Below are positions 1 through 64,000 of a stretch of 64,000 bases of DNA, one piece after another. Positions within the stretch are counted from its first letter, which is position 1. The number at the start of each line of letters is the position of its first letter. Where the stretch lies: NCBI GenBank assembly GCA_031277215.1, contig JAITMR010000042.1, positions 52,781 through 116,780 of the forward strand, in the 5' to 3' direction. Position numbers and translations under genes: made by a program. This DNA comes from Burkholderiales bacterium (lineage in GTDB: Bacteria > Pseudomonadota > Gammaproteobacteria > Burkholderiales > Casimicrobiaceae). Below the pieces are notes generated by a model. It did not search any database. It was not told the DNA's origin and saw only the letters and a list, made by a program, of their open reading frames with translations.

Positions 1-2
1 TG

Positions 3-566
3 GGTACCATCCCGGGTATTGTGGGAGGATTCGGCCTTGCCCTATTGTTGTTCATGTACGTGGCGGCATGGCAAGAACCATTGCTCGAGGTGGAGAGGGG
101 AGCCGAACTTTGGGTCATTCAGCAGCTCGAGCGCAGGCAAGGCATTGAAACGGTAACGGCGCCGCGCAAAACGGTAACGCCGTCAACAACAGGCGATGAG
201 AGGGTTGCAGGCGGTCAGGAAAATATAGATTTAATACAGGTGCCGGTCGATCCGGAGGCGGCAGAAGGGCGGCGTAAACTGGAAGAATTCCGCGAAGCCA
301 TTGTCAATGTTCGCGAGGAGAGTTTGCTTCTCCTCGACAGGAAAGATTGGAAACGCGCGTACGAGAGTTGTCAGGCTTGGGCCAAGCTGGAGGTGACCAA
401 TCCGACGCCGAGACGTTGCCAAGGTACGGCGTTGCAAGCGATGGGGCGACATCAGGAAGCGATCAACGCGTTGCGTAGCGCCAAGATGTATGCGCCGGAA
501 GACCGTTCGCTTGATGACGCCATTACGCATTCGCAGGAAGAGATTTTCAAAGAGCTCAATCGTTAA
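3..566 (+). CDS. TPR-like membrane-anchored protein, N-terminus truncated by window edge
   Basis: Frame stays open to the left edge (GTIPGIVGGFGLALLLFMYVAAW hydrophobic segment); C-terminal helical TPR-like part (RRCQGTALQAMGRHQEAINALRSAKMYAPED). Confidence 0.5.
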   Translation, partial: GTIPGIVGGFGLALLLFMYVAAWQEPLLEVERGAELWVIQQLERRQGIETVTAPRKTVTPSTTGDERVAGGQENIDLIQVPVDPEAAEGRRKLEEFREAIVNVREESLLLLDRKDWKRAYESCQAWAKLEVTNPTPRRCQGTALQAMGRHQEAINALRSAKMYAPEDRSLDDAITHSQEEIFKELNR

Positions 567-588
567 AGAAGTTTTTGTGAAGGACAGT

Positions 589-1059
589 ATGAAGATTTTT
601 GCCAACGCCGTGGTGACGTTGAATTTTAAACTGCTTGATAGCGATGGCGAGTTGATTGAGAAAAACGACGCGCCGGTGACGTATCTGCATGGCGGTTACT
701 CCGGTATTTTCCCGAAGGCCGAAGAGGCGTTGAATTTCAAGACGATCGGCGATGTGGTCAAACTGTCGCTTGAACCGGAGGATGCATTCGGTGATTACGA
801 TCCAGCGCTGGTGCGGCTCGAATCGCTTACCGATTTGCCGCCCGATACCGAAGTCGGTGGTTATTTGTCTTCGGGCGATGATGATGCGCAGGTGTGGCGC
901 GTGACCGAAATTTCAGACGGAAAAGCGGTGCTCGACGGCAATCACGAATTGGCCGGACAGCGGGTGTTGTTTGAATGCACCGTGCTTGACGTGCGGGCGG
1001 CGAGTGAAGAAGAAATCGAACACGGACACGCACACGGAACGCATGGCCGTTGCCATTGA
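589..1059 (+). CDS. slyD: FKBP-type peptidyl-prolyl cis-trans isomerase, SlyD-like
   Basis: MKIFANAVVTLNFKLLDSDGELIE...; FKBP motifs (EDAFGDYDPALV) and His-rich tail HGHAHGTHGRCH; ATG at 589. Confidence 0.75.
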   Translation: MKIFANAVVTLNFKLLDSDGELIEKNDAPVTYLHGGYSGIFPKAEEALNFKTIGDVVKLSLEPEDAFGDYDPALVRLESLTDLPPDTEVGGYLSSGDDDAQVWRVTEISDGKAVLDGNHELAGQRVLFECTVLDVRAASEEEIEHGHAHGTHGRCH

Positions 1060-1515
1060 TCAGAGGTCAGAAAAGCGTATTTCACGCGAAGCCGCGAAGA
1101 AAACTTCTCACGCGCAGATGCGGAGAAAGCAAGAGCGGAAGAGCACGCAGATCAAAGCCCCTCCCCTTCAAGGGCTTGTCCCCGAAGAGATTGGCACATT
1201 GATGCCGTTTAGAATGGGGCAACCAGATCGACTCGTTGGGGTTCGCTGCATTCACCACCAACCTGCGCTCACCTACGGTTTTTGTGCCTTCGCGTGAGAT
1301 GGGTTTCTGATGCCTGATTCCTGATCTTTGATACCTGCCCCCCGATCCCACCATAGCTGCAAGCTCTCTTTTTGCTGGGCTATGGTTTCGGGATGGACGC
1401 GCAGGTAATCGCGCAGGAAAGCATCCGCCTCGGAAACAAAAAGGTGGGAAGGCAAAAACAGATTCAGCGACATATCAACTCCCTGGCGTAAGATGCGAGA
1501 ATACTGGGAAAAACC

Positions 1516-2703
1516 TCAAGATGGAACACGTTTGATCCGCCGCATCGAGCCTTCCACCATCTTGAACCCGTAAAGACGACAATCGAGCGCACCGTTGAAC
1601 AGCGGAATACGGCGCTCTGGCTTTAAGCCGATAAATTTGGGCAGTTGCGGGTCGCCACTGAAAAACCAGGCATGCCAGTTGGAAAAATGTTTCTTGAGCG
1701 TGGCGCCGAAAGCAGGATATAACGCGGCCAGTGTCTCGCTGTCTTCGAGACGGATACCATAAGGCGGGTTGGTCAACCAAATGCCGGTTAATGCAGGGGC
1801 TTCCAATTGGCGGACGTCAGTTGTGGAAAAGGTAATCCGATCGGCGACACCGGCGCGGGTTGCATATGTTTTGGCGCGTTCGATGGCGCTTTCCGAAATA
1901 TCGCTGGCGAAAATCGTGGGTGCGCTTGAGGCGGAGCGCACTGCGTCACGCGCCTTTTGTTTTAACCGCTGCCAGGTCGGGCCATCGAACCAGTTGAGTT
2001 TTTGAAAGCCAAAACTGCGGTGTAACCCCGGCGCTTGTCGGGCTGCGATCAGCGCGGCTTCGATAGCGATGGTGCCGCTGCCGCACATCGGGTCGAGCAA
2101 AGGGATGTCAGGCCCCCAACAAGAAAGCATAAGTAATCCTGCGGCCAGATTTTCACGCAGCGGCGCTTCTTCGCTGTGTTGGCGGTAGCCGCGTTTGAAC
2201 AGTGCTTCGCCAGACGTGTCGAGATAAAGCGCGACATCCTTGTCGGAAAGATAGGCGTAAACGCGCACATCGGGCGATTGCTTGTCGATGGAAGGCCGGG
2301 ATTTTCCTTCGGCGCGAAAGCGGTCGCAGATGGCGTCTTTGATGCGCAAGGTGGCGAACGACAGACTGGTCAGCGGCGAGCGTGTTGCGGTCAGATCGAC
2401 GCGCAAAGTGCGTTCCGCAGAGAAATAGCGTGTCCAGTTGATATCATGAGCGATCGTATAAAGATCATGCTCATTACGATAAGTCCGTTGGGCAACGCGC
2501 CACAAGACACGGCTGGCCAGACGGGATTCGAGATTGGTGCGATAGGCCAGAGACAGATTCCCTTGAAAACTGACGCCGCCGGGAAGAATTTGCGGCGCGA
2601 TGGCGCCCAACAGAGTCAGTTCGGACGCCAAAGCGTTTTCGAGACCGCGTGGACACGGGGCAAAAAAAGTTTCACTCATAAAGAGGTACGCTAAAAGGGG
2701 CAT
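1516..2703 (-). CDS. rlmL: THUMP-domain class I SAM RNA methyltransferase (RlmL N-domain type)
   Basis: FAPCPRGLENALASELTLLGA N-terminus, LDPMCGSGTIAIEAALIA and TNPPYGIRL methyltransferase motifs. Confidence 0.8.
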   Translation of the reverse strand: MPLLAYLFMSETFFAPCPRGLENALASELTLLGAIAPQILPGGVSFQGNLSLAYRTNLESRLASRVLWRVAQRTYRNEHDLYTIAHDINWTRYFSAERTLRVDLTATRSPLTSLSFATLRIKDAICDRFRAEGKSRPSIDKQSPDVRVYAYLSDKDVALYLDTSGEALFKRGYRQHSEEAPLRENLAAGLLMLSCWGPDIPLLDPMCGSGTIAIEAALIAARQAPGLHRSFGFQKLNWFDGPTWQRLKQKARDAVRSASSAPTIFASDISESAIERAKTYATRAGVADRITFSTTDVRQLEAPALTGIWLTNPPYGIRLEDSETLAALYPAFGATLKKHFSNWHAWFFSGDPQLPKFIGLKPERRIPLFNGALDCRLYGFKMVEGSMRRIKRVPS

Positions 2704-2749
2704 TAAAAAACGCGGAATACGCTGCCGCTTTTAAAGATGCTCCGAGAAG

Positions 2750-3403
2750 TCAGGTATCTATAATACTATGGGTACTGTCAAGTATGCGGGTTGCTATGTA
2801 GTCTGACACAATTGTTTGCAGTTGCGTGAGACGGCCATGAAAAAAATGCCCGCAACCCGGAAGGACGGTGAGCGGGAGGTGTTGTGGACGCACCCAATCG
2901 AGCGCGTCGGCAAGAGGAATCACGTCGTCGTTTTCTCCGTGCACAACCAGCGTATTGGCGGGGGCATTGGGGAGCGCAAAGCGCTTTGCGGCTGGAGCGA
3001 TCAGCACGGTCATGGTGGGCGTGACGTGTTGGGCAACACGGGTTTGAACGTAAGTGCCGAACGAAAAACCGGCCAGCGCAAGAGGCATTTGGGCGGCTTG
3101 CGGCAGCCGGGCTTGCGCATATTCGAGCGCCCGAAGCGCGTCATCAGTTTCACCTTCACCGTGATCCCAAATACCTTCCGAGCGACCCACGCCACGGAAG
3201 TTGAAGCGCATGGCCGCAAAGCCGAGAGCAAAAAAACTTTTGGCAAGCGTGTAGACAACTTTATTGTCGAGTGTACCTCCCTCCTGCGGAAGGGGATGCG
3301 CGATTAAAGCAATGCCGCGCACCATCTTGGGAGCGTTGAGTGCAATTTCCAGCGCACCGACAGAACCGGCGATGGTGTGGCGCTCCAGCGTTTTGGAGTT
3401 CAA
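2750..3403 (-). CDS. alpha/beta hydrolase
   Basis: ALAGFSFGTYV nucleophile elbow, HPLPQEGGTLDNKVV motif typical of small alpha/beta hydrolases; overlaps the upstream ferredoxin gene by 4 bp. Confidence 0.8.
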   Translation of the reverse strand: MNSKTLERHTIAGSVGALEIALNAPKMVRGIALIAHPLPQEGGTLDNKVVYTLAKSFFALGFAAMRFNFRGVGRSEGIWDHGEGETDDALRALEYAQARLPQAAQMPLALAGFSFGTYVQTRVAQHVTPTMTVLIAPAAKRFALPNAPANTLVVHGENDDVIPLADALDWVRPQHLPLTVLPGCGHFFHGRLTQLQTIVSDYIATRILDSTHSIIDT

Positions 3404-3705
3404 AATTGCAACCTTTCGACGATACGGCCATTTGACAAATGCTGGTCGATGATTTCGTCGAGGTCTGCCGTGTTGCGGTAGGTATACCAGACGGCTTCAG
3501 GGTAAATCACCAGACTCGGTCCCTCTTCACAGCGGCCAAAACAACCGGCGCGATTGATGCGGACACGGTTGTTGTTGGTCAGGCGCAGCGCTTTAACGCG
3601 GTCTTTGGCGTAAAGATACATTTTTTCGGCGTTGGCCTGCGCACAACAGCATTCATCCGGCGACCGCTGGTTGCAACAGAAAAAAACGTGGCGTTGGTAA
3701 TGGCT
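3400..3705 (-). CDS. (2Fe-2S) ferredoxin domain-containing protein (thioredoxin-like fold)
   Basis: MSHYQRHVFFCCNQR...RINRAGCFGRCEEGPSLVIYPEAVWY motif; internal Met chosen as start. Confidence 0.8.
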   Translation of the reverse strand, partial: SHYQRHVFFCCNQRSPDECCCAQANAEKMYLYAKDRVKALRLTNNNRVRINRAGCFGRCEEGPSLVIYPEAVWYTYRNTADLDEIIDQHLSNGRIVERLQF

Positions 3706-3807
3706 CATGGTGTTCAACAGGGATTGCAAGAAAAAATCACGGGAGAACGCACTTTAGCAAAAACAGCAGCGAAGGAGTTGTTGCGTAAACGTATTTTTAC
3801 ACTGTTG

Positions 3808-4893
3808 TCAAAGCGTATCCGACGATTCTCCCCAGCGAGGACGTCCGGCAAGAAAGAACAACCAGATTCCGGCCGCTAGAGGCCACCCCAGAAGAATGGT
3901 GCGGGTCAGCCCGTCGAAATGCAGAAGATGCGCGTAACGGTCGTTGAACAGCGAAGGAGGCACGCGTGTGCTCAAAAGATCAGGCAACAGCAGCGGTGCC
4001 AGCAATGAAGACAACAAGATGACGGCGCAGACGGTAACGGCTTTCGGGCGCGACAGTCTAAAAAAAACATAAAGCAGAAAAAATCCCAGTGCCAGCGCCA
4101 CCCATGTCGCCGTGCGGCCAAGGTAGTGGGCGCGCGCAGTATCGCTGAGTGTGAGCCATATGGCGGCATTTTTCAGCAGGAACGCAGCCAGAATGAGCAG
4201 TGCCGCCATCAGCACAGCATGGCGGCGGCCACACATCAACAGCGCCGCGAACAAACCGATGCCGGAAATCTGAAAAGCACCGATAACAACTTCTGCCAGC
4301 ATCGACCAGCGGGCATCGGCAAATGGGATTGTATTGTCGGGCAAAACAGCGGCAAGGACAGTCGGGTCAAAAACAATCGAAAACAGGGGAATGCCGGGAT
4401 TGGCCTGTGCCGCCAGCCAGAAAACGAGCAGCGCCAGCCCGAAATCGCCCAGCCAGCCGGAAAGGAACAGGTGGCGCCAGTGGTAAAGCGTATCGCGTAG
4501 CGGCGGCAATGCTGCCAGGCACCAGGCAACAACGCCACCGGAGGCAGCACCGATGGCATTGGCAAGAAAATCATAAAGGCCTGCATGACGTGGTGGCATC
4601 AACCATTGGCACGACTCCATCGCCAACGCCAGCAATGCCCCACAGACAAGCGCCCACCACAAGCGGTATCGACGGCAGGCAAGGCCGACAAAAAGGCCGA
4701 ACGGCAGGTAGGCGAAAAAATTCACGATGAAATCGGCGCGATAAAAACGGGTTGGCGCAAGCAGCCAGTAAGGCGTTTCCGGCAGCGGTATTTCCCAGCG
4801 CATGAACGGATAAAGGCTGGCATAGATGATGCACAGCGTGTAGAGCAGCGCCAGCGCCAGCGGCAAATGGCTGCGATGGCTGTCAGCAGGCAT
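3808..4893 (-). CDS. VanZ-like family membrane protein
   Basis: Multi-TM protein with DFIVNFFAYLPFGLFVGLA and MESCQWLMPPRHAGLYDFLANAIGA motifs. Confidence 0.75.
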   Translation of the reverse strand: MPADSHRSHLPLALALLYTLCIIYASLYPFMRWEIPLPETPYWLLAPTRFYRADFIVNFFAYLPFGLFVGLACRRYRLWWALVCGALLALAMESCQWLMPPRHAGLYDFLANAIGAASGGVVAWCLAALPPLRDTLYHWRHLFLSGWLGDFGLALLVFWLAAQANPGIPLFSIVFDPTVLAAVLPDNTIPFADARWSMLAEVVIGAFQISGIGLFAALLMCGRRHAVLMAALLILAAFLLKNAAIWLTLSDTARAHYLGRTATWVALALGFFLLYVFFRLSRPKAVTVCAVILLSSLLAPLLLPDLLSTRVPPSLFNDRYAHLLHFDGLTRTILLGWPLAAGIWLFFLAGRPRWGESSDTL

Positions 4894-5042
4894 CGCAGGT
4901 TCCCGAAGGACAGGAGGAAAAAGGCGCCGAGAATGGAGTCATGACGAGGGACAGTGAGGCAAAGGAAGCGCTTTGGATTTCGCGGACAGCATGATTATAG
5001 AGTGTTATAGAGTGTGAACGCGGTGGCGTCGAAAGGAAAAAC

Positions 5043-5072
5043 TTGAGCAACCCTTGGGGCAGCGGCTACAAT
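5043..5072 (+). promoter_or_regulatory. candidate sigma-70 promoter upstream of carA
   Basis: TTGAGC-N18-TACAAT about 95 bp upstream of carA. Confidence 0.4.
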
Positions 5073-5164
5073 ACGCATTTCCGAAACACGCTCATGCTCA
5101 TGGATTTTCGCCCTCGTCAATGAGCGGCGATGAGTGGGTGTGAGTGTTACGAAAGCGATGTGTC

Positions 5165-6334
5165 ATGTCTTTTTCTTCACAATCTTCTTTGTTGCCGCTT
5201 TCGACACCGGCTTGGCTGGCGTTGGCTGATGGCACTGTTTACGAAGGCGTCAGCGTTGGCGCCGATGGCGAAGCGGTCGGCGAGGTCGTGTTCAATACGG
5301 CCATGATCGGCTATCAGGAAATCCTGACCGATCCGAGTTACGCGCAGCAAATCGTGACACTGACGTATCCTCACATCGGCAATGTTGGCGTCAATCCCGA
5401 AGATGTCGAGTCCGACCGTCCCCACGCGGCGGGGTTGATCGTCAAGGACGTGCCAAATCGCGCATCAAGCCACCGAATGACGCAGACCCTCGGCGATTAT
5501 CTGCGGGAGTATGCGAAAGTTGCCATTGCCGGAATCGACACGCGAAGCCTGACGCAGCATTTGCGTGAGCATGGGGCGCAGCCGGGATGCGTGATGGCGG
5601 GCGCTCACGCGACACCGACGGCGGCGCTCGAAAAAGCGCGGGCGTTTCGTGGTTTGACCGGAGTGGATTTGGCGCAGGTCATTTCTACAAAGAAACCGTA
5701 CACATGGGATGAAACCGCCTGGGAGCCGGGGAAGGGCTACGGACGGATGTGTTCGCCGCGTTTTCATGTGGTGGCTTACGATTTCGGCGTCAAGCGCAAC
5801 ATTTTGCGTTTGCTGGCGGCACGCGGTTGCAAACTGACCGTAGTTCCGGCGCAAACCAGCGCCGAAGACGTGCTGGCGATGAAGCCCGACGGCGTGTTTT
5901 TTTCAAACGGGCCGGGCGACCCCGCGCCGTGCGGCTACGCCATTGAAGCGGCGCGAACCATCATGGCAAGCGATAAGCCGACATTCGGCATTTGCCTCGG
6001 CCATCAAATCATGGCGCTGGCGGCGGGAGCGTCAACGTACAAAATGAAATTCGGCCATCACGGCGGCAACCACCCGGTTCAGGAACTCAAAAGCAAGCAG
6101 GTGTTCATTACCTCGCAAAACCATGGCTTTGCCGTCGATGCCGAAACGTTGCCATCGAATGTGGAAGTGACGCATGTGTCGCTGTTTGATGGTTCGCTGC
6201 AAGGATTGCGCTACACCGACCGACCGGCTTTCTGTTTTCAGGGACATCCCGAAGCGTCACCGGGGCCGCGTGACATCACGCCGCTCTTCGACCATTTCAT
6301 TGATCATTTCATCGACCTGATGGCGCACGCCTGA
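5165..6334 (+). CDS. carA: carbamoyl-phosphate synthase small subunit
   Basis: [61 protein letters not shown] at 5165. Confidence 0.97.
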
Positions 6335-6346
6335 TCCGAGGTCCTC

Positions 6347-9300
6347 ATGCCCAAAAGAACCGACATTCACAGCATTCTTATCATTGGCGCCGGGCCGATT
6401 GTTATCGGACAGGCGTGCGAATTTGATTACTCCGGCGTGCAGGCGTGCAAAGCATTGCGCGAAGAAGGGTATCGCGTCATTTTGCTCAACAGCAATCCGG
6501 CGACCATCATGACCGATCCGGAAATGGCCGATGTGACCTACATCGAGCCGATCACCGTCGAAGTGCTCGAGCGCATTCTTGCCGAGCAAAAACCCGATGC
6601 GATTTTGCCGACCATGGGCGGGCAGACGGCGTTGAATGCGGCGCTCGATCTGCACCGTCGCGGGCTTCTCGAAAAATACGGCTGCGAATTGATCGGCGCT
6701 TCGCCCGATGCGATTGACAAAGCCGAAGATCGGAAGCGCTTCAAAGAAGCGATGGAGAAAATCGGCCTGGAATCAGCGCGATCCGGTATTGCGCACTCTC
6801 TGGAAGAAGCGCTGGCGGTGCAGCGCGACATTGCACAGGCGACACGGAGCACGGGCTATCCGATGATTATTCGACCGTCGTTTACCCTTGGCGGTACCGG
6901 TGGCGGCGTGGCGTACAACCCGGAAGAGTTCAAAGAGATTTGTCAGCGTGGACTGGAGTTGTCGCCGACGCATGAATTGTTGATTGAAGAATCGTTGCTC
7001 GGCTGGAAAGAATTCGAGATGGAGGTCATTCGTGACCGTGCCGATAATTGCATCATCGTGTGCTCGATTGAAAACCTCGATCCGATGGGAATCCATACCG
7101 GAGACTCCATCACCGTAGCGCCAGCGCAGACGATGACCGACAAAGAATACCAGATCATGCGCAGCGCCTCGTTTGCGATACTGCGCGAGATCGGTGTGGA
7201 TACCGGCGGATCCAACGTGCAGTTTGCGGTGAGTCCGAGAGATGGCCGGATGATTGTGATCGAAATGAATCCGCGCGTGTCGCGTTCATCCGCGCTGGCG
7301 TCGAAGGCGACAGGCTTTCCGATTGCCAGAATTGCCGCCAAGCTGGCCGTTGGTTATACACTCGACGAACTGAAAAACGACATCACCGGCGGAACCATTC
7401 CGGCCTCGTTCGAGCCGACCATTGATTACGTCGTGACCAAAGTCGCACGTTTTGCGTTTGAAAAATTCCGCGAAGCCGATCCACGCTTGACCACACAAAT
7501 GAAGGCAGTCGGCGAAGTGATGGCGATGGGTCGGACGTTTCAAGAATCATTGCAAAAAGCGTTGCGCGGATTGGAGATCGGAGTCGACGGTCTCGACGAA
7601 CAATCGAAAGACCGCGACGACATCGTCGAACAAATGAGTGAAGCGGGGCCGATGCGGCTGTGGTACGTGGCCGACGCATTCCGACTGGGGATACCCTTCG
7701 ACGAAATTCACAGGGAAACGGACATCGATCCGTGGTTTTTGGCGCAAATCGAAGACATCGTGGCGATGGAGGCGCGATTGGCCGCGCACTCGCTTGAAGC
7801 GTTGTCCGAAAAAGAAATGCGGCTGTTGAAAGGCATGGGTTTTTCCGACCGGCGCTTGGCAAAACTGCTGAACACGACGCAAGCGGCTGTGCGTGAGAAA
7901 CGTTTATCGCTTGGCGTCAGGCCGGTTTACAAACGTGTCGATACCTGCGCGGCGGAATTTGCCAGCAGCACGGCGTATTTGTATTCGACCCATGAAATGC
8001 CGCTGCATGGACAAACACATGGCGTTTGCGAAGCGCGTCCAAGCGGACGACGCAAAATCATGGTTCTGGGCGGCGGGCCCAACCGGATCGGACAAGGGAT
8101 TGAGTTCGATTACTGTTGCGTGCATGCGGCGATGGCGTTGCGCGAAGATGGTTTTGAAACCATCATGATCAACTGCAACCCGGAAACCGTATCGACCGAC
8201 TACGATACGTCTGACCGACTGTATTTTGAACCGCTGACGCTCGAAGACCTGCTTGAAATCGTTGACCTTGAAAAACCGGAAGGCGTGATCGTCCAGTTTG
8301 GCGGTCAAACGCCGTTGAAGTTGGCACTGGCGCTCGAAGCGCACGGCGTTCCGGTGATCGGCACCTCGCCGCAAAGCATTGATGCCGCAGAAGACCGCGA
8401 GCGCTTCCAACAACTGCTCAACAAACTGGGTTTGAAGCAACCGCCGAACGCAACGGCGCGGACAGAAGAAGAGGCGTTGCGTTGCGCCGAGTCAATCGGT
8501 TATCCGCTGGTGGTGCGCCCGTCGTATGTGCTCGGCGGGCGTGCGATGGAAATCGTTCACGAAGCGCGTGATCTCGAACGCTACATGCGCGAAGCCGTGA
8601 CCGTGTCGCCCGATTCACCAGTGCTTCTTGATCGTTTTCTCGATGATGCGATTGAATGCGACGTTGACTGCGTTTCCGATGGCGAGACCGTATTCATCGG
8701 CGGCGTGATGGAACACATCGAACAAGCGGGCGTTCACTCCGGCGATTCGGCGTGTGCGCTGCCGCCGTATTCGCTGTCGGCGACGACGATAGAAGCGATG
8801 AAAGCACAAACGCGGGCGATGGCGAAGGCACTCGACGTGGTCGGCTTGATGAACGTGCAATTCGCCATTCAGCAAACGGCGCACGGCGATGTGATTTATG
8901 TCCTCGAAGTCAACCCGCGTGCATCGCGTACCGTGCCGTTTGTTTCCAAGGCAACGGGACTGCCGTTGGCAAAGATCGCGGCACGCTGCATGGCGGGTAA
9001 AACGCTCAAAGCACAAGGCATTCTCGAAGAAGTGGCACTCAAGCGATGCAACGTTAAAGAAGCCGTGTTTCCGTTCAGCAAGTTTCTTGGCGTCGATCCG
9101 GTGTTGGGGCCGGAAATGCGCTCAACTGGCGAAGTCATGGGAATCGGCGAAACGTTTGGCGAAGCGCTGTTCAAAGCGCAGTTGGCGGCAGGCGTGCGTT
9201 TGCCCGATAGCGGTACGGTGTTGTTGACGGTCAAAGACGCCGACAAGGTGCGTGCCGTAAAAGTTGCGAAGACACTGGCGACGATGGGCGGCTATACACT

Positions 9301-9604
9301 GGTCGCAACACAAGGCACCGCTGACGCGATTCGCGCAGCCGGGATTGAAGTGCGCACCGTCAACAAAATCAAAGAAAGCCGTCCGAACATCGTTGACCTG
9401 ATGAAAAGCGGCGAAATTGCGATGGTGTTTACCACCGTCGAAGAAACACGGACAGCGATTGCCAATTCGCGGCTGATCCGGATCACGGCACTGGCGAACC
9501 GCATCCCCTACTGCACGACCATCTCCGGCGCATTGGCGGCAGTCGAAGGCTTGAGATCACTGAAAGGCGGAAACTGGAAACTGTATCCGTTGCAGGCGGG
9601 GTGA
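6347..9604 (+). CDS. carB: carbamoyl-phosphate synthase large subunit
   Basis: [44 protein letters not shown]; 1085 aa, duplicated ATP-grasp halves. Confidence 0.98.
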
Positions 9605-9631
9605 CGTTTCAGAAAACGGGGGACATGTAAG

Positions 9632-9662
9632 GGGCGGGTTTGAAACCCGCCCTTGTTGTTTT
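9632..9662 (+). terminator. intrinsic terminator-like hairpin after carB
   Basis: GGGCGGGTTT/AAACCCGCCC stem followed by TTGTTGTTTT. Confidence 0.65.
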
Positions 9663-9852
9663 CTGCGTCCCTAAAAGAAATGCGTATAACATTAATTTTG
9701 ATCTAACTCAAAGCCATTCGTAAAAAGCATGATTCATGCGAAAAACGCATTATTATAAATAAGGCTTCGACAAACAATGCCAAAGAGGTATTTGGTTTGA
9801 CGCCAAATGTTTGCCTGCGTTGTGGTTTTGTCTTTTTACAGGAGTGTTCAAG

Positions 9853-11193
9853 ATGCCTCAGAAGTTGAATGATTTTTTGTCGTATGTGCAGGGGAGGGAC
9901 CCCAGTCAGGTGATGTTTCATCAGGCCGTCACCGAGGTGATGCAGAGTTTATGGCCATTCATTCAGAAGAATCCGCAGTACCGCGACAATGCGCTGTTGG
10001 AACGCATTGTCGAGCCGGAACGTACGATCGCTTTTCGGGTGCCGTGGGTTGACGATAAGGGAAAGGTTCACGTTAACCGTGGCTTCCGGGTGCAGATGAA
10101 CAGCACTTTGGGACCTTATAAAGGCGGCTTGCGTTTTCACCCGACGGTTACGATGGGGATGTTGAAGTTTCTCGCATTTGAGCAGGTGTTCAAGAATGCG
10201 TTGACGACGCTGCCGATGGGCGGCGGTAAAGGCGGCTCCGATTTCGATCCGAAGGGCAAGAGCGACAACGAAGTCATGCGTTTTTGCCAGTCGTTTATGA
10301 GTGAACTCTTTCGCCACATCGGCGCTGATCTCGACGTCCCGGCGGGAGATATTGGTGTTGGTGCTCGTGAGGTCGGCTATTTGTTCGGACAGTACAAAAA
10401 ACTGGCGAACACGTTTTCCGGTGTGCTGACCGGCAAGGGCACTTCTTTCGGTGGCAGTTTGATCCGGCCGGAAGCGACGGGTTATGGTCTGGTTTACTTT
10501 GTCAACGAAATGTTGGCGGTGCGCTCACAACTTTTGGAAGGTAAGCGTGTGACGATTTCCGGTTCCGGCAATGTCGCGCAGTATGCGGCGGAAAAATGTC
10601 TGGAAAGCGGCGCCAGGGTGTTATCAATGTCCGACTCAGGCGGGACGATAGAATTTCCGGACGGCTTGTCGTCCGACCAACTTGAGACGCTGATGCATTG
10701 GAAGAATGTCGAGCGCGGACGTTTGCAAACATTCGCCGAGCAACACAGACTCAAATTTCACGAAGGCAAAACACCGTGGCACATTGCTTGCGATGTTGCG
10801 CTACCGAGCGCGGTTCAGAATGAACTGAACGGCGACGATGCCAGGACATTGGTTAAAAACGGTTGTCTGTGTGTGGCCGAAGGCGCCAATATGCCTGCAA
10901 CGTTGGAAGCGATGCAGGTTTTTCACGATGCCAAGGTTTTGTTCGCTCCAGGAAAAGCCGCCAACGCCGGTGGTGTGGCCGTGTCGGGATTGGAGATGAG
11001 CCAGAACAGCATCCGGCTGTCGTGGATGCGCGAGGATGTCGATGCGCGTCTGCGCAATATCATGCAGGCGATTCACGCAGCGTGCGTGCGTTATGGCAAG
11101 GGCGCCGACGGACATGTGGATTATGTTGATGGCGCTAACGTGGCAGGCTTTGTGAAAGTGGCCGACGCGATGATAGCGCAGGGCATCGTCTGA
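9853..11193 (+). CDS. gdhA: NADP-specific glutamate dehydrogenase
   Basis: NPQYRDNALLERIVEPERTIAFRVPWVDDKGKVHVNRGFRVQ; PYKGGLRFHPTV; PMGGGKGGSDFDPKGKSD; start MPQKLNDF at 9853. Confidence 0.96.
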   Translation: MPQKLNDFLSYVQGRDPSQVMFHQAVTEVMQSLWPFIQKNPQYRDNALLERIVEPERTIAFRVPWVDDKGKVHVNRGFRVQMNSTLGPYKGGLRFHPTVTMGMLKFLAFEQVFKNALTTLPMGGGKGGSDFDPKGKSDNEVMRFCQSFMSELFRHIGADLDVPAGDIGVGAREVGYLFGQYKKLANTFSGVLTGKGTSFGGSLIRPEATGYGLVYFVNEMLAVRSQLLEGKRVTISGSGNVAQYAAEKCLESGARVLSMSDSGGTIEFPDGLSSDQLETLMHWKNVERGRLQTFAEQHRLKFHEGKTPWHIACDVALPSAVQNELNGDDARTLVKNGCLCVAEGANMPATLEAMQVFHDAKVLFAPGKAANAGGVAVSGLEMSQNSIRLSWMREDVDARLRNIMQAIHAACVRYGKGADGHVDYVDGANVAGFVKVADAMIAQGIV

Positions 11194-11208
11194 GAAATGA
11201 GTGTGCGC

Positions 11209-12705
11209 TCAGAAAGGAAAAGCGTCGGGCGAAAAAGAGCGCCGGGCAGAGGAGGCGGGGTGACGCGGCAGGAGCACCTTGATCAACGCGCCGCCATGTG
11301 GTGCGCTCAATAATTCGACGCTACCGCTGTGCAATCGCGCAATACGCTCGACGATGGCGAGGCCAAGACCGGCGCCAAGTTTGCCCTCCGGCGTCGAGCG
11401 CGCTTTGGAAGCGCGGCGGAACGGTTCTTTGAGGCGTTCGCGTTCCGCTTCGGGAAAACCGCTGCCGTGGTCGCTAACCTCAACCCATACCTGATGGGCG
11501 TCGAAACCTGTGGTGATTTCGATGGGTGGTTTACCGTGGGTGATGGCGTTATTGATCAGATTGTTGATCAGCCGTTCAAACGCTGTGGTTCGCACCGGAA
11601 TATCGGGAAGTTTCGAACCGGGTGTGAAACGAACATCGTAATGCGAACGCTGATAACGTTCGACACTGGAAGCGATTAAAGCGTTGATATTTTGCAGATG
11701 TGCAGGTTTACCATCATCGTTGCGTGCGAAATCAAGGAACTGATCAATGATACGGTCGATGGCTTCAATATCATCAATCATTAAATCACGTTCTTGAGGG
11801 TCATCGTGACTCATTTCGACACTCAAGCGAAGGCGAGCCAGTGGCGTGCGCAAATCGTGTGAAACACCGGCAAGCAATAACGCACGGTCATGCTCGACTT
11901 GTTGCAGACGGGTAATCATGGCGTTGAAGCCGCGATTGAGCGCCGCCATTTCGGAAGGCCCGGCATCTGGCAACGGCGGCGGCACTTCGCCGCGACCGAC
12001 CAGATTGACGGCTTCGGCGAGTTTGGTGAGCGGTTGCGACAGATAACGGGCGAAGGCGAGGGCGGCGAGAACCAGCATTGCAACGATGACCAGCGCCAGG
12101 AAGAATGCACGCGAAGGCACATCCTTTGCCAGTGGACGATCGGGCAGAATGAAACCAGCCCAGTAATAATTATTACGTGCGGAAAAACGCACCCACAGTA
12201 ATTGTCGCTCAGGTTGCAGCCGGATCATGGTATCCGAGCCGAGAGTCTTTTGTAAATATTTTTCGAGATCGAGGAACGCACCTGACGGCGGCTGCCCGGT
12301 TTGTCGCGGCTGTATCGGCGTCTGGTTCGAGCGAAACGGAAATGGATTGGACGAAGCGTCCTGGTCGAGCGACGGAATTTCCGGCTCGTTGCGAAACGGC
12401 ATGTCGAACTGAACTCCAGCCGAGGGCTGACTGGTGGTGCGACGGCGGCGCTCTTCAAACAGGCGGGCGTTGTATTGATGACCGAAGCGGCGCAGGATAT
12501 CGGCGCGTTCGGTCGGAATGCTCGAATCAAGCGCAGCACGCAACGCCTGCAACTGAACTGCTTTGGTGTGACCGAACTGGTAGATCAGCAGGTTTTCGCG
12601 GTCGTACTGAAACAGCAAGCCCATCACGATCAGCACCAATGCGATCAGTGCGACCAGAAAGCACAGAAGCCGCCCGAACAGCGAAGCCGGCCAAAAGTTG
12701 AACAA
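11209..12705 (-). CDS. envZ: sensor histidine kinase, EnvZ-like
   Basis: HAMP region, LAGVSHDLRTPLARLRLSVEM H-box, GLGLAIVERI G-box; adjacent to ompR. Confidence 0.88.
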   Translation of the reverse strand: MFNFWPASLFGRLLCFLVALIALVLIVMGLLFQYDRENLLIYQFGHTKAVQLQALRAALDSSIPTERADILRRFGHQYNARLFEERRRRTTSQPSAGVQFDMPFRNEPEIPSLDQDASSNPFPFRSNQTPIQPRQTGQPPSGAFLDLEKYLQKTLGSDTMIRLQPERQLLWVRFSARNNYYWAGFILPDRPLAKDVPSRAFFLALVIVAMLVLAALAFARYLSQPLTKLAEAVNLVGRGEVPPPLPDAGPSEMAALNRGFNAMITRLQQVEHDRALLLAGVSHDLRTPLARLRLSVEMSHDDPQERDLMIDDIEAIDRIIDQFLDFARNDDGKPAHLQNINALIASSVERYQRSHYDVRFTPGSKLPDIPVRTTAFERLINNLINNAITHGKPPIEITTGFDAHQVWVEVSDHGSGFPEAERERLKEPFRRASKARSTPEGKLGAGLGLAIVERIARLHSGSVELLSAPHGGALIKVLLPRHPASSARRSFSPDAFPF

Positions 12706-12710
12706 GGTAC

Positions 12711-13487
12711 TCAGGCGTCGCAGCTTTCTTTACGTGCGTTGGCCGCGCCGTCACCGGATTTACTGTCTTCAGGGACATAAATGTATCCGAAGCCGCGCAC
12801 GGTTTGAATATAGCGCGGGTTAATCGGATCGGTTTCGACAAGCTTGCGCAATCGCGAGATTTGCATATCAATGGCGCGATCAAAAGTTTCATGGTCTTTA
12901 CCGCGAGCCAGCAGCGACAGCCGTTCGCGGGTGAACGGTTGACGCGGGTTTTGTCCCATGATTTTGAGCAATGAAAATTCGGCAGTGCTCAGGTGAACGA
13001 CTTCGCCATTTCTGTTCAGAGTGCGTGCTGCCAGATCCAGCATGAACGGGCCAAACGGAATCAAGCCTTCCTCGGTCGGCGCTCCAGCTAACTCGTGTTT
13101 CGGCGCACGGCGCAACACGGCATGAATCCGCGCCAGCAGTTCGCGCGGATTGAACGGCTTGCCGAGGTAGTCGTCGGCGCCCATTTCGAGACCGATGATG
13201 CGATCGACTTCTTCGCGGCGCGCCGTCAGCATGATGATCGGAATTGATTCGGCGTTGTGCGCACTGCGTAACTTACGACAAATCGACAAGCCGTCTTCAC
13301 CCGGCAACATCAGATCGAGTACGATCAAGTGCGGCGGAAAACGTTGCAACGTTTTTTCAAGTTGCGAACCGTCGGGCAGAGTGATCGCTTCCAAGCCGTT
13401 TTCTGTAAGGTAACGTTGCAGAAGATCGCGCAGACGCGGATCGTCATCAATCACTAAAATTCGGTAATGGCGGTCTGGAGTATTCAT
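12711..13487 (-). CDS. ompR: response regulator OmpR
   Basis: MNTPDRHYRILVIDDDPRLRDLLQRYL receiver domain, Trans_reg_C C-terminus RYIQTVRGFGYIYVP. Confidence 0.93.
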   Translation of the reverse strand: MNTPDRHYRILVIDDDPRLRDLLQRYLTENGLEAITLPDGSQLEKTLQRFPPHLIVLDLMLPGEDGLSICRKLRSAHNAESIPIIMLTARREEVDRIIGLEMGADDYLGKPFNPRELLARIHAVLRRAPKHELAGAPTEEGLIPFGPFMLDLAARTLNRNGEVVHLSTAEFSLLKIMGQNPRQPFTRERLSLLARGKDHETFDRAIDMQISRLRKLVETDPINPRYIQTVRGFGYIYVPEDSKSGDGAANARKESCDA

Positions 13488-13869
13488 GACAAAATCAAAC
13501 CTGGTCGGAACGTTTCTAGTGTAACAAGTAATGAGACGTTAAGCATAAAATGAAGTGAGGAAGTGACAATAGGTATTAATTTCGGTGCGGACGGTCAGGG
13601 GATGGCGGGATTGGCATGGTTTTTTCGAAAGGCAGGGGGCCGCGGAGAGTGATTAAATCGGCGAGTCCGACTTTTTGAGTATAAAAAAGCCAAAAGGTTT
13701 TTGGGCGCATAATCCAGTATTTTCCAATCCTAAAATGAGCCTGAACCATGCGTAGCTTTTTGGTTTAGAGGCCGACCTGTTTTCATTGGAAAGAAGGTAT
13801 TGCCGACGCCTTGAATGGTGGTAGGCTCCACCTCTGCCCATCGACATTATGCAACAGAACTGAGTTGGT

Positions 13870-14094
13870 TCAAGCCCCTTTTTTTCGGAACGAACCAAAC
13901 AGCTTGCGCCGCATGTCTTGAAGCTTTTGCACAGCCTGTGAGTCGGTCATCGACATGACGGTTTCGTGCAGTTGTTGAGCCGTCATTCCCGGTTTGAGAT
14001 GCTGCTCGAAGCCCGGGATCGAGCGCAGCTTTTCCCAAGGTGTTTGAATCAGCTCTGTCGGGTAAGGATTTGCGAATCCGTCCGCGTCCATCAA
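13870..14094 (-). CDS. hypothetical small protein
   Basis: 74-aa ORF MMDADGFANPYPTELIQTPWEKLRSIPGFEQHLKPGMTAQQL...; protein-like composition, no family recognised. Confidence 0.35.
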   Translation of the reverse strand: MMDADGFANPYPTELIQTPWEKLRSIPGFEQHLKPGMTAQQLHETVMSMTDSQAVQKLQDMRRKLFGSFRKKGA

Positions 14095-14284
14095 CTGTAT
14101 CTACCGAGAAGTAGCATGGTCGGTGGAAGTTCAAGTACGGATTGAGCGCCTGTTCATGGAGGCGGTTTCTGCGACTGCGCGTGAGCACACGAATGCACCG
14201 TCATTCTCGCCAGAGGCACGCGGGAATGACGGAGTATGCATATCACCACAACCTTTGCACACGAAGCTGCGGGGAAGGCCATAG

Positions 14285-14331
14285 GGGCGGCCCCCCCGTG
14301 GCCGCCCAAGGGCAGGCACAGAGGCCTGCCC
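14285..14331. repeat. double-hairpin GC-rich repeat
   Basis: GGGCGGCC/GGCCGCCC and GGGCAGGC/GCCTGCCC stems adjacent to each other. Confidence 0.6.
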
Positions 14332-14348
14332 CTACAAAATGTTTTTGT

Positions 14349-14410
14349 GCCTCCGCATGAAAAACAAAAAGACACTGGATTCCCGCCAGAGGCACGCGGG
14401 AATGACGGAG
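14349..14410. repeat. 62-bp direct repeat, copy 1, carrying a dRS3/REP-like inverted repeat
   Basis: GCCTCCGCATGAAAAACAAAAAGACACTGGATTCCCGCCAGAGGCACGCGGGAATGACGGAG; two mismatches to 14475..14536. Confidence 0.85.
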
Positions 14411-14474
14411 TGATCTTCCCTCGGAGTATTCGTGCCTTTTTCTGTGCCTCCGCGTGAAAATGGTTTTTCTCCGC

Positions 14475-14536
14475 GCCTCCGCGTGAAAAACAAAAAGACG
14501 CTGGATTCCCGCCAGAGGCACGCGGGAATGACGGAG
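14475..14536. repeat. 62-bp direct repeat, copy 2
   Basis: GCCTCCGCGTGAAAAACAAAAAGACGCTGGATTCCCGCCAGAGGCACGCGGGAATGACGGAG. Confidence 0.85.
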
Positions 14537-14556
14537 CTTCTTTCCGTCGGAATACA

Positions 14557-15207
14557 TCACCACAACAATCGCAGACCCAGGCCGATAAAAATCACACCGG
14601 CGAGGCGGTCGAGCCAAAGGCCTATTCGTGGGTCACGCGCCAGTTGTTGGCCGAGGCTGCCGGCGAGAAATCCGAGGGTTGAAAAAATCAGCGCTGCTTG
14701 CGTTGTAAACAACAGCCCCAGCAACGCCAATTGCAAACCGACCATGCCGTGCGCTGGTTTGACGAATTGCGGCAGAAAGGCCAGAAAGAAAACGATAACT
14801 TTGGGATTGATGGCATTGGCAATCAGCCCGCGGGTGAACAGCGTCGGCATACCGGCTTGCTGAAACGTTGATGTCAACAGGGGCGAAGGGGAATTCGTAA
14901 TCGGTTCGACAGGGCGCTGCCAAGTACTTTTCAATGCGATGACGCCAAGCCAGATCAGGTAAACGCCGCCAGCAATCCGTAACACCATGAAAGCATGGGG
15001 TGAAGCGGCGATGGCGGCAGAAACGCCAAGCACGGCCAGCAAGGTATGGCTTAGGCAGCCGAGGGCGCAGCCCAACCCGAAGGCGACACCGGCGCGACGG
15101 CCACGCGCTACGCCGAGGCTGATGACCATCAGGTTGTCCGGGCCGGGCGCGAGCGTTACCAATACGGCGGCGGTGAGAAACAGCAGCGATTGTTCGAGGC
15201 CGAGCAT
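14557..15207 (-). CDS. LysE/RhtB family amino-acid exporter
   Basis: [36 protein letters not shown] motif; multi-TM, about 216 aa. Confidence 0.9.
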
Positions 15208-15315
15208 GTGCGGTTGGGCGGAGAGCAGATCGTCATTATAGCGGGAGGGGATTGGAGAGGGGGAGGGCGGAACGCTTGCTATACTTCGCCTTTGTTTTTT
15301 GCATTTTTGGCAGTC

Positions 15316-16644
15316 ATGAAAAAATTGTATCTGCGCACGTTCGGGTGTCAGATGAACGAGTACGATTCAGCGCGTATCGCCGATCTTCTTGCCGATACCG
15401 AGGGCGTGGCGTTGACCGAACGGCCTGAAGAAGCCGACATTATTTTGTTTAATACGTGTTCCGTGCGCGAAAAGGCTCAGGAAAAAGTGTTTCACGACCT
15501 TGGGCGTGTGCGTTTGTTGAAGAAAGACAAACCGGAATTGATTATCGGCGTCGGCGGTTGCGTAGCCTCGCAGGAGGGCGAGGCGATTGTGAAGCGAGCG
15601 CCCTACGTTGACGTGGTGTTTGGGCCGCAAACTTTGCATCGGTTGCCGGAGTTGATCGCCACCAAACGCGCAAGCGGCCGGGCGCAAGTGGACATTCGCT
15701 TTCCTGAGATCGAAAAGTTCGATCATTTGCCGCCGCCGCGAGTCGAAGGCGTGTCGGCATTTGTGTCGATTATGGAGGGTTGCGGAAAATACTGCACGTA
15801 TTGCGTGGTGCCGTACACGCGCGGCGAAGAAATCTCACGGCCTTTCGAGGATGTGTTGGTGGAAGTTGCCGACCTTGCTGATCAGGGTGTGCAGGAGATC
15901 ACGCTGTTGGGGCAGAATGTCAACGCTTATCGAGGTAAAAAGGGAGGTACTGCGGAAACGGTCGATCTGGCGGAGTTGCTTGAGTATCTGGCGGACGTGC
16001 CTGGCATTGAGCGGCTGCGTTATACGACGTCGCACCCGTGCGAAATGTCGGCGCGTTTGATCGAGGCTTACGGCAAGGTGCCGAAACTGGTGTCGCAGTT
16101 GCATTTGCCGGTGCAATCGGGTTCCGACCGCATTCTTGCAGCAATGAAACGCGGCTATACGGCGATTGAATATAAATCCATCGTGCGTCGTTTGCGGGCG
16201 GTGCGGCCACAGTTGTCTTTGACATCCGATTTTATCGTCGGATTCCCCGGCGAAACCGAAGCCGATTTTGAGGCGACGCTGAAATTGGTGCGTGATGTGA
16301 AGTTCGATGGCGCTTTCAATTTTATTTACAGCCAACGCCCCGGGACTCCGGCGGCAGAGCTTGGCGAGCAGGTGCCTCGTGTCGTTCAACAGCAGCGTTT
16401 TGAAGCGCTACAAGCGCTGCTCGACGCGCAATATCGGGAATACAGCGAGACAATGGTGGGATCAACGCAACGTGTGCTGGTGACCGGCGCGTCAGTGAAA
16501 GATCCGAAGGAGTTGCAAGCGCGTACCGACAACAATCGTGTGGTGAATTTTGCTGGCGAGGAAGCGCTGATTGGACGTTATATCGACGTAATCGTTACAG
16601 CGGCGTTGCCGCATTCGCTGCGTGGCGAACAGGTGGCGGCGTGA
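15316..16644 (+). CDS. miaB: tRNA-2-methylthio-N6-dimethylallyladenosine synthase
   Basis: [51 protein letters not shown] radical SAM motif. Confidence 0.97.
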
Positions 16645-16685
16645 AGATGAGCATGGAAAAGCTGAGCGAAAGTGGAAGGAAACGA

Positions 16686-19490
16686 ATGAAAATGCAATGG
16701 GGTGTGGCGATCTGTGCCTTGTGGTTGACGTCGTGCGCAAGCTCCGGCCAGTTGTTGAAAGAAGAAATGCAGGAGGGCGAGGCAACTCGCGGGGGCGCTG
16801 AAACGTCAACGGTTGTTCAAAATCAGGGAGAGGGTTCCGGCGGCGACAATAACGCGGCGAAGAAGCCCGAGGCCAAGCCTTCCGGCAAAGAGCCGCCGTT
16901 TGACAAGGTGATTGAAGGCGCAACAACGCTCGACGGTTTTCTGAAGCTTTATCAGAAAGAGGACAAGGTGTGGGTCGAGTTGATGCCGGAAGATTTTGAT
17001 CGTTTGTTTTATCTCAAAACAAACCTTGATCGCGGTATCGGAGAAAAACGTTTCTTCGGCGGCATGATGACGTATCCGGCAGGTGTGCAAGGCGTTGTGC
17101 AATTTCGCAAAGTCGGGCGCATGGTGCAAATGATCGAAAAGAACACGGTGTACACCGCAACGCCGGGAACGCCTGAGGCACGGGCAGTCGCACGTTCGTT
17201 CTCTGACAGCTTGCTGGCCAGCGCACCGTTCGCGTCGCAGGCGCATCCTGAGCGTGGTTCGATACTGGTTGAGGCGAACGCATTGTTCGTCAACGATATG
17301 CCCGCTGCGGCGCATGCGCTCGAACAAAGCTATCGACAAAGCTACGCATTTGATGCGCGTCACTCACATCTTGCTGATGTGAAAGCGTCTGATGAATTGT
17401 TGACCTTTGATGTCAACGCGCATTACAGGCTGTCTCGAATCGCAATGCCGCCGATGGGGCATCCTGCTCCGGAACGGGCGCTGCCGTTGCCGGGAAGCGC
17501 CCCAACGTTGCCTTCGGTGCTACCGGATGTTCGCAGTCTTTTTCTCGGATTCCATTATTCATTGGCGCCACTACCGGAAGAGCCGATGAGGTCGCGGCTG
17601 GCGGATGAACGGGTAGGTTTTTTTCTGACGGAGAAGTTGGATTTTACGGATAACGATGAACGATTACCGATTGTTCGTGTGATTCACCGCTGGCGGTTTG
17701 AGAAGAAAAATCCCGATGCGGCGCTTTCCGAGCCGGTCACGCCTGTCACATATTGGCTGGATCGAACGATTCCGCAGCGTTACCGTGAACCGATTCGTGA
17801 AGGTGTGCTGGAATGGAATAAGGCATTTGAGCGTATCGGTTTCAAAGACGCTATCCGCGTTGAAATTGAACCGGATGACGTGGCGTTTTCGACAAGTGAT
17901 TTGCGAAAGCCGTCGATCCGTTGGTTGACAACAGCGAAAACGGCATTTGGCGGTATTGGCCCTTCCGTCGTCGATCCGCGCACCGGTGAAATTCTTGATG
18001 CCGATATTGGAATCGACGCCAGTCAGGTACGTGCCGTGGCATCCATCTTCAGCGAGGCGATTGATGGTGCTCAGGAAAATGAGGGGGTCGCTGGAACGAT
18101 TCTTGGGAAAGCAGGCGAGAAGCCATCGGAACATGCATGCATGGCTGGCGCGGCAGCGATGCAAGAAGCGCAGTTCGGGATGTCGTTGTTGGCATTGCGC
18201 GGTGATGTTGTGCCAGAAGATGAGGCAACGCAGCGTTTTGTTTTCGATTATCTGAAGAATATAACGATGCACGAAGTGGGGCACACACTTGGGTTGCGCC
18301 ACAATTTTCTTGCGTCAACGGCCTACAGTGAAAGCCAATTGGCCGACAAGGTGTTTACGGAAAAACATGGACTTGGCGGTTCGGTGATGGAGTATCTGCC
18401 GTGGAATCTGGCGCTGTCTGGCCAGCCGCAAGGGTCTTATCAAATGACGACGCTCGGACCTTACGACTATTGGGCAATCGAGTACGGCTACAGCGTATGG
18501 ACGGAAAGCGAAGAAGATGCGGCGCTGGCGCGGATAGCGCAACGCGGGATCGACGATCCAAAGTTGGCTTACGCTACCGACGAAGACGCTGCGCTGTCTG
18601 CGCTCGATCCCGAGGCGAACACCAACGATCTGGGAAGCGATCCGCTGGCGTATGCACAAAAACGGATAATGCTTTCTAAAGAATTGTGGACACGCAGCGA
18701 GGAGATGACGTTGCCCGAAGGGACGCGCTACGCTTTGTTGCGACGCAACTTCACTCGCGGGATGAGAGGAGCAGAACAAGCGGTAACGTTTGCGTCGCGC
18801 TATGTTGGTGGCGCTCATCTGCGGGTGGCGCGTGCCGGTGATGCTGTCGATCCGTTGATGCCGGTGACTGCGGCGCGGCAGCGCCAAGCGTTACAGTTCT
18901 TGGCGCAAGAGGTGTTGTCGGCGGGAAGTATCGCTTTCTCGCCGGTTTTTCTGCGTCATTTGGCGGCAAGCGCTTTCGACAGACAGAACGCGAAAACGTT
19001 GGGTGCGCCTGCGGTGACGACGGATGTGGCCGTCGATCAAATGGTTTTGTCGTTACACAAGAAAGCGCTTGTCCCGCTGATGAGCGAACGAACCGCCCAA
19101 CGAATGCTGAACAATGTGGCAAAGAGCGCGGCAGGCGATGATGTGCTGACGCTCGGAGAACTGCACACGACGCTACGAAAAGCCATTTGGAGCGAGTTGA
19201 AAAACGGTGGCGACATTTCGTTGGTGCGTCGCAATTTGCAACGTGAGCACGCCCGCCAAATGGCTGCGTCTTTGTTAATGGTGTCGCCCACATACCCGGC
19301 AGATGCCCGTGCGTTGCTGCGTATGGAAGCGGAGCAACTCAAAACGGACATCGGAAAGCGGCAGGCTCAAGAGCGAACGCAAACGCGGAAAAAAGGGAAA
19401 GCGACGCCGGAGGCCATCGCGCATTTGGAAGAAATGCGGGTGCTGTTAACGCAAGCGCTACAAGCGCCGATGGTGCGAACAACACCTTGA
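16686..19490 (+). CDS. secreted/lipoprotein zinc-dependent metalloprotease (DUF5117/DUF5118-like architecture)
   Basis: MKMQWGVAICALWLTSCASS lipoprotein signal; HEVGHTLGLRHNF zinc motif; VMEYLPWNLA Met-turn region; upstream in-frame starts at 16641/16647 possible. Confidence 0.85.
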   Translation: MKMQWGVAICALWLTSCASSGQLLKEEMQEGEATRGGAETSTVVQNQGEGSGGDNNAAKKPEAKPSGKEPPFDKVIEGATTLDGFLKLYQKEDKVWVELMPEDFDRLFYLKTNLDRGIGEKRFFGGMMTYPAGVQGVVQFRKVGRMVQMIEKNTVYTATPGTPEARAVARSFSDSLLASAPFASQAHPERGSILVEANALFVNDMPAAAHALEQSYRQSYAFDARHSHLADVKASDELLTFDVNAHYRLSRIAMPPMGHPAPERALPLPGSAPTLPSVLPDVRSLFLGFHYSLAPLPEEPMRSRLADERVGFFLTEKLDFTDNDERLPIVRVIHRWRFEKKNPDAALSEPVTPVTYWLDRTIPQRYREPIREGVLEWNKAFERIGFKDAIRVEIEPDDVAFSTSDLRKPSIRWLTTAKTAFGGIGPSVVDPRTGEILDADIGIDASQVRAVASIFSEAIDGAQENEGVAGTILGKAGEKPSEHACMAGAAAMQEAQFGMSLLALRGDVVPEDEATQRFVFDYLKNITMHEVGHTLGLRHNFLASTAYSESQLADKVFTEKHGLGGSVMEYLPWNLALSGQPQGSYQMTTLGPYDYWAIEYGYSVWTESEEDAALARIAQRGIDDPKLAYATDEDAALSALDPEANTNDLGSDPLAYAQKRIMLSKELWTRSEEMTLPEGTRYALLRRNFTRGMRGAEQAVTFASRYVGGAHLRVARAGDAVDPLMPVTAARQRQALQFLAQEVLSAGSIAFSPVFLRHLAASAFDRQNAKTLGAPAVTTDVAVDQMVLSLHKKALVPLMSERTAQRMLNNVAKSAAGDDVLTLGELHTTLRKAIWSELKNGGDISLVRRNLQREHARQMAASLLMVSPTYPADARALLRMEAEQLKTDIGKRQAQERTQTRKKGKATPEAIAHLEEMRVLLTQALQAPMVRTTP

Positions 19491-19516
19491 ACAACCGCAT
19501 CGTGATAAGGAAAATC

Positions 19517-20530
19517 ATGAGCAAGAAAAGAGAAACATCTGCTGTAGAACTTTGCCTCGAATTGCCGGCGACAGAAAAAAGGCTGCAATACTTGTGCGGG
19601 CCGATGGAGTCGCATCTTCGTGAAATCGAGACGGCACTTCGGGTTACGCTTCAACACCGTCACGGGGCGTTTCGTATTCGCGGCGCGGAGGGCGATGTTG
19701 AACAAGCGGCGGCGGTTTTGCAGGCGTTATATGCACAAGCTAAAAACTCGTTGAGTCTGGAAGAGGTACAGTTAGCGTTGGTGGAAATAGCGACGGAAGC
19801 AGAAGCAAGCAACGCGAAAGCATTGCCGGCAGGGGCAGTAACGCATTTGCACACGCGCAAGACGACGTTGAAAGCACGCACACAAAACCAGCAGGCGTAT
19901 CTTGATGCCATTGCGACGCATGATGTTACTTTTGGCATTGGCCCTGCGGGTACCGGGAAAACGTATTTGGCGGTAGCGATGGCGGTGGATGCGCTCGAAC
20001 GCGACGCGGTACAGCGTATCGTGCTGGTGCGACCGGCGGTAGAGGCGGGCGAGCGACTGGGATTCTTGCCTGGCGATTTGGCGCAAAAAGTCGATCCGTA
20101 TTTGAGGCCGTTGTACGATGCGCTTTACGATTTGCTCGGCTTTGATAAAACGCTACGTTTGCTTGAACGGCAAACGATAGAGATTGCGCCGTTGGCGTAC
20201 ATGCGTGGACGCACCTTGAACGGCGCGTTCATCATTCTCGATGAAGCGCAGAATACGACGCCGGAGCAGATGAAAATGTTTCTGACGCGCGTCGGGTTTG
20301 GCGCAAAAGTAGTGGTGACGGGCGATATTACGCAAATTGATTTACCGGGGAGTCAACGTTCGGGGTTGATTGAAGCCGAAATGATTTTGCGCAAGGTTTC
20401 CGGTATCACGTTTTCTTATTTTACCAGTGTTGATGTGGTGCGCCATCCCGTCGTGCAACGAATCGTCAACGCCTATGCAAAGCATGAGCAGGGCGACACA
20501 GAAAAGCGCCGCCGAACGCGCCGCGTATAA
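19517..20530 (+). CDS. ybeZ: PhoH family ATPase
   Basis: TFGIGPAGTGKTYLAVAMAV Walker A; FIILDEAQNTTPEQMKMFLTRVG; start MSKKRET at 19517. Confidence 0.95.
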   Translation: MSKKRETSAVELCLELPATEKRLQYLCGPMESHLREIETALRVTLQHRHGAFRIRGAEGDVEQAAAVLQALYAQAKNSLSLEEVQLALVEIATEAEASNAKALPAGAVTHLHTRKTTLKARTQNQQAYLDAIATHDVTFGIGPAGTGKTYLAVAMAVDALERDAVQRIVLVRPAVEAGERLGFLPGDLAQKVDPYLRPLYDALYDLLGFDKTLRLLERQTIEIAPLAYMRGRTLNGAFIILDEAQNTTPEQMKMFLTRVGFGAKVVVTGDITQIDLPGSQRSGLIEAEMILRKVSGITFSYFTSVDVVRHPVVQRIVNAYAKHEQGDTEKRRRTRRV

Positions 20531-20547
20531 ACGAAAACACTGCGCCA

Positions 20548-21018
20548 ATGAAATCGTCTGCGAAAAACAAGATGCCGCTATTGAGGTTGTTTGTTCAACA
20601 GGCGTCCAAACACGCCATTCCGATACGCGCAACGTTGCGGCGATGGACGCGGGCAGCGCTGGAGGGCAATGTAGAGGTGACATTGCGTTTTGTCGATATG
20701 CGGGAAGGACGTTTGTTGAATCGCGATTTTCGTGGCAAAGATGCTGCGACCAACGTCTTGACGTTTTCTTATGGACGAAACGACTGGGGATATACTGGCG
20801 ATATCGTGCTGTGCATGCCTGTTTTGTTGCGCGAAGCCAAGGAGCAGCGTAAGCCTTGGCGTGCCCACTGTGCGCATTTGGTGGTGCATGGTTTGTTGCA
20901 TTTACAGGGATATGACCACGAAAATGACTGCGAAGCACGAAAAATGGAAGCCCGTGAGACTGCAATTCTCGCTCATTTAGGGTATCCTGATCCTTATTCC
21001 GACACTTTCCGGGATTGA
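20548..21018 (+). CDS. ybeY: rRNA maturation endoribonuclease YbeY
   Basis: LNRDFRGKDAATNVLTFSYG and HLVVHGLLHLQGYDHE motif. Confidence 0.95.
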   Translation: MKSSAKNKMPLLRLFVQQASKHAIPIRATLRRWTRAALEGNVEVTLRFVDMREGRLLNRDFRGKDAATNVLTFSYGRNDWGYTGDIVLCMPVLLREAKEQRKPWRAHCAHLVVHGLLHLQGYDHENDCEARKMEARETAILAHLGYPDPYSDTFRD

Positions 21019-21032
21019 CCCCGGCTTTTTCC

Positions 21033-21932
21033 ATGGACCCAGAGCCCAAACGCAGTTCGCCTCCTACCCGCAAGCCAACTCTGAAGGAACGCATTTCAGC
21101 GTTTCTCTTCCATGAACCCGAAAACCGCCAGGAATTGCAAGAGGATTTGCAAGAGCTGTTGCGCGGCGCGTTTGATCGTAAACTGCTCGATGCCGACGCA
21201 TTGTCGATGATCGAGGGTGTTCTTGATGTTTCTGAGCGTTCCGTGCGCGACATCATGATTCCACGCGCACAAATGGATTGTCTCGATATTGCGGATGCCC
21301 CTCAATCATTCATCCCGTTTGTAATTGAAACGCGGCATTCGCGCTTTCCGGTCATCGGTGAGAGCAAAGACGACGTAATAGGTATTTTGCTTGCAAAAGA
21401 ATTGCTCAATTATTACGCCAATCCCGAAACATTCGATTTGCGCGATACGCTGCGCCCCGTGGTGTTTGTTCCGGAAAGCAAGCCGCTCAACGTATTGCTA
21501 CGCGAATTCCGCGCCAATCGCAATCATATCGCCATCGTTGTCGATGAATATGGCGGGGTATCGGGGCTGGTGACGATTGAAGACGTGCTCGAACAAATTG
21601 TCGGAGACATTGAAGACGAGTATGATTTTGATGATGCCGAAACCAACATCATTGCACAAGAAGACGGCAGCTACCGCGTTAAGGCGCATACCGAAATCGC
21701 CGACTTCAATGAACAGTTTGGAACGACATTTTCCGACGAAGAAGTCGATACCGTTGGCGGCCTTGTACTGCATGCGTTGGGGCGCTTTCCGAAACGCGGC
21801 GAGGCTATAACACTTGACGGTCTGCGTTTTCGAGTAACGCGCGTTGACAGCCGCAGGCTGCATACGTTGCAAGTGAGCAAAGTCGGCGTTGAAAAACAAA
21901 TGAACCGCAAAGAACGCATAGAAAAAGCATAG
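21033..21932 (+). CDS. corC: CorC/HlyC family CBS-domain transporter-associated protein
   Basis: VSERSVRDIMIPRAQMDCLD; CBS pair; HIAIVVDEYGGVSGLVTIEDVLEQIVGDIEDEYD. Confidence 0.93.
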   Translation: MDPEPKRSSPPTRKPTLKERISAFLFHEPENRQELQEDLQELLRGAFDRKLLDADALSMIEGVLDVSERSVRDIMIPRAQMDCLDIADAPQSFIPFVIETRHSRFPVIGESKDDVIGILLAKELLNYYANPETFDLRDTLRPVVFVPESKPLNVLLREFRANRNHIAIVVDEYGGVSGLVTIEDVLEQIVGDIEDEYDFDDAETNIIAQEDGSYRVKAHTEIADFNEQFGTTFSDEEVDTVGGLVLHALGRFPKRGEAITLDGLRFRVTRVDSRRLHTLQVSKVGVEKQMNRKERIEKA

Positions 21933-22086
21933 GCAGGGATGAGGCGCAGCACAATCCCAGCGTTTTGGTTTCATGCGAAGGTGCGAAACCACGAAGATGT
22001 AAAAACCCCCTTTCCAAAGGAGGGCGCCGCCGAAGAGCCTGCCCCCGAAATGTTTTTTATCGGGGGCGGACGGGGGTTTGAGGAGC

Positions 22087-22103
22087 GCGGACGTCCCGTC
22101 CGC
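22087..22103. repeat. short palindrome in corC-lnt intergenic repeat region
   Basis: GCGGACG TCC CGTCCGC followed by AAAAAA. Confidence 0.5.
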
Positions 22104-22269
22104 AAAAAACAGCCCCTTTCCCGCTTGCAGAGAGGCGGAAAGGCTGCTGAAAATTCTCTTTCACATCTGATGCCCGTTTTTGCAGTTCGCTTTGCTCACC
22201 AGCAACCTATGGTACTTTCCTTTCGTTCTTTGCGGTTAAAATAGGCAATCACAATTCAGACACTTTCCG

Positions 22270-23832
22270 GTGAGAGTTCTCTTGTCTCAACTGCTTCGTT
22301 ATCGCCACAACTTCTTTGCGTTGCTGCTTGGCGCGTTGATGGTTCCTGCTTTTCTTCCTGCCGAAGTATTGCCCGGCGGATTCGCTTGGTTGTTGCCGCT
22401 TTTACCAATCACTTCGCTGGCCGGACTGATTGCGTTGTGGCAACGTCTTGACGCTCCCCGCGCCGCGTTCTCATTGGGGCTTGCTTACGGCCTCGGATTG
22501 TTCGGCGGCGGCATTCACTGGATTTACATCGCGCTGACCTCGTTCGGCGGTATGACGACATGGGTCGCCGTGTTGCTCATGACGCTGCTGATCGCTTACA
22601 TGGCATTTTATCCGGCATTGGTTGGCTATTTCGCCGTGCGGTTTTTCACTGGCGGCGCACGATTGCTGGCGATTCCGGCGTTATGGGGATTGTCCGAATT
22701 GTTGCGTGCGCATCTTTTTTCGGGACTGCCGTGGTTGTCGATGGGCTATACCCAAGCGTTGCCCAGCCCGTTGGCGGGCTATATTCCGGTCGGCGGCGTG
22801 TATTTTACGAGCGTCGTCTGTGTGGCGTTGGGCGCGGCGCTTGTGCAAATGGTGTGGGCGTGGTGTGCGCGTTCGCAAAAAAAATACCTCGGCGCGATGG
22901 CAGTGTTGTTGCTAATGATGATCGGCCAAATCTTGAACAACGTCGAATGGAGCGAACCGACGGGCGAACCGCTGCCGGTATCGCTGATTCAAGGCAACAT
23001 TCCACAAGACATCAAATTCAATCCTGAAGTTGTCGAAAAAACCTATGCACACTACCGCCACCTTGCAGAAATGAGTCGGGGGCGCTTGGTGATTTTGCCG
23101 GAGAGTGCGTTTCCCGATTTTGTCGATCAGGTGCCTGAGGAAGAAATCATCGCGTTCACCCAGTTGGGGATCGAACGGCAGGCTGATTTTCTTGTCGGTA
23201 TGTTTACGCGCCGCGTCAATATCAGTGGCCGCGATGAATATTTCAACAGCGTTCTCAGTCTGGGGCAATCGCCGCTAAACCTGTATCGCAAACGCCACCT
23301 TGTCCCGTTCGGCGAAAAAATTCCTTTTGAAAATATCGTCGCGCCGTTGATGAACGCGCTAATCGCCATTCCGCTGGCAGGACAGAGCGAAGGGAACGCC
23401 GATCAGTTGCCGTTTTCAGTAGCAGGCGGAAAAGTGGCCATCACGATTTGCTTCGAAGACGTCTTCGGCGCCGAACAAATCCGGAGTGCGCGGCAGGCGA
23501 CACTGCTGGCAAACTTCACCAACGATGCCTGGTACAACCGCTCCATGGCGGCCTGGCAACACCACCGAATCGCTACAATGCGTGCGCTTGAAACGGCTCG
23601 CCCGATGCTACGCGCCACCAACACCGGCATCACTGCTGTGATTGATCACCGTGGCCGCACGGTTGAACGCTTGCCCTGGTTTACGACCGGGGTTCTTGAA
23701 GCGGACATCGCTGGACGAAAAGGCGATACGCCGTACCTGCGCTGGGGCGACTGGTTCGGGTTTGGCGTGATGGTTTTGCTGATGGGTGTGGCGGTGTGGC
23801 GAAGGTCTGCGAAGGTCTGTAGTATTGCTTGA
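22270..23832 (+). CDS. lnt: apolipoprotein N-acyltransferase
   Basis: Multi-TM N-terminus, VSLIQGNIPQDIKFNPE, VAITICFEDVFG, nitrilase fold; GTG start. Confidence 0.95.
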   Translation: MRVLLSQLLRYRHNFFALLLGALMVPAFLPAEVLPGGFAWLLPLLPITSLAGLIALWQRLDAPRAAFSLGLAYGLGLFGGGIHWIYIALTSFGGMTTWVAVLLMTLLIAYMAFYPALVGYFAVRFFTGGARLLAIPALWGLSELLRAHLFSGLPWLSMGYTQALPSPLAGYIPVGGVYFTSVVCVALGAALVQMVWAWCARSQKKYLGAMAVLLLMMIGQILNNVEWSEPTGEPLPVSLIQGNIPQDIKFNPEVVEKTYAHYRHLAEMSRGRLVILPESAFPDFVDQVPEEEIIAFTQLGIERQADFLVGMFTRRVNISGRDEYFNSVLSLGQSPLNLYRKRHLVPFGEKIPFENIVAPLMNALIAIPLAGQSEGNADQLPFSVAGGKVAITICFEDVFGAEQIRSARQATLLANFTNDAWYNRSMAAWQHHRIATMRALETARPMLRATNTGITAVIDHRGRTVERLPWFTTGVLEADIAGRKGDTPYLRWGDWFGFGVMVLLMGVAVWRRSAKVCSIA

Positions 23833-23941
23833 CAATACTAACCCGGATATTTCACCAAAAAGCAGTCGGCTCAGTATAAGCCTTGTGTAAAGTAAGTGTG
23901 TTAAATACGATTTTGCGAGGGCTGAGTTTTCTTTGCCGGAA

Positions 23942-24892
23942 TCATTGATCTGATTCAGGGGCGCCTTCTCGCCACGACTCCCAATGAGCGACGATATGAT
24001 TGACGACGCGCCCGCCGACTTTCTCCAGGTTGTCGATGCTGTCGGCCAGACCGTCGGTCGTGTGTTCCAGCGCCACGGCCAAATGTTGCACCGTCGTTTC
24101 GCCGGGAGGCGGCTGATCGAAGTTGGCGGCGACTCTAAGGCTCATCACCCGTTCCAGCCCGTGCAATTGCTGGATGACCTGGGCGATGGCAATGCCTTCC
24201 ATTTCGGAGATCACATAATCATCGGCGCCGTAGAGTTGGGCGATGGATTGCGCTTGCGCCGACAGTCCGGGGCCGTGAAAAAAGCAGTCGCTGGTAACGT
24301 GGGTTCCGGTGCTGACAGACGGTGCGCTACGCGCTTCCGCGTGGGGGTAACGCGAACAATAGGCTTCGACCGCGCCGGAGCGCTTGAGTGTCGTGTCGGC
24401 GGACAGTTTCATCGCTTGGGCGACGAGTACCGGATTGAGTTGAAGTGCAGAGGTTGTTTCAAAATTACGGCAAGGGAGAAACGGCATTTTTCCCGGCGCT
24501 CCTTCGTCCGGCGACCAACGATGCCCAAGATCGGCATCGACGAGCCAAGTTCCCCAGATCACCGAGCCGATGCTGGCTTTCGACGGCGGCGCACCGGCAG
24601 CGCCGGAAATCACGAAGTATGCTTCGGAAAAATCGAAACGGGGATCGAGCAGAATCGCCTGCATCGCTGCTGAGGAGCGCACTTTGCCGATGCCGAGCAC
24701 AGCGCCGCAAACGCCATCTTGGTTGCAATAAACCGGATGAGAAGCGCCGCGCACTGCAACAGGCGTGATGCCTTGCCAGTAACGCATTTGCCAATGGCGA
24801 AATTCGCTGGCACCCTGACCGTTTCCGTCGTCGAACTCAAACATCGTGGCGATAAATACTTTGATTTTGATCGGCGTTATCACCATCGACAT
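23942..24892 (-). CDS. purine nucleoside permease (NUP family)-like protein
   Basis: VFIATMFEFDDGNGQGASEFRHW, YFVISGAAGAPPSKASIGSVIWGTWLVDADLGH, ISEMEGIAIAQVIQQL. Confidence 0.7.
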   Translation of the reverse strand: MSMVITPIKIKVFIATMFEFDDGNGQGASEFRHWQMRYWQGITPVAVRGASHPVYCNQDGVCGAVLGIGKVRSSAAMQAILLDPRFDFSEAYFVISGAAGAPPSKASIGSVIWGTWLVDADLGHRWSPDEGAPGKMPFLPCRNFETTSALQLNPVLVAQAMKLSADTTLKRSGAVEAYCSRYPHAEARSAPSVSTGTHVTSDCFFHGPGLSAQAQSIAQLYGADDYVISEMEGIAIAQVIQQLHGLERVMSLRVAANFDQPPPGETTVQHLAVALEHTTDGLADSIDNLEKVGGRVVNHIVAHWESWREGAPESDQ

Positions 24893-25044
24893 TTGTGTTT
24901 CCTTTAGGTAAGCCTCCCTTAAGGGGAAGGGTGGGGATGGCTGAATGGCTTCGTTTCGCTCGCGGTGACGCCGTTTTTTTCTTTGCGCTTTATGCGTTCT
25001 TTGCGGTTAAAAAGCCGTTGAGACTTGCTGCGCTCACACGCAAT

Positions 25045-25902
25045 CTACGCCATCACTGCGCGCATTTTTTGCAAAGCGCGCGCTTCGATTTGGCGGATAC
25101 GTTCGGCGGAAACGCCGTATTCATCGGCCAGTTCTTGCAGCGTCATCGATGCTTCGTCTTCGTCCCGCAGCCAGCGAGCACGAACGATGGCGGCGCTGCG
25201 CTCGTCCAGTGACGCCAGTGCTTTTTGCAAGGTTTCACGGCGGTGACGTTCAGTTTGTTCAGCCTCGACGATGTGCGCCGGTTCGTCTTCCTTGTTCGTC
25301 AGGTAATACGCGGGCGAGGCATGATATTCTTCATCGCTTTCCGGCATCGGATCGAGCGATACTTCACCGCCCGCCAAGCGTGTTTCCATTTCAAACACTT
25401 CTTCCGGTTTGACGTTCAGCGTTCGCGCAATTTCATTCGTTTCTTTTTGCGTCAGCGCCGCAGCCCCTTTTTTCATACTGCGAAGATTGAAGAACAGTTT
25501 GCGTTGCGCTTTGGTGGTGACCATTTTCACGATTCGCCAATTGCGCAAAACATATTCGTGAATTTCGGCGCGAATCCAGTGTAGCGCAAACGACACCAGA
25601 CGCACGCCGCGTTCTGGGTCGAAACGGCGCACCGCTTTCATCAGCCCAATGTTGCCTTCCTGAATGAGATCGGCCTGTGGCAGCCCGTAGCCCAGGTATT
25701 GACGCGATACCGCCACCACCAGCCGCAGATGCGAAAGCACCATTTCGTGCGCCGCGTTGAGATCCTGTGCGTCGCGCCAGCGCTGCGCCAGCGATATTTC
25801 CTGCTCGGCGGTGAGCAGCGGAAAACGGTTAACCGCTTGGATGTAGTGATCCAGACTGCCCAATGATACCGGGGTCGGCAATACCAGCGATTGACTTGTC
25901 AT
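25045..25902 (-). CDS. rpoH: RNA polymerase sigma-32 factor
   Basis: MTSQSLVLPTPVSLGSLDHYIQAVNRFPLLTAEQE; LVAVSRQYLGYGLPQADLIQEGNIGLMKAVRRFDP; strong SD AAGGAGGAAGAA before ATG at 25902. Confidence 0.96.
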   Translation of the reverse strand: MTSQSLVLPTPVSLGSLDHYIQAVNRFPLLTAEQEISLAQRWRDAQDLNAAHEMVLSHLRLVVAVSRQYLGYGLPQADLIQEGNIGLMKAVRRFDPERGVRLVSFALHWIRAEIHEYVLRNWRIVKMVTTKAQRKLFFNLRSMKKGAAALTQKETNEIARTLNVKPEEVFEMETRLAGGEVSLDPMPESDEEYHASPAYYLTNKEDEPAHIVEAEQTERHRRETLQKALASLDERSAAIVRARWLRDEDEASMTLQELADEYGVSAERIRQIEARALQKMRAVMA

Positions 25903-25962
25903 TTCTTCCTCCTTTGCTACCCTCTGTTGGTTCTTTTCGTTTGAACCTTTCAACTTACTATT

Positions 25963-25989
25963 TTAGCACTCCCAAGGGGGGAGTGCTAA
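25963..25989 (-). promoter_or_regulatory. perfect CIRCE element (HrcA operator) upstream of rpoH
   Basis: TTAGCACTC-N9-GAGTGCTAA exact consensus; ends 60 bp upstream of the rpoH ATG; overlaps candidate -35 TTAGCA / -10 TAAAAT. Confidence 0.93.
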
Positions 25990-26023
25990 TCAGATGTCAG
26001 AGATCGGAGGCCAGAGATCAGAA
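25989..26023 (+). repeat. heptamer array (ATCAGRG)n, 5 units
   Basis: ATCAGAT GTCAGAG ATCGGAG GCCAGAG ATCAGAA. Confidence 0.8.
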
Positions 26024-26125
26024 AGGCGTCATGGTGAGTGGGAAGTATTCATCTCACGCGAAGGCGCAGAACGCAGCCCCCTTCCTGCGGTCTCCTTCCC
26101 GCTCAGAGATATGATTCCTGAGTGT

Positions 26126-26506
26126 TTACAGTCGGCGCGGCATCAACGCGGCCAGCACCAGAAACGCCCAACCGAGAATCATGACGCTGCCGCCGACCGG
26201 CGCCGCCATCGGGAACAGGCGCAGGTCGAGAAACGTCCGACGGGCGAGGTCGCCGCAAAAGAAAGCAATTCCCAGCACCAACAGAAAGCCGGCCAGAAGC
26301 AACAGCCGCCGCGGCGTGTTGGCAACCCGTATCAGCGCCGTGATACCGAGCAAGACCGGAGCATGCACCAGCAGGATATCGGCGCAGGTTTTCAGCATGT
26401 CCGGGTAATTGCCGTGCGCTGCCATTGCGGAAAAAGCGATACCGGTTGCGCCTGCGATACCGGAAAAAATCAAAAGAAAACGTTCTGCGATGCTCATGAC
26501 CCCCAC
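26126..26506 (-). CDS. DUF423 family membrane protein
   Basis: MSIAERFLLIFSGIAGATGIAFSAMAAHG...APVGGSVMILGWAFLVLAAL. Confidence 0.8.
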   Translation of the reverse strand: MGVMSIAERFLLIFSGIAGATGIAFSAMAAHGNYPDMLKTCADILLVHAPVLLGITALIRVANTPRRLLLLAGFLLVLGIAFFCGDLARRTFLDLRLFPMAAPVGGSVMILGWAFLVLAALMPRRL

Positions 26507-26595
26507 CTCCTAATTATTTTATTGTCATCAGCCGTTATTCTATGTGCGGTACGGCTTATGACATAATATAGTTCTTTCCCCCGCCGATTGCCGCT

Positions 26596-27498
26596 ATGCT
26601 CAGAATCCTTTTTATCGGTTGTAGCGATATCGCGTTACGCACGGCTTGTCTGTTACCGGCGCGTACCCGTTTGTACGGATTGATTCGCCGTCCTGAAGCA
26701 GCGCCCGCCTTGCGAGCGACGGGCATTACGCCGATTCATGGTGATCTTGATTATAAAACACTAATTACCCATTTGCGAACGGCGCCTTTTGCTGTTGTCC
26801 ATTTGGTTCCTCCCGGGATGGAGGGAGACGAAGACCGCCGTACCCGTCGCTTGCTGGCGGCGTTAAGCCGCGCGGCGGTATTGCCGCAGCGTTATGTGTA
26901 TGTGTCAACGACGGGGGTTTACGGCGATTGCCACGGCCAGCGTGTGAGCGAAACACATTCGCGCACGGCGCAGACGGCGCGCGGGAAGCGTCGCGTTGAT
27001 GCTGAAAATGTGTTGCGACGCTGGGCGGCCCGTCATCGGGTGCGGTTGTCGTTGCTGCGCGTCGCTGCTATTTACGACGCGGCGCGGCTGCCGCTTGACA
27101 GGATTCGTCGCGGTGCGCCGGTGCTTTTCCCCGAACACGATATTTACGTTAACCGTATTCACACCGACGATCTGGCGCGGATTATTTGGGCGGCTTTGTT
27201 CCGTGGCCGTCCCAACCGTGCGTACAACGTTGCCGATAACGCCGAACTCAAAATGGGCGCGTATTTTGAAATGCTGGCGGAGGCTTTTGTTTTGCCGCTG
27301 CCGCCGCGGATTTCGTGGGAGGAAGCCGAGCGGACGATGGCGCCGATATTGCTGTCGCTCATGTCCGAGTCGCGTCGGCTCGATACCCGGCGGCTGCACG
27401 AAGAACTCAGAGTGACGTTGCGTTATCCCGATCCCCAGACTTTTCTCGCCGAATGGCGCGAAAGACCCACCTCAAGCCAATTGCCGTTGCCACTGTGA
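26596..27498 (+). CDS. NAD-dependent epimerase/dehydratase (SDR) family protein
   Basis: MLRILFIGCSDIALRTACLLPARTRLYGLIRRP; YVYVSTTGVYGDCHG; VNRIHTDDLARII. Confidence 0.82.
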   Translation: MLRILFIGCSDIALRTACLLPARTRLYGLIRRPEAAPALRATGITPIHGDLDYKTLITHLRTAPFAVVHLVPPGMEGDEDRRTRRLLAALSRAAVLPQRYVYVSTTGVYGDCHGQRVSETHSRTAQTARGKRRVDAENVLRRWAARHRVRLSLLRVAAIYDAARLPLDRIRRGAPVLFPEHDIYVNRIHTDDLARIIWAALFRGRPNRAYNVADNAELKMGAYFEMLAEAFVLPLPPRISWEEAERTMAPILLSLMSESRRLDTRRLHEELRVTLRYPDPQTFLAEWRERPTSSQLPLPL

Positions 27499-27649
27499 AC
27501 GGCAGGGATCAGGCATTGGGAATACATATTAACCACGAAAGATACGAAAAGCAAAAGAACGGAGTCATTGCGAGCGCAGCGAAGCAATCCAGAAAACCTG
27601 CTCCCGTCCCAGCTTCCCCCGTAAAGGGAAGATTGCTCACGTATATTCT

Positions 27650-27684
27650 TTTTGATCCCTAATCCCTGGCCTCTGATTCTTGAT
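27650..27684 (-). repeat. heptamer array (ATCAGRG)n overlapping rimO 3' end
   Basis: Minus strand: ATCAAGA ATCAGAG GCCAGGG ATTAGGG ATCAAAA. Confidence 0.75.
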
Positions 27685-29077
27685 TCCCGACATGGCCGAT
27701 CAAGTCATGCTCCGTTGCCGCTTCAATGTGGACTTTAACGAACATTCCCGGAAGCAAGCGACGGCCATCTGCAATTTGCACAAGGCCGTCGATTTCCGGA
27801 GCGTCGGCGGCGGATCGCGCCAGAGCGATGACTGTTTTTTTGCGACCTTGTTTGATTTGTTTGGCTTCAGCCAGGTGATCGACGAGCACGGTTATGGTCT
27901 GACCTATTTTGTTTTGCAGACGTCGGGCGCTGATCGCGGCTTGCGTTTCCATAAAACGCGCCAAGCGTTCCTGTTTGATTTCTTCGGGAAGGGCATCGGG
28001 CAAAGCGTTGGCAGCGGCGCCGTTCACCGGCGAATACGGGAAAGCGCCGACGCGATCAAGCTGCGCCTCTTCAAGAAATTGCAACAACGTTAAAAAATCA
28101 TCCTCGGTTTCTCCCGGGAAGCCGACGATGAAAGTGCTGCGCAGGGTCAATTGCGGAAGTGCATGGCGCCAAGCGCGAATGCGGTCGATAACCTTCTCCG
28201 GCGCTGCCGGGCGCTGCATCGCTTTCAGGATGCGCGGGCTGGCGTGTTGCAGCGGCATGTCGAGATAGGGAAGAAGCCCGCCTTCGCTTTCCGCTGCGCC
28301 GCGCATCAACGCTACCAAATCATCAACGTGCGGATAAGGATAAACATAATGCAGCCGCACCCACGCCTGATGGGCGCGACCCAACGCATCGAGTTCTTGC
28401 GTCAGAGTAGTGATATGTGTTTTCAATGGCCGACCATGATGGAAGCCGGTACGGTAACGGATATCGGCGCCGTAAGCGCCGGTATCTTGCGAGACGACGA
28501 GCAACTCGCGCACACCGGCGTTCAATAACTTTTCTGCCTCATTGACGACATTACCCATTGGGTAAGAAACGAGAGAACCGCGCAGACTGGGAATGATGCA
28601 GAACGTGCAGCGGTGGTTGCAGCCTTCGGAAATTTTCAGATAAGCGTAATGGCGCGGCGTCAACTTGACGCCTTGTGGCGGGATAAGTTCGACGAACGGC
28701 TCATGCGGGCGTGGCAGATGGGCGTGGATCGCTTGCAGCACTTCGTCAGTAGCGTGTGGGCCGGTGACGGCAAGAACGCGCGGATGAATTTCGCGCACAA
28801 AGGAACCGTCGTTGCGTGCGCCCAGACAACCGGTGACAATGACTTTACCGTTTTCGGCAAGGGCTTCGCCGATGGCTGCCAAAGATTCAGCGACTGCCGC
28901 GTCAATGAAGCCGCAGGTATTGACGACGACCAGATCGGCGCCTTGATAACTCTCGGCGATGTCGTAACCCTCTGCTTTCAGGCGACTCAAAATGTGCTCG
29001 GAATCGACCAGCGCCTTGGGGCAGCCGAGCGAAACAAAGCCGATGCGTGGAGAGGAAGATGTATGGGTAAGCGTCAT
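27659..29077 (-). CDS. rimO: ribosomal protein S12 methylthiotransferase
   Basis: [51 protein letters not shown] radical SAM motif; start MTLTHTSSS at 29077. Confidence 0.95.
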
Positions 29078-29722
29078 GATGACTTTTTCTCGAAAGAAAA
29101 ACGCGCCCATTATAGCGAACACATCTCCGTGCGAAAGGTTTTCCAGGCGTTGTTTGCCCATTAGGGAGCCTTTGAATAATTCGACGATTCAACCCCACCT
29201 CCTCTCTAACCCTCTCCCCCGACCAAAATTTCTTCGGGGACAGGCTCTTGAAGGGGAGGGAAGCAAGGGGCGAGTTGTGGTTGCCCGTTTTTCTTTTGCG
29301 ATGAAAATGGATGCAAACGAAGTATTCAGAGGTTTCTTAACCCACCGTTCCCGCGAGGTCGCGTTTCATGAAATAAAGTGAAACGCTGCTCATTTCGTTT
29401 TGTTGTTTGCCAACAAAATTAATTTATACCAAATGTTAAATTGCTCGCCTCTCTACAGAGACAACCTCTAAAAAAACACTTTCTCATGCTTTTTTTGAGA
29501 GATAAATTTGAGAATGACGCACTCTGTTGCTGTTTTACAAATCGAAATGAAAACTAATGTTACATGGGATTGACAGTGCAAGTCATTAAAAGCATGATTT
29601 TCTAAAAAAAGCGGATAGAAAGTATTTGTTGAAATAAAAGTCGTTAGTCAAGCGGTGAGATTGCGCGTCAAATTGATTGGTGCGAGCTATATAAAACAAG
29701 TTTTCCGGATAGGGAGTGTCAA

Positions 29723-30157
29723 ATGAAGCATCGGCGAGAGTCAGGCTTTACGTTGGTTGAGGTGATGGTTACGGTAGCCATCATCGGAATCCTCGCGACA
29801 ATCGCTTATCCCAGCTACAGGGACTACCTTATTCGCGGGCGGATACCTGAGGGGCTGACGCTTTTGTCGAACGAGCGGATCGTGATGGAAAAATTTCTCG
29901 CGGACAACCGGTCATATCAAGTCGGAGGAGTGCATGCCTGTGCGCGTTATCCGGTGAGGACAAAATATTTCGACGTGGCGTGTGACGGCACAGAAACGGC
30001 GCAAACGTATACCCTGCAAGCGACAGGTACCGGCAGTATGGTGAATTTTGATTACACGATAGATCAAACAGGAGACAAAGCGACGGTGAGCCTTGGGGTG
30101 GGATGGACGACGTTTCCTGCCTCATGTTGGGTACTCAAAAGAGACGGGTCTTGCTAG
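29723..30157 (+). CDS. type IV pilin / PilE-like minor pilin
   Basis: ESGFTLVEVMVTVAIIGILATIAYPSYRDYLIRGRIPEG prepilin motif; C-terminal Cys pair. Confidence 0.88.
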   Translation: MKHRRESGFTLVEVMVTVAIIGILATIAYPSYRDYLIRGRIPEGLTLLSNERIVMEKFLADNRSYQVGGVHACARYPVRTKYFDVACDGTETAQTYTLQATGTGSMVNFDYTIDQTGDKATVSLGVGWTTFPASCWVLKRDGSC

Positions 30158-30192
30158 AGCTTGTTGGATGATCTGACTAAAGAAGTGAAGAC

Positions 30193-30741
30193 ATGAAAGC
30201 AAAACGGTACCCCAAAGGGTTGACGTTGATTGAGTTAATGGTGGCGCTGGCTGTTCTGGCGACGCTGTTGTTTTTGGCGGCACCGTCCATCAGTCAGTAT
30301 CTGGAGGATCGCAAAGTCAGAAATGTCGCCGAGTCTTTCTTTTATGGAATGCAAAAAGCGCGATTGCACGCGGTACGCACAAATATTCAAACTCAGTTTG
30401 CGTGGAGCGGAACGGGATGGATGGTATCGCGGTGTGATAACGGGACTACTCTGGAAACGTTCGACTGGGCACGCTGGTCAACGATTTCTGCCGTTGCTGT
30501 GCCATCAGCGAATACAGAGGTAACGTTTGACGGCGCAGGTAGGGTGGTGTTTCCGGAGCCACCCGCGATCCAGCCACCGGATCGGTTTGATGTTGTCAGC
30601 AACCGGAAGAGCAGCAGATGGACGAGCAGTAGGAGCGACAGTACTCCTCTTCGGGTTGTTGTCGATGGCGGAAGCGGTGTGCGGGTATGCGATCCACAGC
30701 TTCCTTCATCAGACCCGAAGGGATGTAAGGTATTTCCGTAA
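30193..30741 (+). CDS. fimT: GspH/FimT family type IV minor pilin
   Basis: RYPKGLTLIELMVALAVLATLLFLAAPSISQYLEDRKVRNVAESFFYGMQKARLHAV. Confidence 0.83.
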   Translation: MKAKRYPKGLTLIELMVALAVLATLLFLAAPSISQYLEDRKVRNVAESFFYGMQKARLHAVRTNIQTQFAWSGTGWMVSRCDNGTTLETFDWARWSTISAVAVPSANTEVTFDGAGRVVFPEPPAIQPPDRFDVVSNRKSSRWTSSRSDSTPLRVVVDGGSGVRVCDPQLPSSDPKGCKVFP

Positions 30742-30808
30742 GTAAAGATGGCAGGTTGTTTGTTAAAGCGTCGCGGGTGATAGAAAAAACTATAAAGAGG
30801 TGAAAAAA

Positions 30809-31303
30809 ATGAATATTTTGAAGCAAAAACAGGGAAAACCGCTCGTGAAAATGCAAGGCGCTACGCTGGTAGAAGTGCTGGTTTCCGTGTTGATTTTCTC
30901 CTGTGGAATGCTGGCGATTGCCGGATTACAGGCGGAATCTTTCAAAAGCACGGGGGGTGTCCAGTATCGGGCGGAAGCCATTCATCTGGTGAGCGCGTAC
31001 GTAGGAAAGATAAAGGCAGTGGCTCCTCCCGCTGCCGATGGGGGCATGGCGACTGCGGCGGCTCAAGCGCCCTTTGTGCCGGGGGGAACTGAATTCGTTT
31101 TTTTCGAAAACGAGCTGACGGGGAAGTTGCCGGGAGCGAGTACGCCTACGGTTGATTTCACTCCCGACTCTTGCGCGGTGACGCTTCCGGTGGGGTCGAG
31201 TTGTGTTGACATTACAGTAACGTGGAATCCGGCAGGGGAAAAATATGCAGGGGGAGACACAGCCCACAGGTACACGCAGACCAGCGTTATTGGAAGCAAC
31301 TGA
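30809..31303 (+). CDS. pilV: type IV pilus modification protein PilV
   Basis: MQGATLVEVLVSVLIFSCGMLAIAGLQAESFKST; operon position. Confidence 0.82.
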   Translation: MNILKQKQGKPLVKMQGATLVEVLVSVLIFSCGMLAIAGLQAESFKSTGGVQYRAEAIHLVSAYVGKIKAVAPPAADGGMATAAAQAPFVPGGTEFVFFENELTGKLPGASTPTVDFTPDSCAVTLPVGSSCVDITVTWNPAGEKYAGGDTAHRYTQTSVIGSN

Positions 31304-31368
31304 GCAGGAGTAACGGAAAACAAAGCGACCGGATGTTTTGCGATGGATGTTAGGTGAGGGTGAGAAAA

Positions 31369-32433
31369 ATGCGACAAGACAAGCGACAAAAAGGGTTTTC
31401 TCTTGTTGAGCTGATGGTCGGTGTGGTTGTTGGCATGCTGGCGATTTATGCGAGCTACCGTATCTTTGAAAATGTTGAAACGAATTACCGCGCAACGGAA
31501 ACGACCAATGAAGTGCAGATGGCAGGGCTTTATGCGACCTTCGCCGTCAGTCAGGAATTGAGCAATGCTGGCGCTGGGGTGATGAGCAATTTTGAGAGCC
31601 TTCGGGCGTGTCCAGCGATGCCTTTCCCGACTGCTGGGGCAACCAGTTCCAATCTTTCTTTGTATCCGCTTCCTGCGGCGATCATTCCTACTGATGATGA
31701 ATTTTTGGACGATCTTTTCGCCTTTTACGGTACAGGACGTTTCACCGATTTGCCGATGTCGGTAATCGCTGTTGATCCGTCCGGAGTAAAGCTTTCCTTG
31801 CAAGCGCCTTTGGGGCTGATGGCGGGAAGCGTTTTGGTTGCGGCAACAGGGGGTTGCGCAGCCTTTTCAGCTGATGGTGTAACGGTGCCCGATAGCAATG
31901 GGGTGATAACCGTGACGGTTGGCGCAGGGCAGTCATTGGCAGGTGTAGTGAGCGCTGGAAATTCTCTGATCGATCTGGGGAACGCGGTCAGGCGTCGTTT
32001 TTTCGTCGATGGAAACGAAACGCTGCAAATGCAGGTATGGCAAGTTAATTCTTCTGTAGGCAACAACAACTGGCATGTGACAAGAACCATTCCGATAGCT
32101 TCGAACGTCGTCGCTTTCAAGGCGCAGTACGGTGTCGCATCGGTTCCGGGCAAAGCCGTTGATACGTGGATGGCTCCCGACGCGACGACGCTGGATCAGA
32201 TCGTGGGGGGCACGCCATCGGTGCGAGACATCAAGGCGGTACGTTTCGGGATGATCGTGCGTGCGGCCGAGCCGGATCCCACGCTGGCAGGCGCTCCGAA
32301 CTATACGGAAACTCTTTTGGGGGGGAGTGTCAGTGTCCCACTAACGGTATCGGAAGGCAGTCCGCCGTTGTTTGGATGGCGCTACCGTAAATACGAAACA
32401 ACAGTCGCGTTACAAAACACGATTTGGAATTAG
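31369..32433 (+). CDS. pilW: PilW family type IV pilus protein
   Basis: KGFSLVELMVGVVVGMLAIYASYRIFENVETNYRATETTNEVQMAG; operon position. Confidence 0.85.
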   Translation: MRQDKRQKGFSLVELMVGVVVGMLAIYASYRIFENVETNYRATETTNEVQMAGLYATFAVSQELSNAGAGVMSNFESLRACPAMPFPTAGATSSNLSLYPLPAAIIPTDDEFLDDLFAFYGTGRFTDLPMSVIAVDPSGVKLSLQAPLGLMAGSVLVAATGGCAAFSADGVTVPDSNGVITVTVGAGQSLAGVVSAGNSLIDLGNAVRRRFFVDGNETLQMQVWQVNSSVGNNNWHVTRTIPIASNVVAFKAQYGVASVPGKAVDTWMAPDATTLDQIVGGTPSVRDIKAVRFGMIVRAAEPDPTLAGAPNYTETLLGGSVSVPLTVSEGSPPLFGWRYRKYETTVALQNTIWN

Positions 32434-32447
32434 GAAGAGGTTTCCTG

Positions 32448-33035
32448 ATGAACCGGTTTTTTTATACTCATAAAACGCAAAGAGTGCGCCATTCAGAGCG
32501 GGGGATGGTGTTGATCGTCACGCTGCTCATACTGGTAGCGATGCTGCTTGTATCGACGGCATTGCTGCGTTCGAGCGACACCTCTGTTCAGGTTGTCAGC
32601 AACCTGTCTTTTCGTCAGGCGGCGGAAGCGCCGACAAATATAGCCGTGGAGCGGGTTATTCGGGACTTCTCGGATTTTAACGTTGGAGCATTAACAAGTC
32701 TTCCCGATCATTTTTATGGTCGGCGGCAAACCGACGAAAGCCCCGAGGGTATTCCGCAGCTATTGCTTACCAGACGCACGGCGCCGGGAAGTGGCTATGG
32801 CTTTATCCCAGTTTCCGACATGAATGTGAGCTATGTTGTTGAGCGGATGTGCGCTGACGACAGTCCGCCGACGGCGACCAACTGCATGTTGAGCAGTGGC
32901 GGGAGCGCGGCGGTAGAGAACCACAATGATGCTGAAATAGGGGCAGCGGGCGGCGCAGGAGTGGTGCACCGCGTTTCCATTCGCGTTGATGGCGTCAGGG
33001 AAACGACGGTTTTCGCGCAGGCATTCATCAATTAG
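32448..33035 (+). CDS. pilX: PilX family type IV pilus assembly protein
   Basis: RHSERGMVLIVTLLILVAMLLVSTALLRSSDTSVQVVSNLSFRQAAEAPTNIAVERV; operon position. Confidence 0.83.
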   Translation: MNRFFYTHKTQRVRHSERGMVLIVTLLILVAMLLVSTALLRSSDTSVQVVSNLSFRQAAEAPTNIAVERVIRDFSDFNVGALTSLPDHFYGRRQTDESPEGIPQLLLTRRTAPGSGYGFIPVSDMNVSYVVERMCADDSPPTATNCMLSSGGSAAVENHNDAEIGAAGGAGVVHRVSIRVDGVRETTVFAQAFIN

Positions 33036-33098
33036 TTAAATATCCATCAGTTAATTTTTTCAGAACATTCATGGCAGAGAAGTTAAAGGGAGTTTGAG

Positions 33099-36000
33099 AT
33101 GAAACGATTAAAACGGTTTGAGATTTCCGGAAATCCGTTTCTGGTAGCGTTGCTGGGAGCGGCGCTTGCGTTTGCGACTCCCTCTTTTGCGACGAATTCG
33201 CCGGTCGATATCGCGGACGAGCCGGTGTTCGTGGATATCAAGAGCCTTGTTCCGACGAACATCGTGTTTCTTGCGGATGATTCAGGAAGTATGACCTGGA
33301 CACATGCGCCGGAAGGGCTTGGCGATGTCGAGAGGGCGTGTTGGCGGGGCGCAGATGGCGTGATCGGCGGCGTTTTTCTTTGCTCTCCCTCTGATCCGCA
33401 ATGCCGGATCATGGACGTTTGCGGCTACCCGTACCCCAACCCGTATCCCGGCATTGCTGGAGGATACCCGTCTCTCTCGGAACTCCGCGTCTCGTCCGAA
33501 GAGGAAGTTGCGGTAAAACTGGTTCCACCACCGTTGATGGCCGCCGGATTTAACAGGATGGCGTACCACCCGGAAGTGACCTATGAGCCGCCGGTTTACG
33601 GTAGGGTTTACGGCGTAGATGTAGAGGGCAAAATTAAAGTTGTTGAACTGCTGCATCTTCCGTCAATGGGCAGCAGTCGTTGGAACCAAGTCGGCTGGCC
33701 GGAGGAATTTTCCACAAGTGAAGGCGTGATAAGCCGCCCCGTGGGCGCTCCCGTCGTAGTCAACATGAGAGGCGTGACAACGCGGTTTCCGCAAGCGCGC
33801 ACCTATTTGCCGGATCAGCGTTTTTCGTTGCAGCTAAGGTACATGAGCGGGTCAAGCAATCTGGCAGAGCTGACGGATGTCATGCCCATGCATTACTTTA
33901 AAACCAAAGTGAAGTGGTGCCGGTATTATCAGTCCCGCACACCAACGCCGGACGGAAATCCGGTAACGCCGGACGCGTTTTATGAGGGGACTTTGTATCT
34001 GGGGTCTGCCTCTCCTCAGTATTGTCAGGATGATCGTACAGAGGTGTACAAATATCCGTACTATTACAATCCCCGGCTGGATGGCAATGCGGCATACCCT
34101 GCCTGGAGCCATATGCACACCCCGTCCTTTGAGCTGGTCGTTTTGGACTATGCAAACGAGACAGTGAAAGGCGCGGTGGGCAATACGGCAGGCCGTGTAG
34201 AGCATACTTGGCGCGATGAAAACGGCGTGTTGCAGACGGTAAGCCGGACGCATCGGGAAGAGCTTGAAAACTACGCCAACTGGTACGCCTATTACAGCAA
34301 CCGAACGGCGGCAACGCGAACGGTGGCAAGCTTCGCGCTGGCGGGGATTGAACCGGATCGCTGGTTGAGGTTGGGCTTTGCGACGGTCAATAAAGCTGCC
34401 GTGGGCAACATAGGCACATTAACAGAGGTAAAAGAAAATGACCCGGCGTTGGCGGGAGCCAAATTCGATACTTACAAGGCGCTTCTTGAACATGGCGTGA
34501 CTCCTGAAAACAAGGGAACACCGCTCAAAACAGCCTTGCATGAGATTCGCAGGGAGTTTGATGCGAATAGGGGCAAGGAAAGGAGCTTTATCATTCATTC
34601 CTGCCAACGGAACTATGTGGTCGCGCTGACCGATGGCGGGTGGAATGACGCCGCTGGCAATAGTTATAACTATTCAGGAGTAACAACAGCAGTCAATAAT
34701 CAGGATCGGACGGTTCAGTCAGCTCCGCCTCGTGCAGTGAACGTGTTTGGCGTTGATCTTGTAGCGGGCATGCTCTGGCCGAAGCCGATACTGGAAGGCG
34801 AATTGGCCTCCAATACACTCTCCGATGTCTCGCTCTACGCCTGGTTGAATGAATTGCGTAAAGACGATCAAAGATTTGATGTCGATCTGACGGCGAACGA
34901 TCCGGCCAGTTGGAAACACATCAATACCCTTGCATTGGCTTATGCGGTTGAAGGAACCCTGTCGGCCAGGAACCCCAAAAAGACGCTCGCAGAAATCGCC
35001 AGTGGCGCGGCTGAATGGCCGGTGCCCTATCCGGTCAGAAACACGAACCCCTCCACTTCACACTTGTGGCGGAGGGCGGTTGATGACTTGTGGCATGCGG
35101 CGATTTCTGGCTTTGGCGTTTTCACGGCGGGCATTGCGCCGCGCGATTTCACAAAAGCCATAGACACCGGGCACGGAGGCATGGTTGGGCTGGACGTTAT
35201 CAGCCGTGGCGGAACGTTCGCGGAACTGGGGTTGCCTTTGTCGAGAGACCTGGATATGAACGGGATGTATGGCTACAGCGCCAGCTTTACGCCGAATTAT
35301 GGCGGCACGGTTCAGAAGAGAAGAATCGTGTATCAGAAAGATAGCTTTGAGCCGGGCACATTGGTCTGGGATGCGGCGGTAAGGTTGGCGGAAGATGTGC
35401 AAGGAAGTTCGGCTCCTCTTCTGGGGCGAAATATCTTTACCGGAGAGGGAATAAGCGGGATGCCGTTTCTTTACGATAGCTTGCCGCCAGGATACCGTGC
35501 TCACCTCGGAGCGAATTCGACGGCTCAGCAGGAAGTCATCAATTACCTCCGAGGAGACAGGAGCCAGGAAGAAAACCTTATCGGAGGAAAGTATCGCCAA
35601 AGGCCGGCACTTTTGGGCGACTTCGTTCACGCTTCTCCGGCGGTCGTGGATAGGCCGTGGTTTCAGTACACCGACCCAGGCTATGAGAGCTTCAAAAAGA
35701 ATAATCTCCGAAAAAAGATGATTTACGCGGCAGGGAACGACGGCATGTTGCACGCCTTTGACGACGAAAACGGGAAAGAGTTGTGGGCGTTTATTCCTCC
35801 CGATCTTTTCCGGAGCGAGGCAGACAGAGGGATTATCAACCTGACACACTCCAGAGAAGGCGACCCTCGCTGGCAGCATTATTTCTATGTTGACGCAACC
35901 CCGCGCGTCGTTGATGTTGATATCAACCCCAATCCTGACGTCTATGACTGGAGAACCATGCTAATCGGCGGCATGGGCAAAGGCGGCACCTCGTACTACG

Positions 36001-37181
36001 CGCTTGATATTACGAGAGGGGATCTGCCAACAGGGGCGCAAGGCTCAGGCCTGTTCAAATGGACATTCACCGATGACAACATGGGATTTACCTATGGCCG
36101 CGCATTGATGCTGAAAACAAGAGCGACCGATCCGAAATTTAAAGGGAAATGGGTAGCCATTTTTCCATCCGGCCTTAACAACGGGACGGGCGGCATCGCT
36201 CAGGCCAAACCCGCCAGCGCAAGAGGAGGGGATGGCAAAGGCCGCATCTTCTTCGTCGATCTTGTGACGGGAGAAAAACTTCATGAAATCATAACGGACG
36301 CAGGAACGGATACCGCGCCCAGCGGTCTGGTGTACATCCGGGCTTTTGTAGAGAGTTCCAGAAACCAGCTTGCGGATGCGGTTTATGGTGGCGACCAGTT
36401 GGGGAATTTCTGGCGTTTCGATCTGACCTCGCAAGACTACACAGAATGGAAAGCGGTCAAGCTGGCGGTGCTTGAAAATGACCGAGGAACCCTCTTGCCT
36501 GTCAATACGGAACCTCGGATGGAGATCACATACGGCAACGGAAGCGCGGAACGCTGGGTCATGATAGGAACCGGTCGTTCTTATCATGAATCAGACCTTT
36601 ACGATTGGGCGGTGAGAAAGTACCCCTCAACAGCCCAGGGCATGTTTGCCTTCAAGGATGGAACGCTGACAGCGCCGGAGCCGGATCTTTCAAAGTTTCC
36701 ATACCGTCGTACCGATCTGGAAGACGTCAGCCTCCTGAGTTCGGGAGGAAGTTTGACAGGAATTGATTCCGGTAAAAAAGGATGGGTTCATTTCTTTGAC
36801 CAGGGATACCAGATCATCACCAATCCGGATTCGTTGGCTGAGCGTATCGCGTATGTGGCCAACCGCTATGTTCCCAGCGCAGAGGACAGGTTGGACGGAC
36901 AGGAAGTGCTGGATGTTTGCGAGACATCACCGTTTGAAGCGACTATTTACGAGCGGCATGTGTCAGGCGTTCTTTTGTTCAGCCTCGATATCATGAACGA
37001 TGGGCTTGCTTCGGTGAATTATGTCGGGTTTACGCACGACGGGAAGAGAGCGTTCAGGCTTATGGGGTCAAACAGGCGACAAAACCAGGGGACACGCTTT
37101 TTTGATAATAAGGACATTAACGCCGGAGGTGGTGTGCTTGGTGATCCGAGGCGAAGCAGCATCCGGTTTATCAATCGGTGA
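33099..37181 (+). CDS. pilY1: PilY1/PilC-type pilus tip protein
   Basis: 1360 aa; signal region; VWA-like TNIVFLADDSGSMTW; C-terminal propeller AAGNDGMLHAFDDENGKELWAFIPPDLF, DPRWQHYFYVDATPRVVDVD, GGMGKGGTSYYALDIT. Confidence 0.93.
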   Translation: MKRLKRFEISGNPFLVALLGAALAFATPSFATNSPVDIADEPVFVDIKSLVPTNIVFLADDSGSMTWTHAPEGLGDVERACWRGADGVIGGVFLCSPSDPQCRIMDVCGYPYPNPYPGIAGGYPSLSELRVSSEEEVAVKLVPPPLMAAGFNRMAYHPEVTYEPPVYGRVYGVDVEGKIKVVELLHLPSMGSSRWNQVGWPEEFSTSEGVISRPVGAPVVVNMRGVTTRFPQARTYLPDQRFSLQLRYMSGSSNLAELTDVMPMHYFKTKVKWCRYYQSRTPTPDGNPVTPDAFYEGTLYLGSASPQYCQDDRTEVYKYPYYYNPRLDGNAAYPAWSHMHTPSFELVVLDYANETVKGAVGNTAGRVEHTWRDENGVLQTVSRTHREELENYANWYAYYSNRTAATRTVASFALAGIEPDRWLRLGFATVNKAAVGNIGTLTEVKENDPALAGAKFDTYKALLEHGVTPENKGTPLKTALHEIRREFDANRGKERSFIIHSCQRNYVVALTDGGWNDAAGNSYNYSGVTTAVNNQDRTVQSAPPRAVNVFGVDLVAGMLWPKPILEGELASNTLSDVSLYAWLNELRKDDQRFDVDLTANDPASWKHINTLALAYAVEGTLSARNPKKTLAEIASGAAEWPVPYPVRNTNPSTSHLWRRAVDDLWHAAISGFGVFTAGIAPRDFTKAIDTGHGGMVGLDVISRGGTFAELGLPLSRDLDMNGMYGYSASFTPNYGGTVQKRRIVYQKDSFEPGTLVWDAAVRLAEDVQGSSAPLLGRNIFTGEGISGMPFLYDSLPPGYRAHLGANSTAQQEVINYLRGDRSQEENLIGGKYRQRPALLGDFVHASPAVVDRPWFQYTDPGYESFKKNNLRKKMIYAAGNDGMLHAFDDENGKELWAFIPPDLFRSEADRGIINLTHSREGDPRWQHYFYVDATPRVVDVDINPNPDVYDWRTMLIGGMGKGGTSYYALDITRGDLPTGAQGSGLFKWTFTDDNMGFTYGRALMLKTRATDPKFKGKWVAIFPSGLNNGTGGIAQAKPASARGGDGKGRIFFVDLVTGEKLHEIITDAGTDTAPSGLVYIRAFVESSRNQLADAVYGGDQLGNFWRFDLTSQDYTEWKAVKLAVLENDRGTLLPVNTEPRMEITYGNGSAERWVMIGTGRSYHESDLYDWAVRKYPSTAQGMFAFKDGTLTAPEPDLSKFPYRRTDLEDVSLLSSGGSLTGIDSGKKGWVHFFDQGYQIITNPDSLAERIAYVANRYVPSAEDRLDGQEVLDVCETSPFEATIYERHVSGVLLFSLDIMNDGLASVNYVGFTHDGKRAFRLMGSNRRQNQGTRFFDNKDINAGGGVLGDPRRSSIRFINR

Positions 37182-37252
37182 TTCTCATGCGCGGAAATTG
37201 GAAAGAACGTGATGATGAAAAGCGGCAAGAGTCAGAATTTTGGAGGTGTAAG

Positions 37253-38968
37253 ATGAAACGGTGGACTTCATGGATAGTGTTCTCGTCGCTGGCGATCCTT
37301 CTGAACGGCGTTGCTTGGGCGGATTCCCGCGACTCTGTTTTGCCTGGCCCCAAGCTAAGAGGCCAAGCGGAAGGGCTGGGCGTGGGAAGTTTGATTTCGT
37401 CGGCGGTAATGGCGACGCCTAAAAAAAGCGATGGCACGGGCGGCGATATTGTCGTGTGGGGTTATCGCATGAATGGTCATAGCGGGAATTCTGACTACTA
37501 TCCTTATCCCGGCTACGGAACCACTCAAGTGCGAGGATACGAACACAACTCTGAGGGCGCTCGGAAAGGGCTCCCACGATTTGAAACCGTTAAAGCGTTT
37601 AAAGACACGTCTCACCTGCTTTCTAGCCAGAAAGTCATTCGGTTATTTACAACAGCCCATACGTTGTTCGCGTTAACTGAAGAAGGCGAGTTGTGGGCGT
37701 GGGGCGACAGTCTTCATGGAACGGCGGGTTGTATCAATACCGGCTATGAAGCAAGGGAATACGGTTCTATAGCCGGCACACCTGCTAGCGGACCTCATTA
37801 TCAGTCGCGGCCTTGCCCGGTGTTTGGCACGACAACGCCAACGGCGCAGATCAAGAAAAGAATTGCGTACGTTGACGGCGGGGAATACAACGTGATCGCC
37901 ATTACAAGCGATGGAGACGTTTACACTTGGGGAAGTAACGTTTTTGGGCAAACAACAGGGACAGGCGGAAATAAAACAGCGCCACTAAATATCTCTCATT
38001 ACTTTGTCGATAAAAACGGCGACAAAGAGCGGGTAGTTTTGGTGGGCGGCGCTTACGAGGGGCAATATGCCGTGTCTGTCGATAAAGGGGGTAAATATAC
38101 ATTATGGGGATGGGGAAGAAGCTTTGCTCACGCGCTGGTTAACAAAGGATTCGACGTTTACGTTCGAATGCCGGAGAGGCTGACCCAGTACGACGGCTAC
38201 GCCAAGGATATTGTTTATGTCAACGGGGGCTATGGCTGGACAGGGGCGTTGTTGGCGGATGGGCGTATTGTCGTTTCCGGTTTGTCGCGGCACGTAGGTG
38301 TCGGTGCTAGTGTTGGCGCTGGTGATGGTAATTACTTTTATCAACCGCGGGTGATTATGGGACCGGGTTCGGCATCGAATTGTTGGGATCCCGATGCAGG
38401 GACATCGCGTGAGTGCCCGAGAGCTACGAAATTGATCGCTCGCTACGCGGGAGGCGTTGCTGTTCCTGAGAATGATGATAAAGCGCTTTATACATGGGGG
38501 GGAACCCCCGGTGGTGGTGCGTATTTTCAAGTGTACGGTACTGTGCCAGTGAAGCGAAAACTGGCGGGAAGCCTTAAAAGTGTCGGAGCGACGAAAGAAG
38601 CGGTTTTCTATTTGACAGAAAATAATGAGCTTTATGGTGCTGGCTATGGAGATCAGCGGGTCATCAATGTCTGTAGCAACCGAACAATATCTTGGGATCG
38701 GGAGCGGGTGCGTAATGTCGATAAAAACAGCATGAACTGGGTACGCAGAAAGGCAGACGGTACGGTTTTACATGGAGGGTATCGGATTCCTTATGAAGAT
38801 TGGGTAGACGTTACAGGCAAGGACTACTGTGACGGTACCGCGACAGGGTTTTATGCAGGAATCTCCAGGGATACTGTCAGAAGATGGACAGCTTATGACG
38901 ATGGGCGGGATGGTGCTATCCCAACTAACATTCTTGGGGATGGGGTTTGTCAAAATAATAATTGTTGA
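37253..38968 (+). CDS. secreted RCC1-repeat (beta-propeller) protein, last gene of the type IV pilus operon
   Basis: Signal peptide MKRWTSWIVFSSLAILLNGVAWA; repeats GELWAWGDSLHGTAG, GDVYTWGSNVFGQTTG, YTLWGWGRSFAHAL, GRIVVSGLSRHVGVG, ALYTWGGTPGGG, ELYGAGYGDQ; SD GGAGGTG before ATG 37253. Confidence 0.85.
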   Translation: MKRWTSWIVFSSLAILLNGVAWADSRDSVLPGPKLRGQAEGLGVGSLISSAVMATPKKSDGTGGDIVVWGYRMNGHSGNSDYYPYPGYGTTQVRGYEHNSEGARKGLPRFETVKAFKDTSHLLSSQKVIRLFTTAHTLFALTEEGELWAWGDSLHGTAGCINTGYEAREYGSIAGTPASGPHYQSRPCPVFGTTTPTAQIKKRIAYVDGGEYNVIAITSDGDVYTWGSNVFGQTTGTGGNKTAPLNISHYFVDKNGDKERVVLVGGAYEGQYAVSVDKGGKYTLWGWGRSFAHALVNKGFDVYVRMPERLTQYDGYAKDIVYVNGGYGWTGALLADGRIVVSGLSRHVGVGASVGAGDGNYFYQPRVIMGPGSASNCWDPDAGTSRECPRATKLIARYAGGVAVPENDDKALYTWGGTPGGGAYFQVYGTVPVKRKLAGSLKSVGATKEAVFYLTENNELYGAGYGDQRVINVCSNRTISWDRERVRNVDKNSMNWVRRKADGTVLHGGYRIPYEDWVDVTGKDYCDGTATGFYAGISRDTVRRWTAYDDGRDGAIPTNILGDGVCQNNNC

Positions 38969-38997
38969 GCGTAAACACAATAACTTGCTTGCTGAAG

Positions 38998-39024
38998 TAG
39001 AGGGAGGGTGGCGTTCTCCCTCTA
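38998..39024 (+). terminator. terminator-like hairpin after the pilus operon
   Basis: TAGAGGGAG-N9-CTCCCTCTA perfect 9-bp stem; weak T-tract. Confidence 0.45.
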
Positions 39025-39076
39025 TTGATTGTTGCCGTTTCCCATGAGATTGCGCTTTGTCTGTGAAAGCGTGGTT

Positions 39077-39190
39077 TTATAGTGAATCGCATACTTTTAT
39101 ACCTTGTTGGCCTTGTCGTACTACCTGCACTGTCTGCCTTCACGGCTTTATCTGGCCGCCTCGTCTAAAAATTGACGCGATTCACTATAA
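39077..39190. mobile_element. Correia-like MITE
   Basis: 14-bp perfect terminal inverted repeats TTATAGTGAATCGC / GCGATTCACTATAA; interior CCTTGTCGTACTACCTGCACTGTCTGCCTTCACGGC resembles the neisserial Correia element core. Confidence 0.65.
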
Positions 39191-39256
39191 GGCTATATTG
39201 GCCGCGCTCTTTTTATGCGAACGGTCTTTTCAAGACCGAACGAAACACGTCGTATA

Positions 39257-39495
39257 ATCCTGAAAACCTCAGTTGGACGTACTTGCCAGTGCTGCGCACG
39301 GCGTGCCAGGCAAGGCGCGACGACGACGCAGGCCGCCACCCCGCGAGGAGGAGCAACACAGCATGGCGCGTCGTGCGCTGTGCTGGCGGGTACGTAGCGC
39401 TCTCACCCAATGGGTGAGCGTTAAAAAAGACTCCACCGCAAGCTGCCATGCGGTTTTCCATAGATTTACAAGCGGTCAACTGAGGTTTTCAGGAT
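39257..39495. mobile_element. second MITE-like element
   Basis: ATCCTGAAAACCTCAGTTGGAC ... GTCAACTGAGGTTTTCAGGAT inverted termini (one extra G), flanked by TAA on both sides of TCCTG...CAGGA; internal hairpin CTCACCCA/TGGGTGAG. Confidence 0.6.
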
Positions 39496-39790
39496 AATGC
39501 TAAATCTATCTATCTTTGCATCCTTGAAGACTACCAGAGGCGGGAATCTTGTCATATCGTAAGCGTTGACCTGAATCAGAGGTTGCCCGCCGCCAAAGAA
39601 AGCGCAGAAACCTTTTGTCTATGCGTTTGTTGTATTTCTGGAGTGAGTTCATGTATACTGATGGGTTATATTGACTCGTGGGTGCGTTTTTGAAAACGAC
39701 AGAATTATCCGACAGCGGACAGGCGTTGTTGCATAACGACGAAGTGCGACGAGCGTGCTTCGGCGCTTAAAGAAGCGACAAAGACCTTTC

Positions 39791-40558
39791 ATGGGAACGA
39801 ATCTGAAAATTCATTTAAAAGGTGGCGTTAATTTTCGTGACCTTGGCGGTTGTCGAATGGCCGACGGGCGAACGGTCAAGCCTGGGTTGTTGTTTCGTTC
39901 CGGCGTTCTGGATGAGTTGACCATAGAGGATATGGAAACGTTGGCAGCGTTGCCGGTGACGCATGTGCTCGATTACCGCGATGAAGCGGAAATGCGGCGG
40001 CGACCGGATCCGTTGTGGCGTGATGTGCAGTACGAGTGCGTTCCGGCAAATCCGGGTTTTTGGGAAAACGGCGCGAGTCCGATGCAGTTGCTTTCTTATA
40101 CGGACGACGAATGGCAAGCGTCTGCTTTCATGAAAGAGTTATATCAGCGGCTTCCGTTCGGCAATCCGGCGTATCGGCGCTTGTTGAGTTGGTTGCGTGC
40201 GCCGGAGATGCCGCGTCTCGTGCAACATTGCGCGATTGGCAAGGATCGCACCGGCGTGGGCAGCGCCATTGTGTTGCTGGTGCTGGGCGCGTCGCGGCAG
40301 ACGGTGATTGAAGATTATATGGTGACGGAAACATCGCTGGCGCCGTATCGTGAGCGCTGGTTGGCGACCATGGATCGGCAACGGATGAAAGAAAAATTCG
40401 ACGCGCTGGTTTGTTTGTTTTCTGCGCGCGAAGCGTTTATCGAAGCGGCGCTTGATGCGATCGAATCACGCTATGGCGGTATAGTTGGATATTTAAAGGA
40501 AGAGTTCGGGCTAGACAGCGCTGGTCGCGTGGCGTTGCAGGCGCGTTATCTGGAATGA
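39791..40558 (+). CDS. tyrosine-protein phosphatase (tyrosine/serine phosphatase family)
   Basis: GGVNFRDLGGCRMADGRTVKPGLLFRSGVLDELT; VQHCAIGKDRTGVGSAIVLLVLG (CX5R). Confidence 0.88.
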   Translation: MGTNLKIHLKGGVNFRDLGGCRMADGRTVKPGLLFRSGVLDELTIEDMETLAALPVTHVLDYRDEAEMRRRPDPLWRDVQYECVPANPGFWENGASPMQLLSYTDDEWQASAFMKELYQRLPFGNPAYRRLLSWLRAPEMPRLVQHCAIGKDRTGVGSAIVLLVLGASRQTVIEDYMVTETSLAPYRERWLATMDRQRMKEKFDALVCLFSAREAFIEAALDAIESRYGGIVGYLKEEFGLDSAGRVALQARYLE

Positions 40559-40738
40559 GCAAATGGACAGCGAAGGGCGCATAGAGCACAAAGAAAGTCG
40601 GGTGAGGGATATTGTACGCGATATACATATCATGGATCGACAAACCTCCGTTTTGATTCCAGATGTCCCGCCGCTTTTTCTTTGCGTTCTTTGCAGTTTA
40701 AATGCTTTTAACGAGCCTGTCGTATAGAGGAAATGTAA

Positions 40739-42154
40739 GTGAGCCAGGAAGAAATAATAAAACCACGCAAAAAGCCGTTGTACAAAGTTCTGTATTTTCA
40801 GGTTGTCGTCGCCATTATTCTGGGTGTTCTGCTAGGGCATTTCATGCCGGAATTCGGTGTGAAGATGAAGCCGTTTGGCGACGGGTTCATCAAGCTGATC
40901 AAGATGATCATTGCGCCGATCATCTTTTGTACGGTGGTTTCCGGAATCGCCGGGATGGAAAGCCTGAAAAAAGTCGGGCGGGTTGGCGGTAAGGCGCTGA
41001 TTTATTTCCAGGTGTTTACAACATTGGCGCTCATCATCGGCCTGATGGTCGTCAACACGGTGCAACCCGGAACGGGAATGCACATTGATCCGGCAACGCT
41101 CGATGCGGAAGCGGTTTCCCGATACGCGCAGACAGGAAAAAATCGGACGTTCGTTGATTTCCTTCTGGGGATTATTCCGAACAGTGTGGTCGGCGCTTTT
41201 GTCGAAGGCAGCATTTTGCAGGTGCTCATGTTCTCGCTGCTGTTTGCGTTTGCGTTGACGACGGCAGGCGAACGGGCGCAAGGGATTGTCAAGGGCATCA
41301 AAAGTCTGGCGCAAGTGATGTTTACCATCATCGGTTTCATTATGCGGCTTGCTCCGGTTGGGGCTTTTGGAGCGATGGCGTTCATGGTGGGGTCGCAGGG
41401 GGTTTCCAGCCTGCTGTCGCTGGGCGAACTCATATTGTGCTTTTACATCACATGTTTTCTTTTTGTTTTCGTGGTGCTGGGTAGCCTTTGCCGCTTTATC
41501 GGGGTCAGTCTCTGGAAACTGATCAAATACATCAAGGAAGAATTGTTGATTGTGCTCGGTACGTCGTCGTCCGAATCGGTGCTGCCGCAGTTGATGAAGA
41601 AGCTCGAAAGGCTCGGCTGCAATCAATCGGTGGTGGGGCTGGTGGTGCCGACCGGTTATTCGTTCAATCTCGACGGAACGGCCATTTATCTGACAATGGC
41701 GGCGATTTTTATCGCTCAGGCGTGCGACATTCCGCTGACGCTGGGGCAAGAGTTGATGGTTTTGGCGGTCTTGTTGCTGACCTCAAAAGGGGCGGCCGGG
41801 GTGACCGGCTCCGGTTTTGTGACGCTGGCGGCAACGCTGTCGTCGGTGCCGGGAGCGGAAATTCCGGTGGCCGGGCTGGCGCTGATTCTTGGGATTGACC
41901 GCATCATGTCGGAAGCACGGGCGTTGACCAATCTGGTTGGCAATACGGTGGCGACAGTCGCGATATCGAAGTGGGAAAATGGGCTGGATGTCGAGAAAAT
42001 GAAGCGCGTTCTTGACAACCCGAACGGCTCTAACGGCGTGAACGGCGAGCACGAAGAAACGATCAATGGAGAGGAGATTGTGCCAATGACGGCGTCCGAG
42101 GCGGCGACAGTGGCTGAAACGAAGCCGGTTTCCGAAAAAACGCCTTCTCGGTAA
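40739..42154 (+). CDS. dctA: dicarboxylate/cation symporter, DctA-like
   Basis: [75 protein letters not shown]. Confidence 0.92.
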
Positions 42155-42171
42155 ATTTTGCGCTTCAAGGT

Positions 42172-42199
42172 CTTGAAAATCTTTTGACTGCCTCCATCT
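42172..42199 (+). promoter_or_regulatory. candidate sigma-32 heat-shock promoter upstream of grpE
   Basis: CTTGAAA-N12-CCTCCATCT, about 30 bp upstream of grpE ATG. Confidence 0.7.
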
Positions 42200-42229
42200 A
42201 TAAATGATATTTGATGATGGAAGAAAGCG

Positions 42230-42796
42230 ATGCCACATACACCCGAACACACAGAACCGGTGCCGACGGATCATGAAATGACGGCTCCGGCCAACGCGAT
42301 GCCGGAGGCTGAGTCTCCGCCAGCGGATGCTGCGGTCGACTTGGCCGCCTTGTTACAGAAGACCGAAGCGGAAGCTCAGGAGTTGCGAGATGCGTTTCTA
42401 CGGGCGCGTGCCGAAACGGAAAACGCACGCCGACAGGCGCGTGAGGAAATCGCCAAGGCGGGGAAATTCGGCATTGAACGTTTTGCCGCCGACCTTTTGG
42501 CGGTCAAGGATGCGCTGGAACTGGCGTTGATAACAGAGAGCGCCACACCCCAACAAATGCGGGACGGCGTGATGCTGACGCTGAAGCAGTTGAACGCCGC
42601 TTTCGAGAAAGCGCACATTCAGGCAATTGACCCACGGGGGCAACCCTTCGATCCGCACCGGCATGAGGCCATGCAGATGATCGAGTCCGACGCGCCCGCC
42701 CATACCGTGGTGGAAGTATTCCAGAGAGGGTACCTGATTCATGACCGGGTTCTAAGACCGGCGATGGTGATTGTCGCCAAAGAAAAAACCTCGTAA
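42230..42796 (+). CDS. grpE: nucleotide exchange factor GrpE
   Basis: AFLRARAETENARRQAREEIAKAGKFGIERFAADLLAVKDALE; HEAMQMIE...VVEVFQRGYLIHDRVLRPAMVIVA. Confidence 0.96.
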   Translation: MPHTPEHTEPVPTDHEMTAPANAMPEAESPPADAAVDLAALLQKTEAEAQELRDAFLRARAETENARRQAREEIAKAGKFGIERFAADLLAVKDALELALITESATPQQMRDGVMLTLKQLNAAFEKAHIQAIDPRGQPFDPHRHEAMQMIESDAPAHTVVEVFQRGYLIHDRVLRPAMVIVAKEKTS

Positions 42797-42901
42797 AGAA
42801 AGCGTCATGGCATCAAAGAGGGGCTTGAGTTGGAACAAACCGCCCCCATTTAACAGCCATCGAAATTTTCAGCAAACTCAATAAATCACGGAGAACACAA
42901 A

Positions 42902-44866
42902 ATGGGCAAGATCATTGGCATTGACTTGGGTACGACCAACAGTTGCGTAGCGATCATCGAAGGCGGCCAACCCAAGGTTATCGAAAATTCGGAAGGTACG
43001 CGGACGACGCCATCGGTGGTGGCGTATATGGAGGACGGCGAAATCCTCTGCGGCGCACCGGCCAAGCGGCAGGCAGTGACCAATCCGCGCAACACGCTGT
43101 TTGCGGTGAAGCGGTTGATCGGTCGCCGTTTTGAAGAAAAGGAAGTGCAGAAAGACATCGACCTGATGCCATTCTCGATTGTCAAGAACGACAACGGCGA
43201 CGCTTGGGTTGAAGTGCGCGGCAACAAGATGGCGCCGCCGCAAATTTCGGCGGAAGTTCTGCGCAAGATGAAAAAAACGGCGGAAGATTATCTCGGCGAA
43301 GAAGTGACCGAAGCGGTGATTACAGTTCCGGCGTACTTCAACGACAGCCAGCGGCAGGCGACCAAAGATTCCGGCAGAATCGCCGGTCTTGAAGTCAAGC
43401 GGATCATCAACGAACCGACGGCGGCGGCGCTGGCGTTCGGCCTCGACAAAAAAGAGGGCGACCGCAAAATTGCGGTGTACGACCTTGGTGGCGGAACGTT
43501 CGACGTTTCGATTATCGAAATTGCCGAGCTTGACGGCGAGCATCAGTTTGAAGTGTTGTCCACCAACGGCGATACCTTCCTCGGCGGTGAAGATTTCGAC
43601 CAGCGGTTGATCGACTACATCGTCACCGAATTCAAAAAAGATCAGGGCGTCGATCTCAAGAACGACGTGCTGGCGTTGCAGCGGCTGAAAGAGACAGCGG
43701 AAAAAGCGAAGATCGAATTGTCGAGTTCGCAACAAACCGAAATCAACCTGCCGTACATCACGGCGGATGCGTCGGGGCCGAAACACCTGTCGATGAAAAT
43801 CACCCGCGCCAAATTCGAGGCGCTGGTTGAAGATTTGATCGAGCGCACGATTGTGCCGTGCCGGACGGCGATTAAGGACGCGGGCGTCAAAATCTCCGAT
43901 ATCGGCGACGTGATTCTGGTCGGCGGCATGACGCGGATGCCGAAGGTGCAAGAGAAAGTCAAAGAATTTTTCGGCAAAGAGCCGCGCAAAGACGTGAACC
44001 CCGACGAAGCGGTGGCGGTGGGCGCGGCGATTCAGGGATCGGTGTTGGCCGGTGAGCGGCGCGACGTGTTGCTGCTTGACGTGACACCATTGTCGCTTGG
44101 AATCGAAACACTGGGCGGCGTGATGACCAAACTGATCCAGAAAAACACGACGATTCCAACCAAGGCATCGCAAGTCTTTTCAACCGCAGACGACAATCAG
44201 AGCGCGGTGACTGTGCATGTATTGCAGGGCGAGCGTGATATGGCGAGCGGCAACAAGAGCCTTGGCCAGTTCAATCTGGAAGGCATCCCGTCAGCGCCGC
44301 GCGGCATGCCGCAGATTGAAGTGACGTTCGACATCGACGCTAACGGTATCCTGCATGTGTCGGCCAAGGATAAGGCAACAGGTAAGGAAAACAAGATTAC
44401 GATCAAGGCCAACTCAGGTTTGTCTGACGAAGAAGTTGATCGGATGGTGAAAGATGCCGAAGCGCACGCCGATGAAGACAAGAAGTTGATGGAAGCGGTG
44501 CAGGCGCGTAATGAGTTGGATGGTCTGGTTCACAGCGTCAAGAAATCGTTGGCTGAGTACGGCGACAAGATCGGTAGCGATGACAAGACCAAGATCGAAG
44601 AAGCGCTGAAAGACGCCGAAGAAACGTTGAAAGAAAAAGATGCGGCCAAGGAAACGATGGCGGCAAAGAGCGAGGCGCTGGCAACGGCGTCGCAGAAACT
44701 TGGCGAAGCGATCTATGCTGCCGCACAAGCGGAAGCTGCAGCGGCGCAGGCAGAGGGAGCTGCACAGTGCGGCGCTCAGGGGGCAACCAATGGCAGCGGC
44801 AAACCCGGTGACGACGCCAAAGTGGTTGACGCCGAATATACCGAAGTGAAAGACAAAAAAGAGTAA
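42902..44866 (+). CDS. dnaK: molecular chaperone DnaK
   Basis: [22 protein letters not shown]...; full-length Hsp70. Confidence 0.99.
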
Positions 44867-45003
44867 TTCCGATGTAAGAAAGGAACAACACAGGACAGGG
44901 AAAAATGCCTTGTCCGGTGTATTTTCTGGAAAACACGTTGGGAAAGAAGTTAGATAAAGCATTGAAAGCGGTGAAGACGAAGCAAGGAAGGTGATTCACA
45001 ATC

Positions 45004-46152
45004 ATGGCCACATCGAACAAGCGCGATTACTACACAGTATTGGGATTAGGCCGCGATGCCTCCGAGGAGGACATCAAAAAAGCGTACCGCAAGCTGGCGA
45101 TGAAACACCACCCGGACCGAAACACCGGCGACAAAGACGCGGAAGAAAAATTCAAAGAAGCAAAAGAGGCGTATGAAATATTGAGCGACGCCAACAAACG
45201 TGCGACTTACGATCAGTTCGGTCATGCGGGTGTTGACCCGAACATGGGCGGCTTCGGCGGTGCGGGCGCGGCGGGCTTCGGCGGCTTTGGTAACTTCGCC
45301 GACGCTTTTGGCGACATCTTTAGCGAAGCCTTCGGACAGGGGCGCGGCGGGCGGGCGAATGCCGTATATCGCGGCGCCGATTTGCGCTACAACCTGGAAC
45401 TGTCGCTCGAAGACGCAGCACGTGGCACCGAATTGAAGATTCGGGTGCCGACGCAAGAAACCTGTGAAACCTGTCACGGTAGCGGCGCCAAGCCGGGAAC
45501 CGAACCGAAAACATGTCCCACTTGCCACGGTCGCGGAGAAGTCCGTATCTCGCAGGGATTCTTTTCGGTGCAGCAAACTTGTCCGAAATGCCACGGTCGC
45601 GGCAACGTCGTGACGACGCCGTGCGGCGATTGCCACGGAGCAGGGCGCATCAAAAAGCAGAAAACGCTGTCGGTCAAAATTCCGGCAGGCGTCGATCAGG
45701 ACGACAGGATTCGTTTGGCCGGTGAAGGCGAAGCGGGCATCAACGGCGGTCCGCCGGGCGATTTGTATGTGGTGATTCATCTGAAACAGCATCCGGTGTT
45801 TCAGCGTCAGGGCGCCGACCTGCATTGCGAAATGCCGATCAGTTTTGCGGCGGCGGCGCTTGGTGGTGAAATTGAAATTCCGACACTTGATGGCCACGCC
45901 AAAATCAAAGTTCCGGCGGAAACGCAGACGGGACAAGTTTTCCGGTTGAAAGAAAAAGGCATCCGACCGGTGCGCGGACAACGCACCGGCGATCTCTTTT
46001 GCCATGTGATCGTTGAGACGCCGCAGAAATTAACGGCGCGACAAAAAGAACTGCTGCGCGAATTTGAAACCATCTCTCAGGAAGACCCCGGCAGACACAG
46101 CCCGCGCGCCAAAAGTTGGATGGAAAAGATGAAAGCCTTTTTCTCGGCGTGA
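45004..46152 (+). CDS. dnaJ: molecular chaperone DnaJ
   Basis: J domain with HPD, G/F region, four CxxCxG zinc motifs. Confidence 0.98.
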
Positions 46153-46160
46153 GGGTAGGT

Positions 46161-46188
46161 GTCAGAGATTAGGAATCGGGGATCAGAA
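46161..46188 (+). repeat. heptamer array (ATCAGRG)n, 4 units, just 3' of dnaJ
   Basis: GTCAGAG ATTAGGA ATCGGGG ATCAGAA. Confidence 0.8.
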
Positions 46189-46229
46189 AAGCAGGCGTTG
46201 TTGGAGGAGTTTCAATTCGTTCTGCGTGT
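46187..46229 (-). pseudogene. mobA 3'-end-like fragment (duplicated segment)
   Basis: Minus strand ACACGCAGAACGAATTGAAACTCCTCCAACAACGCCTGCTTTT matches 58516..58558 of mobA with one mismatch in 43 bp. Confidence 0.8.
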
Positions 46230-46312
46230 CAAGATTTAAGATCGCAAATTGCGGCTTCAAGAACCCCTGTTCCTTATCAGCAAGTTGGCGCATGATGTCG
46301 TCGCAAAACGTC

Positions 46313-47419
46313 TCAACCGCCAATGTACGACATTTCAATCTTTTTGGTGCGCGGGGTGTTGGCGGTTCGTTGCTCGGAGTAGTTGTCGTCGCGGTTTTGC
46401 CACAGCGTGGCGATGGCGCGGATCAAGGTGTTGTCGTCGGCGCCGTCGCGCAGCAATGCGCGAAAGTCGTAACCACGGTCGGCGAAAAGGCAGGTGAATA
46501 ACTGGCCATTAGTGGACAGGCGCATCCGTGTGCAGTCGCGACAAAACGCTTGTGTAACAGAGGCGATCACGCCGATTTCGCCGTTGCCATCTTTGAAGCG
46601 CCAGCGTCCGGCTACTTCGCCTTGGTAGTTGGGATCGATGGGTTCGAGCGGGAATTCGGCGTTGATGGTGTCAACGATTTCGACAGCGGAAACAACGTCA
46701 TCCATTCGCCAGCCATTGGTGGCGCCGACATCCATGAATTCGATGAAGCGCACGATGTGACCGCTACCTTTAAAGTGGCGAATCAAAGGCAGAATCGCGT
46801 TTTCGTTAACGCCGCGTTTGACGACGGTGTTGATTTTGATCGGCATAAAGCCGGCGCGGTTAGCAGCGTCAATGCCTTCGAGCACACGAGTGAGCGGGAA
46901 ATTTACATCGTTTATTTGCCGGAATGTGGTGTCGTCAATGGCGTCAAGGCTGACGGTGATTCGTTGCAGACCGGCGTTACGCAGGCTTTGCGCTTTTTTG
47001 GCGAGAATTGAGGCGTTGGTGGTCAGCGTCAGGTCGATGCCGTCAATCGCTGACAGCATTTCGATCAGCCGTTCGATGTTTTTACGCAGCAACGGCTCGC
47101 CGCCGGTCAGCCGGATTTTGCGCACACCCAAATGGGTGAAGAGTTGCGCCAGGCGGGCGATTTCTTCAAAACGCAGTACTTCGTCGTGCTCCAGGAAAAT
47201 ATGGTCGCGGCCAAACGCATTTTTCGGCATGCAGTACGTGCAGCGAAAATTGCAGCGATCCGTCACTGAAATACGCAGGTCGTGCAACGGGCGTTGCCGA
47301 GGGTCGAGAAGGGGAGACGGCAACGCTTCGGGCTGGGCAAGACGCATGTTGCGCACGGTTTGCTGAAATTGCTGCTGCGCGAATTCGGCGGCGTCGAGCA
47401 AAGGAATCGTTTTTGTCAT
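46313..47419 (-). CDS. moaA: GTP 3',8-cyclase MoaA
   Basis: [19 protein letters not shown] radical SAM motif; C-terminal MSYIGG. Confidence 0.97.
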
Positions 47420-47470
47420 GACGGTTTTTATCCCCAGGAACGCCGGATTCTAGCAGAACGGCACCTCTTG

Positions 47471-47505
47471 CTCCGTCATTCCCGCGGAGGCGGGAATCCA
47501 GTGCC
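47471..47505. repeat. dRS3/REP-like inverted repeat
   Basis: CTCCGTCATTCCCGCGGAGGCGGGAATCCAGTGCC. Confidence 0.7.
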
Positions 47506-47550
47506 AAGCAAAGAGGCGGGCGAGAGGGTATCTTTCGTCGGCTGGTAGAA

Positions 47551-48312
47551 TCATGCTTTCCCGCGACCGCCGAGTCGCCGACGGGTAGTCGGTTGCTGAC
47601 CGGTCAACTGCTTGCTGGCCGAATACGGTGTGCTGGAAGCGCCGCGAGGCTGCTGCGCAGTTCGTTTTAAGGGTTGTTTTGCAAACGGTTTCGCTGCCGA
47701 TTTTGTCTGTGTTTTTGTTTGTTGAAACGGCGGTTTGCCGCCTGCTGCGCGGGAACCGGGGGAACTGCTGGGGCCATGACCCACAGATCGTGGCGAGCGG
47801 CGGTGCTTGGAGGTGGGTTCGTCGGTGAATCGGTCGGAAAAGGGCGTTCTGCCGGTATCGTGGGGTTGCCGAGTCAGTTGTCGCGGCGATTGCCATTCCG
47901 GTTGCTGCGTTTGCTGCCGCGCTTGTCGTGCCGACAGCGGCTTAATCGCCTGCCCATGACGGTTGATTGCGCCGGGAAGCGCTTTTTTCGCGGCTTTCTT
48001 GGCGGGGCGCTTGGGCGGCTTCGGCGTCGTCTCTGCCTTGGGCGAGGCCGGACGCCAGAGGACGATCAATTTGCCCAAATGTTGTACCGGTGCGCAGGTC
48101 AGTTGATGACAAACGGCGAGTTGCAACGCTTCGCGTTCGGTGCGCTCATCGTTGAAAATGCGCACTTTGATGAGTTCGTGGGCGTTTAAGGCGTGGTCGA
48201 TCTCGCGCAGCACGGCAGGAGTCAACCCGTGCTGGCCGATGATGACGACAGGGGAAAGTGTGTGCGCTTGGGCACGCAGGGCGCGGCGTTCGGTGGGGGT
48301 CAATGTCAACAT
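47551..48312 (-). CDS. yhbY: YhbY-type CRM-domain ribosome-associated RNA-binding protein with long basic C-terminal extension
   Basis: LTPTERRALRAQAHTLSPVVIIGQHGLTPAVLREIDHALNAHELIKVRIF; 253 aa, low-complexity K/R/Q/P/S tail. Confidence 0.88.
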   Translation of the reverse strand: MLTLTPTERRALRAQAHTLSPVVIIGQHGLTPAVLREIDHALNAHELIKVRIFNDERTEREALQLAVCHQLTCAPVQHLGKLIVLWRPASPKAETTPKPPKRPAKKAAKKALPGAINRHGQAIKPLSARQARQQTQQPEWQSPRQLTRQPHDTGRTPFSDRFTDEPTSKHRRSPRSVGHGPSSSPGSRAAGGKPPFQQTKTQTKSAAKPFAKQPLKRTAQQPRGASSTPYSASKQLTGQQPTTRRRLGGRGKA

Positions 48313-48347
48313 CCGGCAAGTTTACCTGAACCGGCAAGGATTTCGGA

Positions 48348-49001
48348 ATGAAAATGACAGGTCTTAATAAAAGCGGCAAGAAGCATCGTTTCGGCAAGGC
48401 GTGGATGCATGAGCATGTGAACGATCCGTATGTGAAGGAGGCGCAGCGTCGAGGTTTCCGTTCGCGGGCAGCGTTCAAACTGCTCGAACTGGTGGAGCGG
48501 GATCACTTGCTGCGTCCCGGAATGACGGTGGTCGATCTGGGGTCGGCGCCTGGAAGCTGGTGTCAGGTGGTGCGTGAGCGGCTGGGCGGGCAGGTGAAAA
48601 TCATCGCCATCGACCTCTTGCCGATGGACGGAATCAGCGGGGTCGATTTCATTCAGGGCGATTTTGCGGCGGAGGAAGGTTTGCGGGCGGTGCGGGAGGC
48701 ATTGAAGGGTGCGCCGGTCGATCTTGTGTTGTCGGACATGGCGCCCAATCTATCGGGAGTAGAGGCGGCCGATCAGGCACGCAGCATCGGGCTGGCCGAG
48801 TTGGCGCTGGAATTTGCCGCGCTTCATTTGCGCGACGGCGGCGATTTTGCGGTTAAGCTGTTTCAAGGCGCTGGTAGCGACGAATTTCGGAAGCAGGCGG
48901 CGGCGTATTTCGACAAGGTGTATGTGCGTAAACCGAAGTCGTCACGCGGGCGCAGTCGGGAAATTTATGTTGTCGGGAAGGGGTTTCATGGCGCCGTGTA
49001 A
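48348..49001 (+). CDS. rlmE: 23S rRNA (uridine-2'-O-)-methyltransferase RlmE
   Basis: RSRAAFKLLELVERDHLLRPGMTVVDLGSAPGSWCQVV; LVLSDMAPNLSG. Confidence 0.96.
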   Translation: MKMTGLNKSGKKHRFGKAWMHEHVNDPYVKEAQRRGFRSRAAFKLLELVERDHLLRPGMTVVDLGSAPGSWCQVVRERLGGQVKIIAIDLLPMDGISGVDFIQGDFAAEEGLRAVREALKGAPVDLVLSDMAPNLSGVEAADQARSIGLAELALEFAALHLRDGGDFAVKLFQGAGSDEFRKQAAAYFDKVYVRKPKSSRGRSREIYVVGKGFHGAV

Positions 49002-49174
49002 ATGGGCGCACATAACCAGGGTTTACTGGAAGTGACAATATCAAAGGCTGGTCTTGGGGCTTCAGCGCCGTTACAATAATAAGTTAAATCGAAATTTTCG
49101 CTCGCTGGTTTTTGGAAGAAACGAGCGGGAAGAAGCGGGCGGTGGAAGACGCCTCATCAGGCAAGGAGCAAGCA

Positions 49175-51073
49175 TTGAATAATTGGGCAAAGAATTTTGG
49201 TGTCTGGATGGTGATTCTGGCGGTCGTGCTGATGGCGGTCAGGCAGTTTGAAAACCAGCAAAGGGGCAACGAGCCGATCGCTTATTCCGACTTCAAGGAA
49301 CAGGCGAGGAGCGGGGACGTCGAATCGGCAGTGATCGACGGGCAAAAAATACTCTGGAAAGACAAAAGCGGTCAGAAACACATTACTTACAGCGCCAACG
49401 ATATATGGATGGTCGATGACCTGATCAAGAGCGGCGTCAAGGTCGAAGCGGAGAAAGCGAACCGCAACTGGTTCGTCGAAGTTTTGCTCACGTCGTTGAT
49501 TCCGTTGTTGCTGATTGTCGGCCTCTGGTTTTTCATCATGCGACAGATGCAGGGCGGCGGCAAAGGCGGCGCTTTCTCGTTCGGCAAGAGCCGCGCCCGG
49601 ATGCTCGACGACTCGAACAACGCAGTGACGTTCGCCGATGTTGCCGGTTGCGATGAGGCCAAGGACGAAGTGCAGGAGTTAGTCGATTTTCTGAAAGACC
49701 CTTCGAAATTCCAAAAGCTCGGTGGCCGCATTCCGCGTGGCGTGTTGATGGTCGGTGCGCCCGGAACCGGCAAGACCTTGCTGGCGCGGGCGATTGCCGG
49801 TGAAGCGAAAGTGCCGTTCTTTTTGATCTCCGGTTCCGATTTCGTCGAGATGTTCGTCGGTGTCGGCGCAGCGCGTGTGCGCGACATGTTCGAGCAGGCG
49901 AAGAAGAACGCGCCTTGTATTATTTTCATTGACGAAATTGACGCGGTGGGTCGTCAACGCGGCGCCGGTCTTGGCGGCGGCAACGACGAACGCGAGCAGA
50001 CCTTGAATCAAATGCTCGTTGAGATGGACGGCTTTGAAGCCAACGCAGGTGTGATCGTTATCGCGGCGACCAACCGTCCCGATGTTCTCGATCCGGCGTT
50101 GCTGCGACCGGGGCGTTTCGACCGTCAGGTGGTGGTGCCATTGCCGGACATTCGTGGTCGCGAGCAGATTTTGAAAGTTCATATGCGCAAAGTGCCGCTG
50201 GCCAACGATGTTAAAGCGGACGTGATCGCGCGTGGAACCCCCGGTTTTTCCGGCGCCGATCTTGCGAATTTGGTGAATGAGGCGGCGTTGTTTGCGGCGC
50301 GTGCTAACAAACGGCTGGTTGACATGGAAGATTTCGAACACGCCAAGGACAAGATATTCATGGGACCGGAACGTCGCTCGATGATTCTCACCGAGGACGA
50401 GAAACGCGCCACGGCGTATCACGAATCGGGGCATGCGGTTGTGGCGTGTTTGCTGCCGGGAACCGATCCGGTGCACAAGGTAACGATTGTGCCGCGTGGT
50501 CGGGCATTGGGCGTCACCTGGCAGTTGCCGGAGCGCGACCGCATTAGTATGTATCAAGATCAGATGTTAAATAAAATCGCCATTTTGTTTGGCGGTCGTG
50601 TTGCGGAAGAATTGTTCGTCCATCGGGTTTCCACCGGCGCGTCGAACGATTTCGAACACGCGACCAGCATAGCGCGCGATATGGTAACGCGGTATGGGAT
50701 GTCTGAAAAAATGGGGACAATGGTCTATGGCGAGAACGATGGCGAAATATTCCTGGGACGCTCCGTGACGACACACAAAAATGTTTCTGAAGCGACAATG
50801 CAACAAGTTGACGCGGAAATTCGCCGGATCATTGATGAGCAATACGACTTGGCGCGCCGTTTGCTGGAAGAAAGTCGCGACAAGGTTGAAGCGATGACGG
50901 CGGCGTTGATGGAATTTGAAACGCTTGACGCGGAACAAATCGGCGACATCATGGAAGGTCGGCCACCAAGAGCGCCGAAAGCAAGCAACAGCAGCGATGC
51001 TTCCAGTTCATCATCCGGCGGCGACACGGTTGTCGAGAATCCCGACGCGGCGCCATCGGCAAATCCGGCGTGA
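49175..51073 (+). CDS. ftsH: ATP-dependent zinc metalloprotease FtsH
   Basis: [57 protein letters not shown]; likely TTG start at 49175 with AAGGAG SD. Confidence 0.97.
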
Positions 51074-51149
51074 CGGTGGTGCGGCGCGAGTTGTAAATGT
51101 TTCGGGAGGGCGCGTGATTGGCGCCCTCTTTTGCTTTGACTCATAGGTT

Positions 51150-51998
51150 ATGAACCACGAAAAAATGAGCGACAAGAAACTCACGTTGGCGCCAGGCGCT
51201 CATCGCTGGTTGCTTGACCGCCCTTGCGTGATGGGCATTGTTAATGTGACGCCGGATTCGTTTTCCGGTTGCGGCAGGTTGCCGAGTTTCGAGCAGTCTT
51301 TGAAAGAAGCGTTAACGATGATCGACGACGGCGCGGACATTATTGATGTTGGCGGCGAATCGTCGAGGCCAGGCGCGTTGCCGGTTTCCGACGACGAAGA
51401 ACGGCGGCGGGTGCTGCCACTGGTGGAGGCGCTGGCAACGCGCGGTGTGGCGGTGTCGGTCGATACCGTCAAACCGGCGGTGATGAAAGCGGCCATCGAC
51501 GCAGGCGCAGTGATGATTAACGACATTCAGGCGTTGCAGTCGCCGGAGGCGTTGTCCGTCGTTGCGCGTAGCGAGGCGGCGGTGTGTTTGATGCACATGC
51601 AGGGTGCGCCGCGCACGATGCAAGAGGCGCCGGTTTATAGTGATGTGGTGGCTGAGGTGAAGGCGTTTTTGTTAGCGCGTGCGCACGCACTGGAAGCGGC
51701 GGGTGTTGCGCGTGAGCGAATTGTGCTTGATCCGGGGTTTGGATTTGGCAAGACGGTGGCGCATAATCTCGCTTTGATGCGGGGCTTGCCGGAACTGGCG
51801 GCACTGGGTTATCCGTTGTTGGCAGGCTGGTCGCGCAAATCGACGCTGGGACATCTGACAGGCCGTGCTGTTGATGAAAGGTTGGCGGCGAGTATTGCGG
51901 CGAACTTGGCGGCGGTAGCGCGGGGCGCGAGCATTGTTCGGGTACACGATGTTCGTGAAACGGTCGATGCGCTACGTGTCTGGTGCGCGATGGTGTAG
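51150..51998 (+). CDS. folP: dihydropteroate synthase
   Basis: RPCVMGIVNVTPDSFSGCGR; DVGGESSRPGALPVS. Confidence 0.96.
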   Translation: MNHEKMSDKKLTLAPGAHRWLLDRPCVMGIVNVTPDSFSGCGRLPSFEQSLKEALTMIDDGADIIDVGGESSRPGALPVSDDEERRRVLPLVEALATRGVAVSVDTVKPAVMKAAIDAGAVMINDIQALQSPEALSVVARSEAAVCLMHMQGAPRTMQEAPVYSDVVAEVKAFLLARAHALEAAGVARERIVLDPGFGFGKTVAHNLALMRGLPELAALGYPLLAGWSRKSTLGHLTGRAVDERLAASIAANLAAVARGASIVRVHDVRETVDALRVWCAMV

Positions 51999-52037
51999 GA
52001 TTTTCCAGAAGTGGAAGAAAGGCCGGAAAGGAAAGCG

Positions 52038-53411
52038 ATGACGAAACGACGGTATTTTGGAACGGATGGTATTCGCGGTCGTGTCGGTACGACGCCGACC
52101 ACGCCGGAGTTTGCGCTGAAATTCGGCTGGGCGGCGGGGCGTGTGCTGGCACGCTCTGTTGACGCTCGCAGAGTCGATCACGCCGGTGTGCTGATCGGCA
52201 AGGATACGCGCTCCTCCGGTTACATGTTGGAAGCGGCGCTGGAAGCGGGATTGTCGGCGGCGGGCGTTGATGTCTATTTAACCGGGCCGTTGCCGACGCC
52301 GGCGGTCGCGTACCTGACGCGGGCGTTGCGGCGCTCGGCGGGCATCGTCATCAGCGCGTCGCACAATCCGTATTTCGACAACGGGATCAAATTTTTTTCC
52401 GCCGCCGGAACCAAATTACCCGATGCCATTGAAGAGGCCATTGAGGAAGAAATGGAACAGCCTTTGCGCTGCGTCGATGCCGACGCGCTCGGCAAAGCCT
52501 GGCGTGTGAATGATGCTGCGGGACGCTATATTGAGTTTTGCAAAAGCACATTTCCAAACGAACTGGATTTGAAAGGCTGGCGCATTGTCGTTGATTGCGC
52601 ACACGGCGCGGCCTACCATGTTGCGCCGCCGGTGTTGCACGAGTTGGGCGCTGAAGTGATTGCCGTTGCTGCCGAACCGAACGGACTGAACATCAACGAT
52701 GGCGTTGGCGCGGTGCACACGGCTTTTCTATCTGAACAGGTGCGGGCGCATCAGGCGGACTTAGGTCTGGCGCTTGACGGTGACAGTGACCGGCTGATGA
52801 TGGCCGATGCCAAAGGCCGTATCTACGATGGCGATGTGCTGCTTTACATCATCGCCCGCGATTACCAGCGACGCGGCGTTGCGATGCAAGGCGTGGTCGG
52901 AACGTTGATGAGCAACTTCGGTTTTGAGCAGGCGTTATCGCGTCACGGGTTGGCGTTGGAACGCGCGGCTGTCGGCGACCGTTATGTGATGGAACAGTTG
53001 CTGCAAAAAGGTTGGCTGCTCGGCGGAGAAAATTCGGGGCATCTGATTTGTCTGGACAAACACAGCACCGGTGACGGCATTGTGGCGGCGCTGGCGGTGT
53101 TGCGGGCGTTGATTGAGCAACAGGTGTCGCTGGAAGACGCGGCGCGTGAAGTCGTGCTGTACCCGCAAAGCCTGATTAACGTGCCGTTGAAAGCGGGTTG
53201 GCGCTGGCAGGACAGCGCACGTTTGTGCGCCGAAAAAGCGGCGATGACGGAAACGCTGGGACAGCGTGGCCGTTTGTTGTTGCGGGCTTCCGGCACCGAG
53301 CCGCTCTTGAGAGTGATGGTCGAAGCGGAAGACGAAACGCTGGCGCACACCTCGGCGGCGCATCTTGCTGAGGTGGTCAGAAAAGCGATGCAGGAAGAAG
53401 CGGCTTCCTGA
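52038..53411 (+). CDS. glmM: phosphoglucosamine mutase
   Basis: [53 protein letters not shown]. Confidence 0.97.
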
Positions 53412-53436
53412 AGCGGTCGGAAAAAGTTGGGCGACG

Positions 53437-55695
53437 ATGAAGAATGCAACGCTGTTTGAAGAAGCCTCGGCTTTGGAGTCGGAAGATAAAGGATTTCCGG
53501 CCTGGCTTGAGCGCGTTCGCAGCGCCTACAGCGAAACGGAAATCGCCTTGTTGGCGCAGGCTTACGACGAGATGCGGCAAGGCGTTGACGGAGGCGTTAC
53601 CGAAGCGGGAGAATTGTGGACGGCGCACGCGCTGGGAATGGTGAAAATTCTTGCCGATCTCCACCTCGACGCGGTGACGTTGTTGGCGGCGTTGCTGTTG
53701 CCGTTGGCGCACCAACCGACGTGGAGCGAAGAAAAAACACAGGAAGGTATTGCTCAGCGTTACGGCAACGATGCGGTGACACTGATTCGCGGTACGCTTC
53801 GCATGCAGGAGATTCACATGACGCCGCAAGGCGTCGATGTCGCTGAGCGCAACCGGCAGGCGGAAAATCTGCGCAAGATGTTGCTGTCGATGGTCGAAGA
53901 CATCCGTATCGTGTTGATCAAACTCGCCGAACGGTTGCAGACGATTCGGCGCTTGGCTTTTCATGGCGATGAAGCGTTGCGACAAAAGACGGCGCGGGAA
54001 GTGGCGGATTTGTTTGCGCCGCTCGCCAACCGTCTCGGGGTTTGGCAAGTCAAATGGGAACTTGAAGATTTGTCGTTGCGCATTCTGGAGCCTGATGAAT
54101 ACCGACGGATTGCGATATTGCTCGATGAGCGGCAGGTGGATCGCCAGCGCTACATCGAGAACGTGATCGCTGCGCTGAAGAATGAGTTGGCGTCGGCGAA
54201 CATCAAGGCCGATATCACCGGGCGCCCCAAACATATTTACAGCATCTGGAACAAGATGCGACGCAAGCAGGCGGAGATTGACGCGCTGTACGACATTCGC
54301 GCCGTGCGTATTCTGGTTGATGACGTGAAGGATTGTTATACGGTATTGGGTCTTGTTCACCATTTGTGGACGCCGTTGCCGCGTGAATTCGATGATTACA
54401 TCGCCAAGCCGAAAGCCAATAACTACCGTTCGTTGCACACCGCCGTGATCGGCCCTGAGGACAAATCTGTCGAAGTACAAATTCGTACATGGGAAATGCA
54501 TCAACACTCCGAATACGGAGTCGCGGCGCACTGGCGCTACAAGGAGAAAAGTTACGGGCAGACGGCCAAGGCCGAAGCCGGTTTTGAAGAGAAGATTGCC
54601 TGGTTGCGGCAGATTCTTGAATGGAAGGATTTGGTATCCGACGAGGGCGAACTCTTGTCGGCCTTCAAGAGCAGCTTGTTTACCGACATCATCTATGTGT
54701 TGACGCCGCAGGGCAAGGTCGTTGATTTACCGAGCGGTTCAACGCCAATCGATTTCGCTTATTCGTTGCACACCAACCTGGGACATCGTTGCCGTGGCGC
54801 CAAAGTGAACGGGCAGATGGTGCCGCTCAATCATGTGTTGAAAAACGGGCAACGTGTCGAGATCGTCGCAGTCAAACAGGGGGCGCCGTCGCGCGATTGG
54901 CTGAACACGGAACTGCGTTTTGTTGCCAGTCATCGCGCCCGTTCAAAAATTCGGCAGTGGTTCAACCATCAACAGATCGAGGAAACGATTTCGCAGGGAC
55001 GTGCGATTGTCGAGAAAGAATTGGCGCGTGCCGGTGCTTCGTTGATTAAACTCGAAGGACTGGCAAGTCAGGGCGGTTTTTCCAATGCCAATGAATTGTT
55101 TGTCAGCGTAGGGCGTGACGAAATCAACCAACGCCAATTGCAGCAAATGATACAAGCGATGGTCAAGCCCGGCGCAGCGTCACCGGAAACGCCGGATGTG
55201 ATCGAAACAAAAGCGTCGCTGTCGGAGCGGCAACACAAAAAGGCGATGGGGAGCGGCGGCGTGTTGGTGGTCGGCGTTGATCGGTTGATGACCAGTCTGG
55301 CGCGTTGCTGCAAACCAGCGCCGCCGGACGCGATTGTCGGATTCGTGACGCGAGAGAAGGGCGTGACCGTTCATCGCTGCAACTGCGAGAACATCAAACG
55401 CATCGAAGTGACCCGACCGGAGCGCCTGGTCGAAGCGAACTGGGGCGATACGGCGGAGAGCGTGTTTGCCGTCGATATCATGGTCGATGCCAATGATCGC
55501 CCTGGCTTGTTGCGCGATCTTTCAGAAGTTTTTTCACGCGAGAAGGTGAGACTGGTGTCGGTCAACATGCAGAGCCGCCAGCACCAAACGCGCTTTCATT
55601 TTACTGCTGAAGTCAAAGGGTTGTCGCATTTGCAAACGACGTTGAAGGCGGTGCGCGAGATCACCGGTGTTGTCGGTGTGGAGCGGCGGCGTTGA
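53437..55695 (+). CDS. relA: RelA/SpoT family (p)ppGpp synthetase, RelA-type
   Basis: Degenerate HD region (LAHQPTWSEEKTQEGIAQ), synthetase domain YDIRAVRILVDDVKDCYTVLGLVH, TGS and ACT domains. Confidence 0.95.
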   Translation: MKNATLFEEASALESEDKGFPAWLERVRSAYSETEIALLAQAYDEMRQGVDGGVTEAGELWTAHALGMVKILADLHLDAVTLLAALLLPLAHQPTWSEEKTQEGIAQRYGNDAVTLIRGTLRMQEIHMTPQGVDVAERNRQAENLRKMLLSMVEDIRIVLIKLAERLQTIRRLAFHGDEALRQKTAREVADLFAPLANRLGVWQVKWELEDLSLRILEPDEYRRIAILLDERQVDRQRYIENVIAALKNELASANIKADITGRPKHIYSIWNKMRRKQAEIDALYDIRAVRILVDDVKDCYTVLGLVHHLWTPLPREFDDYIAKPKANNYRSLHTAVIGPEDKSVEVQIRTWEMHQHSEYGVAAHWRYKEKSYGQTAKAEAGFEEKIAWLRQILEWKDLVSDEGELLSAFKSSLFTDIIYVLTPQGKVVDLPSGSTPIDFAYSLHTNLGHRCRGAKVNGQMVPLNHVLKNGQRVEIVAVKQGAPSRDWLNTELRFVASHRARSKIRQWFNHQQIEETISQGRAIVEKELARAGASLIKLEGLASQGGFSNANELFVSVGRDEINQRQLQQMIQAMVKPGAASPETPDVIETKASLSERQHKKAMGSGGVLVVGVDRLMTSLARCCKPAPPDAIVGFVTREKGVTVHRCNCENIKRIEVTRPERLVEANWGDTAESVFAVDIMVDANDRPGLLRDLSEVFSREKVRLVSVNMQSRQHQTRFHFTAEVKGLSHLQTTLKAVREITGVVGVERRR

Positions 55696-55710
55696 CAAAG
55701 TGAAGACGCG

Positions 55711-57762
55711 ATGAAAGCGACGTTTCCCGGAAGTCCTTACGAGTTACAGCAAAGTTTTCTGTTGGCGGGCGACCAGCCCGAAGCGGTGGACAAGCTGGTT
55801 GAGGGTTTGAACGACGGCCTCTCATTCCAGACCTTGTTAGGCGTCACCGGTTCTGGGAAAACCTACACGATGGCCAACGTGATCGCCCGCACCGGTCGCC
55901 CGGCGATGGTGATGGCGCCGAACAAAACGCTGGCGGCGCAGTTGTATTCGGAATTCCGCGAGTTTTTTCCGAGCAATGCCGTTGAGTATTTCGTTTCATA
56001 CTACGATTATTACCAGCCGGAGGCGTATGTTCCGGCACGCGATTTGTTCATCGAAAAAGATTCATCGATCAACGAGCATATTGAACAAATGCGGTTGTCG
56101 GCGACCAAGGCGATTTTAGAGCGCCCCGATTGCATCATCGTGGCGACGGTATCGGGCATTTATGGCATCGGCGACCCCGCCGAATACCATACGATGATTT
56201 TGCATGTGCGCCAAGGTGACAAAGTAAACCAGCGTGAAATCATCCGGCGGCTGACCGAAATGCAATACCAACGCGCCGAAATGGATTTCAAGCGCGGCAC
56301 CTTTCGCGTGCGCGGCGACGTGATTGACATTTTTCCCGCCGAACACGCCGAGAGCGCCTTGCGTATCAGTTTGTTCGATGACGAAATAGAAACCCTGCAA
56401 CTGTTTGATCCGTTATCGGGGCGCGTCCGTCAGAAAATCACGCGGTTTACGATTTTTCCGTCGTCGCATTACGTTACTGGCCGCGAGAAAACACTGGCGG
56501 CGGTGGAAGCCATCAAAGAAGAATTGACGCAACGCCGCGAACAATTCTTGACGGAAGGCAAGTTGGTGGAAGCGCAGCGCATCGAGCAACGCACTCGTTT
56601 CGATCTGGAAATGATGGTCGAGATCGGTTTTTGCAAAGGTATTGAAAATTATTCGCGCCATTTGACGGGTCGTGCGTCCGGCGAACCACCACCGACGTTG
56701 ATGGATTACCTACCGAAGAATGCGCTGATGTTTATCGACGAGAGCCATGTAACGGTGCCGCAAACGGGCGGCATGTACAAAGGTGATCGTTCGCGCAAGG
56801 AAAATCTGGTGAATTACGGTTTTCGTTTGCCGTCGGCGCTTGACAACCGGCCATTGCGTTTCGATGAATTTGAGCGCTTGTTGCCGCAGACCATTTTTGT
56901 TTCAGCAACACCGGCTGACTACGAAGCAAAACACGCGGGGCAGGTGGTTGAGCAAGTGGTGCGCCCCACCGGACTGATTGATCCCGAAGTGGACGTGCGT
57001 CCGGCGCAGACGCAGGTTGATGATCTCCTGAGCGAAATTGCAGCGCGTGTTGCTCAAAAAGAACGTGTGCTGGTTACGACGTTGACCAAGCGGATGGCCG
57101 AAGACTTGACCGAGTATCTGGCCGAACATGGAGTTCGTGTTCGCTACCTGCATTCGGATGTCGATACGGTCGAGCGTGTCGAAATCATCCGCGATTTGCG
57201 TTTGGGCGAGTTCGATGTGCTGGTCGGCATCAACCTGTTGCGGGAAGGGCTCGACATTCCCGAAGTTTCGCTCGTGGCGATTCTCGATGCCGACAAGGAA
57301 GGGTTTTTGCGTTCAACGCGCTCACTGATTCAAACCATCGGACGCGCTGCACGCCATATTCACGGAACGGCGATTCTTTACGCCGACAAGATGACCGATT
57401 CGATGAGAGCGGCGCTCGACGAAACCGAACGGCGACGACGCAAACAGATTCGTTATAACGAAGCGCACGGGATTACACCGCGTGGCGTGACCAAGCGTGT
57501 GACCGACATAATCGACGGCGTTTATGAGTCTGAAAAAGAAAAGAAGGGATACAAAGCCGCCGAGAAGCGAGGCCGTTATCAAGGGAAGGGCGGGAGAAAA
57601 GACGGCGCCGGAATGTCGGAGGAAGCGTTGGAGAAAGAATGGCGGACGCTCGAAAAAGCCATGTTTGAAGCAGCGCGTAACCTGGAATTCGAGCGGGCAG
57701 CGGAACTGCGCGACCAGTTGCATGAGATTCAGCGGATGCTGGTGGGTGTGGCGCCGATGTAA
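55711..57762 (+). CDS. uvrB: excinuclease ABC subunit B
   Basis: [51 protein letters not shown]. Confidence 0.98.
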
Positions 57763-57789
57763 TCAAAGATCAGAGATCAGGGATTAGAG
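57762..57789 (+). repeat. heptamer array (ATCAGRG)n, 4 units, directly after uvrB stop
   Basis: ATCAAAG ATCAGAG ATCAGGG ATTAGAG. Confidence 0.85.
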
Positions 57790-57968
57790 ACGACTGCACT
57801 CGGCGCTTGACGGAAAACTTCGGGTATGGCTTACTTTAACCTACCGCTGCAAAACATCACAGTTTAATAGCAGAAAAACCACTTGTCGAGCGCAAAAAAT
57901 TGTCTAAATAAACGGAGCCACTTCTGTGTTAGCCTTTTATAACTTTATAGGAAGGCGCTCATTTTGTC

Positions 57969-58580
57969 ATGGAAAGCAACCTCATCACCGGCCTCATTCT
58001 CGCTGGCGGCCTTGGCCGTCGGATGAGTGGCGCTGACAAAGGATTACTTCTGCTCGGTCATCGCACGTTGACCGCGCATGTGATCGAGCGATTGCGTCCG
58101 CAAGTCGGTACGCTTCTGATTAACGCCAACCGACATCTGTCGCGTTACGCCGCCTTCGGTTATTCAGTGATCTCCGACGCTTTTGATAATTTCCCCGGCC
58201 CGCTCGCCGGTTTGCATGCGGGGCTTTCCGAGGCGCGTACTCCGTGGGTTGTCACTGCGCCCTGCGATTCGCCGATGCTGCCGCGTGATCTGGTCGCACG
58301 TTTGTACGCCGCCGCGCAGCAACACAACGCGCCGCTGGCCATTGCCAAAACCGGCGACCGTCTGCATTCTGTCTTTGCGCTGGCGAATCGTCATGTGCTG
58401 CCCGATCTCACCGCTTATTTGCAGGACGGCGAGCGCAAGGTCGCGCTGTGGTTTTCCCGCGTCGGCGGTGTTGAGGTACCCTTCGACGACCAAGCTGAAG
58501 CCTTTCACAACATTAACACGCAGAACGAATTGGAACTCCTCCAACAACGCCTGCTTTTATCTCAGGAAACTTTTTCATGA
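57969..58580 (+). CDS. mobA: molybdenum cofactor guanylyltransferase MobA
   Basis: ITGLILAGGLGRRMSGADKGLLLLG; APCDSPMLPRDLV. Confidence 0.93.
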   Translation: MESNLITGLILAGGLGRRMSGADKGLLLLGHRTLTAHVIERLRPQVGTLLINANRHLSRYAAFGYSVISDAFDNFPGPLAGLHAGLSEARTPWVVTAPCDSPMLPRDLVARLYAAAQQHNAPLAIAKTGDRLHSVFALANRHVLPDLTAYLQDGERKVALWFSRVGGVEVPFDDQAEAFHNINTQNELELLQQRLLLSQETFS

Positions 58581-59866
58581 ACGCTTCACCACACACGCTC
58601 AATACATTGGACACGCTTTCTCACGCCACGGATTACGATCCCGATTCAATGTCGGTCGATAAAGCGCGTGCTTTCATCCGTGAATGTTTGGAGCCGGTGT
58701 GCGCCGTTGAGCGCGTTCATTTGCGCGACGCGCTTGGCCGTGTGCTTGCTGAAAATATCGTTTCCCCCATTGCCGTTCCCGGTCACGACAATGCCGCGAT
58801 GGACGGTTACGCCTTGCGTTTTTCCGATGTCGTATCAGGAAAAGAAACGCGCTTGCAGCGAATCGGCGTCTCGTTCGCCGGTCATCCGTTCGACGGCGAA
58901 ATCGGCTCGGGACAATGTCTTCGCATTTTCACCGGTGCGGTGATGCCACGCGGCGCCGACACCGTCGTGATGCAGGAGCACACACGCGAAGAAATGGGCG
59001 TCGCCATTCTCGCGCCCAACGCCGTCACATCGGAAGGACAAAACCGCCGCTTTGCCGGAGAAGACATTGCTTCCGGAGCAACCGTTTTTACTCGCGGCCA
59101 GCGCATCCACGCAGCGGAATTGGGAATGCTCGCCTCGTTGGGCATGGGTGAAATCTCGGTCTATCGCAAGTTGCGCGTCGCCTTCTTTTCCACCGGCGAC
59201 GAGTTGGTCAGTCTTGGCGCCCCCCTCGCAAGCGGACAGATCTACGACAGTAACCGTTACGCGCTCTATGGCATGTTGCGACAGCTCGGCGTCGAGCCGA
59301 TTGATCTTGGCGTCGTCGTCGATCAACCGGAAGCGCTTGAAGCCGCGCTGACTTCTGCCGCCGATACCGCCGATGTCGTCATCACCACCGGCGGCGTGTC
59401 GGTCGGCGAAGCCGATTTCATCAAAGCCATGCTCGAACGCTTGGGCAAAGTGTTGTTTTGGAAAATTGCGATGAAGCCGGGACGCCCACTCGCCTACGGA
59501 ATGCTCGGCAACGCCCATTTCTTTGGTCTGCCCGGCAATCCGGTCAGTGCGATGGCCGTGTTCTATCAATTTGTCCGCGAAGCGCTGCTGATCTTGCAAG
59601 GGCAAACACCCGCAGCGCTTCCAACGTTTCGCGCAACCTTGACAGCGCCGGTCAAAAAAACGCCAGGGCGCACCGAATTCCAGCGTGGGGTCTATACGAT
59701 GGAAGACGGCCAATGTGTTGTCACGCCGGTATCGGCACAAGGTTCCAACATTCTGTCATCCATGTCGCGTGCCAATTGCTTCATCGTACTTCCGATGGAT
59801 TCAGGCTCCCAGCCCCTCGGCGCGGCCGTTGACGTACAGCCTTTTCATGGGCTGATTACAAGTTGA
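58577..59866 (+). CDS. moeA: molybdopterin molybdenumtransferase MoeA
   Basis: NIVSPIAVPGHDNAAMDGYALRFSD; GVSVGEADFIKAML; GLPGNPVSAMAVF; 4-bp overlap with mobA. Confidence 0.95.
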   Translation: MNASPHTLNTLDTLSHATDYDPDSMSVDKARAFIRECLEPVCAVERVHLRDALGRVLAENIVSPIAVPGHDNAAMDGYALRFSDVVSGKETRLQRIGVSFAGHPFDGEIGSGQCLRIFTGAVMPRGADTVVMQEHTREEMGVAILAPNAVTSEGQNRRFAGEDIASGATVFTRGQRIHAAELGMLASLGMGEISVYRKLRVAFFSTGDELVSLGAPLASGQIYDSNRYALYGMLRQLGVEPIDLGVVVDQPEALEAALTSAADTADVVITTGGVSVGEADFIKAMLERLGKVLFWKIAMKPGRPLAYGMLGNAHFFGLPGNPVSAMAVFYQFVREALLILQGQTPAALPTFRATLTAPVKKTPGRTEFQRGVYTMEDGQCVVTPVSAQGSNILSSMSRANCFIVLPMDSGSQPLGAAVDVQPFHGLITS

Positions 59867-59926
59867 TGCCTGATATCGGGTATCATTTCACCCTTGACCT
59901 GATCAACACGAACCGGCTGGGGATTT

Positions 59927-61234
59927 ATGATTTTTGACGTCGATAACGAAACACTTCCACGCGAAGAACTGCAAGCCTTGCAACTGCGGCGCTTGCAAAA
60001 AACCGTGGAACGTTGCTATGAAACCGTCCGCTTTTACCGAGAGGCGATGGATGAGCTGGAAATCAAGCCTCATCACATCCAATCCTTGAGCGACGTTAAA
60101 TTTCTGCCGTACACCAAGAAAGAGCAACTGCGCGACAATTATCCCTTCGGGATGTTCGCTGTTCCGCTCGACCAAGTCGTCCGCCTCCATGCCTCATCGG
60201 GCACCACCGGCAAGCCAACCGTCGTTGGCTATACCCGCCGTGATATTACTACGTGGTCGCATTTGGTCGCACGCTCGTTGAGCGCAGCGGGATTGCGCCC
60301 CGGTGATCGCCTGCACAATGCCTACGGCTACGGCCTGTTCACTGGAGGGCTGGGGTTGCATTACGGCGCAGAAACGCTGGGCTTGATGACCATTCCGATG
60401 TCGGGCGGACAAACACAAAAACAAATCATGCTGCTGAACGACTTTAATGCAACCGCTTTGTGCTGCACACCGTCTTACGCGCTGAACATTGCCGACGAAG
60501 CCAAAGTGCTTGGTTTTGATCTGCGCAAACTTTCGTTACGGGTCGGCATTTTTGGTGCTGAACCGTGGAGCGAGGAAATGCGTTACGAGCTGGAATCCCG
60601 TCTCCATATCGATGCGCTCGACATCTATGGCTTGACCGAGGTGATGGGGCCTGGCGTGGGCGTCGAATGTCTGGAAGGAAAACAAGGCTTGCATCTGTGG
60701 GAAGACCATTTCCTGATTGAATGCGTTGATGTCAACACCGGAGAGCCTCTGCCCTACGGTGAGCAAGGCGAGATCGTCATTACGTCGCTGACAAAAGAAG
60801 CCTTCCCCGTTTTGCGTTTCCGTACACGCGACATTTCGGTGCTGGAGCCGGCATCGTGCAAATGTGGCCGCACCCATATACGCATGCGCCGGATTTCGGG
60901 TCGTTCCGACGACATGCTGATCATCCGCGGTGTCAACGTCTTTCCGACTCAAGTCGAAGCTATTTTGATGCGTACCGAAACACTTTCGCCGTTCTATCAA
61001 ATCGAAGTGTTCAGAGAAGGTTTCCTGGATTCGATGGTCGTCAATGTTGAAGCCAGCCCGCCGCTGTATGCCAAAGGTCAGGAAGCGATGGATCGGGTTT
61101 CCATCAAAGTGCAGAAAGACCTGAAAGACTTTATCGGCATCTCTTGCCGCGTACAGGTTCATCCAACGGGAACCATCGAGCGTTCCATGGGTAAAGCCAT
61201 ACGTGTCATCGACCACCGTCAAAAAACGGCATAG
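59927..61234 (+). CDS. paaK: phenylacetate-CoA ligase
   Basis: RLHASSGTTGKPTVVGYTRRD; YGYGLFTGGLGLHYGAE; RISGRSDDMLIIRGVNVFPTQVE. Confidence 0.94.
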   Translation: MIFDVDNETLPREELQALQLRRLQKTVERCYETVRFYREAMDELEIKPHHIQSLSDVKFLPYTKKEQLRDNYPFGMFAVPLDQVVRLHASSGTTGKPTVVGYTRRDITTWSHLVARSLSAAGLRPGDRLHNAYGYGLFTGGLGLHYGAETLGLMTIPMSGGQTQKQIMLLNDFNATALCCTPSYALNIADEAKVLGFDLRKLSLRVGIFGAEPWSEEMRYELESRLHIDALDIYGLTEVMGPGVGVECLEGKQGLHLWEDHFLIECVDVNTGEPLPYGEQGEIVITSLTKEAFPVLRFRTRDISVLEPASCKCGRTHIRMRRISGRSDDMLIIRGVNVFPTQVEAILMRTETLSPFYQIEVFREGFLDSMVVNVEASPPLYAKGQEAMDRVSIKVQKDLKDFIGISCRVQVHPTGTIERSMGKAIRVIDHRQKTA

Positions 61235-61280
61235 ACGCCCGCTTGGTGAGCCTCGTTCAAAACCGCTCAAAGGAAAAACA

Positions 61281-63185
61281 TTGAATCAAAAATTATTGAC
61301 CCCTCCTGTTGCTGGTTCGCGCCTGCTGATGTCCGGCAACGAAGCCGTCGCCCGTGCCGTCTGGGAAGCCGGTGTTCGTGTCGCCGCCGCTTATCCCGGC
61401 ACGCCATCGACAGAAATGCTCGAAAACCTGGCGCTTTATCCTGACCTTTACGCCGAATGGTCAGTGAATGAAAAAGTATCGCTGGAAGTAGCGATTGGTG
61501 CTTCGCTCACCGGCGCACGCGGATTTTGCGCGATGAAACACGTTGGCTTGAACGTCGCGTCCGATGCGCTGATGACGCTAACGCTGACCGGTGTTGTTGG
61601 CGGCCTGGTCATCGCGGTTGCTGACGATGTTGGCTTTTCCTCTTCGCAAAACGAACAGGATTCACGTTTCTGGGGGCGCTTCGGCCACTTGCCCATTCTT
61701 GAGCCTTCCGATTCTCAAGAAGCCTATGCGATGACACTCGAAGCGTTCGCGCTTTCAGAAACCCATCACGTCCCGGTGATCCTTCGCATGACCACGCGGA
61801 TTTGCCACGTCAAATGCCTCATGACCGTGGGCGAACGGCAACCGCACCGTGTTGCCGACGGCTTTACCAAAGACCCGCGCCGCTGGGTAATGGTTCCCGG
61901 CAACGCACAACACCACGTCCCAAAAATGCTGGCGCGAGACAAAGCGCTGGCCGCCGCAACCGCAAGCAGCCCGTTCAATCGTCTTGAACCCGGCAGCGAC
62001 ACCCACTTGGGCTTCATCACCTCCGGCGCCGCCTACATGCACGTCCGCGAAACATTCCCGAACGCGCCCATCCTCAAGCTGGGTTTTTCCCATCCGCTTC
62101 CGACCAATCTGGTGCGCGAGTTGGCCAACAAAGTTGAAAAACTGGTAGTAGTTGAAGAGACAGAACCCTTGTTGGAAACCGAAATCAAAGCGCAAGGCAT
62201 CGCCGTCCACGGCAAAGACCTGCTTCCCGCTCACGGCGAACTTTCGCCAGCGGTTTTACGCAAAAGTTTGGCCTCCTTGCTCGGTCAAGCAGACACAGCA
62301 GCGACTCCGGGCGTTCATCAGCGCCCCACTCTGGACGTCTTCCCTCGCCCGCCCACCATGTGTCCCGCCTGTCCGCATATGGGCGTGTTCTACACCTTGT
62401 CGCAATTGCGTAACGTCAACATCTCTGGTGATATCGGCTGCTATACCCTGGGCGCAGGGCAACCGTGGAACTCGCTGGACACCTGCATTTCAATGGGCGC
62501 TTCAATGGGCGTTGCGCTGGGCATGGACAAAGCGCGTGGCCCGGGAGACGAAGATAAAAAAATCGTCGCCGTCATCGGCGATTCCACCTTCCTCCATATG
62601 GGCATGCAAGGTTTGCTCGACATCGCTTACAACCGTGGCAACGTCACCATCCTGCTTCTCGACAACCGCACCGTCGGCATGACCGGCGGCCAGGAGAATC
62701 CGGGAACCGGACACGACCTTTACGGCAAACCCGCGCCGCGCGTCGATTTTCCAAAACTGGTAGAAGCGTTGGGCATCGCTTCAGATCGCATTCATGTTGT
62801 CGATCCCTATCAGCTACCGGTGCTGTTCAAAACACTGCGGCAAGAAACAAAAACGCCGGGGCCGTCGGTCATCATCACCAATCAGCCTTGCGTGCTAACC
62901 GACTACTACAAAGTTTTGAAACCCTATGAAGTCGATGAACCGCTGTGCACCGGTTGCGGCAACTGCGTTGAAGTCGGTTGCCCGGCGATTTACGTCACGC
63001 GCCGCGAAAAAGCCATCAAACCTTCCGGCAAAGAAGTGGAACTTGCTTTTGCCCGCATTGACACCGTAGCGTGTACCGGTTGCAACCTCTGCGAGAAAAC
63101 GTGTGCGCCCAAAGCCATCCGCCATGTGCAAACATCCCAGCCTCCCGCAAAAACCATCAATCTCGTTGCCGCTTCCGGAGAATAA
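61281..63185 (+). CDS. iorA: indolepyruvate ferredoxin oxidoreductase alpha subunit
   Basis: LMSGNEAVARAVWEAGVRVAAAYPGTPSTEMLENL; ferredoxin motifs CTGCGNCVEVGCP and CTGCNLCEKTCAP; TTG start at 61281 with AAAGGA SD, or ATG at 61203. Confidence 0.93.
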   Translation: MNQKLLTPPVAGSRLLMSGNEAVARAVWEAGVRVAAAYPGTPSTEMLENLALYPDLYAEWSVNEKVSLEVAIGASLTGARGFCAMKHVGLNVASDALMTLTLTGVVGGLVIAVADDVGFSSSQNEQDSRFWGRFGHLPILEPSDSQEAYAMTLEAFALSETHHVPVILRMTTRICHVKCLMTVGERQPHRVADGFTKDPRRWVMVPGNAQHHVPKMLARDKALAAATASSPFNRLEPGSDTHLGFITSGAAYMHVRETFPNAPILKLGFSHPLPTNLVRELANKVEKLVVVEETEPLLETEIKAQGIAVHGKDLLPAHGELSPAVLRKSLASLLGQADTAATPGVHQRPTLDVFPRPPTMCPACPHMGVFYTLSQLRNVNISGDIGCYTLGAGQPWNSLDTCISMGASMGVALGMDKARGPGDEDKKIVAVIGDSTFLHMGMQGLLDIAYNRGNVTILLLDNRTVGMTGGQENPGTGHDLYGKPAPRVDFPKLVEALGIASDRIHVVDPYQLPVLFKTLRQETKTPGPSVIITNQPCVLTDYYKVLKPYEVDEPLCTGCGNCVEVGCPAIYVTRREKAIKPSGKEVELAFARIDTVACTGCNLCEKTCAPKAIRHVQTSQPPAKTINLVAASGE

Positions 63186-63187
63186 CC

Positions 63188-63787
63188 GTGCCCAATAACC
63201 ATCAAGTCATCAACATTCTCATTGTCGGCGTTGGCGGTCAGGGCGTGATGACCGCCTCCGAAGTTTTGTGTGAAACGGCGATTCTGCAAGGTTTCGACGC
63301 CAAAAAAACAGAAATGGCAGGGATGTCACAGCGCGGCGGCGTCGTATCGTCCCATGTTCGCTTTGGCCCTAAAGTTTTCTCTCCGGAAATTGCTCGTGGC
63401 GAAGCCGATATTCTTGTCGCCTTTGAATCCGCTGAAGGCATGCGCTGGTGCCATTACTTACGCCCGAACGGTGTGGCCATGATCAACCGCCTTCATCTAG
63501 AGCCGCCCGTGGTTTCGCTTGGACTCTATCCTTATCCGCACCATCCTGTAGAAGAAATCCGCAAACAAGATGTGCGCGTTTACGACTTTGACGGTACCGC
63601 CATCGCCCTTGAATTGGGCGACAAACGACTGGTCAATACCGTGATGATGGGCGCTATCTCCGAAAACCTGCCATTTGCACCGGAAATACTCAAAGACCGT
63701 ATCGTTGAACGGTTTCGCGCCAAAAAACCGGCACTCGCCGAACTGAACGCTCTTGCGTTTGATCGCGGACGAGCGGCGGCGTGTTGA
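63188..63787 (+). CDS. iorB: indolepyruvate oxidoreductase beta subunit
   Basis: NILIVGVGGQGVMTASEVLCETAILQGFDAKKTEMAGMSQRGGVVSSHVRFG; GTG start at 63188. Confidence 0.93.
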   Translation: MPNNHQVINILIVGVGGQGVMTASEVLCETAILQGFDAKKTEMAGMSQRGGVVSSHVRFGPKVFSPEIARGEADILVAFESAEGMRWCHYLRPNGVAMINRLHLEPPVVSLGLYPYPHHPVEEIRKQDVRVYDFDGTAIALELGDKRLVNTVMMGAISENLPFAPEILKDRIVERFRAKKPALAELNALAFDRGRAAAC

Positions 63788-63922
63788 TAAATAAAGGCGA
63801 AAAATCTTAGACCCTCGTGGAATTCCAGGGAAAGATTCACGCGAAGGTACGGTGGAAGCTCCCTCCCCTTCAAGAGCCTGCCTGACCTTCCCTCGGTTTT
63901 TCGTTTCCCGTGCCCGTTTGAA

Positions 63923-64000
63923 TCATGCAGCCTTCTCCTGCGCGAGTTGCTTGTTGATCCAATCTTCCATGAACTTCATAGGGGAAGTGTATCCAAGCGC
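63923..64000 (-). mobile_element. IS3-family-type transposase C-terminus, cut by window edge
   Basis: Minus strand translates to ALGYTSPMKFMEDWINKQLAQEKAA*, resembling IS3 OrfB integrase ends (LGYxSPxxF). Confidence 0.65.

Follow-up and report, generated by a model that had tools for sequence, protein, structure and literature searches.

An exported RCC1-type propeller protein linked to one type of PilY1, a candidate accessory of a type IV pilus tip in a genus of Burkholderiales

The window analyzed here, a stretch of 64,000 nucleotides from a genome of Burkholderiales (family Casimicrobiaceae), holds a minor-pilin/pilY1 cluster whose last gene encodes P0001, an exported and probably disulfide-stabilized RCC1-type propeller protein. 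Judged by comparison across the genus, its pairing with pilY1 is not accidental, and the protein probably serves one pilus tip, as a component or helper dedicated to it and specific to this lineage. We give a probability of about 0.5 to the reading that it is a tip accessory dedicated to one PilY1 subtype, serving as a second propeller, or binding module, at the tip.

Structure of the RCC1 protein

The RCC1 gene lies on the forward strand at 37253..38968, with an ATG at 37253 and a stop codon at 38966-38968, and its 571-residue product was characterized by Pfam, PDB search, AlphaFold2, and Foldseek. Residues 1-23 (37253..37321, +) form a signal peptide, as the initial annotation had held; by inspection of the sequence it is of the Sec type, reads MKRWTSWIVFSSLAILLNGVAWA, and would be cleaved after A23, ahead of DS (...GVAWA/DS). 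A23 is invariant among relatives. No prepilin N-terminal signal (GFTLxE), no N_methyl or prepilin match, and no Pfam match to the PilY1 propeller (PF05567) was found in P0001.

The RCC1 repeats that had been read from the sequence are matched by the Pfam model RCC1_2 (PF13540; E=7e-12, 45 bits against a cut-off of 22), and the RCC1-like domain PF25390 is matched with E=4e-21 at 76 bits, below its own curated cut-off of 150. PDB sequence matches were all to RCC1-fold proteins, with HERC2 best (E=2e-14), and RCC1 proteins came top in a PHROGs search. Structure prediction bore out the propeller fold as well. In an AlphaFold2 model built from ten homologs (pTM 0.76, mean pLDDT 69), residues 51-466 (37403..38650, +) make up a seven-bladed RCC1-type beta-propeller, of which six blades are complete and the seventh is completed by strands near residues 42-69. 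The N-terminus and the tail of the model are of low confidence, and pLDDT falls below 50 in the signal peptide, some insertions, and the region after residue 528. A Foldseek comparison with the PDB ranks UVR8 first (E=1e-20, target TM 0.74) and RCC1, RPGR, and HERC2 next, with an identity to RCC1 structures of 13-16%. The initial count of six to seven repeat units is right as to the repeats, but the protein is better described as seven blades with long insertions; it is because of these insertions that the Pfam repeat models score weakly. The number of cysteines is even, 8 in P0001 and 6 in the protein of a relative (G003), and several positions are conserved, a pattern that fits extracytoplasmic disulfides.

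The C-terminal tail, residues 470-571 (38660..38965, +), has low pLDDT and is conserved in pilus-linked proteins. Within the genus, these approximately 90 residues, with the motifs KNSMNW, GGYRIPYE, and WTxYDDGRDGP, are found in pilus-linked RCC1 proteins only; the nearest RCC1 relatives in the genus, among them the RCC1 domain that closes a VWA7-type protein of G000, stop just past the last blade and have no tail. Mean identity among six close members is 53% in the tail versus 60% in the propeller. The Cys-containing end noted initially is present as C566 and C571 and has counterparts in G002, G003, G008, and G009; it is missing from the G007 protein, which has an earlier stop. Searches of Pfam and the PDB gave no match to the tail. 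Because it occurs only where the RCC1 gene adjoins pilY1, the tail is a natural candidate for docking, and its distribution suggests that it docks the pilus-linked RCC1 protein.

Operon and transcription signals

By Pfam, the genes upstream are minor pilins and pilY1, so that the RCC1 gene is, as first proposed, the last of a minor-pilin/pilY1 cluster. In order, all on the forward strand, these are a pilE/ComP-like pilin gene (29723..30157; PF16732, E=9e-10), a fimT/GspH-like minor pilin gene (30193..30741; PF12019, PF07963), a pilV-like gene (30800..31303; TIGR02523, E=7e-9, below cut-off), pilW (31372..32433; PF16074, E=8e-9), a pilX-like minor pilin gene (32448..33035; PF14341, E=7e-4, below its curated cut-off) that is conserved in the operons of relatives, and pilY1 (33099..37181; 1360 aa), whose beta-propeller match lies at residues 839-1112 (PF05567, E=3e-19). 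The genome encodes two secretins and several PilB/PilT-type ATPases and therefore plausibly a type IV pilus machine.

The spacing and signals described initially stand: 71 bp separate the pilY1 stop from the start of the co-oriented RCC1 gene, which is preceded by a good Shine-Dalgarno sequence, GGAGGT (37242..37247, +). A consensus scan found no promoter-like match in the pilY1-RCC1 gap. Upstream of the first pilin gene, a candidate sigma-70 promoter (29570..29598, +) is a consensus match only, and such matches are no more numerous in the region than in shuffled sequence. The hairpin reported after the RCC1 gene is present at approximately 38998..39024 (+), but its T-tract is poor and its folding modest (z=-1.5). 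A hairpin with a similarly weaker T-tract follows the gene in G007, and hairpin-plus-T terminators follow it in G002, G004, and G009. Across the seven genomes that carry the pair, no terminator-like sequence was seen between the two genes outside an insertion in G003. On these observations, the two genes are likely to be co-transcribed.

Two further elements were observed in this genome (G000). At 39078-39192 of the window is a 115-bp element whose ends, TATAGTGAATCGC...GCGATTCACTATA, are imperfectly inverted; it resembles a MITE-type repeat and has about six more near-full copies (72-82% identity) on other contigs. On contig G000:C21 (L050 6936-9147, - strand), a pilX-pilW-pilV set that no pilY1 follows lies near a U32-peptidase-like gene, a relative of which directly follows a pilY1 in G003 (L053); the set is probably a remnant of a further minor-pilin/pilY1 operon.

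Conservation of the pilY1-RCC1 pair in the genus

A neighborhood survey upheld the link to the pilus operon. An RCC1 gene lies directly 3' of pilY1 on the same strand in G000, G002, G003, G004, G007, G008, and G009, that is, at all seven intact loci of this PilY1 clade in genomes of the genus, versus none of 17 readable pilY1 loci of other types. A PilY1 fragment of the RCC1-linked type in G010 (G010:C65) is cut by the contig end and stands outside this count. G005 (73% complete) and G006 (87% complete) have PilY1s of other types only, and no PilY1 match was found in G001 (76% complete). The genes flanking the pair vary among most of the seven genomes, placing it in several chromosomal settings, and the gap within it stays at 51-81 bp except in G003. 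There it is 295 bp long (L023 10811-11105) and holds a repeat-rich insertion, with an ATCAGGA run and hairpin repeats, that is absent from the other six genomes.

Identities to the window copies of RCC1 and PilY1, respectively, are 77% and 70% in G003, 66% and 50% in G009, 58% and 46% in G008, 58% and 56% in G002, 56% and 58% in G007, and 35% and 41% in G004. Between G000 and G003 the RCC1 gene has a dN of 0.15, versus 0.22 for pilY1, and a dS of 0.9-1.2, which is near saturation; by this comparison it is under purifying selection. In a tree of 25 PilY1s, the seven RCC1-linked proteins fall on one side of a branch with support of 100/99. As they form one clade, a single gain suffices; because the link arose once, its phylogenetic replication is limited. 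A conflict between the RCC1 and PilY1 trees was considered and rejected, the differences not being significant on the RCC1 side (p-AU 0.10-0.22). By Pfam, none of six paralogs tested is an RCC1/PilY1 fusion.

Several pilY1 loci are present per genome in the genus, and genomes of only some 2 Mb can hold three or more distinct minor-pilin/PilY1 operons. Elsewhere in the order, two genomes of another family, G240 and G209, encode PilY1 proteins of about 3,100 residues (L115 1600-10998 and L119 1252-10617, respectively).

Distribution outside the genus

That RCC1 proteins are not a standard component of this operon, as had been remarked at the outset, agrees with the surveys: none of about 80 pilY1 loci of other genera carries one. 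Roughly one in ten of the 250 genomes sampled from the order encodes an RCC1 protein. In 26 stretches with flanks of up to 10 kb, holding 26 PilY1-like genes from RCC1-bearing genomes of other genera in the order and a few related ones, no RCC1 gene was found near pilY1, and none was found downstream of pilY1 in 60 stretches (57 readable) from other genomes of the class. The idea that an RCC1 gene beside pilY1 is a common arrangement was thus rejected for the genomes surveyed in the order and class. In the readable stretches from the class, pilY1 was often followed by a gene for a prepilin or for a small protein encoded in the same direction, in many cases exported by its looks.

When 274 genomes of the class were searched with a profile of the pilus-linked RCC1 family, no full-length ortholog turned up outside the window's own genome. 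A scan of one genome for each of 84,980 species yielded just five proteins of this group, every one from a metagenome-assembled genome (MAG). On these searches, the orthologous group is restricted to the genus. Several of the five MAGs, judged by bin names (e.g., Cu122 and Lab288), come from higher-termite gut projects; the names appear to tie them to PMC7024585, and the genus would accordingly be one of host-associated termite-gut bacteria.

The association with pili holds for the tailed type, which occurs at pilus loci only, but RCC1 domains of the same family are also found in non-pilus proteins. A 1,218-residue protein in G000:C62 (L032 10810-14466, - strand) combines VWA7 N-terminal, VWA, hemicentin-type, and Ig-like domains with a C-terminal RCC1 propeller of this family, and the architecture is repeated in G007:C29.

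Discussion

An RCC1 propeller in type IV pili has been published once, as a pilin fusion. The T4P-2 minor pilin PilX2 of Saccharibacteria TM7x (Nanosynbacter lyticus) carries a hepta-bladed RCC1-repeat propeller. When PilX2 is deleted, the share of host cells bound drops from 10.6% to 4.6%; a role as tip adhesin was proposed by the authors (PMC12206443). Compared by description, P0001 is likewise an RCC1 propeller tied to a type IV pilus. Unlike PilX2, in which the propeller is the C-terminal part on a pilin stalk, P0001 stands alone as a protein exported via Sec and bearing a tail of its own, and its gene, in a betaproteobacterium, adjoins that of a complete PilY1. Accessory proteins that serve the PilY1 of a single cluster are also already known. 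TfcP is encoded in one of three minor-pilin/PilY1 clusters of Myxococcus (cluster_1); it remains outside the pilus and, when calcium is low, stabilizes its PilY1 in the periplasm (PMC8833165). Like TfcP of M. xanthus, P0001 is an extra exported protein of a single cluster, conserved with its PilY1 type (PMC8833165, PMC13190605); unlike P0001, TfcP has a cytochrome c fold, is encoded upstream of pilY1, and has been shown to reside in the periplasm, not in pili. Our literature search turned up no stand-alone RCC1 propeller tied to a single PilY1 type.

The slot after pilY1 is occupied in many gammaproteobacteria by PilE or by small proteins that we take to be PilY2-type; unlike P0001, these have about 100-150 residues and no propeller. 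The seven-bladed fold is shared with UVR8, RCC1, RPGR, and HERC2 domains at identities of about 13-20%, with no shared function known. Bacterial BLIP-II also belongs to the RCC1 superfamily.

We infer that, in a genus of gut symbionts keeping several different pilus tips, the RCC1 protein would be made, most likely, from the minor-pilin/pilY1 transcript and exported to the periplasm via Sec. The conserved tail could then dock it onto the PilY1/minor-pilin tip complex, where the propeller might serve as an additional module for binding a ligand or recognizing a surface. We favor this reading, with two propellers at the tip, because the RCC1 fold and the PilX2 case argue for it. More tentatively, the RCC1 propeller could be permanently tail-docked on PilY1, a two-propeller arrangement that would give one of several interchangeable tips in a cell its own binding specificity.

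A possible, if doubtful, alternative is that the RCC1 protein helps its PilY1 to assemble, or keeps it stable, in the periplasm; it would bind PilY1 before incorporation and, like TfcP, never become part of the pilus. The genetic logic is the same, a Sec-exported protein in one of several minor-pilin/PilY1 clusters and absent from the rest (PMC8833165), and in gammaproteobacteria the gene after pilY1 often encodes a small, apparently exported protein of about 100-130 residues. Conservation argues somewhat in the same direction. The tip adhesin is often the most variable part of a pilus; the RCC1 protein roughly equals PilY1 in conservation or exceeds it, which would suit a scaffold or chaperone no less than an adhesin. 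The PilY1s of the clade are without a canonical DxDxDG calcium loop at the usual place and might need help with stability, but this loss does not track the RCC1 gene. Compensation by RCC1 for a lost calcium site was rejected, as the loop is equally degenerate in most other PilY1s, both in the genus and across the order. The size of the propeller and its long variable insertions, moreover, look more like those of a binding module than of a small chaperone.

It is improbable that the protein merely shares transcription with the pilus operon and has its own job, such as binding the gut surface or a soluble ligand. The genus does have RCC1 proteins away from pili, such as the VWA7-type protein with a C-terminal RCC1 domain, and GC3 differs between the RCC1 gene (0.49) and pilY1 (0.60). 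However, seven diverged genomes retain the RCC1 gene beside pilY1 of a single clade, across several settings, and the tail is specific to the pilus-linked copies. Legionella RCC1-repeat effectors act on the Ran cycle, and the fold and the host association suggested by the MAG names would suit a secreted effector on a eukaryotic target, but such a role is very hard to credit for a protein with a Sec signal peptide and Cys pairs, linked to a pilus tip set and not to an effector secretion system, whose fold alone does not predict Ran binding and whose identity to RCC1 itself is only 13-16%.

PilY1 tip complexes are generally regarded as conserved, their diversity residing in the N-terminal domain of PilY1. 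Together with PilX2, P0001 suggests that type IV pili may have acquired RCC1 propellers on more than one occasion. If it is indeed a second propeller on one of several tip sets, then tips would also be diversified by the addition of a subunit, and a cell whose PilY1 types include some that have this partner and some that lack it would offer a clean natural contrast for studying how a pilus tip acquires a new binding specificity.
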